This document shows positions 1-64,000 of a DNA stretch of 64,000 nucleotides, one piece after another. Both the position numbers and the translations under genes were made by a program. The notes beneath the pieces are model-generated. The model ran no database searches. It had not been told where the DNA came from and worked only from the letters and a program-made list of their open reading frames with translations. Source of the DNA: Ceratodon purpureus (taxonomy: Eukaryota > Streptophyta > Bryopsida > Pseudoditrichales > Ditrichaceae); assembly GCA_014871385.1 (NCBI GenBank), contig CM026421.1:11731128-11795127 (forward strand), given 5' to 3'. The first letter of the stretch is position 1. Each line of letters opens with the position of its first letter.

Positions 1-2
1 TG

Positions 3-655
3 CAGGATCCGGCGAAGGAGATCGAGGACGTGGTGCGAGGGCTGGTGGAGAAGCCGACGCTGGAGCGGCAGGCGGCCGTGTTGCGCAAGTACTTCACGGA
101 GGATGTGGAGTTTACTCACTTCCACATTAACACAACCGGCGGGGTGAAGGACTTGATTTCCATCTACCAGATGGCTGAGCTCATCGTGAACTACCAGAGC
201 GTTGAGTTTCAGAAGATCGTCTACGACAAGCGTGCCAACGCCATCACTCTCCGCATGACCGTCTACATTCGCCCCCTCGGCATTCTCCCTCTCACGAACT
301 TAAAGTTCCTCACGCTCCTCGAATTGGAGGATCACAAAATCGAGGTAACCTAATCATAATCTCCCTTCATATTCTTGCTTGAAAATCCATGGCGCCGCTC
401 TGCAGATTATGATATGCATGCATGATATTGTGTTCACAGGGAGGCAGGACAGTGAAGAAGATCAAAGTGCAGCGGGATTTTTTCCAGAGATCGCCTCTGT
501 GGTCCAACGTTCCTCTATTCGGGCCAATCTACGCCTCGGACAGGATACGCACCTTGATCGGAACTCTAATGGCAACGACTTTTGATATCCTGAAACAAGG
601 GTTCGACGTGATCTCCAGCATTTACTCAGGAAAACGGCCTCTGAAAACCTACTAA
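3..655 (+). CDS. SigF-like NTF2-like domain protein, 3' part (5' truncated by window edge)
   Basis: Two exons, 3..344 and 440..655, join in phase 0: the donor follows a GAG codon and the acceptor is CAG before GGA. The readable part is about 186 residues and ends at TAA. It begins with a helix (AKEIEDVVRGL), followed by a KYFTEDVEFTH segment and alternating strands, as in the cone-shaped NTF2/SnoaL fold. It resembles the SigF-like NTF2-like proteins of fungi and plants, which are small and of unknown biochemical role. The C-terminus (FDVISSIYSGKRPLKTY) is hydrophobic then basic and could touch a membrane; that is inference. The true start lies before the window. The family call rests on recalled resemblance; the exon structure is firm. 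Confidence 0.7.
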
Positions 656-714
656 TTTAACTTTGGTGGCCGAAATTGATAGAAAATTTGGGTTAATCTT
701 GGTAGCCTTGATTC

Positions 715-720
715 AATAAA
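715..720 (+). terminator. AATAAA polyadenylation signal of the NTF2-like gene
   Basis: A canonical AATAAA lies 60 nt after the TAA stop, with T-rich DNA about 40 nt further on. This is a normal spacing for a plant 3' UTR. Confidence 0.45.
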
Positions 721-1288
721 ACAGTGATGCAGGCTGATTGCCGAATATGTGTCTCTACTCGGCTTTTTTTTCTTTTTTGGTTCTAGAAATCTCTGTTACA
801 GCTTTGTGCATGTTCTCTAGGTAGATGCAGATATTAAACGCATCTGATCAAAGAACTTAAGACAGAGCATCATATATCTACAGTTTACCGCTTGTAAGTA
901 ATTATCTTACAGAAAAGTAATTGGATTGTCTGAGAACAACTATGTTTTTTGACACCTTAAAAGAATTGCACCATTGGGGAGGTACCACAAAATATTTTTC
1001 CCAGATTCTTTGATTTAGATAGTCTAGAGTGATCTAGAGAAAACAGTCTGCAAAAACGAAGCGCCGAAATGTTGTTGTAACGAAATGGTGTGTTGGATTA
1101 TGCTTACACACACACATATTGTTAAGAGTTGGGAAAAACTACACTGAAACAACACATCCTTCTGATCATTGAGTGGTATTCTTGTACTACCGGTAGTAAT
1201 GACCCTCCGAAGTGGTATCCGGGCTGGTACCTGGGCTGGTACCTCGTCTAGTCTTGGGGATTTGTGTTACTTTGGTTGTGTCTCCACT
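721..1288. other. Intergenic, no gene seen
   Basis: AT-rich spacer with short ORFs only. Near 1187-1250 there is a locally repeated GGTAYC(T/C)GGGCTGGTACC motif of no known role. Confidence 0.5.
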
Positions 1289-1646
1289 TTAACCCTTAAA
1301 CGTCAGACCCAGCCCGAGGGGCTGGGTTTAAAGGAATAATTGGAGACAGAAGTTTCATTTCTCAACCAAATGAAGCGAGACTTGTTGCGTTGGAAAGCTA
1401 TTGAAAAAGCGATCTAGATTCCAAATTTTCGCCCCATTTGATAGATTGTGGAATCGTTGGTAAGCAATCAAAGTTATCAGATTGAACAAGTTTTGAGGTT
1501 GGGGCAGCTGAAGTTGAGTTGTGCTCCAATGGTACAGTGCTACAGTGCGGCGCTACAGTGCACTGCAGAGCCATTTTTGGGGGAAAAAATATTTAGATTC
1601 GGTCCGGGCTGCCCACCCAGGACCTAAAATGACGTTTAAGGGTTAA
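1289..1646. mobile_element. Short piggyBac-like MITE (TTAA ends, 17-bp perfect TIR)
   Basis: The ends TTAACCCTTAAACGTCA (1289-1305) and TGACGTTTAAGGGTTAA (1630-1646) are exact reverse complements. Each end starts with TTAA followed by CCC, the pattern of piggyBac elements, whose target-site duplication is TTAA and whose TIR starts CCC. The pairing stops at once outside the TTAA. The 358-bp element has no ORF, so it would be non-autonomous. A GCCCGAGGGGC palindrome lies just inside the left end. The superfamily assignment is inference from the ends only. Confidence 0.6.
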
Positions 1647-2228
1647 GTGATTACAGTGTCACATTGAATTGCAATCGTAAATGTGTACAATGCTTCATGG
1701 TAAGGAGTTGAGCACACCTTGTGCCATGCGAATGGGACCTTGAATCTTGCAGGGAAGCTTGTAAATATTTATGATTCTGATGTTTCCACTGATGTTTCGT
1801 TGGGCGCATCCAATGATGCATCCACAATTCACATCCCTTGTGTCTTGTGAGACTTGAACCGGAGACTTGAGCCTGGAGACTTGAAAAGGGAGACTTGAAT
1901 GAGTGGGAGTGGATGAGGGGACGAGCCAGCTGATTGCAATTCATAACTTGCGGCCGCCAAGTCTACTCGTCCTCGCAATCTGCTCAGGCTGTGTGTCTTT
2001 TTTCTGTACCTTAATCTGGTTCTGATTTCGAACGGGAGGTCTGGTTCTTATTTGGAATCCACTGACAATATCGGTGGAAAGAGTTGCGTAGCTGCAGATG
2101 GGCGGTAGATTGAGCTCAGCGTAGTTTAGATTAGAGCCTAGATTGTGTTGTTTTGGGTTTGCAATTGAAGGTAGGTGGAGGAAGAGTTGTGAGCGATAGT
2201 GGGTTTTGCTTCACATTGGTGCACAATC
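1647..2228 (+). other. Upstream region of the zinc-finger gene
   Basis: No gene seen. It includes a run of related GGAGACTTGA phrases at about 1860-1900 and the likely 5' UTR of the downstream gene. An in-frame TGA lies 18 codons or fewer upstream of the chosen ATG. Confidence 0.4.
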
Positions 2229-2693
2229 ATGGAGAATATCACGGCGAACGAAATCGCAGGTTTGGGAGTGGGCGCTTTGCTACTCGCGGCAGCTCTTGCC
2301 ACGCCCAAGGTCGACGCCTTCATTGCCCGAGGTCAGCGCAGGTAATTCGCCAAACACTCCTCCCCATCTCGAACCCTAATTGTGGTTTATTCGCAAGTTG
2401 TGCGAACTTCCAAGTGATGGGTAGCGGATTGGCGACATTGGTAACTTGAGGTTTTGAGTTTTCGAAGGGTAATTGATCATGTGTGCGGTATGCAAATGTA
2501 TTATGGTTGCAGGAAATTGAATTTGTGTATGGAGTGTGGTGGCGTGACGAGAATTCCTTGTATGAGGTGCAAGTCTCGTGGTACTCTGAACCAGAATATT
2601 TTTTCTTTAGAAGGTAGCAGCAAGCCTACGACGTGCCCTGCGTGCAGAGGCAAAGGCAATTTTCCATGTCCATCTTGTTGCGAGAATAATTGA
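2229..2693 (+). CDS. Small CxxC (DnaJ-type) zinc-finger protein with one membrane segment
   Basis: Two exons, 2229..2341 and 2513..2693, joined within an AGG codon, give 97 aa. Residues 1-36 hold a Gly/Ala/Leu-rich hydrophobic stretch (about 10-25) suited to one membrane span or a targeting signal. Four CxxC pairs follow at C43/C46, C54/C57, C79/C82 and C90/C93, two of them in CxxCxSRG and CxxCRGKG contexts. This is the cysteine-rich module of DnaJ, here without a J domain. Similar plant proteins (BSD2/LQY1 type) act as chloroplast chaperones or disulfide-handling factors, but this one is too short and divergent to equate with either. The ATG is the first after an in-frame stop. Confident as a gene; function is only by class. 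Confidence 0.8.
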
Positions 2694-5600
2694 ATCTGGT
2701 TTCTTTTTATTATTGCTTGGTGAATGAAAATCTGTTGCGTTTTTTTGCATTTTATTTCCCAGGTTGTAATCCTCTTATCCAAAGTTTTCTGAAGAGTAAC
2801 TTTTTATGTGCATATCCGTGGTTGACGTTTTTCTTACCATTTGTGCTTCTCTGCAATGGTTGTGATTGAAGCCTGCATAGCGTTTCCCGCTTCTTAAATT
2901 TCTGAAGCAGCTTGTTATACGTGCATCAATATGTTCTTAGTGCATTATGTTGAGAAGTTGATAGATTTCGGAGAATTGAGTTAAAAGCAGATCTAGTTTG
3001 GACTTGTTTTAAATTTCCTGCAATTCTGAGAAGGGCGATCTTCTTGCCTGCATGCTTTTTAGCCACTCTGATCATAACGGCAGACTTTGTGGAGCATTTT
3101 CGTTGTTCTCAAACCCTCATTTTAGACCCTCATTTGATGATGATTGGTCCGGGAATCGATATGGGATTACAGTTACTCCTGCGACCGACTGGTTCTTCTC
3201 CCAGTTTGGCCCGATTTTGATGCAGGGGTGAGAGAGCAACGTTTCAGTGCATGAATGCATTTACGAGAAGATATCTGGACGTTGCTGAGGAGTGAAGGGA
3301 GTTCAGGTTGTCAGTTGCGTTGGTGATCATTTTTGCACTTCGGTGAATGTCCAAGTTATACAAGTGAGAATTCACGTTTTATCAGACCCCCTGAATTCCA
3401 GCAACTACCCAATAACTTATATCATATTGAATACTGTAGCAGGATTTATTATGCCTATCGATTCTAGAATTTTTTTGCTCTACGTATGTTTCCCTCTTGA
3501 TTGAAAGTTTAATAATCATATGTCAACAATTGCTATTCTATAACTCTGGATTCAGGGTCCATGTAGTCAAGATTTGTGTAGTAACTATTGTTTGATGGTT
3601 TTGAAGGGAATGCTGTCATGCGAGGCTTGCCAGAAAGCCGAATGTTATGGCTGTTAAATAAATGTGTCTAGAAGCGCAGAAATCTATTAGTGTAACTGAA
3701 TATATTAGCAATATCTTAGCAGGCTTGACCTGTAACTCATTGGTCATTTCTGAGTTCTTCAAAATTCATGTGGTAACTTGTTGGTTTTCATTGTTCTTAC
3801 ACTGTTGGCTTCTAAGTTCATGGTTGACGTACAGGATAACAATAAGTGGCCACTGACTTCATGATAAATCTTCGAAACCAAAACCCTCTGGCAGAAATGG
3901 CTGGCTGAATCCTTGGATGTCTTTGCAGCAACAAAATACTGCAAAGAGTAGAGTTTACACTTGTAAACCTCGGAGTAGCCCACGCGCCTCCACGTGAAAA
4001 GGTACATGGCTAACTTATTAACCCAGGAATTCTCGAATTGTTTTTTCACACCCATTTTCACACCCCACCCACTCTCCAAGTTGGATTTTTGTCTTCTTTT
4101 TTTCCTTTTCCTTTTTTCTTTTTCTACACGAAACCTCCAGTTCTGACGATAGTGCTGTCAGTAGCGAGATAAAATATATCCAGTGATGCCAATGTAGAGT
4201 GCGTTCCCCAGTGTATATGGCAAATGTCTACTACACAGTACCCACTCAAGTCTATGAACACATTGGTACAACTGAGTCTGGCTGCTCTCCTTTCAATTGA
4301 ACTAGGTTAACAATGTCAGGAGTTGTTGCTGTTTCACTCCATTATAATCTTTAGAGTAGAAGTAAACAGTGACTGAATTGTGAAACTTTCCTTTCCCTTG
4401 AGAATGGATCAATGAGTTGTTCAGGAAGATGCCCAATCTGCAAGCATCCTGCATCTGAGCGTGAAGGTACAAGGTACACAGTGAATTCCATCATGCAGTT
4501 TGATGAGTTTCCAGACTCCTGTTGTATGAAACCAGAATGTGACTCATATTGGATCCAAACGATTTTCTAATCACTGTAGTACTCTGTATCTGAAGATAAT
4601 AGTTCAATATGATGAAACTGTATCCATTTGATTGCATTATCAGCACCCATGAGGTGAAGCACATGCACAGTCCTAAGTCCTGGAAGTGTACTTGCAGTCT
4701 AACTAAGTTATCAATTGCGCCAAACCCTCACCAAGAAACGGATTAGTTGGCTCAGTCAGTCACTTGTTTTCAGTATTCAACTTATTTTCTAGGATTTTCA
4801 TTAAACTCTGTAATTTTGATTAGTATAGTTTTTGAGAATGAATGCAAGAATTGCAAGATTGCAATCCATGCTTTTGCAAAGGATTTGAATATGTCTTGAT
4901 TGATTTCCCTTCTTTGAGAAGATAAATATTGCATCATCCAATGAGCCCGAAACCTTAGACCGATAGGCCATTCTTTCTAAATTGAGCCAAAGAGTACTAC
5001 TTTAAATATCTGCAATGATTGAAAATTACATGTAATATCCTAGAGAAAATTGTGTATGGTCTTCTAAATTAAATTACGTTAATACTTAAAAACAATCAAT
5101 AGATACTTCAAAATTAACACATATGTGTTTGACATAAATTAGAGTGAACAATTCATGTTAATTTTTAGCCCAAATTATTAAATTGAGTGATATAATATGG
5201 CACTTCTGGCTAACAATGTGTGTGATAATGATCCCAAAAATAGATTCTATTTTTATTAATTAAAAATATTAGTGAAATTTCAACCAAGTAGGAGTAGTAT
5301 TCTTTTAATTCAAAAGAAATCATGCATGTTTATTTACCATACATTTCAATGATATTAGTACGTGAGTAAGTTTCAATGTTCACATAGTCGTGAGATAAGT
5401 TTTGATTTTCTTCTCATATGAGTAGAAAGTTGAGATTTGTTTGTTCAAGTCACAGGCCACAACATTTAAATGTCACTAGAAGGGATTAAAATCCATTTCC
5501 TCATACAATTGTAGAAAACATGTTGCATCAATTTGATTGCAGTACTTCAAAACACATTTATGTCACAACAGATCCTTCCAAGGTCTTCTCAAGCAACTAC

Positions 5601-7189
5601 AACCTACTTCAATCTGTTACATACCATTAATTCACCAACAATCTCTGCCTTTCAAAATCCTTGTAGACAACCATCTACAACTCTTTGCTTGTAATGCCCT
5701 CTCAAGTGAACAGAACGAGCACAAAGGCTGCTGATAAGACAAAGAGCCTTCAATCCACATTGCCTGTAGATATTGTTGTGACACTAATTTTATAATGAAT
5801 TAGAGATGAATCCCACCTTCACTGGTTCCCCTGCTTACTATAAACCCACCCTCCCGCCCTCTCTTTTAGCCAAAAGTAGTGTACTTGTCTTTCATTCTCT
5901 GACTTGGTCACAAGAATAATTCCATTGACATGAGTCATGGACTGCAGCAAATGTAGTTCTCTCCATTTTACTACTCCACTAAGCTAGTCAACATTACCAC
6001 TATTTCAGTGGAATTTTCAAGACTTGGGTCACCACCGAGCTATACTTTGATCACAGCAGATGTTAATTTGTTTAAACTTTTTCTAACCAGAGGGAAGATT
6101 TCCTCTAATTGTACAAAAATGGGGTACATTAAAAAATACTCGTCAAACTCTTTAGGGAACCCTTCATGGGCCCTAGCAAAATATCCTAACTTGCAAAACA
6201 TTGGTCCCAAGTTCTACGATAAGAATTCTCTACACCTAATTTGGGTCGTAGAACCCAAATTTGACCCCAAAAAAATCTAAATAAAGCTTATAAAACCCTG
6301 AAATTACGATTTGAGGGTTTTACAAGTACTACATAAACATTGTTCTATATTCTAAAAAAAGGTTCCACGAAGAGTTCGATGGGTATGCATTAGTGTGTCC
6401 CTTCAAAAATGTATCACTTACTAAATTAAGAAATTGATTTCTTCAAGCTTCTTACATGTCCCAGTATTGGCTCAAGATTTGACATATTACAATTTTTCCA
6501 GAAAATAAAAATAATTGCTTTTGATAAACTTGTTATGTTGGACTCAGGGATTTGGTATAAATGGTCATCTAAGCTTGTAAGGTTGTTGAGCCCAAGGATT
6601 GGTATAAATGGCCACCTAGGCTTGTAAGGTAGCAGCACCATAAACCAACAACTTTAGAACCCTTTGACTAATTAAATGCATGTTGTTTTCAAATAGTTAA
6701 GGAACTATACCATAGAATTAATATTGAGCACATGCAAGCTTTTAAAGATTAGACTCAAGAAAAAAATGATAATTGTCCATATCTCCATTACTTAAACAAA
6801 TGGTTCAAGCAAGGTATGGATCTTGTACTGACTGTAAAAATACATTCAAAGACCATGCAACTAATATTGAAAAAAATATGAGCTTCCAGAGGCCAAAACC
6901 TTCAAAGTCTACATCTCTTTTATATCATAATTAATTTTTTTTGCGGAAAATGCATTTCGTAACACTTATTCAACCTCTCTTTTGTCAAGCAACATTTGAG
7001 TTTGCAAAGTGTATTATCTTCAGTGGCGTTATCAATAGTATACAAAGTAGATACCATGGACTCTATATGTTGTTTTTTTTATTCTTCAAAAAAGACTCTA
7101 TAGCGCGTACTTTCAGAACTGAAGTGTGATCTCTCCCGTGTTTCTCATAGTATTTAACCACAAGTGATTGCTTTCAATGCTAAAGTCAT
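2694..7189. other. Gene-poor AT-rich spacer
   Basis: I see no gene. The first few hundred bases are probably 3' UTR of the zinc-finger gene. ORFs of 60-106 codons here lack protein-like composition. A 47-bp tandem duplication lies at 6554-6647. Confidence 0.5.
6554..6647. repeat. 47-bp tandem duplication (2 units)
   Basis: GGTATAAATGGYCAYCTARG at 6554 recurs at 6601 with the same following CTTGTAAGGT. The two units differ at a few positions. Confidence 0.6.
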
Positions 7190-9140
7190 CCCCTTTGTTC
7201 AGATTTGTTGTAAAAAAAAATTAAAAAAATCATAAAAATTTTGTTTGGTTTTAAGATTTAAAATGATGAATAATCAAAAATTGATTACAAAAGCATTTAA
7301 AGGTTAAAAAAATCAACTAATCTACAAAATCTAAAATCTTAGTGTATTACAATTAAATCTATTAAATCAATCAGTGTTATTTTTTCAGTATATTTTATCA
7401 ACTATTTTAAATTGTTTATTGATTAAAAATAAATAGAAATTAATAATTTATTTTATACAGTTAAATCACTAAAAATTAAAAAGTAGAAAGTAAAAAAATA
7501 TGTGATTAGACATTGTCATTTAAGTTTTCCATGTTTAAAGTATGATATTAATTTCATTATATGGTGATTTCCTTAACCACCAACTTGATGTAAATACTTA
7601 ATTGTTCTTTGCTATTGCTTTTCTTTGCTATTAAATGCTATTGATTTTATTAAATGATGAAATGCTATGATTAAAGACCTTGAATTGAAAACTTTAAACA
7701 AAGTTTGTAAGTTTTATAAACAAATAAATAAATTACAATATTCATAAAATATTGTTTAGAATATAGATTTTATATTATGATGTTAGTATAAATTATAATT
7801 ATCATTGTAATTAAATAAATAGGTTTTGAAATGTTTTAAATATTTATAACTTATAGCTTAATAGCTTTGTGTCAATGTAAAAAGGAATGATAAATGAATT
7901 TTCTACGCTTCTTTTGATCTTGAAGTGATCCATTAATTAGTGGCCGACTTTATCAGTGTCAAGCTCCAATATGAATGAGTTTTTTTTTAGCAATTTTGTC
8001 AAACCACTTATATGTGGGCACAACATAGACGTTCTAGAGATGATATTTAAATTTATTATTCTCATGTCGAATTCTATAGTCGATAGTCTAACTGTTCTAG
8101 TCTAAGCTCCAAAGATATTCACTTCGAGTCCTGTAATGTCAAGCTTTGCAACATGAGAAGTCACAACATTGGTCATCATATCAAAAAACGAGCTACTATT
8201 GGTGCTTTTGCATTGTATTGCGTCCTTAGAAACTGTATAATTCCAATGGTATTTGCGGTGTTGTTCATATATGCTACAAAGGTGGCACCCGCTTTGATAT
8301 TTTCATTTGGGTCCGGACTGTGTTGCAGCTGTGGCATGGTTTGAAGACTGCTGATGGCCAGGTGTGTGAAACTGGTTTGTTTGTATCTTAACATGATGAT
8401 GAGCCACAAGACCTCCTTCCGAAGCATTGTTGTTGAGGATTATGCTTTCAATGAAATTTTTGGAAATGAAATAAAAGCGTTAAGAATTTCAAAATATAAA
8501 AACTGTCAAAAGATAATTGTACATTGATTGCTAAACAATATTAAACTTATTGAGCTATTTTCTTTTAAAGTTATGATTTAACTATAAATATTTCGAATTT
8601 TGATATTAATAAATACCAAAAGTATTATATTGATATTTTAACAGATTCATAATAACAATTTTTTATTTGCTTAGTTATGAAAAGGACATTTAATTTTTAA
8701 TTTTTAATTTTTTAAAGTATATATAATAATATATCATAAAGTGTATTTTTTAATGTATATATTTTTATATTTTAAAATATATACATTAGTTAAAAAAATA
8801 TATACATTAATTTGTTTTAAATATTGAGTTCATTTTTAAATATTAATTTCATTTTTAAACATTGATATATGTATTTTTTTTAAATTTTAAGTTTTTATTT
8901 TTAATATTATTTTTAAAGATAAATTGATAATAATATCCAATTTTAAAACAAGCTTTCAAAGGTTTATTTTAAAATGGTTTTTAAAAAAAAATAGATATTT
9001 CTTATTGAAAGATGGCCACTTTTAATTATGTTATTTTTATAAATTCAAGTATTTACTTCATATAATGACTTATTTTTAAAATTTTAAAAGAAGAAAAATC
9101 TTCAAAGTAGACACACGTGCAATAATAAACTCTACTCGAA
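7190..9140. other. Extremely AT-rich tract
   Basis: Roughly 2 kb dominated by A/T runs such as TTTTTAAATTTTAAG and TATATACATTA. It contains no ORF that looks like protein. It could be a matrix-attachment-like region or an eroded transposon; neither is shown by the sequence. Confidence 0.5.
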
Positions 9141-10687
9141 GATAATGGATAAAGTTTATTTAGTTAATCATAAAATAATTACAAATTTAAGACTTTCTCT
9201 TGGAATTAAAATTCATCAATTTAGGGTCTAAATAGAATATTTTAAAATACATCTCTTGTATATATAGAATCGTTTTAAGTACATGATGGTTATTTACAAA
9301 TTTTTATTCATTTCAATACTTTTACTTCTTGTATACAAAATGGACAAAAATATGAACTTCACATATTACTCCATAAGTATTCAAATCTTACTTGTGAGAT
9401 ATGCTAATGGTACTACTCAACACAATCTTTTCAATCAACTCCATATCAAATCCAAATTCCAAATATTGATTAAGATATGGATGACTAAAGTTGTTATTGA
9501 AAATTAAGATTTTTATAAGCACATTCATATGTTTCCACTTACAAGGCTTCCTATTGTAGTCTTGAATATTATAATGCTTGTTTTCATATAAATTAGTGAT
9601 CAAAATGCACCTTCTAAGAAATCACTAAATCTACTAAATATAAATTTATTAGCCATCAAATTCACAACAATGGTAAGAATGGATGAGAGAGTGGTTCCAA
9701 GGAAACTATAGATGGATATACTTTAATTTTAAAAAGAAGATATGTGGTGGGAAGGGGCTTAATACATGATGGATGTATAATAGCATTAAAGTAGTTGTGC
9801 ATAAATTAGATAGTATTATCATTGGTTTTTTGATGGTCAATGGTTGGTCTAATGGTCATTTTAAGCATTTATGTAGATATTCTTGCATACGAAGATTAAA
9901 AACACCTTAATTTGCCAACAATCCATTCATACTTCCTATAATTTTATTTCAAAGTGATTGGAAGTGAATCTAAACTTGACCACAACTTCACTAAAACTTT
10001 AGTAGAACCATTAAGATGAAACCAATGAGATGGAAGCATTTACAAGCTGTGTCCATGTGTTTCTTCTGTTTCTTTTGGATAAGTCTACAATTTTGATTAA
10101 GTGTCTATACTTTCACTTCCAAAATCTACATAAAGTTGCTTATGTGTCCAGAAATTATGATTCTAAGATCCAACACTTTGTCTTCAATTTACTAACACAT
10201 TCATGGTTTCACTTCATGATCTTTGCACTCCCCCATTACCAATTTCCTTATTCTTGCAGTTTAAGGTGTTACTACCTTAGTAATAAGCCCTTTTACTAAG
10301 CCCTTGAGATTGTTGATAAAGATAATCATAGATGATCTTTCTTCAATTGTTTCTGGAAAATAATCTTTTTGTACCCAAAATTTCTCCTACAACTACCTTT
10401 TCTTATCAAAATTTATGCTTCACCATACTTAGAAAGCATGTTGTCCACCTCAAAATAAATATTTATCCTTTTCAAAAAAATAAGATCTATATCTCAATAA
10501 AAAATAAATAAAAAAAATGACAAACACTAAAAATAGCCTTATGTGATTTTAAATTTAAAAATTTGACTCTAAAAAAAGTTTGTCATATTATTTTCATCCT
10601 TAGAATTTCTTATATTTTTGCAAAACATATTTTAGCATAAATACCTGCTACCCAAGTACGGCAACTCACAACAAGTTCTCTAAGTAC
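9141..10687. other. AT-rich spacer, no gene seen
   Basis: Short ORFs up to 89 codons on both strands, with no recognisable motif and no splice pattern joining them. Confidence 0.4.
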
Positions 10688-11080
10688 TAAGGTATACACA
10701 CCCATGAGGGATCACTTACCCATGAGGGATCAGTAGGCTTCCCCATTCCAGAGCAATGGGAAACTAGTAAAGGATAATTGATGAACAGTAGATTTAGGGT
10801 ATTTCCTCCAATAGAATGCCTCTGTGAGTGTGACGGAATCTGTTTGTTCACTGATCTGAGTATGGTCGGTCATTGGTACACCTATATGTCAATCATGGGT
10901 AACACTAACTTTTGGACAAAAAAATTTGTAGTAATTTGGATTTTACTGAATTAATTTTGAAAAAATGCTCATTCTTCATGAACCTTATGATACTACGTGC
11001 AAAAAATAACTCCTTATTGAAAACCCAAGATTTACTATGCTGAAATGCTTAAGTGATCGGTGATAGGTGTGTATACCTTA
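10688..11080. mobile_element. Candidate MITE with 15-bp TIR
   Basis: TAAGGTATACACACC (10688-10702) is the exact reverse complement of GGTGTGTATACCTTA (11066-11080). The similarity continues inward with mismatches to the GGATCAC/GTGATCG pair. The element is 393 bp with no ORF. A short direct repeat (CCCATGAGGGATCA) occurs twice inside the left end. The superfamily is not clear; the outer TA could be a target duplication. Confidence 0.5.
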
Positions 11081-12929
11081 TATTGATTGGTTTTTTTTGG
11101 TGGCCATAAGTTAGTTCTATTTTCATGATCAGAATCACACAATCACTGATGAGGATTCTGAGAGTGTATCTTGTCTGTATGTTGCAACAGGGCTGTAGAG
11201 TACAACCACTGAAGTAGTATCTCTGGGAGTTTGTTCCTGAAATCTGAATTTGATTACAATAGTCAAACAATGTCAGCATTGTTCCCTCTTCAATAACCTC
11301 CTCATGTTGCTAATCCCACACATATCTCGATGTGTCCTGTTACCAATGACATTATCAATTTATCTCCATTCACGTCCACATGCATAGTATTATCTTCCCA
11401 CTAGATATTTTGTAATACATATCTCTGTAACTCTTTCCTTTATTTATTTACTTATTTTATTTTTATTTTTATTTTTATTTTTTTAATTCTCGTGTACCAA
11501 GGTGCTGAAACAAGCTCAGCAAACAAGTCACCTGCTTACAACAAAACCCGCCTATCGTTAATCACTAGGTTGTTTAAAAGAAATCTTGCTAAAAATGAAA
11601 CTTATTTTAGCCTCAATGCAATGCCATTGTTTTAATAATTGGTTGAATTTGATGTTGAAGTTCAATATGAGTTTAATTGATTGATTTGTTTTGGGTTGGT
11701 GGATCATCATTTATTGTGCAATTTTAGGGGTTGATGTTAGGTTGAGGTTTCCTTTGGGTGTTTCTATTTCATGTTAATCTTATGGAGTTTGGACAAGTTT
11801 GTGAAATTAGAGTAGGAGTGCAAGGTAGAATTTTCATAAGTTGGGTGCAGCTCTCTAGTTGTTTTATAGTCTACCCATTATATAGATAAGTGTTTGACTT
11901 TAAACTGTTTTTTTTTTTTTTTTGGAAACTAACACTAATCACTAGGTTTCTTGCATTTACTGTACAGTCACGTCTAAAATGTTTATGAATTGTGTGTCAT
12001 GAACTCTCTTTGCTTCAACAATTGTGCCATATTCCAACTCTATGATCTTCTCAAATGAAGGCACCTTTGAGAGCAAAATTTTGTAAGCATATTCCTCACG
12101 TAGTGTGGACTAGAGAGGTCTAAATAATTATTGTGCTTGCATAAAGCATTAATCACATTGATAATAAATGCATCACAACTTTCCACATGTCTAAAACATG
12201 TAATCCAAGAATTTGCAGGCTACACATTTGGCATTTGGTAGCCTTTTGGGTGACAACAAATTTGGAGGACTGAATACCTGATACATGCATTTCAACAATT
12301 GGATATTGAATTTTTGCATCTTAGATCATTTTGGATGAAAAGAACGACTATATTAAAAATGTGTACAAGTTTTTTTTTTGGCATCATATTTCTTATGACC
12401 TCTGTACTCATGGAAGTTGGTGCCTTTGTTCATTGGAGTAAATTGGGAGAATTGCAAGAGGCTCATATTATAGAGAAATTGTTTTTACCGCCAAAGTTGT
12501 TCTCTTGATCTAAATTCCATCAAAAATCTTTCAAAAATATTATAAGATTTGTTTCGGTAGCATAAAATGCCAAAGGATACGCAAGAAATGATATCCACCT
12601 TCAAAAAGTATGGAATGAAGTATTTGTATATCAAATACTCTTGGCAAGGGAACAAAGTACTAAGTGGTAGATAGTATTTATGAAAAATACAAATATTTGC
12701 ATATTTTTTAGGTCTGTGTGTTTAGATTATATTTTTGATGTCAAATTGCACTTCAATAGCATTTCAAGGCAATCAAAAATTTCTAAATCCGTCCATTTTA
12801 GAAAAATATTATTGCATTCCAAAGCGTGTCATTTTCTAGTTAATTATCATTTGATTGAAATTTGTTAGCATTTAGATGTGATGATAGATTTTTTTTTAAT
12901 TAATTACTATACATATTTATTTAAGCAAT

Positions 12930-12936
12930 GTATATA

Positions 12937-12978
<42 letters not shown>
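12930..12978. repeat. (TA)n microsatellite
   Basis: About 24 TA units, interrupted once by TG. Confidence 0.9.
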
Positions 12979-12980
<2 letters not shown>

Positions 12981-13531
12981 TAATTTGATTTCCTTATATA
13001 TGATTTATAGGGTGTTCTACAAATATTTTTATTTGAAAAAATGTATTTTTTTTTTCTACTATAAACAAAACACAAAATCATATTGTAATATAACAATTCA
13101 TGATCTAATCTCAATTTGAAATCCAATTCTTCAAATATCATTGAAATCATATTTGAGTTGAAGGCTAAAAGGATCTTCAAAGTTATAGCCATCCATTATG
13201 GCCAAAAATAATATTTGGCACCTTTTAAGATTAAAAATGAATACATCAGAAGCTATAATTTTCATGGCCTAAATTGAATTTATATTTTGAATTTTCAAAT
13301 TTCAAAAAATACTACAGAATAAGTTGTTTTGTTATACATTTAATTAAAATCAGTGTGGATTATCAAATAGTGTAATGTTCAATCAAGAATAACCTTTTTA
13401 AAAAAGATCATTCACATTTTTAAAAATGTGGGTTGTTATTTTGTATAAGGAAAGAAGAGTTACAAGAATATGTTATGGCTTAAGTTGTCAAATAGTTTGT
13501 CCTTGATAGTGGGACATGTGCTGTTTTTTGT

Positions 13532-13806
13532 ATTAATTAATTAATGGGGCCTTGAAGACGTGGCACTTCTTCAAGGCCCCTCTGATTATTTAATACAAAA
13601 GAGCACCATTTCAATTTTTACAATTTGTCCGCCCACAAGTCATATACCCCTCCACATCCTCTGGATCTTCAGAGAATATGGGATAAATCCCAATTCCATA
13701 ACCATACCATACCATCACCACACCATGGCATACCATCACCATGCACCTCATGCCACGTGGACCCCTCCACGTCAGACCCTCATGCAACCTCCATCAATTA
13801 ATTAAT
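13532..13806. repeat. Inverted-repeat segment, possible MITE
   Basis: ATTAATTAATTAATGG at 13532-13547 pairs with CCATCAATTAATTAAT at 13791-13806 with one mismatch. Just inside the left end is a perfect 12-bp hairpin, GGGGCCTTGAAG / CTTCAAGGCCCC (13546-13580). CCACGTGG-like boxes sit in the right half. The ends are low-complexity, so this could be chance. Confidence 0.35.
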
Positions 13807-14718
13807 GTCAAGGGGGTGGTTTGCAATTTTGGCCACATAGTGGTGGTCATAACATAGTTCAAATGATGTGAATTTCTCATTTGAAGTGGCCCACATTGCT
13901 CAAGTAAGTGGCTCACACAAAGTAGAGTTATAGAAAGTGTACATTTTAATTAATTGATATTATCATAAAATTGAAAACTAGCTATGGCAATTTCAATTGA
14001 CCATGAGGAGGTGGGATTTTATCACCAAAAATTATTCACAACAGATATTGAATAAAAATCATCTGTTTGACATATCAACCAAGGAGAAGCACAAACAACC
14101 ATACCGGTATTCAATCATAGGACACAAAACATGCCTGGCAGTGTTTGGCGGTTCAGGTCTTATTTATTGTCAACGCAAACATTTCATACCTACCCAACAA
14201 TGTACAAAAAAGCTTACAAGTCAGCCTGTTGAAAAGTTGAGTTCTTCCATAAGTCTCTCTTTCTTTTTGGATTTTGGTTGGCAGCCTTATTCTAGCCTAA
14301 GTTATACCGTACAAGGAGTCACATACCCAACCTTTTTAACAATGTGCTCGTGGCATGTTTGTTAGTCAAGAAGAATATTAAATTCAAGTAAAAAAATGGC
14401 ACGCTGTGAACGGTGTACTGCTCATGGATTGCAACACAGATAAGAATGAACTTGCAAAAAAGATACAATCATGTGCATCACAATCAAGCCTCTCCTTGCC
14501 TCTTACATGCTGTGGGTCCAACATTTTAGTTGTTAAATTTCACTCCTTCCCATGCTTTTTCAGAGATAACTACGGATGCAACTGCGCTCAATGATGGAAT
14601 CATCTAGACCTACTCTACAATTCATGTTTCTCTACATAAGAATGCCATTTGTGGTTTTGTTGACACAATTCATCAAGAAGCAACCAAAACAGTTACCACA
14701 GGCATAGAAAAAAACTGA

Positions 14719-15651
14719 TTAATCCCTAAAGTTTCTGGAAATCCGAAATGGCTCTCGCCTGTTTCGGGCAGCCTAAATGAAGGGGTTAAAAGTAATATTT
14801 TTGTCTAAGAATTTTACTGGGTGCTCCCTATACCGCAAGGTGTATGTGGTAAAATTTTCAAAGCCAAATTTCACTTTTAGAACCTTCATCAAGTCCAAAA
14901 CGGGTAGTTTAAAATTAGATTTTTTAAGATGTTTTATTTTTTTTAGAAATGTGTTCATAACCAATTCACTACTCAAAATCCAAAGTGGCCTATATCAAAA
15001 AGTTTACCAATTTTACAAGGGCAGCCTCCAAAAATTACAAGAACAACCTTCTCAGTTTTTGGTGATTTTACAATTTTTTCTTTCAAAATTTGTCAAAATT
15101 TGAGATTTTGGAATTTTTTAAATTTTATTTTCCAATAATTCAAAAACTTATAGACGTAACTTTTAACCGTTCACTTTTTTAAAAACCAAAAACATTTGAG
15201 GTTATTTAAGTTTTACCATATTGTGGTTTTTGTACCTTCTTCTGGAAAATAATTTGCTTGAAGCGTAATGAGATTCTAAAATTTTTGCATGGAGGTGCCC
15301 AACTTAGTCACCTACATGGAAAAAAATATGAACAAAATGTTTGGGGTAACAATCATCAAGTCTCCCTTGGCACCATTTAGAGTATGCCTTTTGCACAAAG
15401 CCCAAAAAAAAAAAAAAAAAAAAAAAAACAGTAAACTTTGAACGTTATAATCTCACAAATGGTAAAGATCCAAGCGTTGAAATTTGACATGGTATGATTT
15501 CAGGTAGTTAGGTTCAAGATCTTACGGTTGGATGTACCAAAAAAGTCAAAAAATAAGAATCATACTCCAACTCATTCTACAATGTTGTCAAAAATCACAG
15601 TTTTTGGTTAATTTTGGAGGTCCAAAAACGGCTTGAACCTTTAGGGGTTAA
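14719..15651. mobile_element. TTAA-ended piggyBac-like non-autonomous element, copy A
   Basis: The left end TTAATCCCTAAAG (14719-14731) and right end CTTTAGGGGTTAA (15639-15651) are inverted repeats with one mismatch. The interior matches copies B and C in reverse orientation. For example, CAAGATCTTACGGTTGGATG near 15510 matches the complement of CATCTAACCGTAAGATCTTG near 39335, and AACTTTGAACGTTAT near 15430 matches the complement of ATAACGTTCAAAGTT near 39420. Length is 933 bp with no transposase ORF. It contains a 25-A run. Confidence 0.65.
15404..15428 (+). repeat. Poly-A run (25 nt)
   Basis: Uninterrupted A25 inside TTAA element copy A. It lies in the interior, so it is not a retroposon tail. 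Confidence 0.9.
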
Positions 15652-16504
15652 AACTCAATTAAAAATCAATTATATCTTTTTAGAATATTACTTTTCCAAA
15701 AAAAAGAAAAAAACTTTGAGATATTTTTTTCCATAATAGAGCGTTAGAAGAAAGTCTTTACAGAGCCTTGTTGATCAAATTCAGTTTTAGATATGGATGA
15801 CTAAAGTTGGGGCTAAAATTTTGGCTAACGATGACTCTCGCTCTGGTTTGGGCTAAAATTTTGAGGGTCAGCCTCTTGACTAAATCATAGTGTGAAACCG
15901 GGCTTAGCATTGCCTACACTAATTAAATTGAAGTCTGCAGCTCTGAAAATGAAGGTCATCTCTAAATTGAACTGCAATCAACTTCATCATCAATTACAAT
16001 CATAAACATTTGAAGTATCACCACCAAGTTGCTTATGAAGGACTGTTGAGATAGAGATATAAATCATACAAGTACTGCATCTTCAGTATCAGTAGTAATC
16101 CGTCTGAGAAGATGTATTATTTGATAATTACAAAGTGCGTACAGAGCAATGGCATCTCCTTGCAGGTACACATAATCGGCTCATTTTGTACAAAGCAAAA
16201 AATGCATGTTAAGACTCAGTAAGCATTTGTACTTTTTGACATTTAACTTTTTTTTTCACTATCCCTTACAGAGCAGATCAATTTTTTTTATCCAGATAGT
16301 TATAGCTAGGAATCCAATGAAAGCCACTTTTCATCCCATAATTACACATTATCCATCCTTTTTGGGTGAAAATTTGGTAATTACAAAACCATTCTTGGGA
16401 GGAAGAAGCAACAGTTTTCTTAAATAGTATATTTTATTTTGTAGCTTAGAATTTCCAAACTAGTTTCTGATGGTGCGGAACAATACCGTGTATGAGCAAT
16501 GATC
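15652..16504. other. Spacer between TTAA elements A and B
   Basis: No gene seen. Near 15,788-15,860 the phrase TTGGGGCTAAAATTTTGGC is partly repeated as TTGGGCTAAAATTTTGAGG. Confidence 0.4.
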
Positions 16505-17350
16505 TTAACCTCTAAAGTTGAAAGCCTTCAAAACTGCCAAAAACCCTCAAAACTAGACTCTTTCAATACAAGGTGTAAGTTTTCAAGCTTTGATGTATTC
16601 TGGGCAGAATAATCGTAGGATCTAGTACCTTACTTGTATGTGTACATATCTTAGATTCAAACTCCATATCTTAGATTCAAACTCCTTACCGTTTGAGAGA
16701 TCACAATGTTCTAAGTTGGAAAAAAAATAAATTCCCTTATTGCAAAATGGGTTTCAAGTGTTTCGTGAACCAAAAAAACCAATTTCAAAAGCAAATTTGA
16801 TGTGAGGCTTTTCAAATTCTTGTTCCTGGGTTAGGAATACGTCAATGCACTTTTATCCCTTATACAACCTATAAATCTAAAGAAATGCTTGATTTTTCAC
16901 ATGGAGGTATGCTGAAATTCAAATACAAAGGCCAGTCTATGATAGTAAAAAAGGCATATGGAGAAATTTTGGATTGCAAATCCAATCAGTGAGACCATGC
17001 CTTCAAATTGCATTTACATGTAAAAAAACAAAACTTCAGAAAAAAGTAAAATCCCAATTTTTGGTGAATTTTTGAAGTTTCCGTGATTTAATTTATTTTG
17101 GGCAGATTTTGAGCATATACTGCAGTTTTGGGCAGATTTTAGTATGCCCAAATAGTGTTTTCAAACTTTGACTCCGGATATCTCCTAAAGTACAAGGAAT
17201 TTTGAAGCATGAATGGTCTTGTTAGAAAGATATGATAATTTTCTATATTGTGCCAAAATCACAACTTTATCCTATAAAAATCGACTTACGGAGAGCCTGA
17301 CCGGACCCTAAATCATACCATTTTTGTTGAGTTGATGCTTTAGGGGTTAA
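16505..17350. mobile_element. TTAA-ended piggyBac-like non-autonomous element, copy B
   Basis: The ends TTAACCTCTAAAG (16505-16517) and CTTTAGGGGTTAA (17338-17350) pair with one mismatch. The interior is collinear with copy C: both have a TAYRCTGAAATTCAMA block followed by an AGCATATG or GGCATATG block, then a TTTTGGGCAGATTTT motif. Length is 846 bp with no coding capacity. A 20-bp phrase near 16,650 is duplicated in tandem. Confidence 0.65.
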
Positions 17351-17700
17351 AATTAAAAATTACCAATTGAATTTAACCAATAAAGGAAAAAATCCTTAAA
17401 AAATTGGTTGGTTCTAAAAGAAAAGACTTAAAGACATAATAAACCATGGAATAATTTCAAAGCAACAAGGAAAAATACTGAAATCTCCCAAACCTCCCCC
17501 TTCTCGCTCCCTCAACCACTCCAACGTCTAGTTTACCTTTCTCAAAATTCACGGCGAACGAGTCGCGAGTCACCCATCTGGTTGGAGGGGCAGAATTTTC
17601 AGGATGTGTCTCACTGTCTGAATTGTGACCGTATCAAGTCGACCAAACATTTAGAGAAAGACAGCCCAACGTACAGGGGCCAGGGCCAGGGACAGCCGAA

Positions 17701-17742
17701 CACACACACACACACACACCCTCACACACTCACACACACATC
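17701..17742 (+). repeat. (CA)n microsatellite
   Basis: CACACA tract interrupted by two CCTC/CTC units. Confidence 0.85.
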
Positions 17743-20314
17743 AATGCGATTATTCCAACCTCTACAAATCCACAAAAGAGCCCCCTACAGTACCCCCAAC
17801 CAACCATGCCCCCAAATCCAAGCCACCTCTCCCCCAAACTTAGCCTCCCAATCACCAGAATAAAAAATCCTCTCCAGTCCCCCCTAACCTGACAGGACTC
17901 GGCTTGGGCCAGCTTTCCCGGAGCATCGCCAAATTATGATTAACCCTGTCAAAAGAATTAAAAATAATGATTAACTCTCAATTAATTATTAATCAGTTAA
18001 AAGAGAATTATAAAAGTAGATGAGAGTATTTAATTACGCCGTATTTACCACTGTTGCCCAAGTGGGCGAAACAGCTTATTACAAGAATGGTGCCAAGAGT
18101 CAGAGTCACGAATATTGGTGGTTTTGTTTTTGCCATTTCAGGGAATAATCTAGAGAGCCAAAAATAAAAAAAAGAAGAGAAGGGATCCTCGAAGTAAGGA
18201 TTGTCGATGACAAAAGCAGGAGTTCGTGGAGCCTGTATGGTTCCCGGAAGTGGAGGGCGTGGAGAGTAGTCTAGACTGGAAGCGATCTCGAGACGCAGGC
18301 AACTCGGGGCGGGTTGTGGTTCGATCCAGTGTCGATGATCGACGATCTATCGCCACCGTGATGAGCTCGTGCGGATCAGTCGTCATGGGGACTTCGAGTG
18401 ATCAGCTTCCTGACGCTGAAGACACGGCGCCTCTTGGTTCTTGTCTTGGTGGTGCAGGCGCGACGTAACCTCTGCTGGAGGAGGTGGATCACGCGGGGCC
18501 ATCCATGTCGGTGTGGCGTTGCAGCGCCGAGGTCTGGTCAGGTGGGTTGGGACGTTGCCTGCACTGGTTGGATTCCAGGAAGGTTGATATGCTAGACGAG
18601 TAGCCCTTGTTGTTGTTATCTGCCACTCTCAAGTTTCTGGTAGCGAGCGTGACCTGACTGGCTTTATGAGGGCTGGTGGGGTTCGGTGATGTCGGGGAGC
18701 GTGAAACTTTCGTCGGCTGCGGCCTGACTTGCAGGTTTGATGAGACTTCTGCATTGTAGTAATGGCCGGCGGACTTCGTTCTTAATGTGATGGTTTAGAG
18801 TGCTGTGATGTGTTATGTTGTTCAGTAATGGACGTTAGAAGTGAGTGACCACAACCGTGGCGTTGACGGAGTTGATGTTTCGCTCAGTTTGATGGAACAC
18901 GCAGGAGGGGGACTAGTTCTTGCAATGAGTAGTGGTTCTCGAAATTTTTGTGCTTTCTGGTCGTGAGCCTGAAATTGTGTGGGAGAAGTTTTGGTTTTTC
19001 TGCTTCTGCAACTGATGATTTTCTTCTTGATGCGAATTTTAACGCTTGATCTCTGTTCAAGAGGAAGCTAGCTCTGAGTTGGTTTCAGCCACATTGGTGG
19101 GCGTGAAGGAGTGAGTTTCATGAGAAGGGGACGTGTTTGTTTGGTGATTGACCCAGTCTCGTCTCTTTAAGACTCGTTTCTAGCGGTGACGTCGAACCCA
19201 GCTCTTATCTCCTAGCAAGTCGCAGTGACGAAGTCGTCTCCTGGAGCTTACGGAAGTTACAGAACAGCTAGCTGGATCGATTCATAGGGCCACAAGAGTG
19301 CCCTTTTGGTCGCCTTTGGAGCCCTCCTTTTGGAATTATAGCAATACCGCCGGAACCGTCATGCAGCTTTTGCATTAATTGCTCTTTTCATGACAACTAG
19401 TAGTTAAGTTGTCGGCTTGCGGATTCCTCTCTCTCGCTTGCGTTTCGCTTCGGCAAGCATGGCCAGCTCCAGTTTTCTGCCTTGTTGACATAGATTCGCT
19501 CTGAGGGTTTTGCCACGGAGTGGGGTGGAGTGGAGACACATTTTGTTAGGGGCGTGTTTGTAGCGAAGCGTGGATTGTGCGACTTGGACGAATACGAGAC
19601 TTGAGCGACGTTGAGTGAACCGCAAGTGTAGCTGATTGACTCATGCTGGCAAGCAGTCCGTCGAAGCGAGGGAGAAGCGCCTTTTGACTTCTTCTCAGGG
19701 AAAGATTCTTCGCTACTAGGCGGCACAGTTTTCCACGAAGTTTGAAGAATTCGCAGTGGGGTAGCGAGGCAGTTGGCGCGTTTGGGTTGGGGTGGGATTT
19801 GGGCGTTTTCAAGGGCATTGTGGGCGCTATTTTGTGGGGTAAGTGAGCAAATGTGGGTAATCTGATGAACGCCTTCCGGGTCTCGCCATGGCCGCAGATA
19901 TGGATCAGAGCTTCAGAGCGAAGGAAGCAATGAACTCCACACTCAGTGAATCCAGCCACTCGGTGAAGTTTCGGAATCGAGAGAGGAGTGAGTATGAGCT
20001 CTGCTGCTGGTGGTGAAGTCGTCATCTTCAGCTCGGATTGTCGTGCCGGTGTGAAGCTCGCAAGCGTGTGGTGGATTGTTGCAGCAGGCTGTTGATTGAT
20101 GTGGGGATGGGGTTTAATGAGTATGTACAATTGGCGTGGCGCCTCTGCCAGTTTTAGGTCGTAAAATTCAGTGAGGATTACCTTCGTGTTTAGCGAGCGA
20201 GGAGCTGGGGCGAGGCTGTGCGAGAATTGTTTTCAGTGAGTCTCCGTGATCATCTTGTCTCCTGTTTCCCCCTAGTGTTTTTTTTGGTGTTTTTTTGTTT
20301 GTTTCTTCTTGAGT
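17743..20314 (+). other. Upstream region and probable long 5' UTR/promoter of the STICHEL-like gene
   Basis: GC content rises from about 18,180 onward compared with the flanking AT-rich DNA, as expected for a 5' transcribed region. ORFs here (for example 18226-18468) do not splice convincingly into the main frame. Pyrimidine-rich CTCTCTCGCTTGCG-type tracts occur near 19,430. No TATA box stands out. Confidence 0.4.
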
Positions 20315-23300
20315 ATGAGCCAAAGGCCCCATGGAAAGGGCGTTGTGAGTGATTCCGAGGGTTTGGCGACCAGCGACGCAGAGAGGAAACAGAGAAGTTC
20401 GAAGTTTCATGGAGAGAAGCATGTGCATTTGACAAACAATATTCATATTAGACGACACTTGCACTTGCAGAGCCACGGCACTGGGGGTCTGATGTTGGAT
20501 GCCCGGCGGACCACACCGCAGCTCCCTCTTCTGAGGGAGGTGACAGCGCTCCAGAAGATCCGCACTCTGCAGGACCCGGGGACGAGCTCGGGCTCCGCCA
20601 CCGCGTCCTCTGCCGGGAGCTCGGCAAGGCGCGGCCACAGCAAATCCGTCGAGACCTTCATCGGCGATCCACACCGCGATGCACAGGCGCTCGCCATTGA
20701 GCTCTCTGGCAAGCTCGCCAAGTCCGCCGAAGTGTCGTACGCGAGCGATGGCGCCAGCAGCCGCGTTTCACGACCCCAGCGAGGCCGAGTGGAGAAGGGC
20801 ATTCGAGTAGACAATCCCCCTTCGAAGCGAGGTGGGAAGAAGATGACCGCCGAAGAGCGGGGCAATGCCAAGGGCTATGTCGAAGTCCCCTCAAAAGTCG
20901 ACGTCAGGGACAGGATCAAGCGAATTGAGCAAGCGTTTCAGGATGGATCCACAACGAACACACTCTCTGGTGAGTTGCGGAAGGAGGGGCTCATCAAGGA
21001 ATTGAAAGAGCGGGGACGGATACAGAGGGACAGGGAGATTGCCGAGAGGAGCAAGGCCGATACAGCGATTCTGCGCTCGGATGAGCGATGGGAAGAAGGG
21101 CCTGCGAGACGAGAGGAGCTCGCGAGGAGAGTCATCGAGGAGCGTGGTTCCTCGATCTCCTCCCTCTCGCAGCTCCTGGGAGCCCATTACGGTAGCGGTC
21201 GCAGCGCACAGCAAATTCTACTCGGCATGGTGGACGATGAAGTCGATCAACGCAGCAGCAATCACGGGGAGAGTTTGTTCGAGACCGATGAAGACGAGCT
21301 CAGCCCCATGGAGCGCGAAATGACGCGACCACGGCCGGCGACGCTGAACCCCGCATCGCCTTTGCACTTGGCTTCATTGTCGCGTGGGAAGGAGGAGTTC
21401 AAAAGGGCTCGCAATCCTCGAAGCCGGAAGACGAAGCCCGGGAGCAAAGGATCGAGAGAACGGAACGTCAACGCACCTCGCCCTCGGAGTAGGAACGTGA
21501 ACCCGGGTGTAATTCCCCCGAGCAGTGCCATAGCTGACGACGAGCTCGACGTCTCCGAGCTTCCGCCGCAGAATGGATGCGGCGTTCAGTGGGATTGGTC
21601 GCGGATTCACAAGTACGGTGGGAAAGCATTTCTCGATTTGACTGGGTTGACATGTACAGCTCCGGAATCCGCACGGCGCGGTGATTTGGAAGCCATGATG
21701 GCCGAGCAAAGCCTGCCGGTGCAGTCGATCTCGTCGCTCGATTCCGACGCTAATGCGCTCCCGCTCATTATCGGCGAGGATGCACATGACAGCGACTTTG
21801 CTGCAGGGTACATTGAGACGGGAAGGTCCCGTGAAGTGCCGCAGAAGCTTGCGACGAAGCGGAAAGTTTCCCTTCAAAACGCTGTCAAGGATGTGCCGGT
21901 GGTCGAGCCTGCGTCCACGAGCAGGTCGAAGGAGGGGCTCGCAACGCCACCGCCCGAGGGGCCTCGCACTTTGACGCAGAAGTACAGGCCGAAGAATTTC
22001 AGGGACATTGTGGGGCAATCCGTGGTGGTGAAGTCGTTGTCCACAGCGATCATGAAGGGGAAAGTGGCGCCTGTGTACCTCTTCATGGGCCCTCGCGGGA
22101 CGGGCAAGACCTCGGCCGCGAGAGTGTTCGCCGCGGGGCTCAACTGCGAGTCGTTGGACTATGTTCGTCGACCATGTGGGATATGTCGAGAGTGCGGAAC
22201 CATGGCACTGAACCGGAGCGCGGACGTGCGAGAGATTGACGCTGCTTCGAATGCGGATCTCGCCAGCATAAGGGCGGCGATGGGGAGCTTCCAACCCGTG
22301 GGGCGTTACAAGGTGTTCATAGTGGAAGGGTGCGACTCCTTGAGCACCGACATATGGAATGCGTTTCTAAAAGTGTTGGAAGAGCCTCCCACGAATGTGG
22401 TCTTCATTCTGATCACCACGGATGCAGACCAGATTCCCGACACTGCTACCTCGCGGTGCCAGAAGTTCAACTTCTCGAAGGTTAAGGAAGCTGATATTGT
22501 GACTCGGCTTGAGATTCTGGCAAGGAAGGAGGACCTGGATGTCGAGGAGGGCGCACTGGCGCTCATAGCAGCGAGGTCGGATGGGTCGCTGAGAGATGCT
22601 GAGATCAGGCTTGACCAGGTCTGTCTGTTGGATAAGGTTGTGTCAGTTGAGTTAGTTCGAGAGCTCGTGGGGCTGCTCCCCGATACCGAGATTTTGGACC
22701 TGCTCGACTATGCTCTCTCAGCCGACACGATGAACACCGTCCGGACTCTGCGCGAAGTGCTGGCCTGTGGCGTTGAGCCATTGTCGTTGGTGTCGCAACT
22801 GGGAACGCTTATCACAGATATCCTTGCTGGGAGCTATGATGTGCATCGGGAGATTCGCGGAGAGGGATTCTTCAACCGAAATTTTTGTAAGTCAGTTTTG
22901 AGTATTGGTAATGTAGTACATTGTTCAGTTGAATCGATCATGTGAACTGTCGATGCTTTTTGGTTCTTAGCATGTCGCTTTTCTGTCTGTTTTTTTGCAG
23001 CTGTGAAAGAGGAGCAACATCGGCTCCGTCAAGCGCTCAAGATTCTGTCGGAGTCCGAGAAGCAGTTGAGAGTGACGAGCGATCGGGCAACTTGGCTAAC
23101 AGCTGCGCTTCTGCAGTTTGCACCCGATCGATCGTTTCTTCCTTCAGAAGCAAACAATAGTGCAGCTCAAAGCCCTCTCGCACCTCAGAGTGCCAGACCA
23201 GCTCCTCACCACTCGCTTCCGAGATCCGACCTCCCGTCCATGGATGAGCCAGAGTATCAGACCCAGCTCGGATCATCCATGGAATTAGGGCAACATACAC

Positions 23301-25245
23301 TTGAAGCATATGCCGAAAGTTCGCAGAGACGTGATTCTCCTGAGGTGAAGAATGCCGTTTCCTTGTCTGAGCAGAAGCTAGAGGAGGCTTGGACCAGGGA
23401 ACCTCAACGAGTCGCAGTGGAGTATGCGGGTGAGACTTCAGAAGCCAGACGTGCGTCGGAGGCTATTTCTCTGGAGTTTCAGGTGTTTCGGGACGAAGCT
23501 TTGGATGAGCTTTGGAATCGAGTGCTCCGGGAGATCACTTCTCGCAGTTTGAAGCATCTTCTGCACACACACGGCCGACTTGTCGCTGCTGGTGTTGCCG
23601 TTGGTAAGCATCTCAGGCCTACACTATCCCTCGGAAAGCCGAGTGTTTAGGTATTTTTTTGTTTGATCTTGCTCCGGTGTCTGTATTGACATTGTCTGTG
23701 TTGTGAACTTCAGATGGCTCATGTGCGGTTGTGGAGTTGGAGTTCGACTATCCCCGTGACAAACATAAAGCAGAGCGGTCATGGCGTAGCATCTGTATCG
23801 CATTCCAAGCAGTGCTCAGCACCGCTGTGGAGCTTCGAATTGCGTTGAGTGACATGCCACCCGAGGAAGCCGAAGCTGCACGCATAGGGGAAACCATGAC
23901 CGACATGCAGGCCGGCCCGTCAACTCCACCCAAGAACACCGAGATTGTCACCGAGGATTCTAACGGTGACTACTCCATGCGGCCTGGTCTATCAACCCTA
24001 AACCCCAAACAGAAAGAGATCGCTTATGACGACGACGCTTATTTGAGAGAAATGCAGGGAGTTGCACCTTCACGTGGTCACCGAAAGCGAGGAACGAAAG
24101 CTCGCAAGCACCGTCACGCTACAGAATCTCTGGATAAAGATCCGCGTCCGCAGCAGAGTCCGGATGGCATCACTCCTCGCCGGCTGCCTCCGAGTCGGAG
24201 GCGAAAGGGGAAACGGAGCCCAAAGACAGCGAAGACGGTGATTCCTGTCCGGGAGATGAGACTTTCGTCGTTAGAGGATAGTAGTTTCGGCGGTGGTGAG
24301 ATATGGGATTCAGGGCCGCAGCTGATCATGATGGACAAGCAGCCTGGAGGGGAGAAGAAGAAACTGCTGAGCACCATGATGGAGGAGCCGCAGAGTGAGA
24401 TCGAGGATATTAGATCTGCCAGGAAGAGGATCTGGGAGCAGAGAAGCGCCAGACTCGATGTTTCTCAGCCTGCAGCTATTGATCGCAGAACAAGCACGTA
24501 AGTACATTGTCACCGAAATGAATACCATACTTAGCCTGCATAGACTACACAATTTTTTGAAGCTCTTTGTGTGCAGATTGCTCTTCCTACATTAGATTAA
24601 GCTCAGAGAGAGTGTGACCTTGGATCAATTCGTGTCTCCCAATTAGTTGGGAGTTTGTACATGATGTTTACATTAGCTAGTACAAGATTTTTCCAAAGGT
24701 CTTCGTGCCTGCAATTTTTTACGATTTATTGCAGTTGATAGATTTTTTGAGGGAGATTTGAAGCTTTGGAGCTTCAGTGTTTGCTGGATTTGAGTGTTAG
24801 TTATGCTTCTAGAGACAAGGAGTTACAATAACCTAGAACTATTTGCTCAGGAATTCTGGTTTAATTTTGGGACTTCGTGTTCAATTTCAGGGTTGATGCT
24901 CAGCGTGGACTTCCAAAGGAGAGCTTGCGTTGCTGGAAACGGCCGTCACCTCAGCGTGTGGTATGCTCCTCATCTGAGACTACTGGGTATCTTAGAATAA
25001 GTAAACAGGATCCAACTCCAGAGATTTCAAGATCATGGTCATTACTTTCCACTTTTGTATCGAAGTTAGTGCTGCCTTCCCTTCTGTTGTGTCTAATATT
25101 CTGACTCGTCGAATCCTTTGTTGTGCTTGATCAGCGGAAGACAAGGGTGAAAGGCTTGCGAAAGGCACGAGGGAAGGCACTCTTCCTCAAAATGGTGCCC
25201 TGTTCCCACTCCAGAATAACTAGAAATGCCCCACCAGCTCCATAA
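20315..25245 (+). CDS. STICHEL-like protein (DnaX/clamp-loader-like AAA+ protein)
   Basis: Five exons (20315..22886, 23001..23603, 23714..24497, 24891..24960, 25135..25245) keep frame and give 1379 aa. The ATG is the first in the frame. The N-terminus has the family's HLTNNIHIRRH and LQKIRTLQDPGTSS motifs, followed by a low-complexity charged region. The AAA+ core begins at about residue 550 (LTQKYRPKNF), with Walker A GPRGTGKTS at 592-600, zinc cysteines C611/C621/C624/C627, a Walker-B-like VFIVEGCDSLS near 668 and TSRCQKF near 713. A DnaX domain III-like region and the C-terminal VVELEFDYP and ESLRCWK motifs follow. Arabidopsis STICHEL controls trichome branching; its relatives are presumed cytoplasmic or cytoskeletal, not replicative. 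The last two exons are inferred from phase and the CWK motif. An alternative GTAAGT read-through ends at 24501. Confidence 0.9.
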
Positions 25246-27166
25246 GCTTCCATCCCCTGAAATACACAGCTCAACAGTCTGCAATTTGACTCGCCAGCAG
25301 GAACCAGTAGAGAGCTGCACACTCAAAGCTAGAGGCTTCACAAACAGTGACCCCCTATTCTCCCAATTTGAGAATACAGCTGCGTTTCTGCAGCAATGGA
25401 GTCCCAGCCTTGGAGTGCCCAAGCCACACCAACCAACCTCATTTCTGGGCTCCTTCAAGCGCTATCAGTGCATCTTTTTTTATTCACAAGAATGCACAGA
25501 TGACAAACAACCTTGGAGTGAGCCGGTGGTCAAGCTGTTCCCCTCTCTTTACAGCAGGGGACGACAACCCCTTCACTAACACCGTTACACATGCGCACCA
25601 GCTTTGACGTCAGAGCTGGTGAAAAAAGCTTCTTTGTATAATATTAAAGCTGACCATAGGTGTAGTACATTCTTATTAACCGATAAAAGTGTTACAATAA
25701 GAGCTTCATCGACGCCAGTGAAGTGCAGAAATACCTTCTCTTTATGGTCTAGCGTAGGATGCCATTCTTTGGAACAAGGCCGAGACTCCCTTCGGAGACA
25801 CACGCCAGTGCCAGTTGTAAACACAGAATCCATGGTAAATTGAAAGTGATCTGGAATGTCTGAGGCTTGAGCTTCTTCCCTGGCGCTTCTCTTGTGCATT
25901 ATGTTATTCAGATACCCCGTTCTATGGCTTCATTACTTGGTTTCACATGAATTCTTGAGTAATCAATGTGATGTTTTTTATTTATTGAACTATAAAAACT
26001 TGAAAGAATTTTACAAGAAACCAAAAAATGATCGACTCTTTACATTTAGAGTACTTCAAAAATGGGGAAATAAGATAAATTTGCTGAATTCATAATGCTC
26101 CCTTACAGTTCTTCAATCAACAGTGTGCACCTGGCTTAGCAGTGGGTTAGCAGTGCATTAGCAGGGGCTCAGCAACGGTGGCAAGCACAGTTGTGGAGAC
26201 TCAAGTGGACCTCTCCTGGAGAGCAGGCTTTTGAGGTGTCACAGATTGTTCCTCTCCATACTCTCTGGGAAAGAAGACCCACTCCCAGACTCCAGTGCCA
26301 CAGCGTCAGCAAACTCCACCCGAGTATCAACACGGGTACCAAACAGAAACCAGGATAGAGAACGACGACTCAAAACCACCACCCAACCCATAAACCAACA
26401 CCATCTACCAAATCCCCACATTCATCCAAAATCTAGGCCGTGCTTCAACATCATCCGAGTTATCGATGGAGTGACGGTTTAGAGCACAGTGTCGCCTTTG
26501 GGCATGCCCCCCAGTTCTAGTGACAAAGGTGATGCTTTTTGCTGTGCATGTGTGTGTCCGAGTGAGTGTGTGTGAGTTTTGTTTCTGTTTTTCTGAGGAA
26601 AATCACACTCACTCAGTGTGTCGACACACACATCATCTTTACCTTAGGGTTGCAAGTTCCTGTAGTGGTTTTTACTGGCTTGGTTGCACTGTGTTGTGTT
26701 GGATTCACAATCATATGTGTGTCTGTTTGGTTTAGCCATGTCATAGGGAGGTTGGCCATGTCGCCTGTTGACCTAAAGCCAGGGAGCTCCACTGACAGGG
26801 AGCTTGAAGACGACGGAGTTTTTAGCAGGTTTGTTTCATGGCTTTGGTTTTGTTATTTGGTTTCTGCTGGAGGGTTTTGTTTTGGTTTCGGACCGGATTC
26901 TGATTCCGGCACGGACAAAGTGAAAATTAAACTGGAGAAGTTTTGGGTTTGGGGTTTGTGTAGAGGAGGTGGTTGATGGAGAAGGAGTGGATGGTTGTTG
27001 AGATGTGTGTGGATTTCCGTTTGTTTCTGTGGTGAGGTTTGGTGAGTTTAGGTTTTTGGTGTGGGATGGGGGTGTCTGATTTGGGGGTTGAGGTTGTGGG
27101 TGCAGGAAGTAGGTGGTTTGGTGGAGCTGGGTGGTGGTGATTTGGAGTAGGGGGAAGTGACTAAGC
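25246..27166. other. Intergenic spacer, 3' flank of STICHEL-like and 5' flank of MYB gene
   Basis: No gene seen. Part of 26,500-27,166 is probably MYB 5' UTR: it is GT-rich, with GTGTGTGT phrases near 26,550 and a G/T-rich leader up to the ATG. Confidence 0.4.
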
Positions 27167-28844
27167 ATGGCAGAATCGCAGTCGTCTCTCACGACTGGTA
27201 ATGGGTTAGTTTGGACACGGGAGCAGGACAAGGCGTTTGAGAATGCACTTAATGTGTATGATGAGGATAGTGCTAATCGATGGGAGCAGATTGCAGCAGC
27301 GGTGCCTGGGAAGGACGCAGCTGAGGTTAAGAAGCACTATGAAATATTGCAGGAGGATATTAGTTTGATAGAATCAGGGCGTGTGGCTCTTCCTAGTTAC
27401 AGTTTGTCGTCGCTTTCGTTGTCTGAGGAGGCTGGGGCATCGGACAGTCCGGGTGTGAAGAAGGGGGCTGGGTTTTCAGGGCAAGCGTCAGGGCCTAGCG
27501 CGAACGCAAATGGGAATGGGAATGCTGCGTTGGGTGGCAAAGCCATGTCGGCGAAATCTGCTGATCAGGAGCGGAGAAAGGGCATCCCTTGGTCGGAGGA
27601 GGAACACAGGTGGGAACGGCTTCCCTTTCAGCCAGTCATTAAGTTGTTTGTTCTTTGTAATTTTCTGACTAGAAACCAGGGAACTTGTATGTTTGTGGAG
27701 GTTTCATCGTCCACAGAAGTTGCACTAGCTTCATCATGTACAATTTTTGCATGTTATTTCACCTTATTTTCCATACATCCCTGTTTGTAAAGAGGCAAGT
27801 CTTGAGCATACTTTTGTAGTGGTGGAGCTTTCTATGTAACCAAAATGTTATGGGCAGCGACTTCGTTCGCTCGGATGAAGTGCATGATATGGTACAGCTT
27901 GGAAGTATCACTCGAAAACCTTCATGGCAAAATGTGACCGCTCGCTTGCTGCTTCAAAGATGCGACGCGCTTGCGGTTCCAATTACGCTTGAGTTGGTTG
28001 AAGCGATAGTTCGGAAGCTCGTTTCCATTTACGTAGGATTAAATGAAACACTTAAATGGATGACGTAGGATAGTATGAGATTAGTTCAAATCGTAAATCA
28101 TGGTACAGATCACGACAGAGTTGGATAATTCATGTATTGAATCTAATGTGATTACATAAACAATTGGTGCTGTTTCGAGTTTATTGGTTAGAGTTTCTCC
28201 GAAATGATTGCTTTTTGATGTCTTCGTCTGGTGTGGACTTCGCGCCCTTTGTTTCCTTGGAAGGGGCCATACTGATATCTAGACTGCCCTCTAATCTATT
28301 ATTGTTTGAAGCTCTCTTTTGTGTGATCCACGGAATTGCGAATTGATATCTTTGATCGAGAGAGATCTGACCAAATTGTCCTTGCAGGCTCTTTTTGTTA
28401 GGATTGGCCAAATTTGGGAAGGGTGACTGGCGGAGTATATCTCGGAACTTTGTTATTTCAAGGACCCCTACACAGGTAGCAAGTCATGCTCAAAAATACT
28501 TCATTAGGCTGAATTCTATCAACAAGGATAAGCGGAGGTCCAGTATCCATGATATTACAAACGTGAATAACGGCGATGCCGCCCAACAAGGGCAAGGCCC
28601 TATTACTGGCCAACCCGGACCTAGCTCTGCCACAGGACAGCCAATTCAAGGGGGTATGCAACCAGGAATGTACCCTGGTCAGCAAATGATCGGCCAACAA
28701 CCGGCTGTTGGTGCTCCTGTTATGCTTCCACCTCCAGGATATGGCCCCAGGGGACATCTCCCAAGGCCTGTGATGCCTGGTCAGCAGATGGGTATGGCAC
28801 CCCACATAGCGTACCCGATGCAACAGCCAGGTATGCATCATTGA
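27167..28844 (+). CDS. DIVARICATA-like SHAQKYF-class MYB transcription factor
   Basis: Two exons, 27167..27609 and 28388..28844, are joined in phase 2 within an AGG codon, giving 299 aa. An N-terminal SANT/MYB repeat starts at W16 ([13 protein letters not shown]) and ends near residue 62. A Ser/Gly/Asn-rich linker leads to a second repeat from about 140 ([16 protein letters not shown]), with W142 and W162 and the signature SHAQKYF at 180-186. The tail is rich in Gly, Pro, Gln and Met. This two-repeat layout is that of DIVARICATA/MYBST-type nuclear regulators. These bind GATAA-like boxes through the C-terminal repeat and partner through the first repeat with RADIALIS/DRIF proteins in angiosperms. 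The intron falls inside the second repeat at the place usual for the family. Confidence 0.93.
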
Positions 28845-29056
28845 TAAGGGTTGCGTTGAGCGTTTCCAAATTCTGTCAGTTAGCCCTTGTTATGCGTTGT
28901 ATTTACCGAGGGGATGAACACTGTATAGTGTGTCCACACGAATGTTTCTATTTGTACATCAGTTTGTGGCCCATGAAGCAGAGCAACAGGAGTTGCGCGT
29001 TGGTTTGCTGTTGGTGGCCAAGAATGGCTGCTTTGTAATATAGTTCCTTCAGGTGC

Positions 29057-29062
29057 AATAAA
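29057..29062 (+). terminator. AATAAA polyadenylation signal of the MYB gene
   Basis: AATAAA about 215 nt after the stop, followed by a T-rich stretch. Confidence 0.4.
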
Positions 29063-31634
29063 ATATAGCCAGTAGTGCTTGCAAATATGTTTGCTTCTTT
29101 TTGAGATGACGAGTTGGCACTTACTTTAGTTGCTTGGGTCCAATTTTCATGTATAGATATGTCTGTGAACAGAGGTATCCCTGGATCCTCAGTTACTTGC
29201 TGGTGCATTAATACTCAGTTCTGTTGCTTTGCTTTACAGCCACTCTTAACATTTGATACCACTCTTCGGCACCATTTCAAAAACCCCTACTCCTGACACA
29301 TCAAGGACACAGAAGTATTTGTGTGCTACCGTCTAGAACCTGGAATTCGGTAGCGTGATATGAGTTCTTCAAGCAAGATAATAACTCTGCTATAATTTAT
29401 CATCTGCTTAAGTACCAAACAGGCGACCAGCCTCTTGTGATCTCATGCGGAAATTAATAATTTTCAACAGCTCAACTACACCCAACTAAAGTCCATGCTT
29501 ACACTCATCTTTCAGTTCAGCTTTTATCATCAACAATTATAAACATAACACTGCCCAGCCTTAATAGTAGATTTAAAAAAATTATTCATCTTACAAACCA
29601 GAAATTTAAGAAAAAGCAAGACTTACATGAATTGATAAATATATACTAGAAGTATAGAATTTAGAGCTAAAACCAAAATAATATCGTTATATTTAAAATT
29701 TTAGCAAAGGAGAAGAAAATGTTTTAGTATTTTTAAAATTGATTTCTTTCTTAATTTATAGAGATAGGAAAAACATGTACAATATCAACATAAAGTAAGG
29801 ATTAAAAGATATAAATCTTGTACATTGTATAATATGTATGACTGTCACATGTCATGCCTTCAATTGTCTTTACCTTTATAGTCATATGGTTGAAAGGTCC
29901 TTGTAGTGTTTTTTGCAAAATTAATTCTTTCACCAATATATAATGGACACTTTTAATTTTGTTTCTTGATTCTCACAAATAATGAAAAATGAGATAATGG
30001 CCCTATAGACATTCAATAACTATCTAAAGTATTAATTAGTATCATTTTGATCACAAGCCTCATACTATTGCCAACTACACCGAGCACCTTGAATCACCAA
30101 ATGTTTTTACATATCTTTCATCAATTATAGTTATAAACATGTCCAGAAGCAACTGAAGGCAACTTTGAATACAATTGCTTAAACTACCATTTAAATTAAC
30201 AAAGTGAAATATAGTATACAACATAAATAAGAAATACTTGTAGATGTGGAAGGCAACCATTAGATGATGCAGACAAGATTATTTCTCTTCATTTGGTGAT
30301 TTGCTTTGAAACTTTTTTGATTGTACATCAATAAAATAGATTGAACAAGAACCAACCATTCACATTATGTTGATGTGCAAGCACTTCTCAAATTGGAAGT
30401 TTACTTGTATGAAATGGGAATAGCCTCTTCTCATTTCCAACTCTAATTCTCTTACTACTATCCACCTCTTTTGGAACTGTCTCTCCAATCACATATCCAA
30501 TTAAGCTGCTTTTAACCTACAAAATGGAGTAACTCCATCCTTCACCCTAAACTTCACCTTTAATTATGAAAATAACAAGGCTCCTCGGTCTTCAAAAATG
30601 TTTCCCATATCCAACAACCACTTACACGTTCTCCGCTCCATTCCTTCAGCTGGAATTCACGTATTTAAAGCAGCAATAGCATGTGCTCATTTATAATATT
30701 CATCCTGTAAAGGCTCTCCACCTCTCTTGGGTCCCTCTTCCAACCGCATTAGTAGTCAAGCTCCTTTTCACTATGAATGGAGTGATTCGAAGTAACTTCT
30801 AAAAAAAGTGAAGGTACTGGGATTCTAGCGCAGGTGTGGAACAACGAAGAGAAGGATTCTTACAATCCTGCTCACTCAAATAGAGTTGATGTACCTAAAA
30901 CCACCAACTTAAGGATTTTGAGCCTTTTTTTAGGGTTATTTTTGGGGTGTAATTTTTACGTCTAGAAAAATAGGTTTTTCATAGAATGCAATTTTTTTCA
31001 ATTTTTTATTCCCAATATGCAAATAGGTACTAATTTTCAAAGGCAAAAGTAGTTGATGACCCAAAACTGATTTGTAGACTTTTTCCATTGTCACACCTAG
31101 CTAGTACAAATTTTCACTCATGATCCGACCCAAAACCACAAGCTTTTTGAGTGCTTTAATTGGTCAGTTTGAATTGAGTATTCTGACAATGCTAAGGTAG
31201 AAGTACCTATAACTAATAACTTAAGCATTTGGACATAGCTGCGCTTGTGTTATGAAGGAGGAGTTATTTTTTCGTTTGTAGAAACATAAGGTTCATGAAG
31301 ACTGAGAATTTTTCAGTATTAATTGAGTAAAATTCCAATTACTAAAAATATTTTTGTGGAAAAGTGCATCACACCCGATAACCGATATATAGGTTCACGC
31401 ATGACCATCAACAACAAGAGTAGTGAACAAACATAAGACTATCTAATTCCATAACAGTCACAGACGTATTCTATTGAAGGATCCATCCTAAATCTAATAT
31501 ACATCAATTATCGGCTTCTGGTTTTCCATTGTTCTGTAACCAAGAAGCCTACTTCTTAGTGATGGTGCCATTATTGGTTATGGGTACTTCTACCTTAGTT
31601 GAGCGGGTATGGGAAGACCTGCAGGTTGGTTCTG
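29063..31634. other. AT-rich spacer, no gene seen
   Basis: No protein-like ORF. It contains a diverged tandem duplication with about 312-bp spacing near 30,885-31,500. Confidence 0.4.
30885..31500. repeat. Diverged tandem duplication, ~312-bp period
   Basis: GTACCTAAAACCACCAACTT near 30,891 is echoed 312 nt later by GTACCTATAACTAATAACTT. Downstream blocks (a TTATTTTT block, then a TTTTTCA block, then CACACC) are in the same order in both. The copies are much eroded, so the end points are approximate. Confidence 0.4.
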
Positions 31635-32626
31635 AGAGCATCTGCACCGCATCCCCTCCAAACAGCCCCTTGATCTGGATAATGGAGGGACTGTTGGAGG
31701 GGTAGATGGAGGGGAGGGAGTTGAGTGCCCCACCCCAAAACTCTAAAATCCAGTTTGTTGCACACTGCCCAAGTCTATTCCCTTGGTACAAATCACAAGG
31801 CATTGATTAAACTTGAACCATTCTTCTAGTTTTCTTCCCGGACTACCTTTGGTGAAATTTTTTAGCTTAATTCATTTTTTCAGGGTACTCCTTTGTAGAA
31901 CCATGAGGCTTTGGTTCAATAGTATATATAAAAACAACTATATTACAGTCTTAAATTAGCATTTTAAAAATCATCTTTCTATTTTAATTTAGAACTTTAA
32001 TAGTATATTTTTAAAAATCTATACTACAATCTGAATTTATGAATACTTTTATATTTTTTGTTCTTCAATAGTATATTTAAAAAATATATATGTACACTAC
32101 AATCTAAATTTGAAATAAATTTTATCTTGTTCTTTTTTGAATTTAGATAATTGATAGTTTATCACATAATCCATAGTACAATCTAAATTTAAGCTTCAAA
32201 CTATGATATTTGTTTTACTTTTTATTTTGCTTTGAGAGTTAATCTTCACTTATCTTTATTTTTAAACAATTTATGTCCACATGAACTTAAGATAATTATA
32301 AATATAAGGTGTGTTTTACTTTTAAAAACATCTTTTCTATTTTTTATCGCTTAACTGTAGTATTCACTATCTTTTGTTTTTATTTTGGAAGTCAAATCTT
32401 CATTTTTTATTTCTTTTTGAAAGAATTTGTGTTTACATGAAAAAAGATAATTCTAAATATGAGGTGTACTATACTTTCAAAAAAATCTTTTACATTTTTA
32501 TCGCTTGAGTATCGTATATAAAGACACATGACTTGTTGAAATTATATTATCTCACTTGTCTTCTATTATATTTCAGAGAAATATATCTCTGATGATATAT
32601 TTCTCCCCCTTATGAATATATTTTAC

Positions 32627-32683
32627 AAATATATTTCAAAGGTTTGATAACTTGTGTTTTTATCAAACCTTTGAAATATATTT
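32627..32683. repeat. Perfect 24-bp inverted repeat with 9-nt loop
   Basis: The arms at 32627-32650 and 32660-32683 are exact complements (core TTTCAAAGGTTTGATAA / TTATCAAACCTTTGAAA). Transcripts of either strand would fold into a stable hairpin. Confidence 0.75.
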
Positions 32684-32823
32684 GATGATAGGAGGCTTAT
32701 TTATGAATATATTTGAAGACTTAAACATATTTGAAGATTGATATGTTTTTTTATGAATATATTTGAAGACTTAATTTTACTTATATATATTTCATGAAGA
32801 TATATTTTATAAATTCATTTGTG

Positions 32824-32935
32824 GATCTTCAATTTTCATTTTTGAATCTTCAATTTTCATTTTTGAATCTTTAATTTTCATTTTTGGATCTTCAATTTTC
32901 ATTTTTGGATCTTTAATTTTCATTTTTGGGTTTTC
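32824..32935. repeat. 21-bp minisatellite, about 5 units
   Basis: The unit has the form GATCTTCAATTTTCATTTTT plus G, starting at 32824, 32845, 32866, 32887 and 32908. Units differ at one or two bases. The 21-bp period leaves all frames open, so the heptad-like ORF it creates is probably meaningless. Confidence 0.85.
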
Positions 32936-32985
32936 AAAGAAGAGATTTTGGTCTATATACCTCATCTCTATATATGATCTTTGAC

Positions 32986-33112
32986 TTTCCATTTATGATT
33001 TTCAATCTTCCATTTATGATTTTTAATCTTCCATTTATGATTTTTAATCTTCCATTTATGATTTTTGATCTTCCATTTATGATTTTTGATCTTCCAATTA
33101 TAATTTTCAAAC
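32986..33112. repeat. Second 21-bp minisatellite, about 6 units
   Basis: The unit CTTCCATTTATGATTTTTAA plus T starts at about 32986 and then at 33007, 33028, 33049, 33070 and 33091. It has the same period as the array 50 bp upstream and a related sequence, which suggests a common origin. Confidence 0.85.
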
Positions 33113-33513
33113 TTTCAATGATTTTGAGGTGCTTCAAATATTTTGCTCAAAACCTTCGAATTTTCATTACTGAAATTACAGTTTAACTATGCTTTTGGTA
33201 ATTCCTCACGACCAAATCCCTTGTTTGTGATTATTTAAACCCCGGCCGCCTTGACATTTGTGCTAAAAAATAATCTCTAACTCAAAAGCTGACCCTCCGG
33301 CCATAATGAACTACAAAGATGCTGCTTTGGAGGGGAGGGAAGGCGGGCCGCGGGGTCCCTCAACTATCCAGGGAAGTTGGCTTTAGAGGGGTGTGACGCC
33401 CTGAATTTATGCGTTGGCGGGGTCCATTTGTGACCGGGTGGGGAGCTTGAACGCCAACGACCCCTCGGATTTGAGGTTGGCGGGGCAAAAAGAGCTTGCG
33501 GTGCAGATGCTCT

Positions 33514-35045
33514 GAGGGTGCTAGTCTGTCTACCCTAGAGGTTGCTGAAATCGTTTGCCGATTTACAAGAACTCAACAGCTGTTTCGAACCCACTATTTC
33601 AGGTCGCAGACCTATCCGCAGCCCAAGCACAGTTGCATCATCATCAACCCTAGCGACTCAACCCACTCAAAGAGCCAAACAGAGATGTTCAAGGTACCTC
33701 GAACTGCTGGCTCCCAAACCTAGCGGAAGCAAGGAGCCAGTACTCCATTCCGAATTTGCAAGTCGACTAGAAATTCCGCATGAGCACACAGAAGAACATG
33801 CAATCGCCATCGTTTTTCACACAAAATCCACAACTACATTCATCCCACTCACCCTGGAGGCACTCACCCACAAACTGAACTCGGTCACTCATTTACACAC
33901 TCACTCATTCAACAAATTCACAAGCCAGCTCAGACTTTAGCCCAAGCAGCGTGCTCATCTCTGAGCAGTGAGCAGTGCAGCCGCACCCATCAAAAGTCTC
34001 TCCCAAAAGTCTATTATCTCCCAAAGGTCTAAAGTGCAGAATTGATGAGACAAAGCTGAGCCAGACAGTAGGGAGTCAATGTGCCACTGTGTGATATCCT
34101 TAGAACTGCAGTCCTATCTCCGTCATGAACCCTCCCATTGTCACATCGTACAGTCCGAGTTTGCCAATTAGAATACGCACATAACGATGGAATCATGAGA
34201 GACAATAGAAGTTCTGTTGCATATCTCCCATAGTTTGTTCGAAGTATATTCAAAGTGAACAACAGTTTCGGGGTTTAAATAGACAGTATAGATACGCGAA
34301 ACTGCCACTTTCCGGCAGTAGATATCAAGCCACACTAGACAGCGCAACTTCCCCAGTTCTGCCCCTCCACTAGGTCCCACAAAAAGAACCGTAAGACGAA
34401 AAAAAAGAAACACAAGGAATAGGAGAAAAAAAATAAGATGTCTATGAAAAGGTAAACCTCATTGCCTGAAAGAACCGATGAAATTTCTAGGAACAAGAAC
34501 ACTCAAGGCTCAATAAAAGAGATCGCCCAGCGCATGCTGCGTTCAGAGAACAGCATATTTCTGGAGGTTCCAATCTCCTGGTCCCAGCAGCGCAGATTTT
34601 GGGATATGATCACTAGCTGTCTCGATTCCATCTCCTCCTCATAAAAGGCAGAGCTACTCTGCCCGTGCTCCATGCTCCTGCTTGAACAAATCGGAGAGCC
34701 AGCCAAAACTAACTATGTTTACAGCACACCGTCAAAAGAAAACAGTGAACTAAAGGAATCAGCACTTGTGATAATACCAGCATCACATGTAGACACTATT
34801 GAACGCGAAAACCACAGTCCATCTGACAATGCGTGAGCTTCAATGATCCGTTACAACATGTCTGAGGGAGTCAAATACCCCCCAGTAATCTCGTGACTAA
34901 CCTGACCAATCTCTCTACATTCAGCGTCGAGGTGTACTCCTAATTACTACCCCTTCTTCCTAACTTTCAACACACTCACGCGAGATTAGTCGACTAATTG
35001 GATTGCTAACTGAATTCCTAAGTGTACACCACAGGTCTACTTTGC
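33514..35045. other. Intergenic spacer, 3' flank of the carbonic anhydrase gene
   Basis: No gene supported. An open frame at 33542-33940 has no recognisable domain, start context or splice partner. Confidence 0.4.
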
Positions 35046-36680
35046 TTAAATGCTGGTGTGGAAGTTCCTTCCCTTGCTTGAGAATGTGGGCCGGTTGTTG
35101 GTGTGCGGGACACTGTCGCTCAGAAGCTTCAGCTGGTGGGCTGACACGGTTGGGAACTGTAAAACCAACCAGCCACCAATTCCAATTATCAATGTAGGTC
35201 TCCAAAAAAAGCCTTTCCATAATAAACATGACGCTACATTATACATGGCACTAAACCACTTCATTTACGCGCACATCCAATCACAACTATGAAAAGATGT
35301 CGAGAGACGTGCTGGCGAGTCTTACATTCCACAACATGACGGTCCAGGTCACGTTCTCTGCGCACGGAGGGGTGGTGAGAGAGCCCATGTATCGGCCATA
35401 GTTGCGGTTCTGCCTCAACAGCCTGATCTTCCCGATGTTGCTCTTCACATTGGGTTCCTTGTATGACGGCAGCTTGTCCACGAACTGCACGATATTTGTA
35501 CAACCAACACTACTTCAGCAATCAATTGTATAAAGCCCCGCCTGGAGGCTGCTCCTAACCTTCACATTCCCAATTCCATGCACCGCAGGAAACAGAGGGA
35601 AACTCAGGCTGCAAGTGAACGCATGAACATACACGCCACATGAATACTACAACCATTACGATGCCACACATGAGAGTTGTTCGGACGAGGCAGCTACCTG
35701 AGCCAGGAATTCGCTCTCCTCTCCCTCCACGAACAGAAACCCGACCACTGCAAGCTTGCCGTCTTCGGACTTGTGCACCAGGTGCATCTCCAGAGGAAAG
35801 CTGCCACGGAAAACCAATCATAATATTTTCAGACACTTGTACCTCACAATTCTCGAAACATGTCGTGAAAGGAGTGCGTCATTTACAGAGCTCAGAAATT
35901 CACAGTCATCAGTTTCGTGGCGACGGTTGGCTTTCCGGGGACCCGTACCTCTGGTTCATGATGTGATGCTCGCTGGGCATGTGGAAGTGGAACTGGGCAG
36001 GGTGGTACGTCACGCCCTTAATCTTCAGAGCTCCAGACTTGGGAGGCAGGTCCACCACCACGGCGTGGCCGTCGTTGGCGATGGTGGCGTTGATCTTGGC
36101 CTTGTACCGGGCGTCGAGCTTGCCCAAGCCATCGTCCTTGACCATGTCGGCAGCGACGATGTTGATGGGCGATTGCTGCATACCCGTCTTGCACACGCTC
36201 CACTCTGGCTTGAGCTCATGCCAGTGGGCTGGCCCGTGATGCCCATCCGTGTTGTAGTCCCAGTGCACTGCACACCCACAGACGTCACACACTCTCGTTC
36301 GTCAATTCGTCATCGCATCCTATCACATCCCCTGGAGTACTAGTAATCTCCTAGCCGATACCAAAATGATCAAACTACAAACGTGCTCCTGAACCTGCAC
36401 TTGACATGAACCAGCTGGGCGATCACTGGCGCTCTACAGAGTGATCGATGGTTCAATTCTTCACACTCTAGACTCCATGAAGCACTCTAAGTATCCACAT
36501 TGCACTGGACACCACTGCATTCTCTATCCCATGAGACCACGACCGAGCTCAACATCTGGGCTCATGGCAATCACCTTGCTCGGCTCCCACGGCGTCAGTC
36601 GAGACGTCGTAACACCCCAACACCAAGCTCACTGCTTGCAGGAGCAACACAGCCACGACTGCCTTCGCCGAGCTCGTCAT
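35046..36680 (-). CDS. Secreted alpha-type carbonic anhydrase
   Basis: Five exons, complement of 35046..35156, 35326..35484, 35698..35800, 35949..36267 and 36575..36680, give 265 aa in one frame. The enzyme catalyses CO2 hydration to bicarbonate. Residues 1-22 are a signal peptide (MTSSAKAVVAVLLLQAVSLV), so it should act in the apoplast or an endomembrane or plastid route. Zinc ligands are H129 and H131 (FHFHMPSEH) and H148 (EMHLVH). The gate residue is in SLTTPPC (T213). C61 and C217 are placed for the disulfide usual in secreted alpha-CAs. QQSPINI and GRYMGSLTTPP are family hallmarks. All expected active-site residues seen are present, so it is probably active. The length is typical. The last three introns are in phase 0 or keep conserved family spacing. 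Confidence 0.95.
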
Positions 36681-36786
36681 TGAGACCTGCTAGCTAGAGA
36701 CCAGCGTCAGCGGCTCAGTAGACTGTGAGTCTGCGCTGACAAATTGCAGAGGAGAATGGGATACCTCGATGGGGATTATCTGCCGC

Positions 36787-36795
36787 CTTATATCC
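36787..36795 (-). promoter_or_regulatory. Candidate TATA box of the carbonic anhydrase gene
   Basis: GGATATAAG reads on the minus strand about 107 nt before the ATG, inside a locally GC-rich stretch. That leaves room for a 5' UTR of roughly 75 nt. Confidence 0.4.
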
Positions 36796-36799
36796 TCCT

Positions 36800-38849
36800 C
36801 CCGGTACATGAACACTTCCAGATAACGACGTAAATCCTGGCTCACCAGCACCGGGTACCGTCCTATCTAGTACAGATCTCTTGTCGTGACTGCCATGGCA
36901 TTCGCGCAGGGGTGCAAGTGTGCGCTGATCCGCTTTGCAACCCTTGCAACTGGACTCATCTTTCAGTGGAACTTTCGATTCTCGGCGTCGATTTGGCTCA
37001 TCTCGAGCTGAGAGAGCGCTGCCGCATGTGGCCCACCATGTCCGTCCGGGAGATGTTCCCTCATGAGCCATGCGTCCGCTATATCTGATCGACGGTCCAG
37101 CATGAGCTAGACATGGAATGATGGAATTAGCCCCCCCTGGAGGCGGAAACCGAGACAGGCAGTGCCAGTGGCCAGGGACCCCAACTGTCGTCACCCTAGG
37201 AATACGACTACTCTTTCGTGGCTGGCACACTCTGGACTGGATAATAGTGTAGGTGATACTAATTTCGGCTACTGCAGTAATACCTTCACCGGATGCACAC
37301 TAACTTACCACCCGTACGGTACTCAGGATCGGATGATATTATCTTATCTTGCTCGATCGTTTCACTCGCAGTTACAGTGGGCGTTCGCAGCTCGGGACCA
37401 TGCGTCGCCACAACAAAAACAACCTGCATTCCGAAGAAATCTCAATCATCCTCCAAGTTCAGAAACCGCCAGGCCCTGCATTTTGCATGTCCAAGTTCTG
37501 TTTCGAATGACATTATTTACAAGGGGAAGGCAAATTTGATCGCAATGCTCAGCCACGGTAGTTTTACTTCTTTTTACTTGTCCGACGACTCTGGTTACTG
37601 GCCCGACGTCGGAGTGTATAATTTAGGCCCGAGGGTGGTGATGTCAGCCAGGAGAAAAGCGCAGACGCCCAACACAAAGTCGGGAGTCCAGGCGAGATCA
37701 GTTCCGCTTTTGCTATTTATGAACGATGCGGTTTTGTGCATGCTGAGAGGCTCTTTAGATTTGTGACGCAGTCTGTGCTCTGCATGAGTTGAGGCGGTAC
37801 ATGCACATGGGTAGGCTCGCAACAAGTTCACTGTAAGCGGCTCGGAAGTCGCGTTCTCGGCCAGGTTCTGCTGGGTTCGGGACGCAACTTGTATAAAAGC
37901 CTGCTGCGCATTGAATCCTCACCGCAATAACTTTGGCTGGCGTTGGATGGCACTTTTCGTTGACACGCAAATCCGGATTCGGAGGTTTTGTTTTATGGCA
38001 TAGCAAGTAGCTTGGCTTTTGGATTTGTGGTCGATGAGCTCTCATCATCAGAGATAGACGGTGACCTCGTGCCCGGCCACTCGTTGGTGCCTCCCCTCCT
38101 TGCGTGACAGATCGTCTGGCATGGAAGATGGTAGACTACCCGAGTAGAGGAGCCATAACCGGCAATTTCTGCCAACCCCGGCCCCGAGCAGATGTGTAGG
38201 GGGCAAAAAATCATGGAATTAGAATTTAGCGAGACCTGTAAATTTCCAAAATTTGTTCAGCTTTACGATAGTTGTGGGAAATTTAGAGCTCTCTGCCTTG
38301 GATAAAGGCCTCCGTCGGAGAGAAGAAAACCGGAGCTAAGCACAGGTACATCGACTCACGACGTTTGACAGAGCGTCGTCAACAGACACACTGCACATGT
38401 GACATCACGTCCTGGACGAACTGATGTCCAAAGCATCGTGCACTGGTCTTGGAGTATGTCGCATCATTTCCCACACTCCACAGAGGCTGGATGAGGCGTA
38501 ACCGGCCGTTTGTTGCACGGCACACAGTGAGTCCCTACAAGTATGTGAGATATGCATATCGCCAACCCACTTTCATTGCGTTTCGAAGGTTGTCACTGCA
38601 GCAGCTGACTGCAATGATAAATGTTTAATGGAGCGCATGAAAGCAAAGCCGATTGCACACTTCCAAGGAGACGTTAACTCCAAGTGCTGTAAGCTGTTGG
38701 ATTGTGCTACGAAAAGAATATCTGTGAGCCGAGATTGAGGTCCGAGATTGAGGTGCCGATTGACAGTAGGTTCTTAGAGTTTTGTTGACTTTTGTTGAGG
38801 TCCTTTTAGACGGTGTGTTATATTTTTTTACCACATTTTGAGGCTTTAG
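36800..38849. other. Intergenic, carbonic anhydrase upstream side; no gene seen
   Basis: More GC-balanced than the neighbouring spacers, with ORFs up to 171 codons on both strands. None has a domain, and several overlap as mutual shadows. It may hold regulatory DNA for the carbonic anhydrase gene. Confidence 0.4.
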
Positions 38850-39112
38850 AGCATCCCCAGTGAGCTGTAAACCTTGTAAGCCTGTAATTTTGAGAACGTC
38901 GTTCTCCCAAACCTGAGTGCCTTTCCGAAGCAAAACATTCCAAAACCGTTTACAGATTTACAGGTTAGCCCCAAAAAACCTTCCAAAATGAGGTTTCGAC
39001 CTGTAAATTACAGACTTACAAGCTCGAATACAGGCTTGGCCTGAACCGCAATTCACGTCTTTCTACATCTTTCCGATTACAGGTTTACGGTTCAGGCCTC
39101 ACTGGGGATGCT
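38850..39112. mobile_element. 263-bp MITE with 15-bp perfect TIR
   Basis: AGCATCCCCAGTGAG (38850-38864) pairs exactly with CTCACTGGGGATGCT (39098-39112). Inner similarity follows: GTAAACC and CCTGTAAT phrases on the left match the complement of the right. AGCATCNCC-type ends resemble those of the 31,635 element and of many plant MITEs. No ORF. Confidence 0.6.
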
Positions 39113-39232
39113 GTATATTCTTCCACATCTCTTCTTTATTGTATTTGGTCCGTGATTTTGATTAGATTTAGACAAAGAAGATGCCATTTTTTTTCCCATG
39201 CTGGTGTAGAGAATGCCATGAAGGGAGCCATC

Positions 39233-40101
39233 TTAACCCCTAAAGTTCTGAGGGTATTTTTCATCAAAACTGCCTGAAAACAGCCCCTCTTCAAATCAAG
39301 GTGGATTTTGCTAAGTTGGGGTCTTAACTAGTACATCTAACCGTAAGATCTTGTAGCTAACTTCTATGTCTACATGTCCACCAAATCTTAAACACTTATT
39401 CCTCACCAATTGCAAGTTCATAACGTTCAAAGTTGAAAATCAAGTTTTTTTTCTTTGCGCAAAAAGGGAACAACAGAGTTTTGAAGGCCCAAAAAACCAT
39501 TTTTTTGCATTATGGATTTTGGCGGTTTTGATGCACATCAAAGAAGACTGAGTTAGCTAATTGTAGTAAAAAAATCATATTCAAAAAAGTTGTGGAAGGT
39601 TGCCAAAAAAATCATTTTCCGCTAGGGGGTATACTGAAATTCACAAACAAAGGCTGTTTTTTGACAATAAAAATAGCATATGAAAAAAAAATCGATTGAA
39701 AATCGGAACGGTGGGAACATGCTCTACTGCCTTCTCTATATCTAGAAATTTTTATTTTTGAAAAATATCAAAATCTCAATTTTTGGTGGAATTTCAGAGT
39801 TTTGTCTTTGGGCAGATTTTGGTAATTTTGGGCAGTTCTGGGCAGTTCTGGGCAGAATTTGCTGCATTCACTGTCATTCTCATTGGCTAACTGACTGCCC
39901 TTGGAGGAGCTTTTGCGGTTCAGAGGTGAATAACTTTTCACTCCGACATCGGAATTGAGAATAAAAAACACCAACACGAAGCTCTCACCAAGGCCTACTT
40001 TCATTAAAATTTTCATAAATTTTGAATTCAAATTGCATCCACAGGTACATGCCCAAACTTCAAAATAGCCCCATTTTGCCACATTGTCCTTTAGGGGTTA
40101 A
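39233..40101. mobile_element. TTAA-ended piggyBac-like non-autonomous element, copy C
   Basis: TTAACCCCTAAAG (39233-39245) and CTTTAGGGGTTAA (40089-40101) pair exactly over 13 bp. The interior has the GGGCAGATTTTGG motif repeated near 39,810-39,850 and other blocks shared with copies A and B. Length is 869 bp with no transposase. As the copy with perfect ends it is the best reference for the family. Confidence 0.68.
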
Positions 40102-41128
40102 GGTATTTTTAAAGAGAGATAGTGTAAAGGAGGCTTTTGAAATAAAGAACATTCCTGTACGTTTGAACAAGTGGGTGGATGTATGAAGTAATGAATGTAT
40201 TTTCAGAGAATATTGTAGGAAGCATTTTGGCAGACCTCATCTTTTACTGTGTCCATAGTATGAGAAATATGTAGGAAAAGAGAGAAGTTTGAGAGCTATC
40301 TATGACATATTGTTGAAATAGCAAGAAGCTGAGAATGTAGTACACATTGAAGACGATAAAAATCTGAGGTTGAAGATGAAACTCTTTATCTGATGAGGAA
40401 AGCATGATAAAGTGTACAACAAAGTGACACATGTGATCATTTGGAAGTGATTATGAAGTGTGCTGTTTTTCAAAGCTCAAATTTGATTTTGAGCATTTTG
40501 GTGTAGTTTTTGAGCATTTTAGTCACGTTTTTGGGTGTCACAAGGTATCTTATATACATCTTCATGAAGAAAAGAACTTCAATTGAAACTTAATTTGACC
40601 ACTAGTTCTAAATCATGAAAATGAACTTTTTCAATGTCTTAATTTCTTCATTTGGGGCCCTCTATTGTCTTATGAGGATGTTTTTTTCAATTTAGAAAAC
40701 AATGTTCGGTGAAAAAATACTCACAAAAAGTACCGCGGAAGTGACCCTCCTAAATAACATCCTTGCGGTACTTTTGGAACCCTAAACCAATTGATGAGTA
40801 TATGAATTGACTATTTTAGAATACTTCTTAAACATTTAGAGGGCCCCACATCATCAAAAGTGATTTTTAGATAGTTTTTTATTCTTTTATAGCCACTTTT
40901 TCAAATTATTGCGTTCACTTTGCTTGGGTTTGAAGCCCTCATACAATAACTTTAAAGTGTCTACTTTGCACGAAACTTTTCCAACTTATACAAAAACAAG
41001 TTGAGAATCTATATTAGTAAAAAAATTTACTTCAATTACATCTTTCCATCACTTTTGTGCAGTTTTTGCAAAAGGGCTTTGACAAATAGATAAGCACTTT
41101 TCCTGTAGACTTTATCATGCTTCCCTAG
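40102..41128. other. AT-rich spacer, no gene seen
   Basis: Nothing coding. A near-palindromic pair (AAAGTACCGC at about 40,727 and GCGGTACTTT at about 40,765) flanks a GTGACCCTCC segment. Confidence 0.4.
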
Positions 41129-42240
41129 ATGAGAAGTAAAGGAGGAAGTCGGCTGACAAAAAGGCAAAGGCAGAAGGAGCAGGTAGAGGAGCTCAAGCTG
41201 AAGAAGGAGGTGGCAGCACGTAACAAGGAATTGGCTAAGCTTGAAACTTCTTTTCCATGTAAATATCTCTTCTTTTGGCAACAAGATGCCCTCAACCATG
41301 GCTCTATTAGTCTCTCAAGTACCCATTCTAATTGCTCCACTTCCTTCACAGACGATTTACACCATTACATGCTCACAGATGGAAGATGTTCAGAGTGAGG
41401 TAGAGATAATCAATGACAGGCCTTTGAGAATATTGGACTTCTTTGATGATGTCACTAAAGGGGAATTGATGAGCCAAAGTTGTGTAGTCTGTGTAGACAC
41501 ATCAAGGATTGGATTTAGAATCAGAAAAAGAGCAAGATTCGGTGTTGTGGAGAATGTGAGGCTGATAGTGTAGTTGACTTCATTCTATTTGATGTTCCAA
41601 AGGATTTATATGTACCTACCCTTAGCCTAACGGGAGAAATCCCTTACTGGAGCTGTCACCCTAAGACTCCTACAGAGGGCATAGATGGAAAGTTGAGTTT
41701 TATGGATTAAAATTTAAAAAGCATTTTGAATTTGTTATGCACTTTCTTCAAGATGATGGAACTATCATTCTATTTTATCCTGATTCCGATTTCATTTCCA
41801 ATGAGGCTAATGAGCTCTTGTCAAGTGGGCTAATTGGGCAAACTTTCAGTAAGAGGCCAAGTGGTTTGCAATCAATGGCCTTCCAATGACTATGCTAAAT
41901 CACCCTTCCCGTACTCACAAGTATTTAATGTATTTCATGGTGAAATTCTTTAGAGAAGGAGAACCCTAATGAAAAAGTTCCACCTTTTCATTTTATTTTT
42001 TTATGACATGCCAGAACTTACTACTCAGAGTATCAAGTTGTTTTATGGTGGACGTCTTACAAACCTCATAAGTGTGGATTCCTTAACAATTGAATGAGAG
42101 AATTGCACACCTTTTAGAAGAGCATGGGAGAAAACTACTAATATTCTTCAGTTTCTTGATAATCTTTGCATTATTGAAAATGACATTATTATGAACGTCA
42201 CAACAATAACAGCTACCTTGGAGTTATCATTGGTTATAAT
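41129..42240 (+). pseudogene. Decayed coding region of unknown family
   Basis: Protein-like fragments follow in order but in shifting frames. A Lys/Glu-rich coil (RQRQKEQVEELKLKKEVAA) from 41,129 is followed by an EIINDRPLRILDFFDD block near 41,405. A VVDFILFDVPKDLYVP block lies near 41,570, and FKKHFEFVMHFLQDDGTI near 41,720. Stops and shifts between them show erosion. The last two blocks faintly recall methyltransferase-like folds, which is weak. It could be a dead gene or the remains of an older transposon, later interrupted by the LINE. Confidence 0.4.
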
Positions 42241-42338
42241 TTAACATTATTGTTTATGTCTCTTTTTCTTTAATTACTAATATATTATTTATACTCTAAG
42301 TGCATCCATTTGTGCTTGCAAATGCCTCATTTAATATA

Positions 42339-42352
42339 TTATTGCCATTGAA
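42339..42352. repeat. Target-site duplication, LINE 3' side
   Basis: TTATTGCCATTGAA is identical to 57237-57250. The similarity stops at both edges (A/C before, G/T after). Confidence 0.85.
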
Positions 42353-42366
42353 GATAGATAGAAACA

Positions 42367-42384
42367 CTGGCCCTAGAGGGCCAG
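42367..42384 (-). other. LINE 3'-terminal hairpin
   Basis: CTGGCCCT-AG-AGGGCCAG forms a perfect 8-bp stem next to the 3' terminus. On the RNA it is followed by UGUUUC and two UAUC units before the target duplication. Several LINE groups use a 3' stem-loop plus short tandem tail for template recognition by their reverse transcriptase. Confidence 0.6.
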
Positions 42385-42632
42385 CGTGAATGAAGTGGCC
42401 GTTCGTAGAGCCAATGACCCGGTGCCCACAGGACAGAGGGACAGTGTGACTCAACTACTCTCCCCTTTTGAGGATGGCCACTATAGTAACCCGAACCAGA
42501 GAAACATAGAGATGTGAAGGGGGTATATAGAAGAGTTGGGAGAGTAGAAAGGTCGGGAAGGGGAGGTATAAATCAGGATATAAAAGACTGGGTAGGGTAT
42601 AAAAGGAGGAGAGGTATAGATCAGGATGTTCG

Positions 42633-42717
42633 GGTATATATATATTTGTATAAATATGTATATATAAGTATATGTATAAGTATATATATAGGTGTATATA
42701 TATATATATATATATAT
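42633..42717. repeat. TA-rich microsatellite inside the LINE
   Basis: Irregular TATATA/GTATA units ending in a long (TA)n run. Confidence 0.85.
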
Positions 42718-43002
42718 TAGTGCGGAGTAACAGTGAGTGGGAGTGGGTCGGGGTTGGTGTGGTGTAATTGACGATAGTGGGGAGATGGGACTTGTGGGGG
42801 TCGGAGCATTGGTTGCGGGAAGGGGGAGTTGATGGGGGAAGAGACATGTTGGGGGTTGAGGGGAATGAAGGAGGGGGCGTTGGGAAGAGTGTGGGGGGGA
42901 GGCGTAGCATATGGCTAGCGGGGCAGAGGAGGAAGGGGGAGTCTTTGTTGGAGGTAGGGAGGGTGAGAGCAGCCGGGGGTGGAATTGTGAAGAGTTAGAG
43001 CG

Positions 43003-43702
43003 ATGGATTTTGAGAAGGGGATGGTGCTGGCGTGGGTGGGGCAAGTGTATCTGCGACGGGGGCTGCAGAAGGAGTGGGAGGAGAAAGCTAAATTGCCGGA
43101 TCTGCCTCGCCTGAGCCGTGCGGTGGCGGACTCGGAGGTGTTTATTTGGTCTGATCAGTGTCGGCAGGAGGTGGTGGCGTTGGGGGGTAGCGGCGGGGTA
43201 CAAGTTCGAGGAGTATGTGTCAGAGCAGTTTGGGGTGTCGGAGCAGGGGGGCGATATTGCTGGTGCTAATGGGGTGGGGGAGGATGGGGGCGGGGTGGCG
43301 AGAGGGGATGTGGCAGCGCGAGCAGGGCTAGGAGGGAATGCGGCAGTGCAGGCAATGGGCGAGGCAAAGGATCGGGAGGTGTGGCGAGCACGGGCGATGG
43401 AGTTAATGGATCCAATGCCGCCCAGCGTGGCGGACATTCTCCGGCAGTTGGCGGCAGCGGGAGGTGGGGTGTACGAGGAGCGGGAGGAATTTTCGACGAA
43501 GAGCAGTTCCGAGGAAGTGGACGAGAATGAGGATGGCTCCGTAGAGGTGGCTCCGAAGGTCAGCGAGAACGAGGTGCAAGGGGGCCAGAATGCTGAGGTG
43601 GAGGGCGGGACGCAGGTGGTGAGTAGCGTGGCAAGCTGCAGCCGAGAGTACACGTCGGAGGAGCTGGAGTATATGATGGAGTCGTCGTCGCAGCGTGAGT
43701 GA
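43003..43702 (+). CDS. Opposite-strand ORF inside the LINE 3' region (one frame break)
   Basis: The ATG at 43003 follows an in-frame TGA. The frame runs MDFEKGMVLAWVGQVYLRRG on to a SEVFIWSDQCRQEVVALGG segment, then shifts by one base near 43,180-43,200 beside a G6 run. It continues as YKFEEYVSEQFGVSEQGGD to a TGA at 43702, about 230 residues in all. The composition is that of a normal acidic protein: Glu, Val and Ala rich with a serine/glutamate-rich tail, few prolines, no low complexity. The overlapping minus-strand frame looks like a shadow. I recognise no domain. It may be a captured host gene or an accessory LINE protein. Confidence 0.5.
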
Positions 43703-44818
43703 GGAGAGCAGAATGAGTGGAGAAAGTGTGTCGGGGAGGGGGTGATAGGGGAGGTGAGACTGGAAATGGGAAAGTTGAAGTTTGTAAGGGGAGGGGTAGC
43801 CTGAGGAAGTGCGAGAGGGAGCACGTCCTGTGCATTTGTACAGACAAGGTTGTAAAGATGGGAACGGAATTGTGGATAAATGGTTGGAATGGAATATTTG
43901 GAATGTGTTTTGAGAAAGCTGCTTGTGATGCTGAGGTTTTGTGCACAGATGGTTGGTTGTTGTGGTGTGTGAAATGCATGGGTGGGCCGGGGGATGATGT
44001 GTGTGGCTACGATGGTGAATGTGTGTATGTGGGGTTCGGTGGCTGGGGTGAATTTGGGAATAGAGAGAGGAGGTAGCTGGGGTGGGGAATGTGTGTGGCA
44101 GGGGTATGTGTTGGGAGGCCTGTGCAGTGGACCTTAGCTCAGAGTTATGTAATTTCTAGTGTGTGAGGAGATGCAAGTGGGAAGAGCAGAATTGGCGTTT
44201 GGAGGGTTGGACGTAGGGGGGATGAGGGGAGCAGGGTCTGGAGAGTAGGAGTGTAGAGTGTAGCTGGGGAGAGGGAATTTGCTGGAAGTGGTTGGGATGG
44301 GAGTGGGGGAATGGGTAAGGAGTGGGGATAAATTGAATGCAGTGTGTAAGTGTGGGCATAGTGTTGAGTTTGGCCTGATGGATGGAGGGTATGAATGGGC
44401 CGGGGGTGATGTAGTGTAGTTTAACAAGTAATGGTTTGAAAGCACGTTGTGGAGTGAGAGACAGATGTTAAAATTTATAATTATAAGTAAGTGTAAAAAA
44501 TCCCTGAGATAGAATGCTATGGATAAAAAGAGAAACCTGATCCAATGGTTATTCAATATCAAGTTGGCATATCGCGGGTGAAGTATGGATTGCATGAGAG
44601 AGAGTGAGTTGGAAGCGTATTTGTTAGGAGCTATATTATGGATGTATATCATTGATTAATATTTACAAGGACAACTGTACAAAGGTGGTAGTACTAGTTG
44701 GTTAGCAGTGAACTTGTTTTAGTATTTGTAGGTTGCAATATGTGGGGAGTATAAGAGAGTGAATCGTTGGAGAGGGTGTATAGGTGTAGTGGTTACTGAG
44801 TGTGAGGATTGAGGAAGA
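43703..44818. other. LINE 3' region without clear coding
   Basis: G-rich on the plus strand, changing to AT-richer DNA at 44,400-44,800. Open frames are present on both strands but with biased composition. It serves as 3' UTR of ORF2 in the LINE orientation. Confidence 0.4.
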
Positions 44819-46894
44819 CTAGGGGGGGTGTGTAGGGAGCGGTTGATGATTTTCGAGGCGACGTTTATGGAGGAGGATGGAGCTAGCATGGTGGATTGCA
44901 ATTGTATTGATGGCTTTAAAGGAGCGTTTTATGGAGGTGTCACAGATTTAAAAGGTTTTGTCGATTTGTGTCATGGAGTGGGTGTGGGTGGTGCCTCGAG
45001 CACCGGCAGTGATAACTACAAGGGGGTCTACTTTCCAGCCATGTTGGATGATGTCCTGGATGAGGGGTTGGTATTTAAGAATTTTCCGTCCAATAGTCTC
45101 AGGGGAAAAACGGTCATTTGTATATGTAAATTCTATGAATTGGATGGAGAGTTGGGGGGAAGGGTGGGTGGGATGCGGGGATTGGTACGGGAGGCCTCTG
45201 ACGCAGAGTAGATCTGGTTTAAAACGGGCATTACAATGGCAGCGAGAGTGGGTGCAGGTACAGGGTAGAAGCCAAGGGGGTACAGTGTTATCGGGGGGTG
45301 AATTATGAAATGAGCCTGCATTCATGAGAATGAAGCAACGGGATTTTTGGGAAGATAGCAGGAGTTTTCGAAGTTCCCAGACTGCTTTGTTGTGGCGTTT
45401 AACTCGGAGGGCATGGAGGTGATGTTGTGTACACAGTAAAAGGACATGGAGCCATGTATCTGCATCTACGGAGTGGCATAGGGGGCATGTTTTAGAGGGG
45501 AATCGTTGGAATCCAAATATGAGTTGTTTACGGGCGTTGCCCATGTATTGACCAGTACGAAATTTGAGTAGGCTGGTTTTCTGAGAGTCGGTGATGTCCG
45601 GGTTATACCAGAAGTCATTGGAGAGTATATTGTCAATCTCAGAGTTGGTGGTCCATTTGTTGATGTTTGGGAAGTCGGAGGCTAGGATTTCGAGGTTATG
45701 TTCACGATCGTGTTTTTTGATGTAGTCTTCCAGTGAGCGGACTGGTCCTTTATCAGGACGTTTGTGGGGGCCTGGCCAGGTGTCTTTTTGGAAGAAATAA
45801 GGGGTGGTATGGGCAAATTCATGAGGTTTAGTGGCGAATCGGTAGTTGCGGAGCATTGTGGCGGCTTTGGCTAATTTATCGGCTTGTTCGTTGCCATCAA
45901 TTTTGGAGTGGGCTTTGACTTTATTTATGGTAGTTAGTTGGGTGCGGGTTTGTAGCATTTTGATCATATCTTGGAGGATAATTTTGTCAGCATGATTGTT
46001 GTGTTGGGTGGGGTGATGTAGTTGTGTGTTGAGGACATGAATGCAATTGAGACAGTCAGTAAAAATATGGGCAGGTTCGTGGCGGTAAGTAGTGGAGATG
46101 AGGGTAATGGTGTCGTAGGTGGCCATTAGTTCAGCTCGAAAACAGGTTTGGAGGCCCGGGAGGCGTTTAGAGAGGCGTACTTCGGGTTTGGAGGGGTTGT
46201 ATATGCCATAGCCAGCTTTTTCTTTTTTCCAGTGGCCATCGGGAGCTAGTTCGGGGGGGAGGAAGGAGCCATCCGTGTAGTAGGAGTGTTGAGGAAGGAA
46301 TTTAAGAGTTAGTGGAGTGGAAAAGGGTGGTACAGGCGGCGGGGGGTTTTGAGGAAGGAGGGCCAGGGGAGGTGGATATAGGAGTTTGTGCCAGTTTTTG
46401 CTGTTGTTGACTGTGGTATGGGGGGGTGTAGGGGGAATGGGTTGGATGTGGTATTGGGGGATGTTGAGCGTTGTTAGGGTGGTTTGGAGAGTGTGGAGGG
46501 TGGTGGGAGGGTGGATAGAGTGAGAGTTGTGATGAATACACCAAATATGAAGGGCTAGGGGTTCTGGGGAAGCCGGAACTATATTGGGGGGGTAGGTAGG
46601 AAGTTCATATGTAAGGGTATCAGCAGCAAAATGGAGCAAGGCATGTGTGTCAGGAAATGGTCCTAGGAGGGGGGATAGGTTTTGGTACCAGTCTGTGTCG
46701 GGGATGGTAAGAATTGTGATGGTAGATGGGTCATGTTTGGCGGCAAGTCGAGCCCAATGGATTGCTTGTTGTGTTGTGGCAAGATCATGGGGATGGGCGT
46801 AGCCTATGCCTTGCCATTTGAAGCTAAAGGCAGTACCAAGGGATCCGAAGAGTTGATCTCTGATGAAGGGGGAGTAAAAGTGGGGAAGGTGCAT
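44819..46894 (-). CDS. LINE ORF2 C-terminal part: RNase H, CCHC finger and conserved tail
   Basis: The main open frame is 46894-44948 (648 codons). The RNase H domain spans about 46,285-45,860, with acidic residues in YTDGS, RAEL, TDCLN and NEQADK. It would remove RNA from the hybrid during second-strand synthesis. A zinc knuckle, CPLC-x9-H-x4-C, lies near 45,430-45,495. The tail near 45,060-44,960 has KYQPLIQDIIQHGW and VITAGARGTTHTHS, and continues after a 1-nt shift at about 44,945 as an ICDTSIKRSFKAINTIAIHH block to a TAG at 44819. I know this tail from other LINE polyproteins with an IHEHS-like motif and an LNKRKL-like end. Confidence 0.8.
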
Positions 46895-47694
46895 GGAGCA
46901 GGTGAGTGGGGAGGAAAAGTAGGAGTGAGTAATGTTGAAGCTCGTAGTCAGGGCGTCGAGGAGTGGGGTAGGGAGGGAGTGGTGGGGTGACGTGGTAGGA
47001 TTTTTGGTACTGGAGGGGTGGTGATATCGTTGATAGAGCCATACGATTTCGGTTTCAAACGGTTGAGGAAGTGGGGTGAGGTGATGAGTGCGGTGGCGGT
47101 TATTGTGATATTGGTGCCAGAGCCAGGAGAGGCGGGTAGTGGGGATAGTGGTGAGATATGAACCGGTTGCGGTGTAGAGGTGAGTTTTATCAGCTTGGGT
47201 ATGGAGGGTGCAGGTATCGGTGATGATGTCTTTATCGGGGTTACATTCAAAGGTAGAGGTTTGAGTGGAGGGGAGGAGGGTTGGAGGAGGGATGAAGCGG
47301 GTGTCACGAGGTTGGGCAGGGGAGAAGAGCGTGTTGACAGTGTGCTGGTAGGTGCGGTGTGCTAGGTGAGTATAGTAGAGTTTGAGAAGAGTGAGGTGGT
47401 GTTGGAGGGTGAGTGGTTGATTGAGAGGGAAGAGGTGCCGTTGAGCCAGCCATTTGCTATAAGGTTGTTGTTGTGGTCCTATCCATTGGCAGAGGTAGGC
47501 AGTGGAATGTTTGGGGATTTTATTGGAGTCTTTGGTGGTGGTGGTTTTGTGGTTAAGAATGGTGGAGATTGGATGCAGAGAGGGATTTTTGAGGAGGCGG
47601 GGTGGGGGTGGGGGGTGGGGGGGTCGGAGGGGGAGGGGGGGTGGGGGCGGGGGGGAGGTGGTCGTTGTGGATTAATATTGTGAGGGGGGAGGAT

Positions 47695-48696
47695 CTATTG
47701 GTTTTTGAGGGTACGGGGAAGGGAGTGTAGGGGGCAGGGTTGGGGACAAGTAGCAAGGCAAGGGGGTGTACAGAAGAGTTGGTCCGCAATGTGGAGGGCA
47801 CTTTTTTCTAAGCAAGTGGGGGGATGATAGTAATTTGAAAAGTCAGTGGGGGACATCAGAGTGGTGCCATTTGGAAGGGTAAGTTGTTTGATTGAGTGGA
47901 TGTTGTTAGCGAGGAGTTTGTATAGGAGTTTGAGAGAGAGTTGGGGGTTAAGGTGAGGGAGAGCTGTAGGGGCGGTGGTGGTCCATTCGTGTTCTAGACT
48001 GGATTTGTGGAGGAGGAAGCCTGGTTTTGTGCTGTTGAGGTGGATTTTGCTGACTGTTTTGGTGAGGAAGAGGGTGCGAGTGGTGGGGGAGCGGATGCAA
48101 TCGTATGATGTAATACGGGGGATATCGTGAGAACCTCCGGCTTTAGCTAGAATATGTTGGATAAGTCCGTTGTATATGAGACCGAGGCGGCCGGTGTCGT
48201 TGAGTGCATTGCGGAGTTGTTCACTGATACAGCGGAGATACGCGTTTTTTAAGGAGAAGGCTTCAAGTCCGAAGAGGTCATGGGGTAGTTGGGTGAGGAC
48301 ATTAGCGGTGCTGCGAGGGAGGCCACAGATGGTTTTTTGGATGGCAATTAGTTTTTTGTCAAGTTTTTTGATAGTGGGGAGTGTATACGGTACAGCAAAG
48401 AAACTATATGCAATTCCTGCCCGAATGACAGTGTCAACCATATTTATTTGTTGTCGGATTGAAGCAGGACATTTCGTGAGTTGTTTACATTGGTCAATGA
48501 TTTTCTGGGTAGTGACATGTGTTTGAAGTTTCCATTTGAGGGAGGGGACAAATTGTATTCCTAGGTATACGTAGGATTTGTTTTGGTGAAGGATGGGAAT
48601 TGGTTGGTTACGGTAATGGATGTGGTGGGATTGGATGTGGGCTTTGAATTTAAGTGGGTTGAGTTTGGTTTTATTAGGCATCCTGTGACGGCGCAT
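47695..48696 (-). CDS. LINE ORF2 segment: RT thumb and connection
   Basis: This frame continues the reverse transcriptase after a shift near 48,690. It contains KSYVYLGIQFVPSLKWKLQ, the YLG motif that follows the RT palm in LINEs, then an alpha-helical region (IDQCKQLTKCPASIRQQINM; FGLEAFSLKNAYLRCISEQL) typical of LINE thumbs. It runs into a Pro-rich C-tract region with more frame breaks around 47,580-47,690. Between 47,690 and 46,894 lies a Pro/Ser/Thr-rich linker. Confidence 0.75.
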   Translation of the reverse strand: MRRHRMPNKTKLNPLKFKAHIQSHHIHYRNQPIPILHQNKSYVYLGIQFVPSLKWKLQTHVTTQKIIDQCKQLTKCPASIRQQINMVDTVIRAGIAYSFFAVPYTLPTIKKLDKKLIAIQKTICGLPRSTANVLTQLPHDLFGLEAFSLKNAYLRCISEQLRNALNDTGRLGLIYNGLIQHILAKAGGSHDIPRITSYDCIRSPTTRTLFLTKTVSKIHLNSTKPGFLLHKSSLEHEWTTTAPTALPHLNPQLSLKLLYKLLANNIHSIKQLTLPNGTTLMSPTDFSNYYHPPTCLEKSALHIADQLFCTPPCLATCPQPCPLHSLPRTLKNQ

Positions 48697-50192
48697 TTGT
48701 TGACACCAAGGTCCATGCCTGCCCAGTTGCAGAAGCGGTCAATTTTGTGTATCTGAATTTGAAGAGAAGGGAGTTGGGAGGTTAAAGCAGCAAGGTCGTC
48801 AGCATAAGCAGCGGAGCTAACGGAGGTAGGGGAAGTGCCGAATTTATAGCCATGGTCCCCTTTTTGGAGCCAACGGAGGAGAGGTTCGAGAAAGATGAGG
48901 AAGAGGTACGGACTTAGGGTATCGCCTTGTATGGTGCCACGTTGGATGGGGATTGGTTTGGTGTGGCCAAAATGTTCACCAGTGAATACGGTGTTAGAGT
49001 GAGAATAGATATTACCAATTAACAAGACGGCATCGAGGGGGTAACCTAGGTCTTGCATAATTGTGAGGAGGCGTGCGTGGTCAAGGGAGCCAAAGGCATT
49101 TTTGAAGTCAATGTAGAGGAGGTATATATCTTGGTTTGTAAATCGGGCGTCTTCGAGAGCAGCAATGAGGAGTTGGAGTTGGCGGGCAGTGCTGCGTTCT
49201 GCTCGAAAGCCCTCTTGGCTATCATGTAGGATTTGGTGGTGTTCTCCATAGGCAGAGAGGATGTATGTGAGTGTGCTTGTGAAAAATTTGTAAATTGTAT
49301 TGGCAAGGGCAATAGGACGGTGATTTACGAGTTGGGCGGGGTCTCCTTTTTTGTAAAGCAGAATGGTGAGGCTAATTTTCCAGGAGGCAGGGATTTGTTT
49401 TTGTTTATAGCAGTGGGTAAAGAATAGAAAGAGCATGTCGTGAAAATTGGGAGGGAGGTTTTTGAGGATAGAGTTGGGGATTTTGTCTGGGCCGGGGGTT
49501 TTGTTAGGGGATAGGTTTTTGAGGCACGTGTCAAAGATATTTTTGTTGAAGTGTTGATGTAGTGGGGTGGTGGGGTCACCACGTTTCTCGAGGACAAAGC
49601 CGTCGAGGTCATGCCAGGGGTATTGGCGGACACCACAAGTACAATGGGGGTCATGATCGGGTTGGAAGTAGCAGGTAGGAACCGTGGGCCGGTTGCTGAT
49701 AGATTGTTGGATATGGATTTCATTGGCGATATCGTCAGGGCTAGTGAGGATATTGTTTGAGCGATCCAGGATGCAGTCAAGAAGGAGGTTGTTAAGGTTT
49801 TTGAAAACTCGGTTGTTGATTTTCTTTGGGCTTTTATCATAGAGTTGGCGGTATTTTTGAACGGCTTTTTTGATACAATTTTGGGTGTGCTTGGTAGTGA
49901 TCTTGCGGGTTTGGAGTTTGGCATGTTTGGCGATATCGGCGAGGGATTGTTTCCAGTCAGGGAGGAGAGCTGGGTCAGTGGGGAGAGGAGGTAGGGTAGG
50001 GCTAGGATGGATGTGAAGTTCGTGGAGGATGGGGTGTGTTTGCCAGTTGGCAGTGGTGTTGATAATGTAGAGAGCTTTCCGGATGAGGTGGTAGGTAGCA
50101 AGGTGTTTTTTCCAGGGTTTTTGGAGTTGGCGAGGGAGGAAGCCGCCTTGTTGGGAGGTGCGAGGGGTGAGGGTGGGGAGGGGGGGGGGCAC
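48561..50192 (-). CDS. LINE ORF2 segment: reverse transcriptase palm and fingers
   Basis: All core RT blocks are visible in order: NKTPGPDKIPNSIL, SWKISLTILLYKKGD, NHRPIALANTIYKFF, QEGFRAERSTARQ, YLLYIDFKNAFGSLDH (first catalytic Asp), GTIQGDTLSPYLFLIF and AYADDLAAL (catalytic Asp pair, near 48,783-48,809). The segment is intact for 543 codons, which argues that the copy is not ancient. It begins next to a G10 run at about 50,181-50,190 where the frame shifts from the endonuclease. Confidence 0.92.
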   Translation of the reverse strand: MPPPLPTLTPRTSQQGGFLPRQLQKPWKKHLATYHLIRKALYIINTTANWQTHPILHELHIHPSPTLPPLPTDPALLPDWKQSLADIAKHAKLQTRKITTKHTQNCIKKAVQKYRQLYDKSPKKINNRVFKNLNNLLLDCILDRSNNILTSPDDIANEIHIQQSISNRPTVPTCYFQPDHDPHCTCGVRQYPWHDLDGFVLEKRGDPTTPLHQHFNKNIFDTCLKNLSPNKTPGPDKIPNSILKNLPPNFHDMLFLFFTHCYKQKQIPASWKISLTILLYKKGDPAQLVNHRPIALANTIYKFFTSTLTYILSAYGEHHQILHDSQEGFRAERSTARQLQLLIAALEDARFTNQDIYLLYIDFKNAFGSLDHARLLTIMQDLGYPLDAVLLIGNIYSHSNTVFTGEHFGHTKPIPIQRGTIQGDTLSPYLFLIFLEPLLRWLQKGDHGYKFGTSPTSVSSAAYADDLAALTSQLPSLQIQIHKIDRFCNWAGMDLGVNKCAVTGCLIKPNSTHLNSKPTSNPTTSITVTNQFPSFTKTNPTYT

Positions 50193-50199
50193 TGCAAGT

Positions 50200-51240
50200 T
50201 TCTTGGATTGTGGTAGAGATGTTTGTGATTAGTTGGTCAAGTTGGTTGCAGGAGGTTTGCCATTGGGTGTGGGTGAGATGTTCATTGGATAGGAGGGTTG
50301 TAAGTTGGTTAATGAGTAAAGCATTTTCTTTGGAGAAGGTAGTTCTAAATTTATCGAGATTGCTGGGTGGGATAGGGTTGAGGAGGCGAGGTATGGAAGC
50401 GGGTTTTGGGACTGTTTTAGCGAGGAGGATGTTAGGAGGAATATATAATGTAACCGGAGAATGATCTGAGTTGAGGGTGTGGTGAGTGTTGGTAGTGGAG
50501 GAATATATTGTGTTGTGGGGTGATTTGATGTAAAATCCATCAATTAAGCTGGTTTGCATGTAGTTGAGGCCGCCTTGTCTTGTAAAGGGGGCATTAGTAG
50601 GAATATAAGTGAGTTGTAGGTTGTCGGTGAAGGATCGCCATAGGAGGTCTTCTGGTTGCGGGGGTGTAACGGTAGAGCCATTAAGACGACCGATAAGGGC
50701 GATGTCTCGATTAAAGTCGCCGCAAAGAATGTGGGTGAAGGTGGGGTGCATGTGGAGATGTGTTGGGTGATGTGTTGTTGGATGAGGGAGATGTGGGGGA
50801 CGTCTTCAATGTGGGAGGGCATATAAAGATGGAAGATGAGAATGGAGGGAAGGGAGGTGTTATTGAGGCGGATGATTTGGAGGTAAGGGGAGATTTCCTT
50901 TTGGAGTAGGGATTTTGGAAAGTTACCAGGATAGGCATATTTTTGATGGATTAGAGTGAGGAGGCCGCCACGTGTGGGAGTATAGGGCATGCGTTGTTGC
51001 ATGCATCTGGTTAATGCATGGGTATTATTAAAGAGGAGTTTGTAGTTTGGAAATAACTGTTGAAGGAATTTGGTGGATTTGGTGTCAGTGAATTTTGTTT
51101 CTTGGATGGAAACGATAGCGGGTTCATGGGGGGCAAGGTGAATTAAGTCTTGGAGGCTAGGGAGGGCGGTGTTAAGTGAGGAGGCGTTCCAGGTGATAAA
51201 GCAAGTGTCTAAGTTGGTGGTGGGGAGGATTTGGGGAGGT
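50200..51240 (-). CDS. LINE ORF2 segment: APE-type endonuclease (frame broken)
   Basis: The endonuclease makes the target nick for target-primed reverse transcription. The first half (about 51,215-50,756) has CFITWNASSL, VSIQETKFTD and RGGLLTLI. The second half, in another frame after a shift near 50,755, has ILCGDFNRDI (near 50,715), SLIDGFYIKS and NSDHSPVTLYI. These are the Asn, Glu, Asp-x-Asn, Asp and Asp-His blocks of APE endonucleases, all present. The break is a single-base shift, and another shift near a C-rich run at about 51,240 separates it from the 2A-bearing frame. Confidence 0.85.
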
Positions 51241-52662
51241 AGAGGGGGAGTGGGGGGGGAGTGGAGGGGGGTGTGTGTATTCTGGGATGGGTTCATAAAT
51301 TCGAAGAGCTTCGTGGAGGAGGTTGTCAGGGAGGAAGGGGAATTTGTGAGAGAGGGAGTGAGGGGTAATTGTGGCGTGGTTTTGGTGGATGAAGTCATAG
51401 AGTTCGGTGTGGATGTGTGGGGGTGGTTTGATAAGCCGTGGGTTATTTTGGATGAATTCGGTGTAGGGGTGGGGGGTGGAAATGTGTCTTTCAGGGGGAT
51501 TAGGTAGGAGGGCCATGCGGGCAAGGAGTGGGGTGATCCAATCAGGGGTAGGGTAATGGTGAAGAAGGTGGTTACATTTCTGAAGGGAGGGACTTAAGGT
51601 GGTGATGAGGGCATAAATTACGCGCGGAGGGGGGTGGTGTTGGTGTTGGAGAAGGTATTGGGATAGGTGGGGGAAGGCGGTAGATGTGGAAGCATGATTG
51701 GGGTGGGTGTGTTTGAAGAGTGGGTGAAAATGGAGGGCTAGGTGTTGATATTCAGGGCGGAATTTGATTGTGCAGGGGAGGAAGTAAGTTCTATAACGTT
51801 TTTTGTGAGAAGGTGGATGGGTGGTGAGAATATCGGGCATAGGGCCTGGGTTGGATTCTATGTCGCCGCAGAGGAGGAGAAGGTGAAGGTGGGGTGTGAT
51901 GTGGTACTGGAGGGTGTGAGGTTTAGGGCGTCGGAGGGAAGTGTGAGAGTATGTAATGATGGTGAGATGACAGGAGTAGAAGGGGGGAAATAGCAGTGGG
52001 AGAGGGTAGAATGATGAGGAGGTGTTAAGGGGGAGGGAAGGACTGTGTAGAGAGTTGAGGAGGGCGAGTGAGAATTTGTGGACATATATTAAGAGAAGTT
52101 GAAAAAATGATTTGTGAAGTAGGGGTTGCGGGGAGTAGGGGAAGTGTGGAAGTATGGGGGGCAAAAGAAGGAGGTGTGAAGTATGGTAGGTGTGGTAAGG
52201 AGGGGGTCTTGGAAGGTTAGGGGCGGGTGTCGTCCGCCCGGGTATCGGCAGTCCGGGTATCAGCAGTCTGGGTAGCTGTATTCCGGGTATGTGTATGCCG
52301 GGTATTGGCAGTCCGGGTAACTGTAGGCCGGGTAGCAGCAGGCCGGGTATAGGCAGTTCGAGAAGGTGGCGGTGGGAGGTGTCGGGGAGAGTGGGTCTGA
52401 GTGGCGGACGGGGGATGGGGATGCTGTCGGGAGAGAGGGAGGAGAGAGGAGGGTTGTGGCAATTTGCGGAGTAAGTGCGGGGGGTATGGAGCAGGGGTCG
52501 GGAGAAGGAGGATGGGGGGGCGAGGCGGGGGTAATCGGGGAAAGGTTGGGTGTAGGGGTGGCGGGGAGCAAGGCAGGGTAGGGGCGGGGCGAGAAGGGGC
52601 CGAGGGAGAGAGAAGGGTAGGGGATCAACCGGGGGAGGTGGGGGGGGAAGGTGTTGGAGCAA
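51172..52662 (-). CDS. LINE ORF2 N-terminal segment with Pro-rich region, PG repeats and 2A motif
   Basis: An open frame of 496 codons. It starts with a Pro/Leu-rich stretch, then a [LI]PGxx pentapeptide array (52,236-52,356). A hydrophobic segment (FFQLLLIYVHKFSLALL) and a Tyr/His/Leu-rich run follow, ending in LLLLCGDIESNPGP at 51,841-51,882. Downstream of that motif are about 200 residues of His/Pro-rich sequence leading to the endonuclease. If the 2A works, the ribosome would release the upstream polypeptide and start the endonuclease-RT polypeptide at the final Pro. The start codon at 52662 is the first ATG of the frame and may not be the one used. Confidence 0.65.
   Translation of the reverse strand: MLQHLPPPPPPVDPLPFSLPRPLLAPPLPCLAPRHPYTQPFPDYPRLAPPSSFSRPLLHTPRTYSANCHNPPLSSLSPDSIPIPRPPLRPTLPDTSHRHLLELPIPGLLLPGLQLPGLPIPGIHIPGIQLPRLLIPGLPIPGRTTPAPNLPRPPPYHTYHTSHLLLLPPILPHFPYSPQPLLHKSFFQLLLIYVHKFSLALLNSLHSPSLPLNTSSSFYPLPLLFPPFYSCHLTIITYSHTSLRRPKPHTLQYHITPHLHLLLLCGDIESNPGPMPDILTTHPPSHKKRYRTYFLPCTIKFRPEYQHLALHFHPLFKHTHPNHASTSTAFPHLSQYLLQHQHHPPPRVIYALITTLSPSLQKCNHLLHHYPTPDWITPLLARMALLPNPPERHISTPHPYTEFIQNNPRLIKPPPHIHTELYDFIHQNHATITPHSLSHKFPFLPDNLLHEALRIYEPIPEYTHPPPLPPHSPSTSPNPPHHQLRHLLYHLERLLT
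51841..51882 (-). other. 2A-like translational recoding motif
   Basis: The motif LLLLCGDIESNPGP matches the full 2A consensus D-(V/I)-E-x-N-P-G-P, preceded by the usual leucine-rich helix and a Gly. 2A causes a skipped Gly-Pro peptide bond. It is known from some viruses and from several animal and trypanosome LINEs. Confidence 0.8.
52236..52356 (-). repeat. 15-bp minisatellite encoding a [LI]PG pentapeptide array
   Basis: Eight imperfect units of CCGGGTATYGGCAGT on the plus strand. In the ORF2 frame they encode a PIPGL/LPGLQ/IPGIH-type elastin-like array upstream of the 2A motif. Confidence 0.75.
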
Positions 52663-53404
52663 AGGGAGATCAGGGATTGGAGAAGGGAGAAGGGATCGAA
52701 GGAGAGGGGGGGGGGAGGGGTGATAGGGCGGGGATTGCCGGAAATGAGTGAGGGGGGGATTGGGGGATGGGCGGGGGAGGCGATTAGTGAAAGGGGTTCG
52801 GGAGGTGTAGGGTAGGAGGGGAGTCCGGGGCAGTGGGGGCGGGGAAGGAACCGTCGGGGTTTAGACAGGAGGGGGCAGTGAGGCAGGCGTCGGGGGAAGG
52901 GGAGTGTGTAGAGAGGGGCTGAGTGGAGGGGGTTTTGGAGGGAGGGAAGAGCAATTAGGTGGCGAGGGGAGAATGAGGGTGGGAGGAGGAGCGGACGTGG
53001 GGTGGGGAAGCGGGAGTTAGGGGGAGGGATGAAGAGAGGCGGGGAGGTGGTGTTTGGTGAGGGCAGGAGAGTCGGAGGGGATGGGGGTTGGGGGGTGTCG
53101 AGGGGCGAGACAATGGAGGGGGGGGGGGGGGGAATATGGAGCGAAGGAGGGGAAGCCTTGGTGGGTGGAGATGGGGGCCGATGCTGGACAACATGCGACA
53201 GGACGACTCCAAGCACAGTGGGAGAGTGGAGAATCATCATACGGGAGAAGGGCGATTTTATTGCAATAAAGGAAACATAGGGGGGAAGTGGGAGAAAACA
53301 CAAAAGCAAATGTAGCAGCCGCCATGAAGGCAGAGAAAAGGAGGGGCAGCAGGCGCGGCAAGGTTGGTAAGTGCGAGAGAAACCTTAGCTTGAGGTGAGG
53401 TTGT
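52663..53404 (-). other. Spacer between LINE ORF1 and ORF2
   Basis: Extremely C-rich on the sense strand, with a G15 run on the plus strand at 53,118-53,132. Pro-rich open frames exist in all three minus frames and cannot be told from composition effects. Confidence 0.4.
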
Positions 53405-55506
53405 CTATTCATGAGGGGGGGGCGGGTTTTGCAGGTGAAGGGGTGGCAGGGGACCTACGGCAGGGCCAGGATTAAGCGCCGTGAATATGCCTTCCATCTG
53501 ATCGCTGTACGCACGGGAGGCAGAGGTAAGCTGTTGAAGTTGATGAATGAGATTCGTGTGGTGTTGGAGAGTCTGTGCGGAAGATGCGTCAACTTGAGCG
53601 GTGGTGTGGGTGTTGATGTTGGTGCCGATGGCTGTGATGTGGGTGCGCAAGCGGTCTTCTACGGCTTGAATGGTTGTTTCCAGTTGGGAGACTGAGGAGG
53701 AGGCGGAAGTTTCGTTCTTGAATGCCGTGATGGCCTCGGCGATGACTTCTCGTGTAGGGCGTTGGTCTTGTGCACAGGCGGTGGGAATGGGGTTGGCGCC
53801 AGCGAGACTCTTATTGTGAGGAGAAAAGTCGATGTGTTTACCAAGGAGGGGAACTCCTTTGCGGTTGCACCAGTGGGTGTAGACTGCAGAGTTAAGGCAA
53901 CGGATCGTGGCAATGCCGTCATGGCGACCTAAGGCATCTCCTTCAGCGCGGTTATAGTTCACAGAGAGGACGTTCTTGGGGCTGAGGAGCTTGTGGATCG
54001 CCGTGGTGATCTGCAGTTGCGAATACTCAACAGGGAGACCTCGGACAAGGATGGAGGTGGTGAGGGCCTCGGGGGTGTGGGGGTTTGAGGATCTATCGGG
54101 AGGGGTTTGGATGATGAGCCTGTGTCCTGCAAAGAGAATAGGTGTATCGAGGAGGTACCGCTTGGTATGGTCTGAGGCAACCGTGATCTCTGCTGATTCG
54201 AGCTCCTTAGTACGCTTGGTAACCCCAATAAATTCAAGATTGGCCCCTGCCAAGTAGCCATGGCGGGTGAGTTCGCCAAGGAGTTCACGGGATGTATAGC
54301 GAGCAAGGATGGAGCTGTGCAGTTCGAGTTTGCGATTGTGGGCAGTAGAGGGGAAGTCGAATCCTTTCTCGACCTTCCCGATGGTGTAGGTGAGGTCTTG
54401 CAGTTGAAGTGTGAAGATGCGATCCCCGTTGAGGAGGGCTATGCCGTCAGTGCTAGGGTTCAGGAGATCAACCTTGAGGAATCCGAGCCAATTCTTGGTT
54501 TGGGGGTGGACTAAAGCTGAGATAGGTTCTCTAAAGCGATTGGCTAATGGGATCCCCATGGATTCAAAACGAGCAAGAGCAGCTGCCTGTACTTCTAACT
54601 TCTTCATGTCGTTGTAGCCATAGTCAAAGCGAATGACGATGGGGTGGGTGTGGGAGAGACCTGTGGAGGGGTCGACGACTGTGCCATGAGGAATCTGGGT
54701 GAGATGGTAGAATTGGCCAGGGATACCATCTGGGCGGAGTGATGGAAAGAGCTTCTGAGGAACATGTGGGAAAGAATGGCGACATGTGAGGTATTCGTGG
54801 ACCTCCGATTCTGGCATACCAGCAGTGGCAAGTTGAGTGGCTCCATAGGTGGAGGACTCCGGGAGACCTCGCTGGACATTCAGCATCTCATGAACCGAGA
54901 AGGAGAGCCACAGGTTGTCAACGTACTGGGAGAGGTTAGGGGGCGGGTGCACCGGGGTGATTGTGGCGGCGGGGCTGGTGTAGGGCCGGGAGGTGGTCCT
55001 GTCCTTGCAGCGGTATCGACGGTAGCCGCATCTGGTGGGGGAGGAGCAGAGGGAGCAGTAAGGGGGCGGTGAGCAGGGTCTTGGGCGGTGGTGCCTGAGG
55101 AGCAAGCTGAGAGAGGGGGGAGGCTGGAGTGAGAGAGATTAATAGGAGCGAAGGGCGAAGTAGCAGGGGTCTGGTAAGAGAAAGAATTTTGAGAGTCACG
55201 CTCTCCTTGAGAGCCGTCGCTGTCCTGTTCGTCAGTGAGGAGACGACGTCGTCGACGGGACCGCTGGGATGTGGAGGTAGGAGGTGGAGCGTGGGCGAGG
55301 GCGAGCGGGCCGCAACCATCCGGGTAGTCCCGTACGCCTATGGGGCCGTCGTCGTTGAGCATGGTGGAATCCATCAGAACGTCGATAGGAACTGAGCGCT
55401 GGGAGCTAGTTCGCTTCGGCCTGGCTCCTGTAGACCGGGGAGGAAGGGTGGTGAGAGTGTCCTGGGAAGTGCTAACCCGGCGAACCACAGACTTGACTCG
55501 GGCCAT
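53405..55506 (-). CDS. LINE ORF1 (RNA-binding, RRM-like plus coiled coil; one frame break)
   Basis: The ATG at 55506 gives MARVKSVVRRVSTSQ and a basic Ser/Pro/Arg-rich N-terminus with an RSRRRRRLL patch. The frame then shifts by one base between about 55,050 and 54,950 and continues to 53405. The second part has globular composition, with an ILVRGLPVEYSQLQITTAIH block (RNP2-like) and DGIATIRCLNSAVYTHW (RNP1-like) near 54,060-53,860, which together suggest an RRM. A heptad-rich C-terminus (ETTIQAVEDRLRTHI; HHTNLIHQLQQLTSA) suits trimer or dimer formation. ORF1 proteins coat LINE RNA. About 700 aa in all, larger than most ORF1s. The RRM call is by eye. Confidence 0.7.
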
Positions 55507-55657
55507 GTGTGAGAAGGTAGAGAGAGACTTGGGAGCAGGTAAGTCAAGGTAGGTAGGGGGAGCCAAGAAACAGTAAGGAAAAATTGACAAGGCGAGAGGA
55601 GAAGAGTACCTGGATGTGGGGTGGATGTACGAGGAGGGGTGGAGGGTATTTATAAGC

Positions 55658-55675
55658 GGGGGGGGGGGGGGGGGG
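55658..55675 (+). repeat. G18 homopolymer in the LINE
   Basis: Uninterrupted G18 on the plus strand (C18 in LINE sense), just upstream of ORF1. Long G runs of this kind form quadruplexes and are prone to length errors. Confidence 0.9.
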
Positions 55676-55942
55676 ATGAAGGTAGCAGGGGACAGAATGT
55701 GGTGGGGGAAGGGTAGGGGGAGGAGGGGAGGAGGGAGAGGGAGTTGAGGGGGCTGTAGGGGGAGTCGGAGTGGCGAGATATTTGGGAAAACTGGGAGAGG
55801 GAGGGGCGATCATTGTGGAAGGAGGGCGAAAAGGAGGGGAGGAAGGGGGCAGGTGGAAGCCAGTGGGAGGAGGGGAGTTTGTGAATTAAGAGGGGGTGCG
55901 GTGGGGGGGTGGAATCTGAGATCATGGGGGTGTTGTGCAGGG

Positions 55943-57133
55943 TTAGGAAAATGGCGAAAGAGGCAAGGAGGGAGAGACGCGAATGGGATGAGCTGTGCAG
56001 GAGTAATGGATGAGCAGAAGGCGGGGGGTGGCGGTTAAGAATGGTTTGGTAATTATGGCGAGGAGGAGGGTGCGGAGAATTGTGCGGGTAGTGGGAGACT
56101 GGACAGTGGGTGAAGGGGCAGTAGACAGCTCGAGGCAAGGCGAGGGATGTGGCGGTGGTAGGAAGGTGAGGGAAAGGGTAGGTGGTAGGGAGGATGAACA
56201 GAGGGGGGGAGAAGGAGGATGTGAGCAGGGTGGAGGCGAGGTTGGGGGGGTGGTGAAGTTGTGTATCCAGGGTGTGCACAGGAACCCGGTGGTGGGAAAC
56301 AGTTGTGAAGAAATAAAGAGAAATGAAGTGAATATGGTGGTGCGATGTGTGTGGAAAATATTGGTGTTGTAATGGTCGTGCAATATAATGGTGAATGTAA
56401 TGTATAAAGGGGATAAAAAATTTTGTTGGTGCGAAAAAATTTCGATAAAAATGTGCTGGGTGGAATGGTGTGGGGGTGTGATATGAGAATGTGGGAGGGG
56501 TGGGAGGGAAGTAGGCATGGGGATTGTGGAATGTGTGCAAGGGGTGGGAACAGTGAGTGAGGGAGGAAGGGGGGGGTTGGGTTGAGGGGGGTGGATGCGA
56601 TGTAGAATGGGTGGGGGTGTGGGAGGGGGTGCAATGGAGAAGTAAAGAATCGAATGTGACGTGACGGCTGTGGAGCAGCAAAAAACGCTATCTCCTGGTC
56701 GGAGGTGAGCCACCGGGATCGGCGAGGAGACAGTACCCTCGAAGTGTTGCGCTGCGCATCGCCAGAAGCCGGGAGAGGGGGGGGGCAGGAGGGTGAGGGT
56801 GGAAGGGGGAGACTCATGCGAGCGGGGGGCAGGGAAGAGGGAGGGCGAGGTAGGGGAGTCAAGCAGCAAGGCTCTAGTCTGTGAGAGAGCGAGGTGGTTA
56901 TAGAGAGCATGGGAGAGGGAGCGAGCGAGACTAGGAGGTTGGCCATGGAGAGACGCCGTAGACTGGCAGGGGGGTGGAATAATTGGAAATCTAGCGCAAA
57001 CAGTTAGCGAAGACTGTGCATTGGGAGCTATGGAGCTGCGGTGGAGTGTGGGCGCCGGGGTTACACTGAGAAACAGCAGGCCTAAGGTGAGAAAGCTGCG
57101 AAGCGGTGAGGACCAAGGAGGTGCAGACTCCAT
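55943..57133 (-). other. LINE 5' region with a 396-codon open frame
   Basis: The frame opens with MESAPPWSSPLRSFLTLGLL, a signal-peptide-like start about 100 nt from the LINE 5' end. The next 150 residues, with FWRCAAQHFEGTV and AHLRPGDSVFCCS, look more protein-like than the His/Pro/Thr-rich remainder. C/T-rich DNA keeps frames open by chance, so coding is unproven. The region otherwise serves as 5' UTR and promoter. Confidence 0.35.
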
Positions 57134-57236
57134 GGTGCGAAAATTTTCTAAGTGTCAGGCATCATCTAATCAGAATTCTCGGAGCTCAAAAGCTCCCCTC
57201 GCCTCTCTCCACTATCTTTTCTCGCTTGATGACAAC

Positions 57237-57250
57237 TTATTGCCATTGAA
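57237..57250. repeat. Target-site duplication, LINE 5' side
   Basis: TTATTGCCATTGAA, identical to 42339-42352. The LINE begins immediately at 57236 on the minus strand with GTTGTCATCAAGCGAG. Confidence 0.85.
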
Positions 57251-57840
57251 TATGATAATGTCTTGTTCAAAGAGGTGCTTCTTCATCTTCTTCCATAGCC
57301 AATAAAAGTTCAATCTACAAAGGCTTCTATGTCCTCACTTAAGAAGAAGCGCCCTTTCAAGGATCATGTTGAGTCTCAAAAGAAAATTAGCTCTTAAGTG
57401 CTCTTGTAAGTAAGTTTATACAATCTAGTTTAAAAGTTTCTAGAAATTTCTAGTTGCCTTTATTACTAATTCTAAATGTCTTATTGATATTTTTTTTGCA
57501 GACAAAGTTCAAAAGCGTTGAAGCCTCAAAGCATCCTCCCAAGGCATCTCACTAAGATAAGAAGCTCCATTTGTCATCTACAGCTTCCTTTCGCATGCTG
57601 AGATTCTTGCACAAGCATGCGCGGCAGCTCCATTACTTTCCTCATTTCTACATGAACCTAATGTTAAGTGTTAACCGTACTGTAGAGAAGTATTTTGAAC
57701 TTTTTACAAAGGTTGATACAATGGTACTATCTAGTGACAACGACTCCTTAAAGCATGGCCGGATTGAGGCAACTACTTATGACAATATTTACACTTATCG
57801 TATTTTGAATTATTTGCATCTTTGATTTTTTCATTCTACA
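57251..57840 (+). pseudogene. Decayed coding-like DNA flanking the LINE
   Basis: A short frame (SSLKKKRPFKDHVESQKKIS) ends in a stop, and a TTTTTTTTGCAG acceptor-like site follows at about 57,491-57,502. An 84-codon frame (57571-57825) begins MSSTASFRMLRFLHKHARQL. No family is recognised. It probably belongs to the same old unit as 41,129-42,338. Confidence 0.3.
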
Positions 57841-58687
57841 TTAATATGTTGGAATTGTAATAATGTATGCTCAACTAAGTTTAAATAATTAGATTCTTTG
57901 CAAAATAGCAAGGTCAGAGCAGACATAGTGACTTTAGAAACAAATTATTAAACTTGCTAATATATGTTTAAACTCTGGTTTCTGATGGTCATGCTGCATA
58001 GATGATAGAGCAATATGTGTTTAATAACTTTAATCCCTGCTATGTAATCGTCATGGTGCATGGAGCAATGTATGGTATGGCTAAGGTCGTGAAATCATGT
58101 TCATCCTACCAAAATCTATGTAAGTGATTAAAAAATTTCAAGTTGCATCAATAACAAAACTCTAACCTTATGTGAAAGTACATTCTCCAATAAATTTGCC
58201 ACCTCCATGGAAATAAGGGATCAAATTGTTTGTCGATCAATTTATGAGCCATTTCTTGTGAATTTTAATGAAGGTATTCCACGGTGATAGGTCCTTCATA
58301 GAGCATGTGAGCATGTGATTGAAAAACATTCCAAAAATTCAAAAAAAATTAAAAAAATTAAAAAAATCCAATAAATTTGGTTTATATGTTACAATAAATT
58401 GAATTGGATATAAAGGGAAAATGAAGGAAGGTGTAGATCAAATCTATTGACTCTCTCATGGTTGCAATGTAGAGGTCTCGATTCGCCACATCCTCACAAA
58501 TAGATTTGATTGACGAAAAAAATTTATTTATATTACAAAAGGTTTTTATAATTTCGAATTTCACCAAGGGGCTTGAGGCTAAGAATTGGCTTTTAGTTTT
58601 TGGTGCACCCATTTCATAAGCCTCAAGCTATATTAAAATTTGCATTTCTAATTAAAAAAATTATATCACCGAATTGGCATAGGCTCT
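57841..58687. other. AT-rich spacer, no gene seen
   Basis: Only short ORFs. A run of AAAAAATT repeats lies near 58,340-58,375. Confidence 0.4.
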
Positions 58688-58808
58688 CACTAGTAGAAAA
58701 GGTGTACTACTACACCAAATATGAACACCAAAAAATTTGAATTTTTGGTGTAATTGGTCATTTTTTGGTGTTCATCTTTGGTGTAGTTGTACACCTTTTT
58801 CACTAGTG
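58688..58808. mobile_element. 121-bp CACTA-type MITE with TCT target duplication
   Basis: The ends are CACTAGTAGAAAAGGTGTAC and GTACACCTTTTTCACTAGTG. The arms pair over about 45 bp with few mismatches, and the whole element folds as one hairpin. Flanking TCT (58685-58687 and 58809-58811) is a 3-bp duplication, as for CACTA (EnSpm) transposons, whose ends begin CACTA. Confidence 0.75.
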
Positions 58809-58811
58809 TCT

Positions 58812-59622
58812 AGATGTAAAGGGGTTGATGTTGATTTCAACCTTTTACCAATTCCCAAGGGTGTTGGCAAGCTACACCGGGTACACTTTGGGCAAATTTC
58901 AGAAGTACTTCTCTTGTACATTTTTTCCCGTTTGTAGGTGTTGTACTTTTTCTGGATAATCGTAGCCGTCCATTTCATCTCCGCGAGCAACCGGCGCCGT
59001 AGCTCAGATCGACCAATAAAGAATCAGTTGACCGGTGGTTGTAGGTTCCTGGATTGGGTGGTACTTGCAGTTGCCGGTAGTCTTCATCTCGCACTTCCAA
59101 CGTCCCGCTGGTCTCGTTGGAATTCACTGGTTACACTCCTCGATGGTTGCTGGTCTCGGTGGTGGTTGTTTCGTCTCCTTGGTGTTATACTTTTGCATCA
59201 TATTTCAGGCTTTGGAGTATGGAGAGGAGTATTTGTTTTATTCGTTTTTGCGGAAGTTCAGATAGAGGGTTAGAGGTTTAAGTTGAGATAGAGAGATAGA
59301 GAGTTGGAGGGTTTGAGGTTGTGTGAGATACATGTGTGGAGCTTCGGGTTCAGAATGTTGTTGTTTTTTTCGAGTATTGTGCTATCATTTAGGGTCTGTG
59401 AGTGATGGAAAGTAGCATCGTTTTTGGAGATTGAGCGTATGGGAGATGGGGATTGAGGGTTTCTGGTTTACGGTTGGAAACTTGTGTTGCGCTTAGGGTT
59501 CAGGTTGTCGCGAGTATTTAGGATATGGTTTCTCTGTTGGTCTAGGGTTTCAGGTTGGGTTCTTTTCTTTGAAGTTTTGCTCAACAGTTATACGGTTCTA
59601 GTCAGTTTGTTGGGTGTCGACA
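58812..59622 (+). other. Upstream region and probable 5' UTR of the RING-like gene
   Basis: GT-rich DNA with repeated TTAGGGTTTC-type phrases from about 59,390 to 59,560. Such AGGGTTT boxes (telo-box-like) are common in plant 5' leaders. Confidence 0.4.
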
Positions 59623-62600
59623 ATGTCGAAGAGGTCCAAGTCCGGGGGGGGAGACGGAGTGAAAACTAGTTCTCGGGATGGACGGAGTAAGTCTAAGGGG
59701 AATGTGGGATTTGGGTTGGGAGCGAAGGTGGGGATGACTAAGTCTGGGGGTAGCGAGGTTGTTGGGGTTTCTGTGAAGGAAGAGGAGCGCTTCCTGACCA
59801 TCGAAGATTTGCAGGAGTTGATAGAGATTTTGAAGGCCCCTCCAGATTTGTTAACTTGGGAGGACTTCCGCGACAGATATAACCTAGAGTGTAGCCCTAA
59901 CTCCATCAATCCGCATCGATGTCGGAAAGACAAGGATATCTCAGATAAGACGATGCAGGAGTTAGGGTTTAGGCCGGAGGGTGTTAAGGGTCGCGGCGGA
60001 TACAGCTGGTCCGATTGCAAGGTGCGGGAGATTGTCAACCGCATTAGGTACCTGCACCCAATTGTGTACCAGCATGGACCAGATGAGATCCCCCGATCCG
60101 TGACAAAGCAGTTTGCAATTGGGGTTGTGTTAGAGTACCAAAAGAATTCCGTGAATTGGGCGTTGTATGGTCAAGAGACAAACAACTCCCAACGAAGGAA
60201 GTATGAGCAGGATCTTTCAAAGCTGCAATTTGCTATCAATACGGGGGCCAGGGTGACAAAGCGCACTTGGAGGAGCCTGAAGGTCGATGCCGCGGTCAAG
60301 TTGGAGCCGGGTGTTGGGGTGGAGGATGCAACGCCGACTAAGGTAAATACACTACCTTCACCAAGTTGAATTTTTATGTCTTAGTTGATTAGAGTTGTCT
60401 AGGTAATCTGATTAGTGTTAAGGTGAAAAGTTTGTTGTTTGAATCATTTGAATACTGTTATTCTTAAATGCTTGTCTGTATACTTATAGAGTAAACAAAA
60501 CAGCGTACAGAATTTTAAATGAAAAAATTGAAGGGTTTAGGGGTTCTACATGGTTAGTTCTTTCAGACTTAGCATTGCGAATCCAATCTGATTGCATTGT
60601 ATTGTTTCGGGATATACTTCTGTTACCTTAAGGTTTAGTATTGTTGCGTTCAGTTTAACTCTAGGTGCATGTATCTTCTGAAAGCCTTGTTTGATTATAA
60701 CTATATGTATCTTGTCTCTGCCTATGTTGTTGTAGAGGAGATCTGTACCGCTACCGATCAGTCAGCATACGACTTGGAAGGTGGGAACGAAGGGTGAGTT
60801 TGCCACAAATTCGGTGAAGGGAGAAGACCAGAGTATAGCGTCGATGTCGAAACTGGAGTACTTCCAGACCATGCATACGATACTCCTTATGGAGATAGAG
60901 GGATTGAAGATGGATGAGGAGGTGGCGGTGAAGGCTAAGGAATCTGCAGCACAAGACAAGCGATTGGCGCTTTTGATGGTGGAATCCTACGAGGCTAACT
61001 TGGCTCAACTTCAGAGCAGTGACGTGGAGCACCTGGGAAATGAAGGTAAGAGGAATGTGCTTGCTGAGCTTCTGGAGGATCAAAAGCGAGCCCTAGCGAG
61101 GAAGGAGTCCGAGGCGCTGGAGAAAGACTTAGGAGCAGCAGAGTGTCGGCGCCTAAGAGAGCAGAAGATCCGGATGTGCGAAGGGGTGAAGGTCGAAATT
61201 GATCGCATTAAGTATGGAAGACACACTGCCAGCCTCAACCCAATTCCACTCGTGTACCCTGACAGTGCGTTTGGAGTGGACGTCTCTCCCGAACGCAGGT
61301 TCCTAAAAATCACGACGTGTGCCCTTTGCGGTTTTAATTTCCCTAAGAGTGACATTGTGATTGCATCTTGTAAGCACATGTATCACCCTTTCTGCACGAA
61401 GGTTACTTACGAGAGTGGTTACAAATGTGCCGCGGCGAACTGTAGTGATAAACTTGTAGATCCAGACTGGCATCGTAGCTTTGGGTGGGGAGGTCCAGGG
61501 AGTGTTGTCGTTGAGGATGTTGCTGCCCAAATGACTGTGTGTGACGAGGAGGTGGCGCGCTTACTTTCGGAACGAGCTGAGCGAGCACGCCGACGATGTC
61601 CCAACACAGGTGAGTACATATTACAACTTAATACCTGAATTCACAATGTACTGGTGATTCGTAATTCTCCCGATAATACTTTAGCTGGTCCGAGATGTTG
61701 AGCTTAGTATACTTTCTGTAGTTTTTGTATTAGCGGGAATAGCATAGATGTACTATATACTGAATTTGGTATTTTCCGGTCCAATCTAGAGTCACTAACC
61801 ATCACTATTTGTGTTGCAGAGGCTCAAGGAAGAATACATTCCCCTCTACCGTTTAAACTTTTTGTAACTGGGTCGTCTTCTGTTTCAATGTTTAGTTCAC
61901 TTACTGTATTCTTTTGGTATTATGTGTACTTTCATGTACATGTTGGTCTTTTCACGTTGTTGCTGTACATTGAATACTATTGCTACATGTATGTTTCCGT
62001 TTACACACTGTATCTGTTGTACGATGTGTACTTACTTACATATACTCGCCAGATCCGATGTAGTAGTTTTTGTAGAAAATATTTTTGTTAGTACTAAACT
62101 CATAGTCTACTAAGGTCATTCAGTAGTAAAAGTACTTAAGTCGTTCAATAGTATTAGTGTTTCAGTCATTCAATAGTATTAGTGTTTCAGTCGTTCAGTA
62201 GTATTAGTACTTGGGTTAAGGTAGTAGTACTTGGGTCGTTTGGTACTAATAGTACTTACGTCATTAAATAGTACTACATTTTACTAAAAAGGTACAATGT
62301 AACAGGTTGTAGTAGCCAACCCTCGAGGTTCGATTCATAATAATGTACTATTAGGTTTTTTTTGCAATACTAGAAGTACTTATGGTATATTGATGTAATT
62401 CTAAACGGCTAATTAATACATATCATGTTTTTGTGGTTGCAGACTCGTCGTTGAAGCCTATGTCTACCCTTTCTCACGGGCTTGGGAGTTTCGGTGAGCA
62501 AAGTCAAGCAGTTTGCTCAACTCGGTTACGGGACTCAGCTGGGGGTGAGACATTCACTAGCAGCCTTATGCACATCAGAGAGGAGGAAAATCGGATAACT

Positions 62601-63999
62601 GTGGTGGATAGTCCAGAGAAGGTGAAGAACGCGTCTACAAGGTCGGGCACATCTATAGGGAGAGCAGATGGAAGAAAACATCTACCACACGCGCAGCCGC
62701 ACCCAGAGAAAGTTTTTGAATGTCTTGTGGAAGATTCGCGAGGGAAGTCAAAGGTGGTGGAGCCCGAGTTTGTAGAATCCTCGGACGAGGAAGACTCTGA
62801 AGAAGAAGGTATGTTTCACCACATCCATGTCTGATTTCCGGTAGTATATAGTCCTGATTGTAGATCGTTAAAACAGACGGTTTATATTTTGGACAACTCA
62901 TGATCCTTCTCGAGGACGGTAGACGACTAATTGTGTATGTGGATTTATTGCAGACAATAATCCCGTATCAAGATCTACATCCGGGACTTCAGGTACTGGC
63001 AGTGGCAGCGAGGGCAGCGTAAGCAGCGAGGGCAGTGAGGACGAAGGAGATGAAGGAAACAGTGGGCATTGTCGTGACACAGACAAGAGAGTAGAATCAG
63101 AAGGTAAGGGGGAGAATACTAGAAAGCTAGAGGTAGAGAAGAGGTTCAGGGAAGGGGGTTTAACTACTCTACCAGTTCAGAAGTCGATACCTCAGGACCA
63201 AGAGGTCGTGGAATTAGAACATGTGAATCAGCCCATAGCTATCGTAGAAGGAGTAGGGGGGGCGGGATGTGAGGAAGTAAGAGAGCCGGTATTAGAAAAG
63301 AGGGAAAGTGATATGGAGTTAGATAGTGAAGTGGAGGTAGAAGGGGAGAGCAAGGGGAAGGCAGGGAGGGGCAGTGAGATTGTGAAGCTACCGGGCATAG
63401 AGGAGGGATTAGATGAGGGTCAGGAAGTGGAGCTCGAACAAGAAAGCTTGGAGATCTGGGGCAGGCCTTGGTCTGCGTTAGTCCAGGCCAACATGGCCAC
63501 GGAGACGACTGCCGTCCAAGACAAGGACTGCCCCGATATGTCTGGAGGGCTTGAAGGACAGCCGGAAAAGAAGCTGCCAGAGGAAGAAGTCGGGGCCACA
63601 ACAGTTGAAGTCCCTGCTGAGGTTAGACATTTCAGGGGAAAGAGGAAGTCGGAGGAGGGAAGAAGGCTCCAGGAGGAGCTGGAAAGTCAGAACATCGTGA
63701 GAGGAGCTGGTACGGAGCAAGGGCCAGCTCAGAGGACTCGGGCTAGCAGAAGGTCCTTGGATGCTGGAGATGACCTACCCAGAGGAGAAGGAGAGGTTTT
63801 GGCAACCGAGCGGAAGGCCAAGACAAGGAAACAGAAGAAGGATGGTGCGGTGGAGAAGGCTGGGCAGAAGAAATCAAGTAAAAGGAAGTTAAAAGAGACG
63901 TCTACTATTCGTACCTGCCCTGATGTTGCAAGTCCCGGAGACAATCCTAGTGGAAAGAAGTTAAAACCGGTGAAGTTTGTGATGGCGTCCTCTAACTAA
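59623..63999 (+). CDS. Large RING-like protein with acidic/basic tail, four exons
   Basis: Exons 59623..60342, 60736..61609, 62443..62808 and 62954..63999 keep frame and give 1001 aa. Residues 40-240 hold a conserved-looking region (LTWEDFRDRYNLEC; GYSWSDCKVREIVNRIRYLH). A charged coiled coil spans about 330-420. A RING-H2-like zinc site is at C435, C438, C452, H454, H457, C460, C471 and C476, followed by DPDWHRSFGWG. The C-terminal half is low-complexity and acidic, ending in Lys-rich patches that could be nuclear signals. RING domains often confer E3 ubiquitin ligase activity, but the last pair is C-x4-C, so this is only possible. I associate this architecture with moss multigene families; the function is unknown. 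The stop lies one base before the window end. Confidence 0.75.
61821..61867 (+). other. Possible alternative terminal exon of the RING-like gene
   Basis: A TTGTGTTGCAG acceptor at 61,820 matches the phase of the exon ending at 61609 and would add a 14-residue tail (AQGRIHSPLPFKLL) before TAA at 61865-61867. Use of this site would give a short isoform of about 546 aa lacking the acidic tail. Confidence 0.35.
62116..62274 (+). repeat. 25-bp intronic minisatellite, 6-7 imperfect units
   Basis: The unit is of the type TCRTTCARTAGTATTAGTRY plus TTSRG. It lies in the intron before exon 3 of the RING-like gene. Units vary in length and sequence, one of them shortened to 20 bp. Confidence 0.7.
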
Positions 64000-64000
64000 C

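Follow-up and report, generated by a model that had tools for sequence, protein, structure and literature searches.

A retrotransposon of the LINE type lies on the minus strand of the window, i.e., the whole stretch of 64,000 nucleotides of the Ceratodon purpureus genome (contig CM026421.1) that was analysed here. The following parts could be assigned to it, from the first open frame to the end of the second:

53405..55506, minus strand: ORF1 (ATG start at 55506 by eye), its frame interrupted somewhere between about 55105 and 54880
53405..53412, minus strand: ATGAATAG, the leader AUG overlapping the ORF1 stop region; the AUG starts 5 nt upstream of the TAG
51844..53412, minus strand: 523-codon leader of the second open frame (ORF2), running from the AUG (53412-53410) as far as the Gly in NPG
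52238..52357, minus strand: 15-nt tandem repeat in the leader, 8 copies, encoding LPIPG/LQLPG-like units
51841..51900, minus strand: 2A (StopGo) segment ITPHLHLLLLCGDIESNPGP, recognized by its sequence and kept by sister copies
Gly 51846-51844 / Pro 51843-51841, minus strand: 2A break as predicted from the motif position
50188..51218, minus strand: APE-type endonuclease region, frame-broken (PF14529 match and tblastn)
48684..49343, minus strand: reverse transcriptase (RT) domain RVT_1 (PF00078), E=1.7e-24
46799..47068, minus strand: PCIF1-like domain towards the C-terminus of ORF2 (PF12237; 41.0 bits against a cut-off of 31.1, E=1.9e-10)
45860..46282, minus strand: RNase H domain (PF00075) near the ORF2 end, E=3.2e-14
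44948..46894, minus strand: final open part of ORF2; it contains RNase H and, at the C-terminal end, a knuckle of the form CPLC...H...C (the knuckle by eye)

The element has the APE endonuclease ahead of the RT that characterizes APE-type LINEs; its PF14529 match is below the cut-off of 27.4 bits in the window (20.8 bits, E=3.6e-4) and at the cut-off in a sister copy (L039, 27.4 bits). The RT is of the non-LTR kind: besides RVT_1, the matches among solved structures were R2 and L1 ORF2p. With an RT profile, three R2 sequences scored 116-128 bits, human L1 ORF2p 69-76 bits and two further R2 sequences 63-68 bits, and a single-sequence search with an E limit of 1 brought up R2 but not L1. The window copy itself is dead, since APE and RT are reached only across frame breaks. 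A tblastn search with the sister copy L073 recovered its downstream protein as six pieces in changing frames, and its leader frame carries two in-frame stops (53019 and 52863) between the AUG at 53412 and the motif. The corresponding downstream stretch is open in several sister copies, and in L073 this frame is open for at least 1798 codons, to the end of the fetched stretch.

ORF1 of the window is 48% identical to ORF1 of L074 over 55036-53420. Its structure model shows RRM-like folds with moderate confidence (mean pLDDT 61.5), and the best matches of this model in the PDB are RRM proteins (E about 1e-7). ORF1 is predicted to carry RRM-like domains and a C-terminal coiled coil. The model of the RT/C-terminal part was poor (45.8) and its fold search returned nothing at E 0.001 or better; we therefore make no claim of a chromodomain-like part in the C-terminus. 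An Rfam search of the window gave no match. Elsewhere in the window (20309-24501, plus strand), there is a STICHEL-type gene that has clamp-loader domains together with a match to PF23007, which is specific to STICHEL.

A 2A peptide is a short sequence that makes ribosomes skip one peptide bond; such peptides occur in viruses and in some animal and trypanosome elements. The sequence LLLLCGDIESNPGP (51841-51882, minus strand) is a 2A motif located in frame upstream of the LINE endonuclease and RT. Its part GGCGACATAGAATCCAACCCAGGCCC is placed at 51867-51842 (minus strand) within the open frame 51172-52662 (minus strand), which is translated through the motif as ITPHLHLLLLCGDIESNPGP followed by MPDILTTHPP (context in this frame: HLHLLLLCGDIESNPGPMPDIL). 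The earlier note on this DNA had the coordinates right and gave no strand; the true strand is minus, and the plus-strand reading is unrelated. The motif agrees with the 2A core (D/G/C/N)(V/I)ExNPGP and, in a by-eye comparison with PMC12846837, where the StopGo core and the L-rich class are defined, with the L-rich upstream class (ending in (A/S/C)G, with D at p12 and S at p15).

In 100 dinucleotide shuffles of the window, the motif had no match. A degenerate DNA pattern of it (which lets through some close variants of the core as well, e.g., GDME in L008) matched 151 times in the whole assembly (362.5 Mb), and the reversed pattern did not match at all; the shuffles and the reversed pattern exclude a chance origin. 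For locus reading, 100 of the 151 places were listed and available. The first 30 loci fetched all had the motif followed by a family-like protein start (30/30, by eye). Thirteen further loci were taken from 30 listed places that do not adjoin a family match, and 12 of these match the downstream protein of L038 (blastp; two over just 18 residues), while L079 is frame-broken and resembles L078 by eye. Among the loci read, the motif therefore belongs to a single superfamily. One of them (L047) has two NPGP sites, and at one of these the core is altered (GATEQNPGP), which looks like two elements lying side by side.

Copies were also collected with the downstream protein, independently of the motif, and 150 of 327 candidates were scored. 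The best 30 of the 150 (including the window's own locus and its two near-identical neighbours, L069 and L070) have the exact core in 25 cases and N for D, a variant reported active in PMC12846837, in one; L057, L058, L060 and L061 are decayed. Furthermore, the pattern stands directly ahead of 70 of the 103 homologues within the range of the listed motifs (37/42 on C1-C5, 33/61 on C6). This count covers hits on C1-C6 up to the last listed C6 place, and for hits beginning inside the query the motif place was projected, so that copies bearing indels count as lacking the motif. On C6 (110.5 Mb, probably a sex chromosome), the pattern is missing in 28/61 copies compared with 5/42 on C1-C5, as if old copies accumulated there; the sex chromosomes of C. 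purpureus are described as exceeding 100 Mb each in a genome of 360 Mb (PMC8000587).

The earlier note had proposed a 2A sequence in a plant LINE upstream of endonuclease and RT, to be given up if sister copies lacked it or had it out of frame. The sequence half of this test was passed: sister copies retain the motif in frame between two coding stretches, the window copy itself being broken. The presence of a 2A-type motif ahead of a LINE endonuclease/RT in the moss genome is thus confirmed as real. 2A LINEs are known in animals and trypanosomes (cited in PMC12846837 and PMC5972666), but that the copies could be contamination of the assembly from these groups is already contradicted and virtually inconceivable: they are found on contigs C1 to C13, which also hold many of the 85 matches to light-harvesting proteins (PF00504), and the window bears the STICHEL-type gene.

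For the analysis of conservation, five duplicate loci and one frame-broken locus were removed, and 54 copies were sorted into 29 groups at 85% identity; note that some single-member groups (e.g., L015, L030) look like frame-broken members of larger groups. In the 21 motif-independent groups, mean identity is 91% over the eight-column core, 77% over the six preceding residues, 34% over 30 columns upstream and 72% over 100 columns downstream. Five of 172 eight-column windows, the core included, reach the identity value of the core, and the core persists where the downstream protein is only 34-46% identical. In 18 pairs from 40 open copies, omega is 0.21 for the downstream part, 0.22 for the 2A segment and 0.52 for the leader. 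With a frame-neutral alignment, the leader, measured over 150 codons ending 20 before the break, gave 0.54 (0.45-0.65) in frame, compared with 0.99 and 0.75 in the other frames, and the downstream part 0.19 in frame. These values come from stop-free copies, which brings some bias, and 0.54 in the leader is modest. The difference between the frames argues that this stretch of the leader is most likely translated in the frame of the motif.

Alternatively, leader, endonuclease and RT could form a single fused protein, made with no skipping at all, in which the peptide is a conserved part. The residues upstream of the core do differ among families (LALLQCG, LKLSG, DQCG), which would suit such a protein. 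However, what is conserved is the StopGo core (D-I/V-E-x-N-P-G-P, with x free), which stands ahead of the endonuclease while the leader diverges, and a fused chain would bear 503-860 weakly constrained residues before its endonuclease; we regard a fused protein as improbable. The upstream variation bears on efficiency as well: according to PMC12846837, changing the characteristic upstream residues nearly abolished StopGo activity in almost all cases, and since these residues vary in the moss, some of its families may skip poorly.

Another explanation would be that ORF2 begins normally at the Met after NPGP (PMPDIL...) and that the peptide upstream is an untranslated or unrelated stretch. This Met is present in the window and in 56 of the 75 rows of our tree, and some database gene calls begin at it (P0128, P0129, P0155). 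Yet 19 rows carry another residue (among them the decayed copy L060, and P0168, which is cut at another match). In the PINQ and PTTLHT lineages, Ile, Thr or Pro follows NPGP. In seven non-Met loci (L002, L003, L018, L075, L076, L081, L084), the next Met lies 105-297 codons downstream, and the motif is therefore not a disguised start site. The leader frame is also constrained, and the 2A segment varies at synonymous sites and little elsewhere (omega 0.22). A normal start at this Met is thus very improbable, and internal initiation there was rejected as contradicted by the non-Met lineages. Upstream of the motif, the last 300 leader codons contain no Met in L002 and L003, and one Met and two stops in L018 (of a non-Met lineage); the only Met in the entire leader of L038 is the one at the ORF1 stop.

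All 13 junctions counted have an AUG in a different frame, placed 1, 5, 8 or 19 nt ahead of the ORF1 stop. The sample of junctions (the window, L038, L040, L073, L074 and eight places chosen from 71 ORF1-tail matches) is small, selected and in part related, and eight of them were followed only within 201-base stretches around the stop, which weakens the stop-restart half of our proposal. When mock stops were placed inside ORF1, 21 of 588 passed a looser test, every one of them in L038. The frame of the AUG runs without a stop as far as the 2A motif in L038, L040, L073 and L074, giving leaders of 503, 860, 719 and 587 residues, respectively. A start codon overlapping or near the stop is the arrangement of coupled termination-reinitiation, and the moss junctions resemble the AUGA and AUGnxUGA arrangements listed as frequent in PMC5972666. 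The arrangement is not universal, because in L039, left out of the 13, ORF1 and leader form one uninterrupted frame; L037, whose ORF1 end was not located, was also left out. The single translation start assumed in the earlier note has to be replaced by two, given the separate ORF1 upstream and the leader's own AUG at its stop. Its hydrophobic leader with PG repeats is present in the window copy (15-nt units) and does not extend to L037-L039, where basic HPKSK-like repeats are found instead. The tandem repeats have 18-nt units in L038 (about 43 copies) and L039 (about 21 copies). The unit thus stays short and in frame (18 or 15 nt), and its amino acids differ strongly between families.

Downstream of the motif, the order in the family is APE, RT, PCIF1-like domain and RNase H. 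The PCIF1-like domain is also present in L073 (7400-9799), and a genome search with PF12237, the cap-adenosine methyltransferase family, gave 277 candidates, of which 150 were scored, all above the cut-off; location in a LINE was checked for part of them. The characteristic motif of PCIF1 is NPPF. At its position, the five copies read have HPPN (two), HPHN, HTHN or HPHD, which makes catalysis by this domain doubtful.

Outside the moss genome, a protein search with one moss copy gave 182 proteins, of which 120 were listed. The core is present in 39 of the 117 new metagenomic proteins listed and changed at the motif place in four listed proteins (P0142, P0146, P0162, P0168; by eye); the remaining listed database proteins were not seen to extend to the motif place. 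In the tree, the moss rows fall into several clades that interleave with those of the database rows, long branches making the deepest forks unsure. This interleaving suggests that the 2A motif was probably present early in this LINE lineage.

Taken together, the element is probably a two-ORF APE-type moss LINE in which stop-restart leads onto a leader of 503-860 aa and 2A skipping then leads to the endonuclease/RT protein. The motif with its frame and conservation, the constraint on the leader frame, the stop/AUG arrangement and the domains are features of the sequences themselves; that skipping and restarting take place, and with what efficiencies, is what we infer. A single mRNA of the open relatives would yield three proteins. 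ORF1p, with its RRM-like domains and coiled coil, would arise by ordinary initiation. A fraction of the ribosomes terminating ORF1 would restart at the AUG overlapping or just before the stop and translate the long, repeat-rich and weakly constrained leader. At NPG/P, the nascent 2A peptide would cause release of the leader, and elongation would resume with no new start, so that the endonuclease-RT-RNase H protein would begin with Pro and need no start codon of its own. The endonuclease/RT enzyme is thus probably made as a separate protein.

Skipping might also be incomplete by design, so that the enzyme is produced in a fused as well as a separate form; such a double outcome is reported for the 2A signal sequences of sea urchin (PMC4981915). 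The hydrophobic stretch ahead of the motif in the window copy and the upstream variants that may reduce efficiency would be in line with this, but the composition of the leader varies widely among families, and we consider such a dual output rather unlikely.

2A sequences in frame ahead of APE and RT are reported for L1Tc/Ingi of trypanosomes and for animal APE-type LINEs (Heras 2006, Odon 2013). L1Tc also has RNase H, as the moss element does. To our knowledge, the known 2A LINEs are one-ORF elements with short leaders. The moss element differs from them in its host, its leader of 503-860 aa, the AUG at the ORF1 stop and the retention of a separate ORF1. The single ORF of the Ingi/L1Tc type is not found here: ORF1 is separate and has its own stop in 13/13 junctions counted; L039, outside that count, has one continuous frame. 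With plant L1-clade LINEs, the moss element shares two ORFs, an RRM-type ORF1, APE and RT (and RNase H with some), and adds to these the 2A motif and the PCIF1-like domain. With SART1 (Kojima 2005, as presented in PMC5972666), it shares an ORF2-frame AUG at the ORF1 stop; SART1 uses UAAUG, whereas the moss element has AUGA or an AUG 5, 8 or 19 nt upstream, followed by the 2A step. The viral StopGo sequences of the L-rich class have the same LLLLCG-D-I-E-S-N-P-G-P pattern (PMC12846837), but that survey deals with virus sequences, whereas the moss case is a chromosomal plant element.

This 2026 survey reports that it found no evidence for plant viruses using StopGo, and it describes Rao 2025 as covering viral and cellular proteomes. 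No 2A sequence in a plant LINE was met in the literature searched, which consisted mostly of top-ranked results and lay outside Odon 2013 and Rao 2025, the latter of which may list plant cases. 2A in LINEs is already known; the plant case and its pairing with stop-restart were not met in this literature, and priority is not established, as those two studies fall outside it.

2A sequences are in use as a tool in plants. We consider it reasonably likely, judging from the sequences, that a deep plant LINE lineage makes its endonuclease-RT through stop-restart and then ribosome skipping, with no start codon for the enzyme and a dose equal to the product of two efficiencies. If so, land plants would have a native use of 2A that has been conserved for a long time, and the same protein would carry a PCIF1-like domain. 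From a conserved case on the chromosome it would follow that plant ribosomes have long been acquainted with 2A, and such a case would be a source of many natural 2A variants that evolved in plants. Furthermore, it would offer a LINE in which two recoding steps, each measurable with small reporters, set the output of ORF2.
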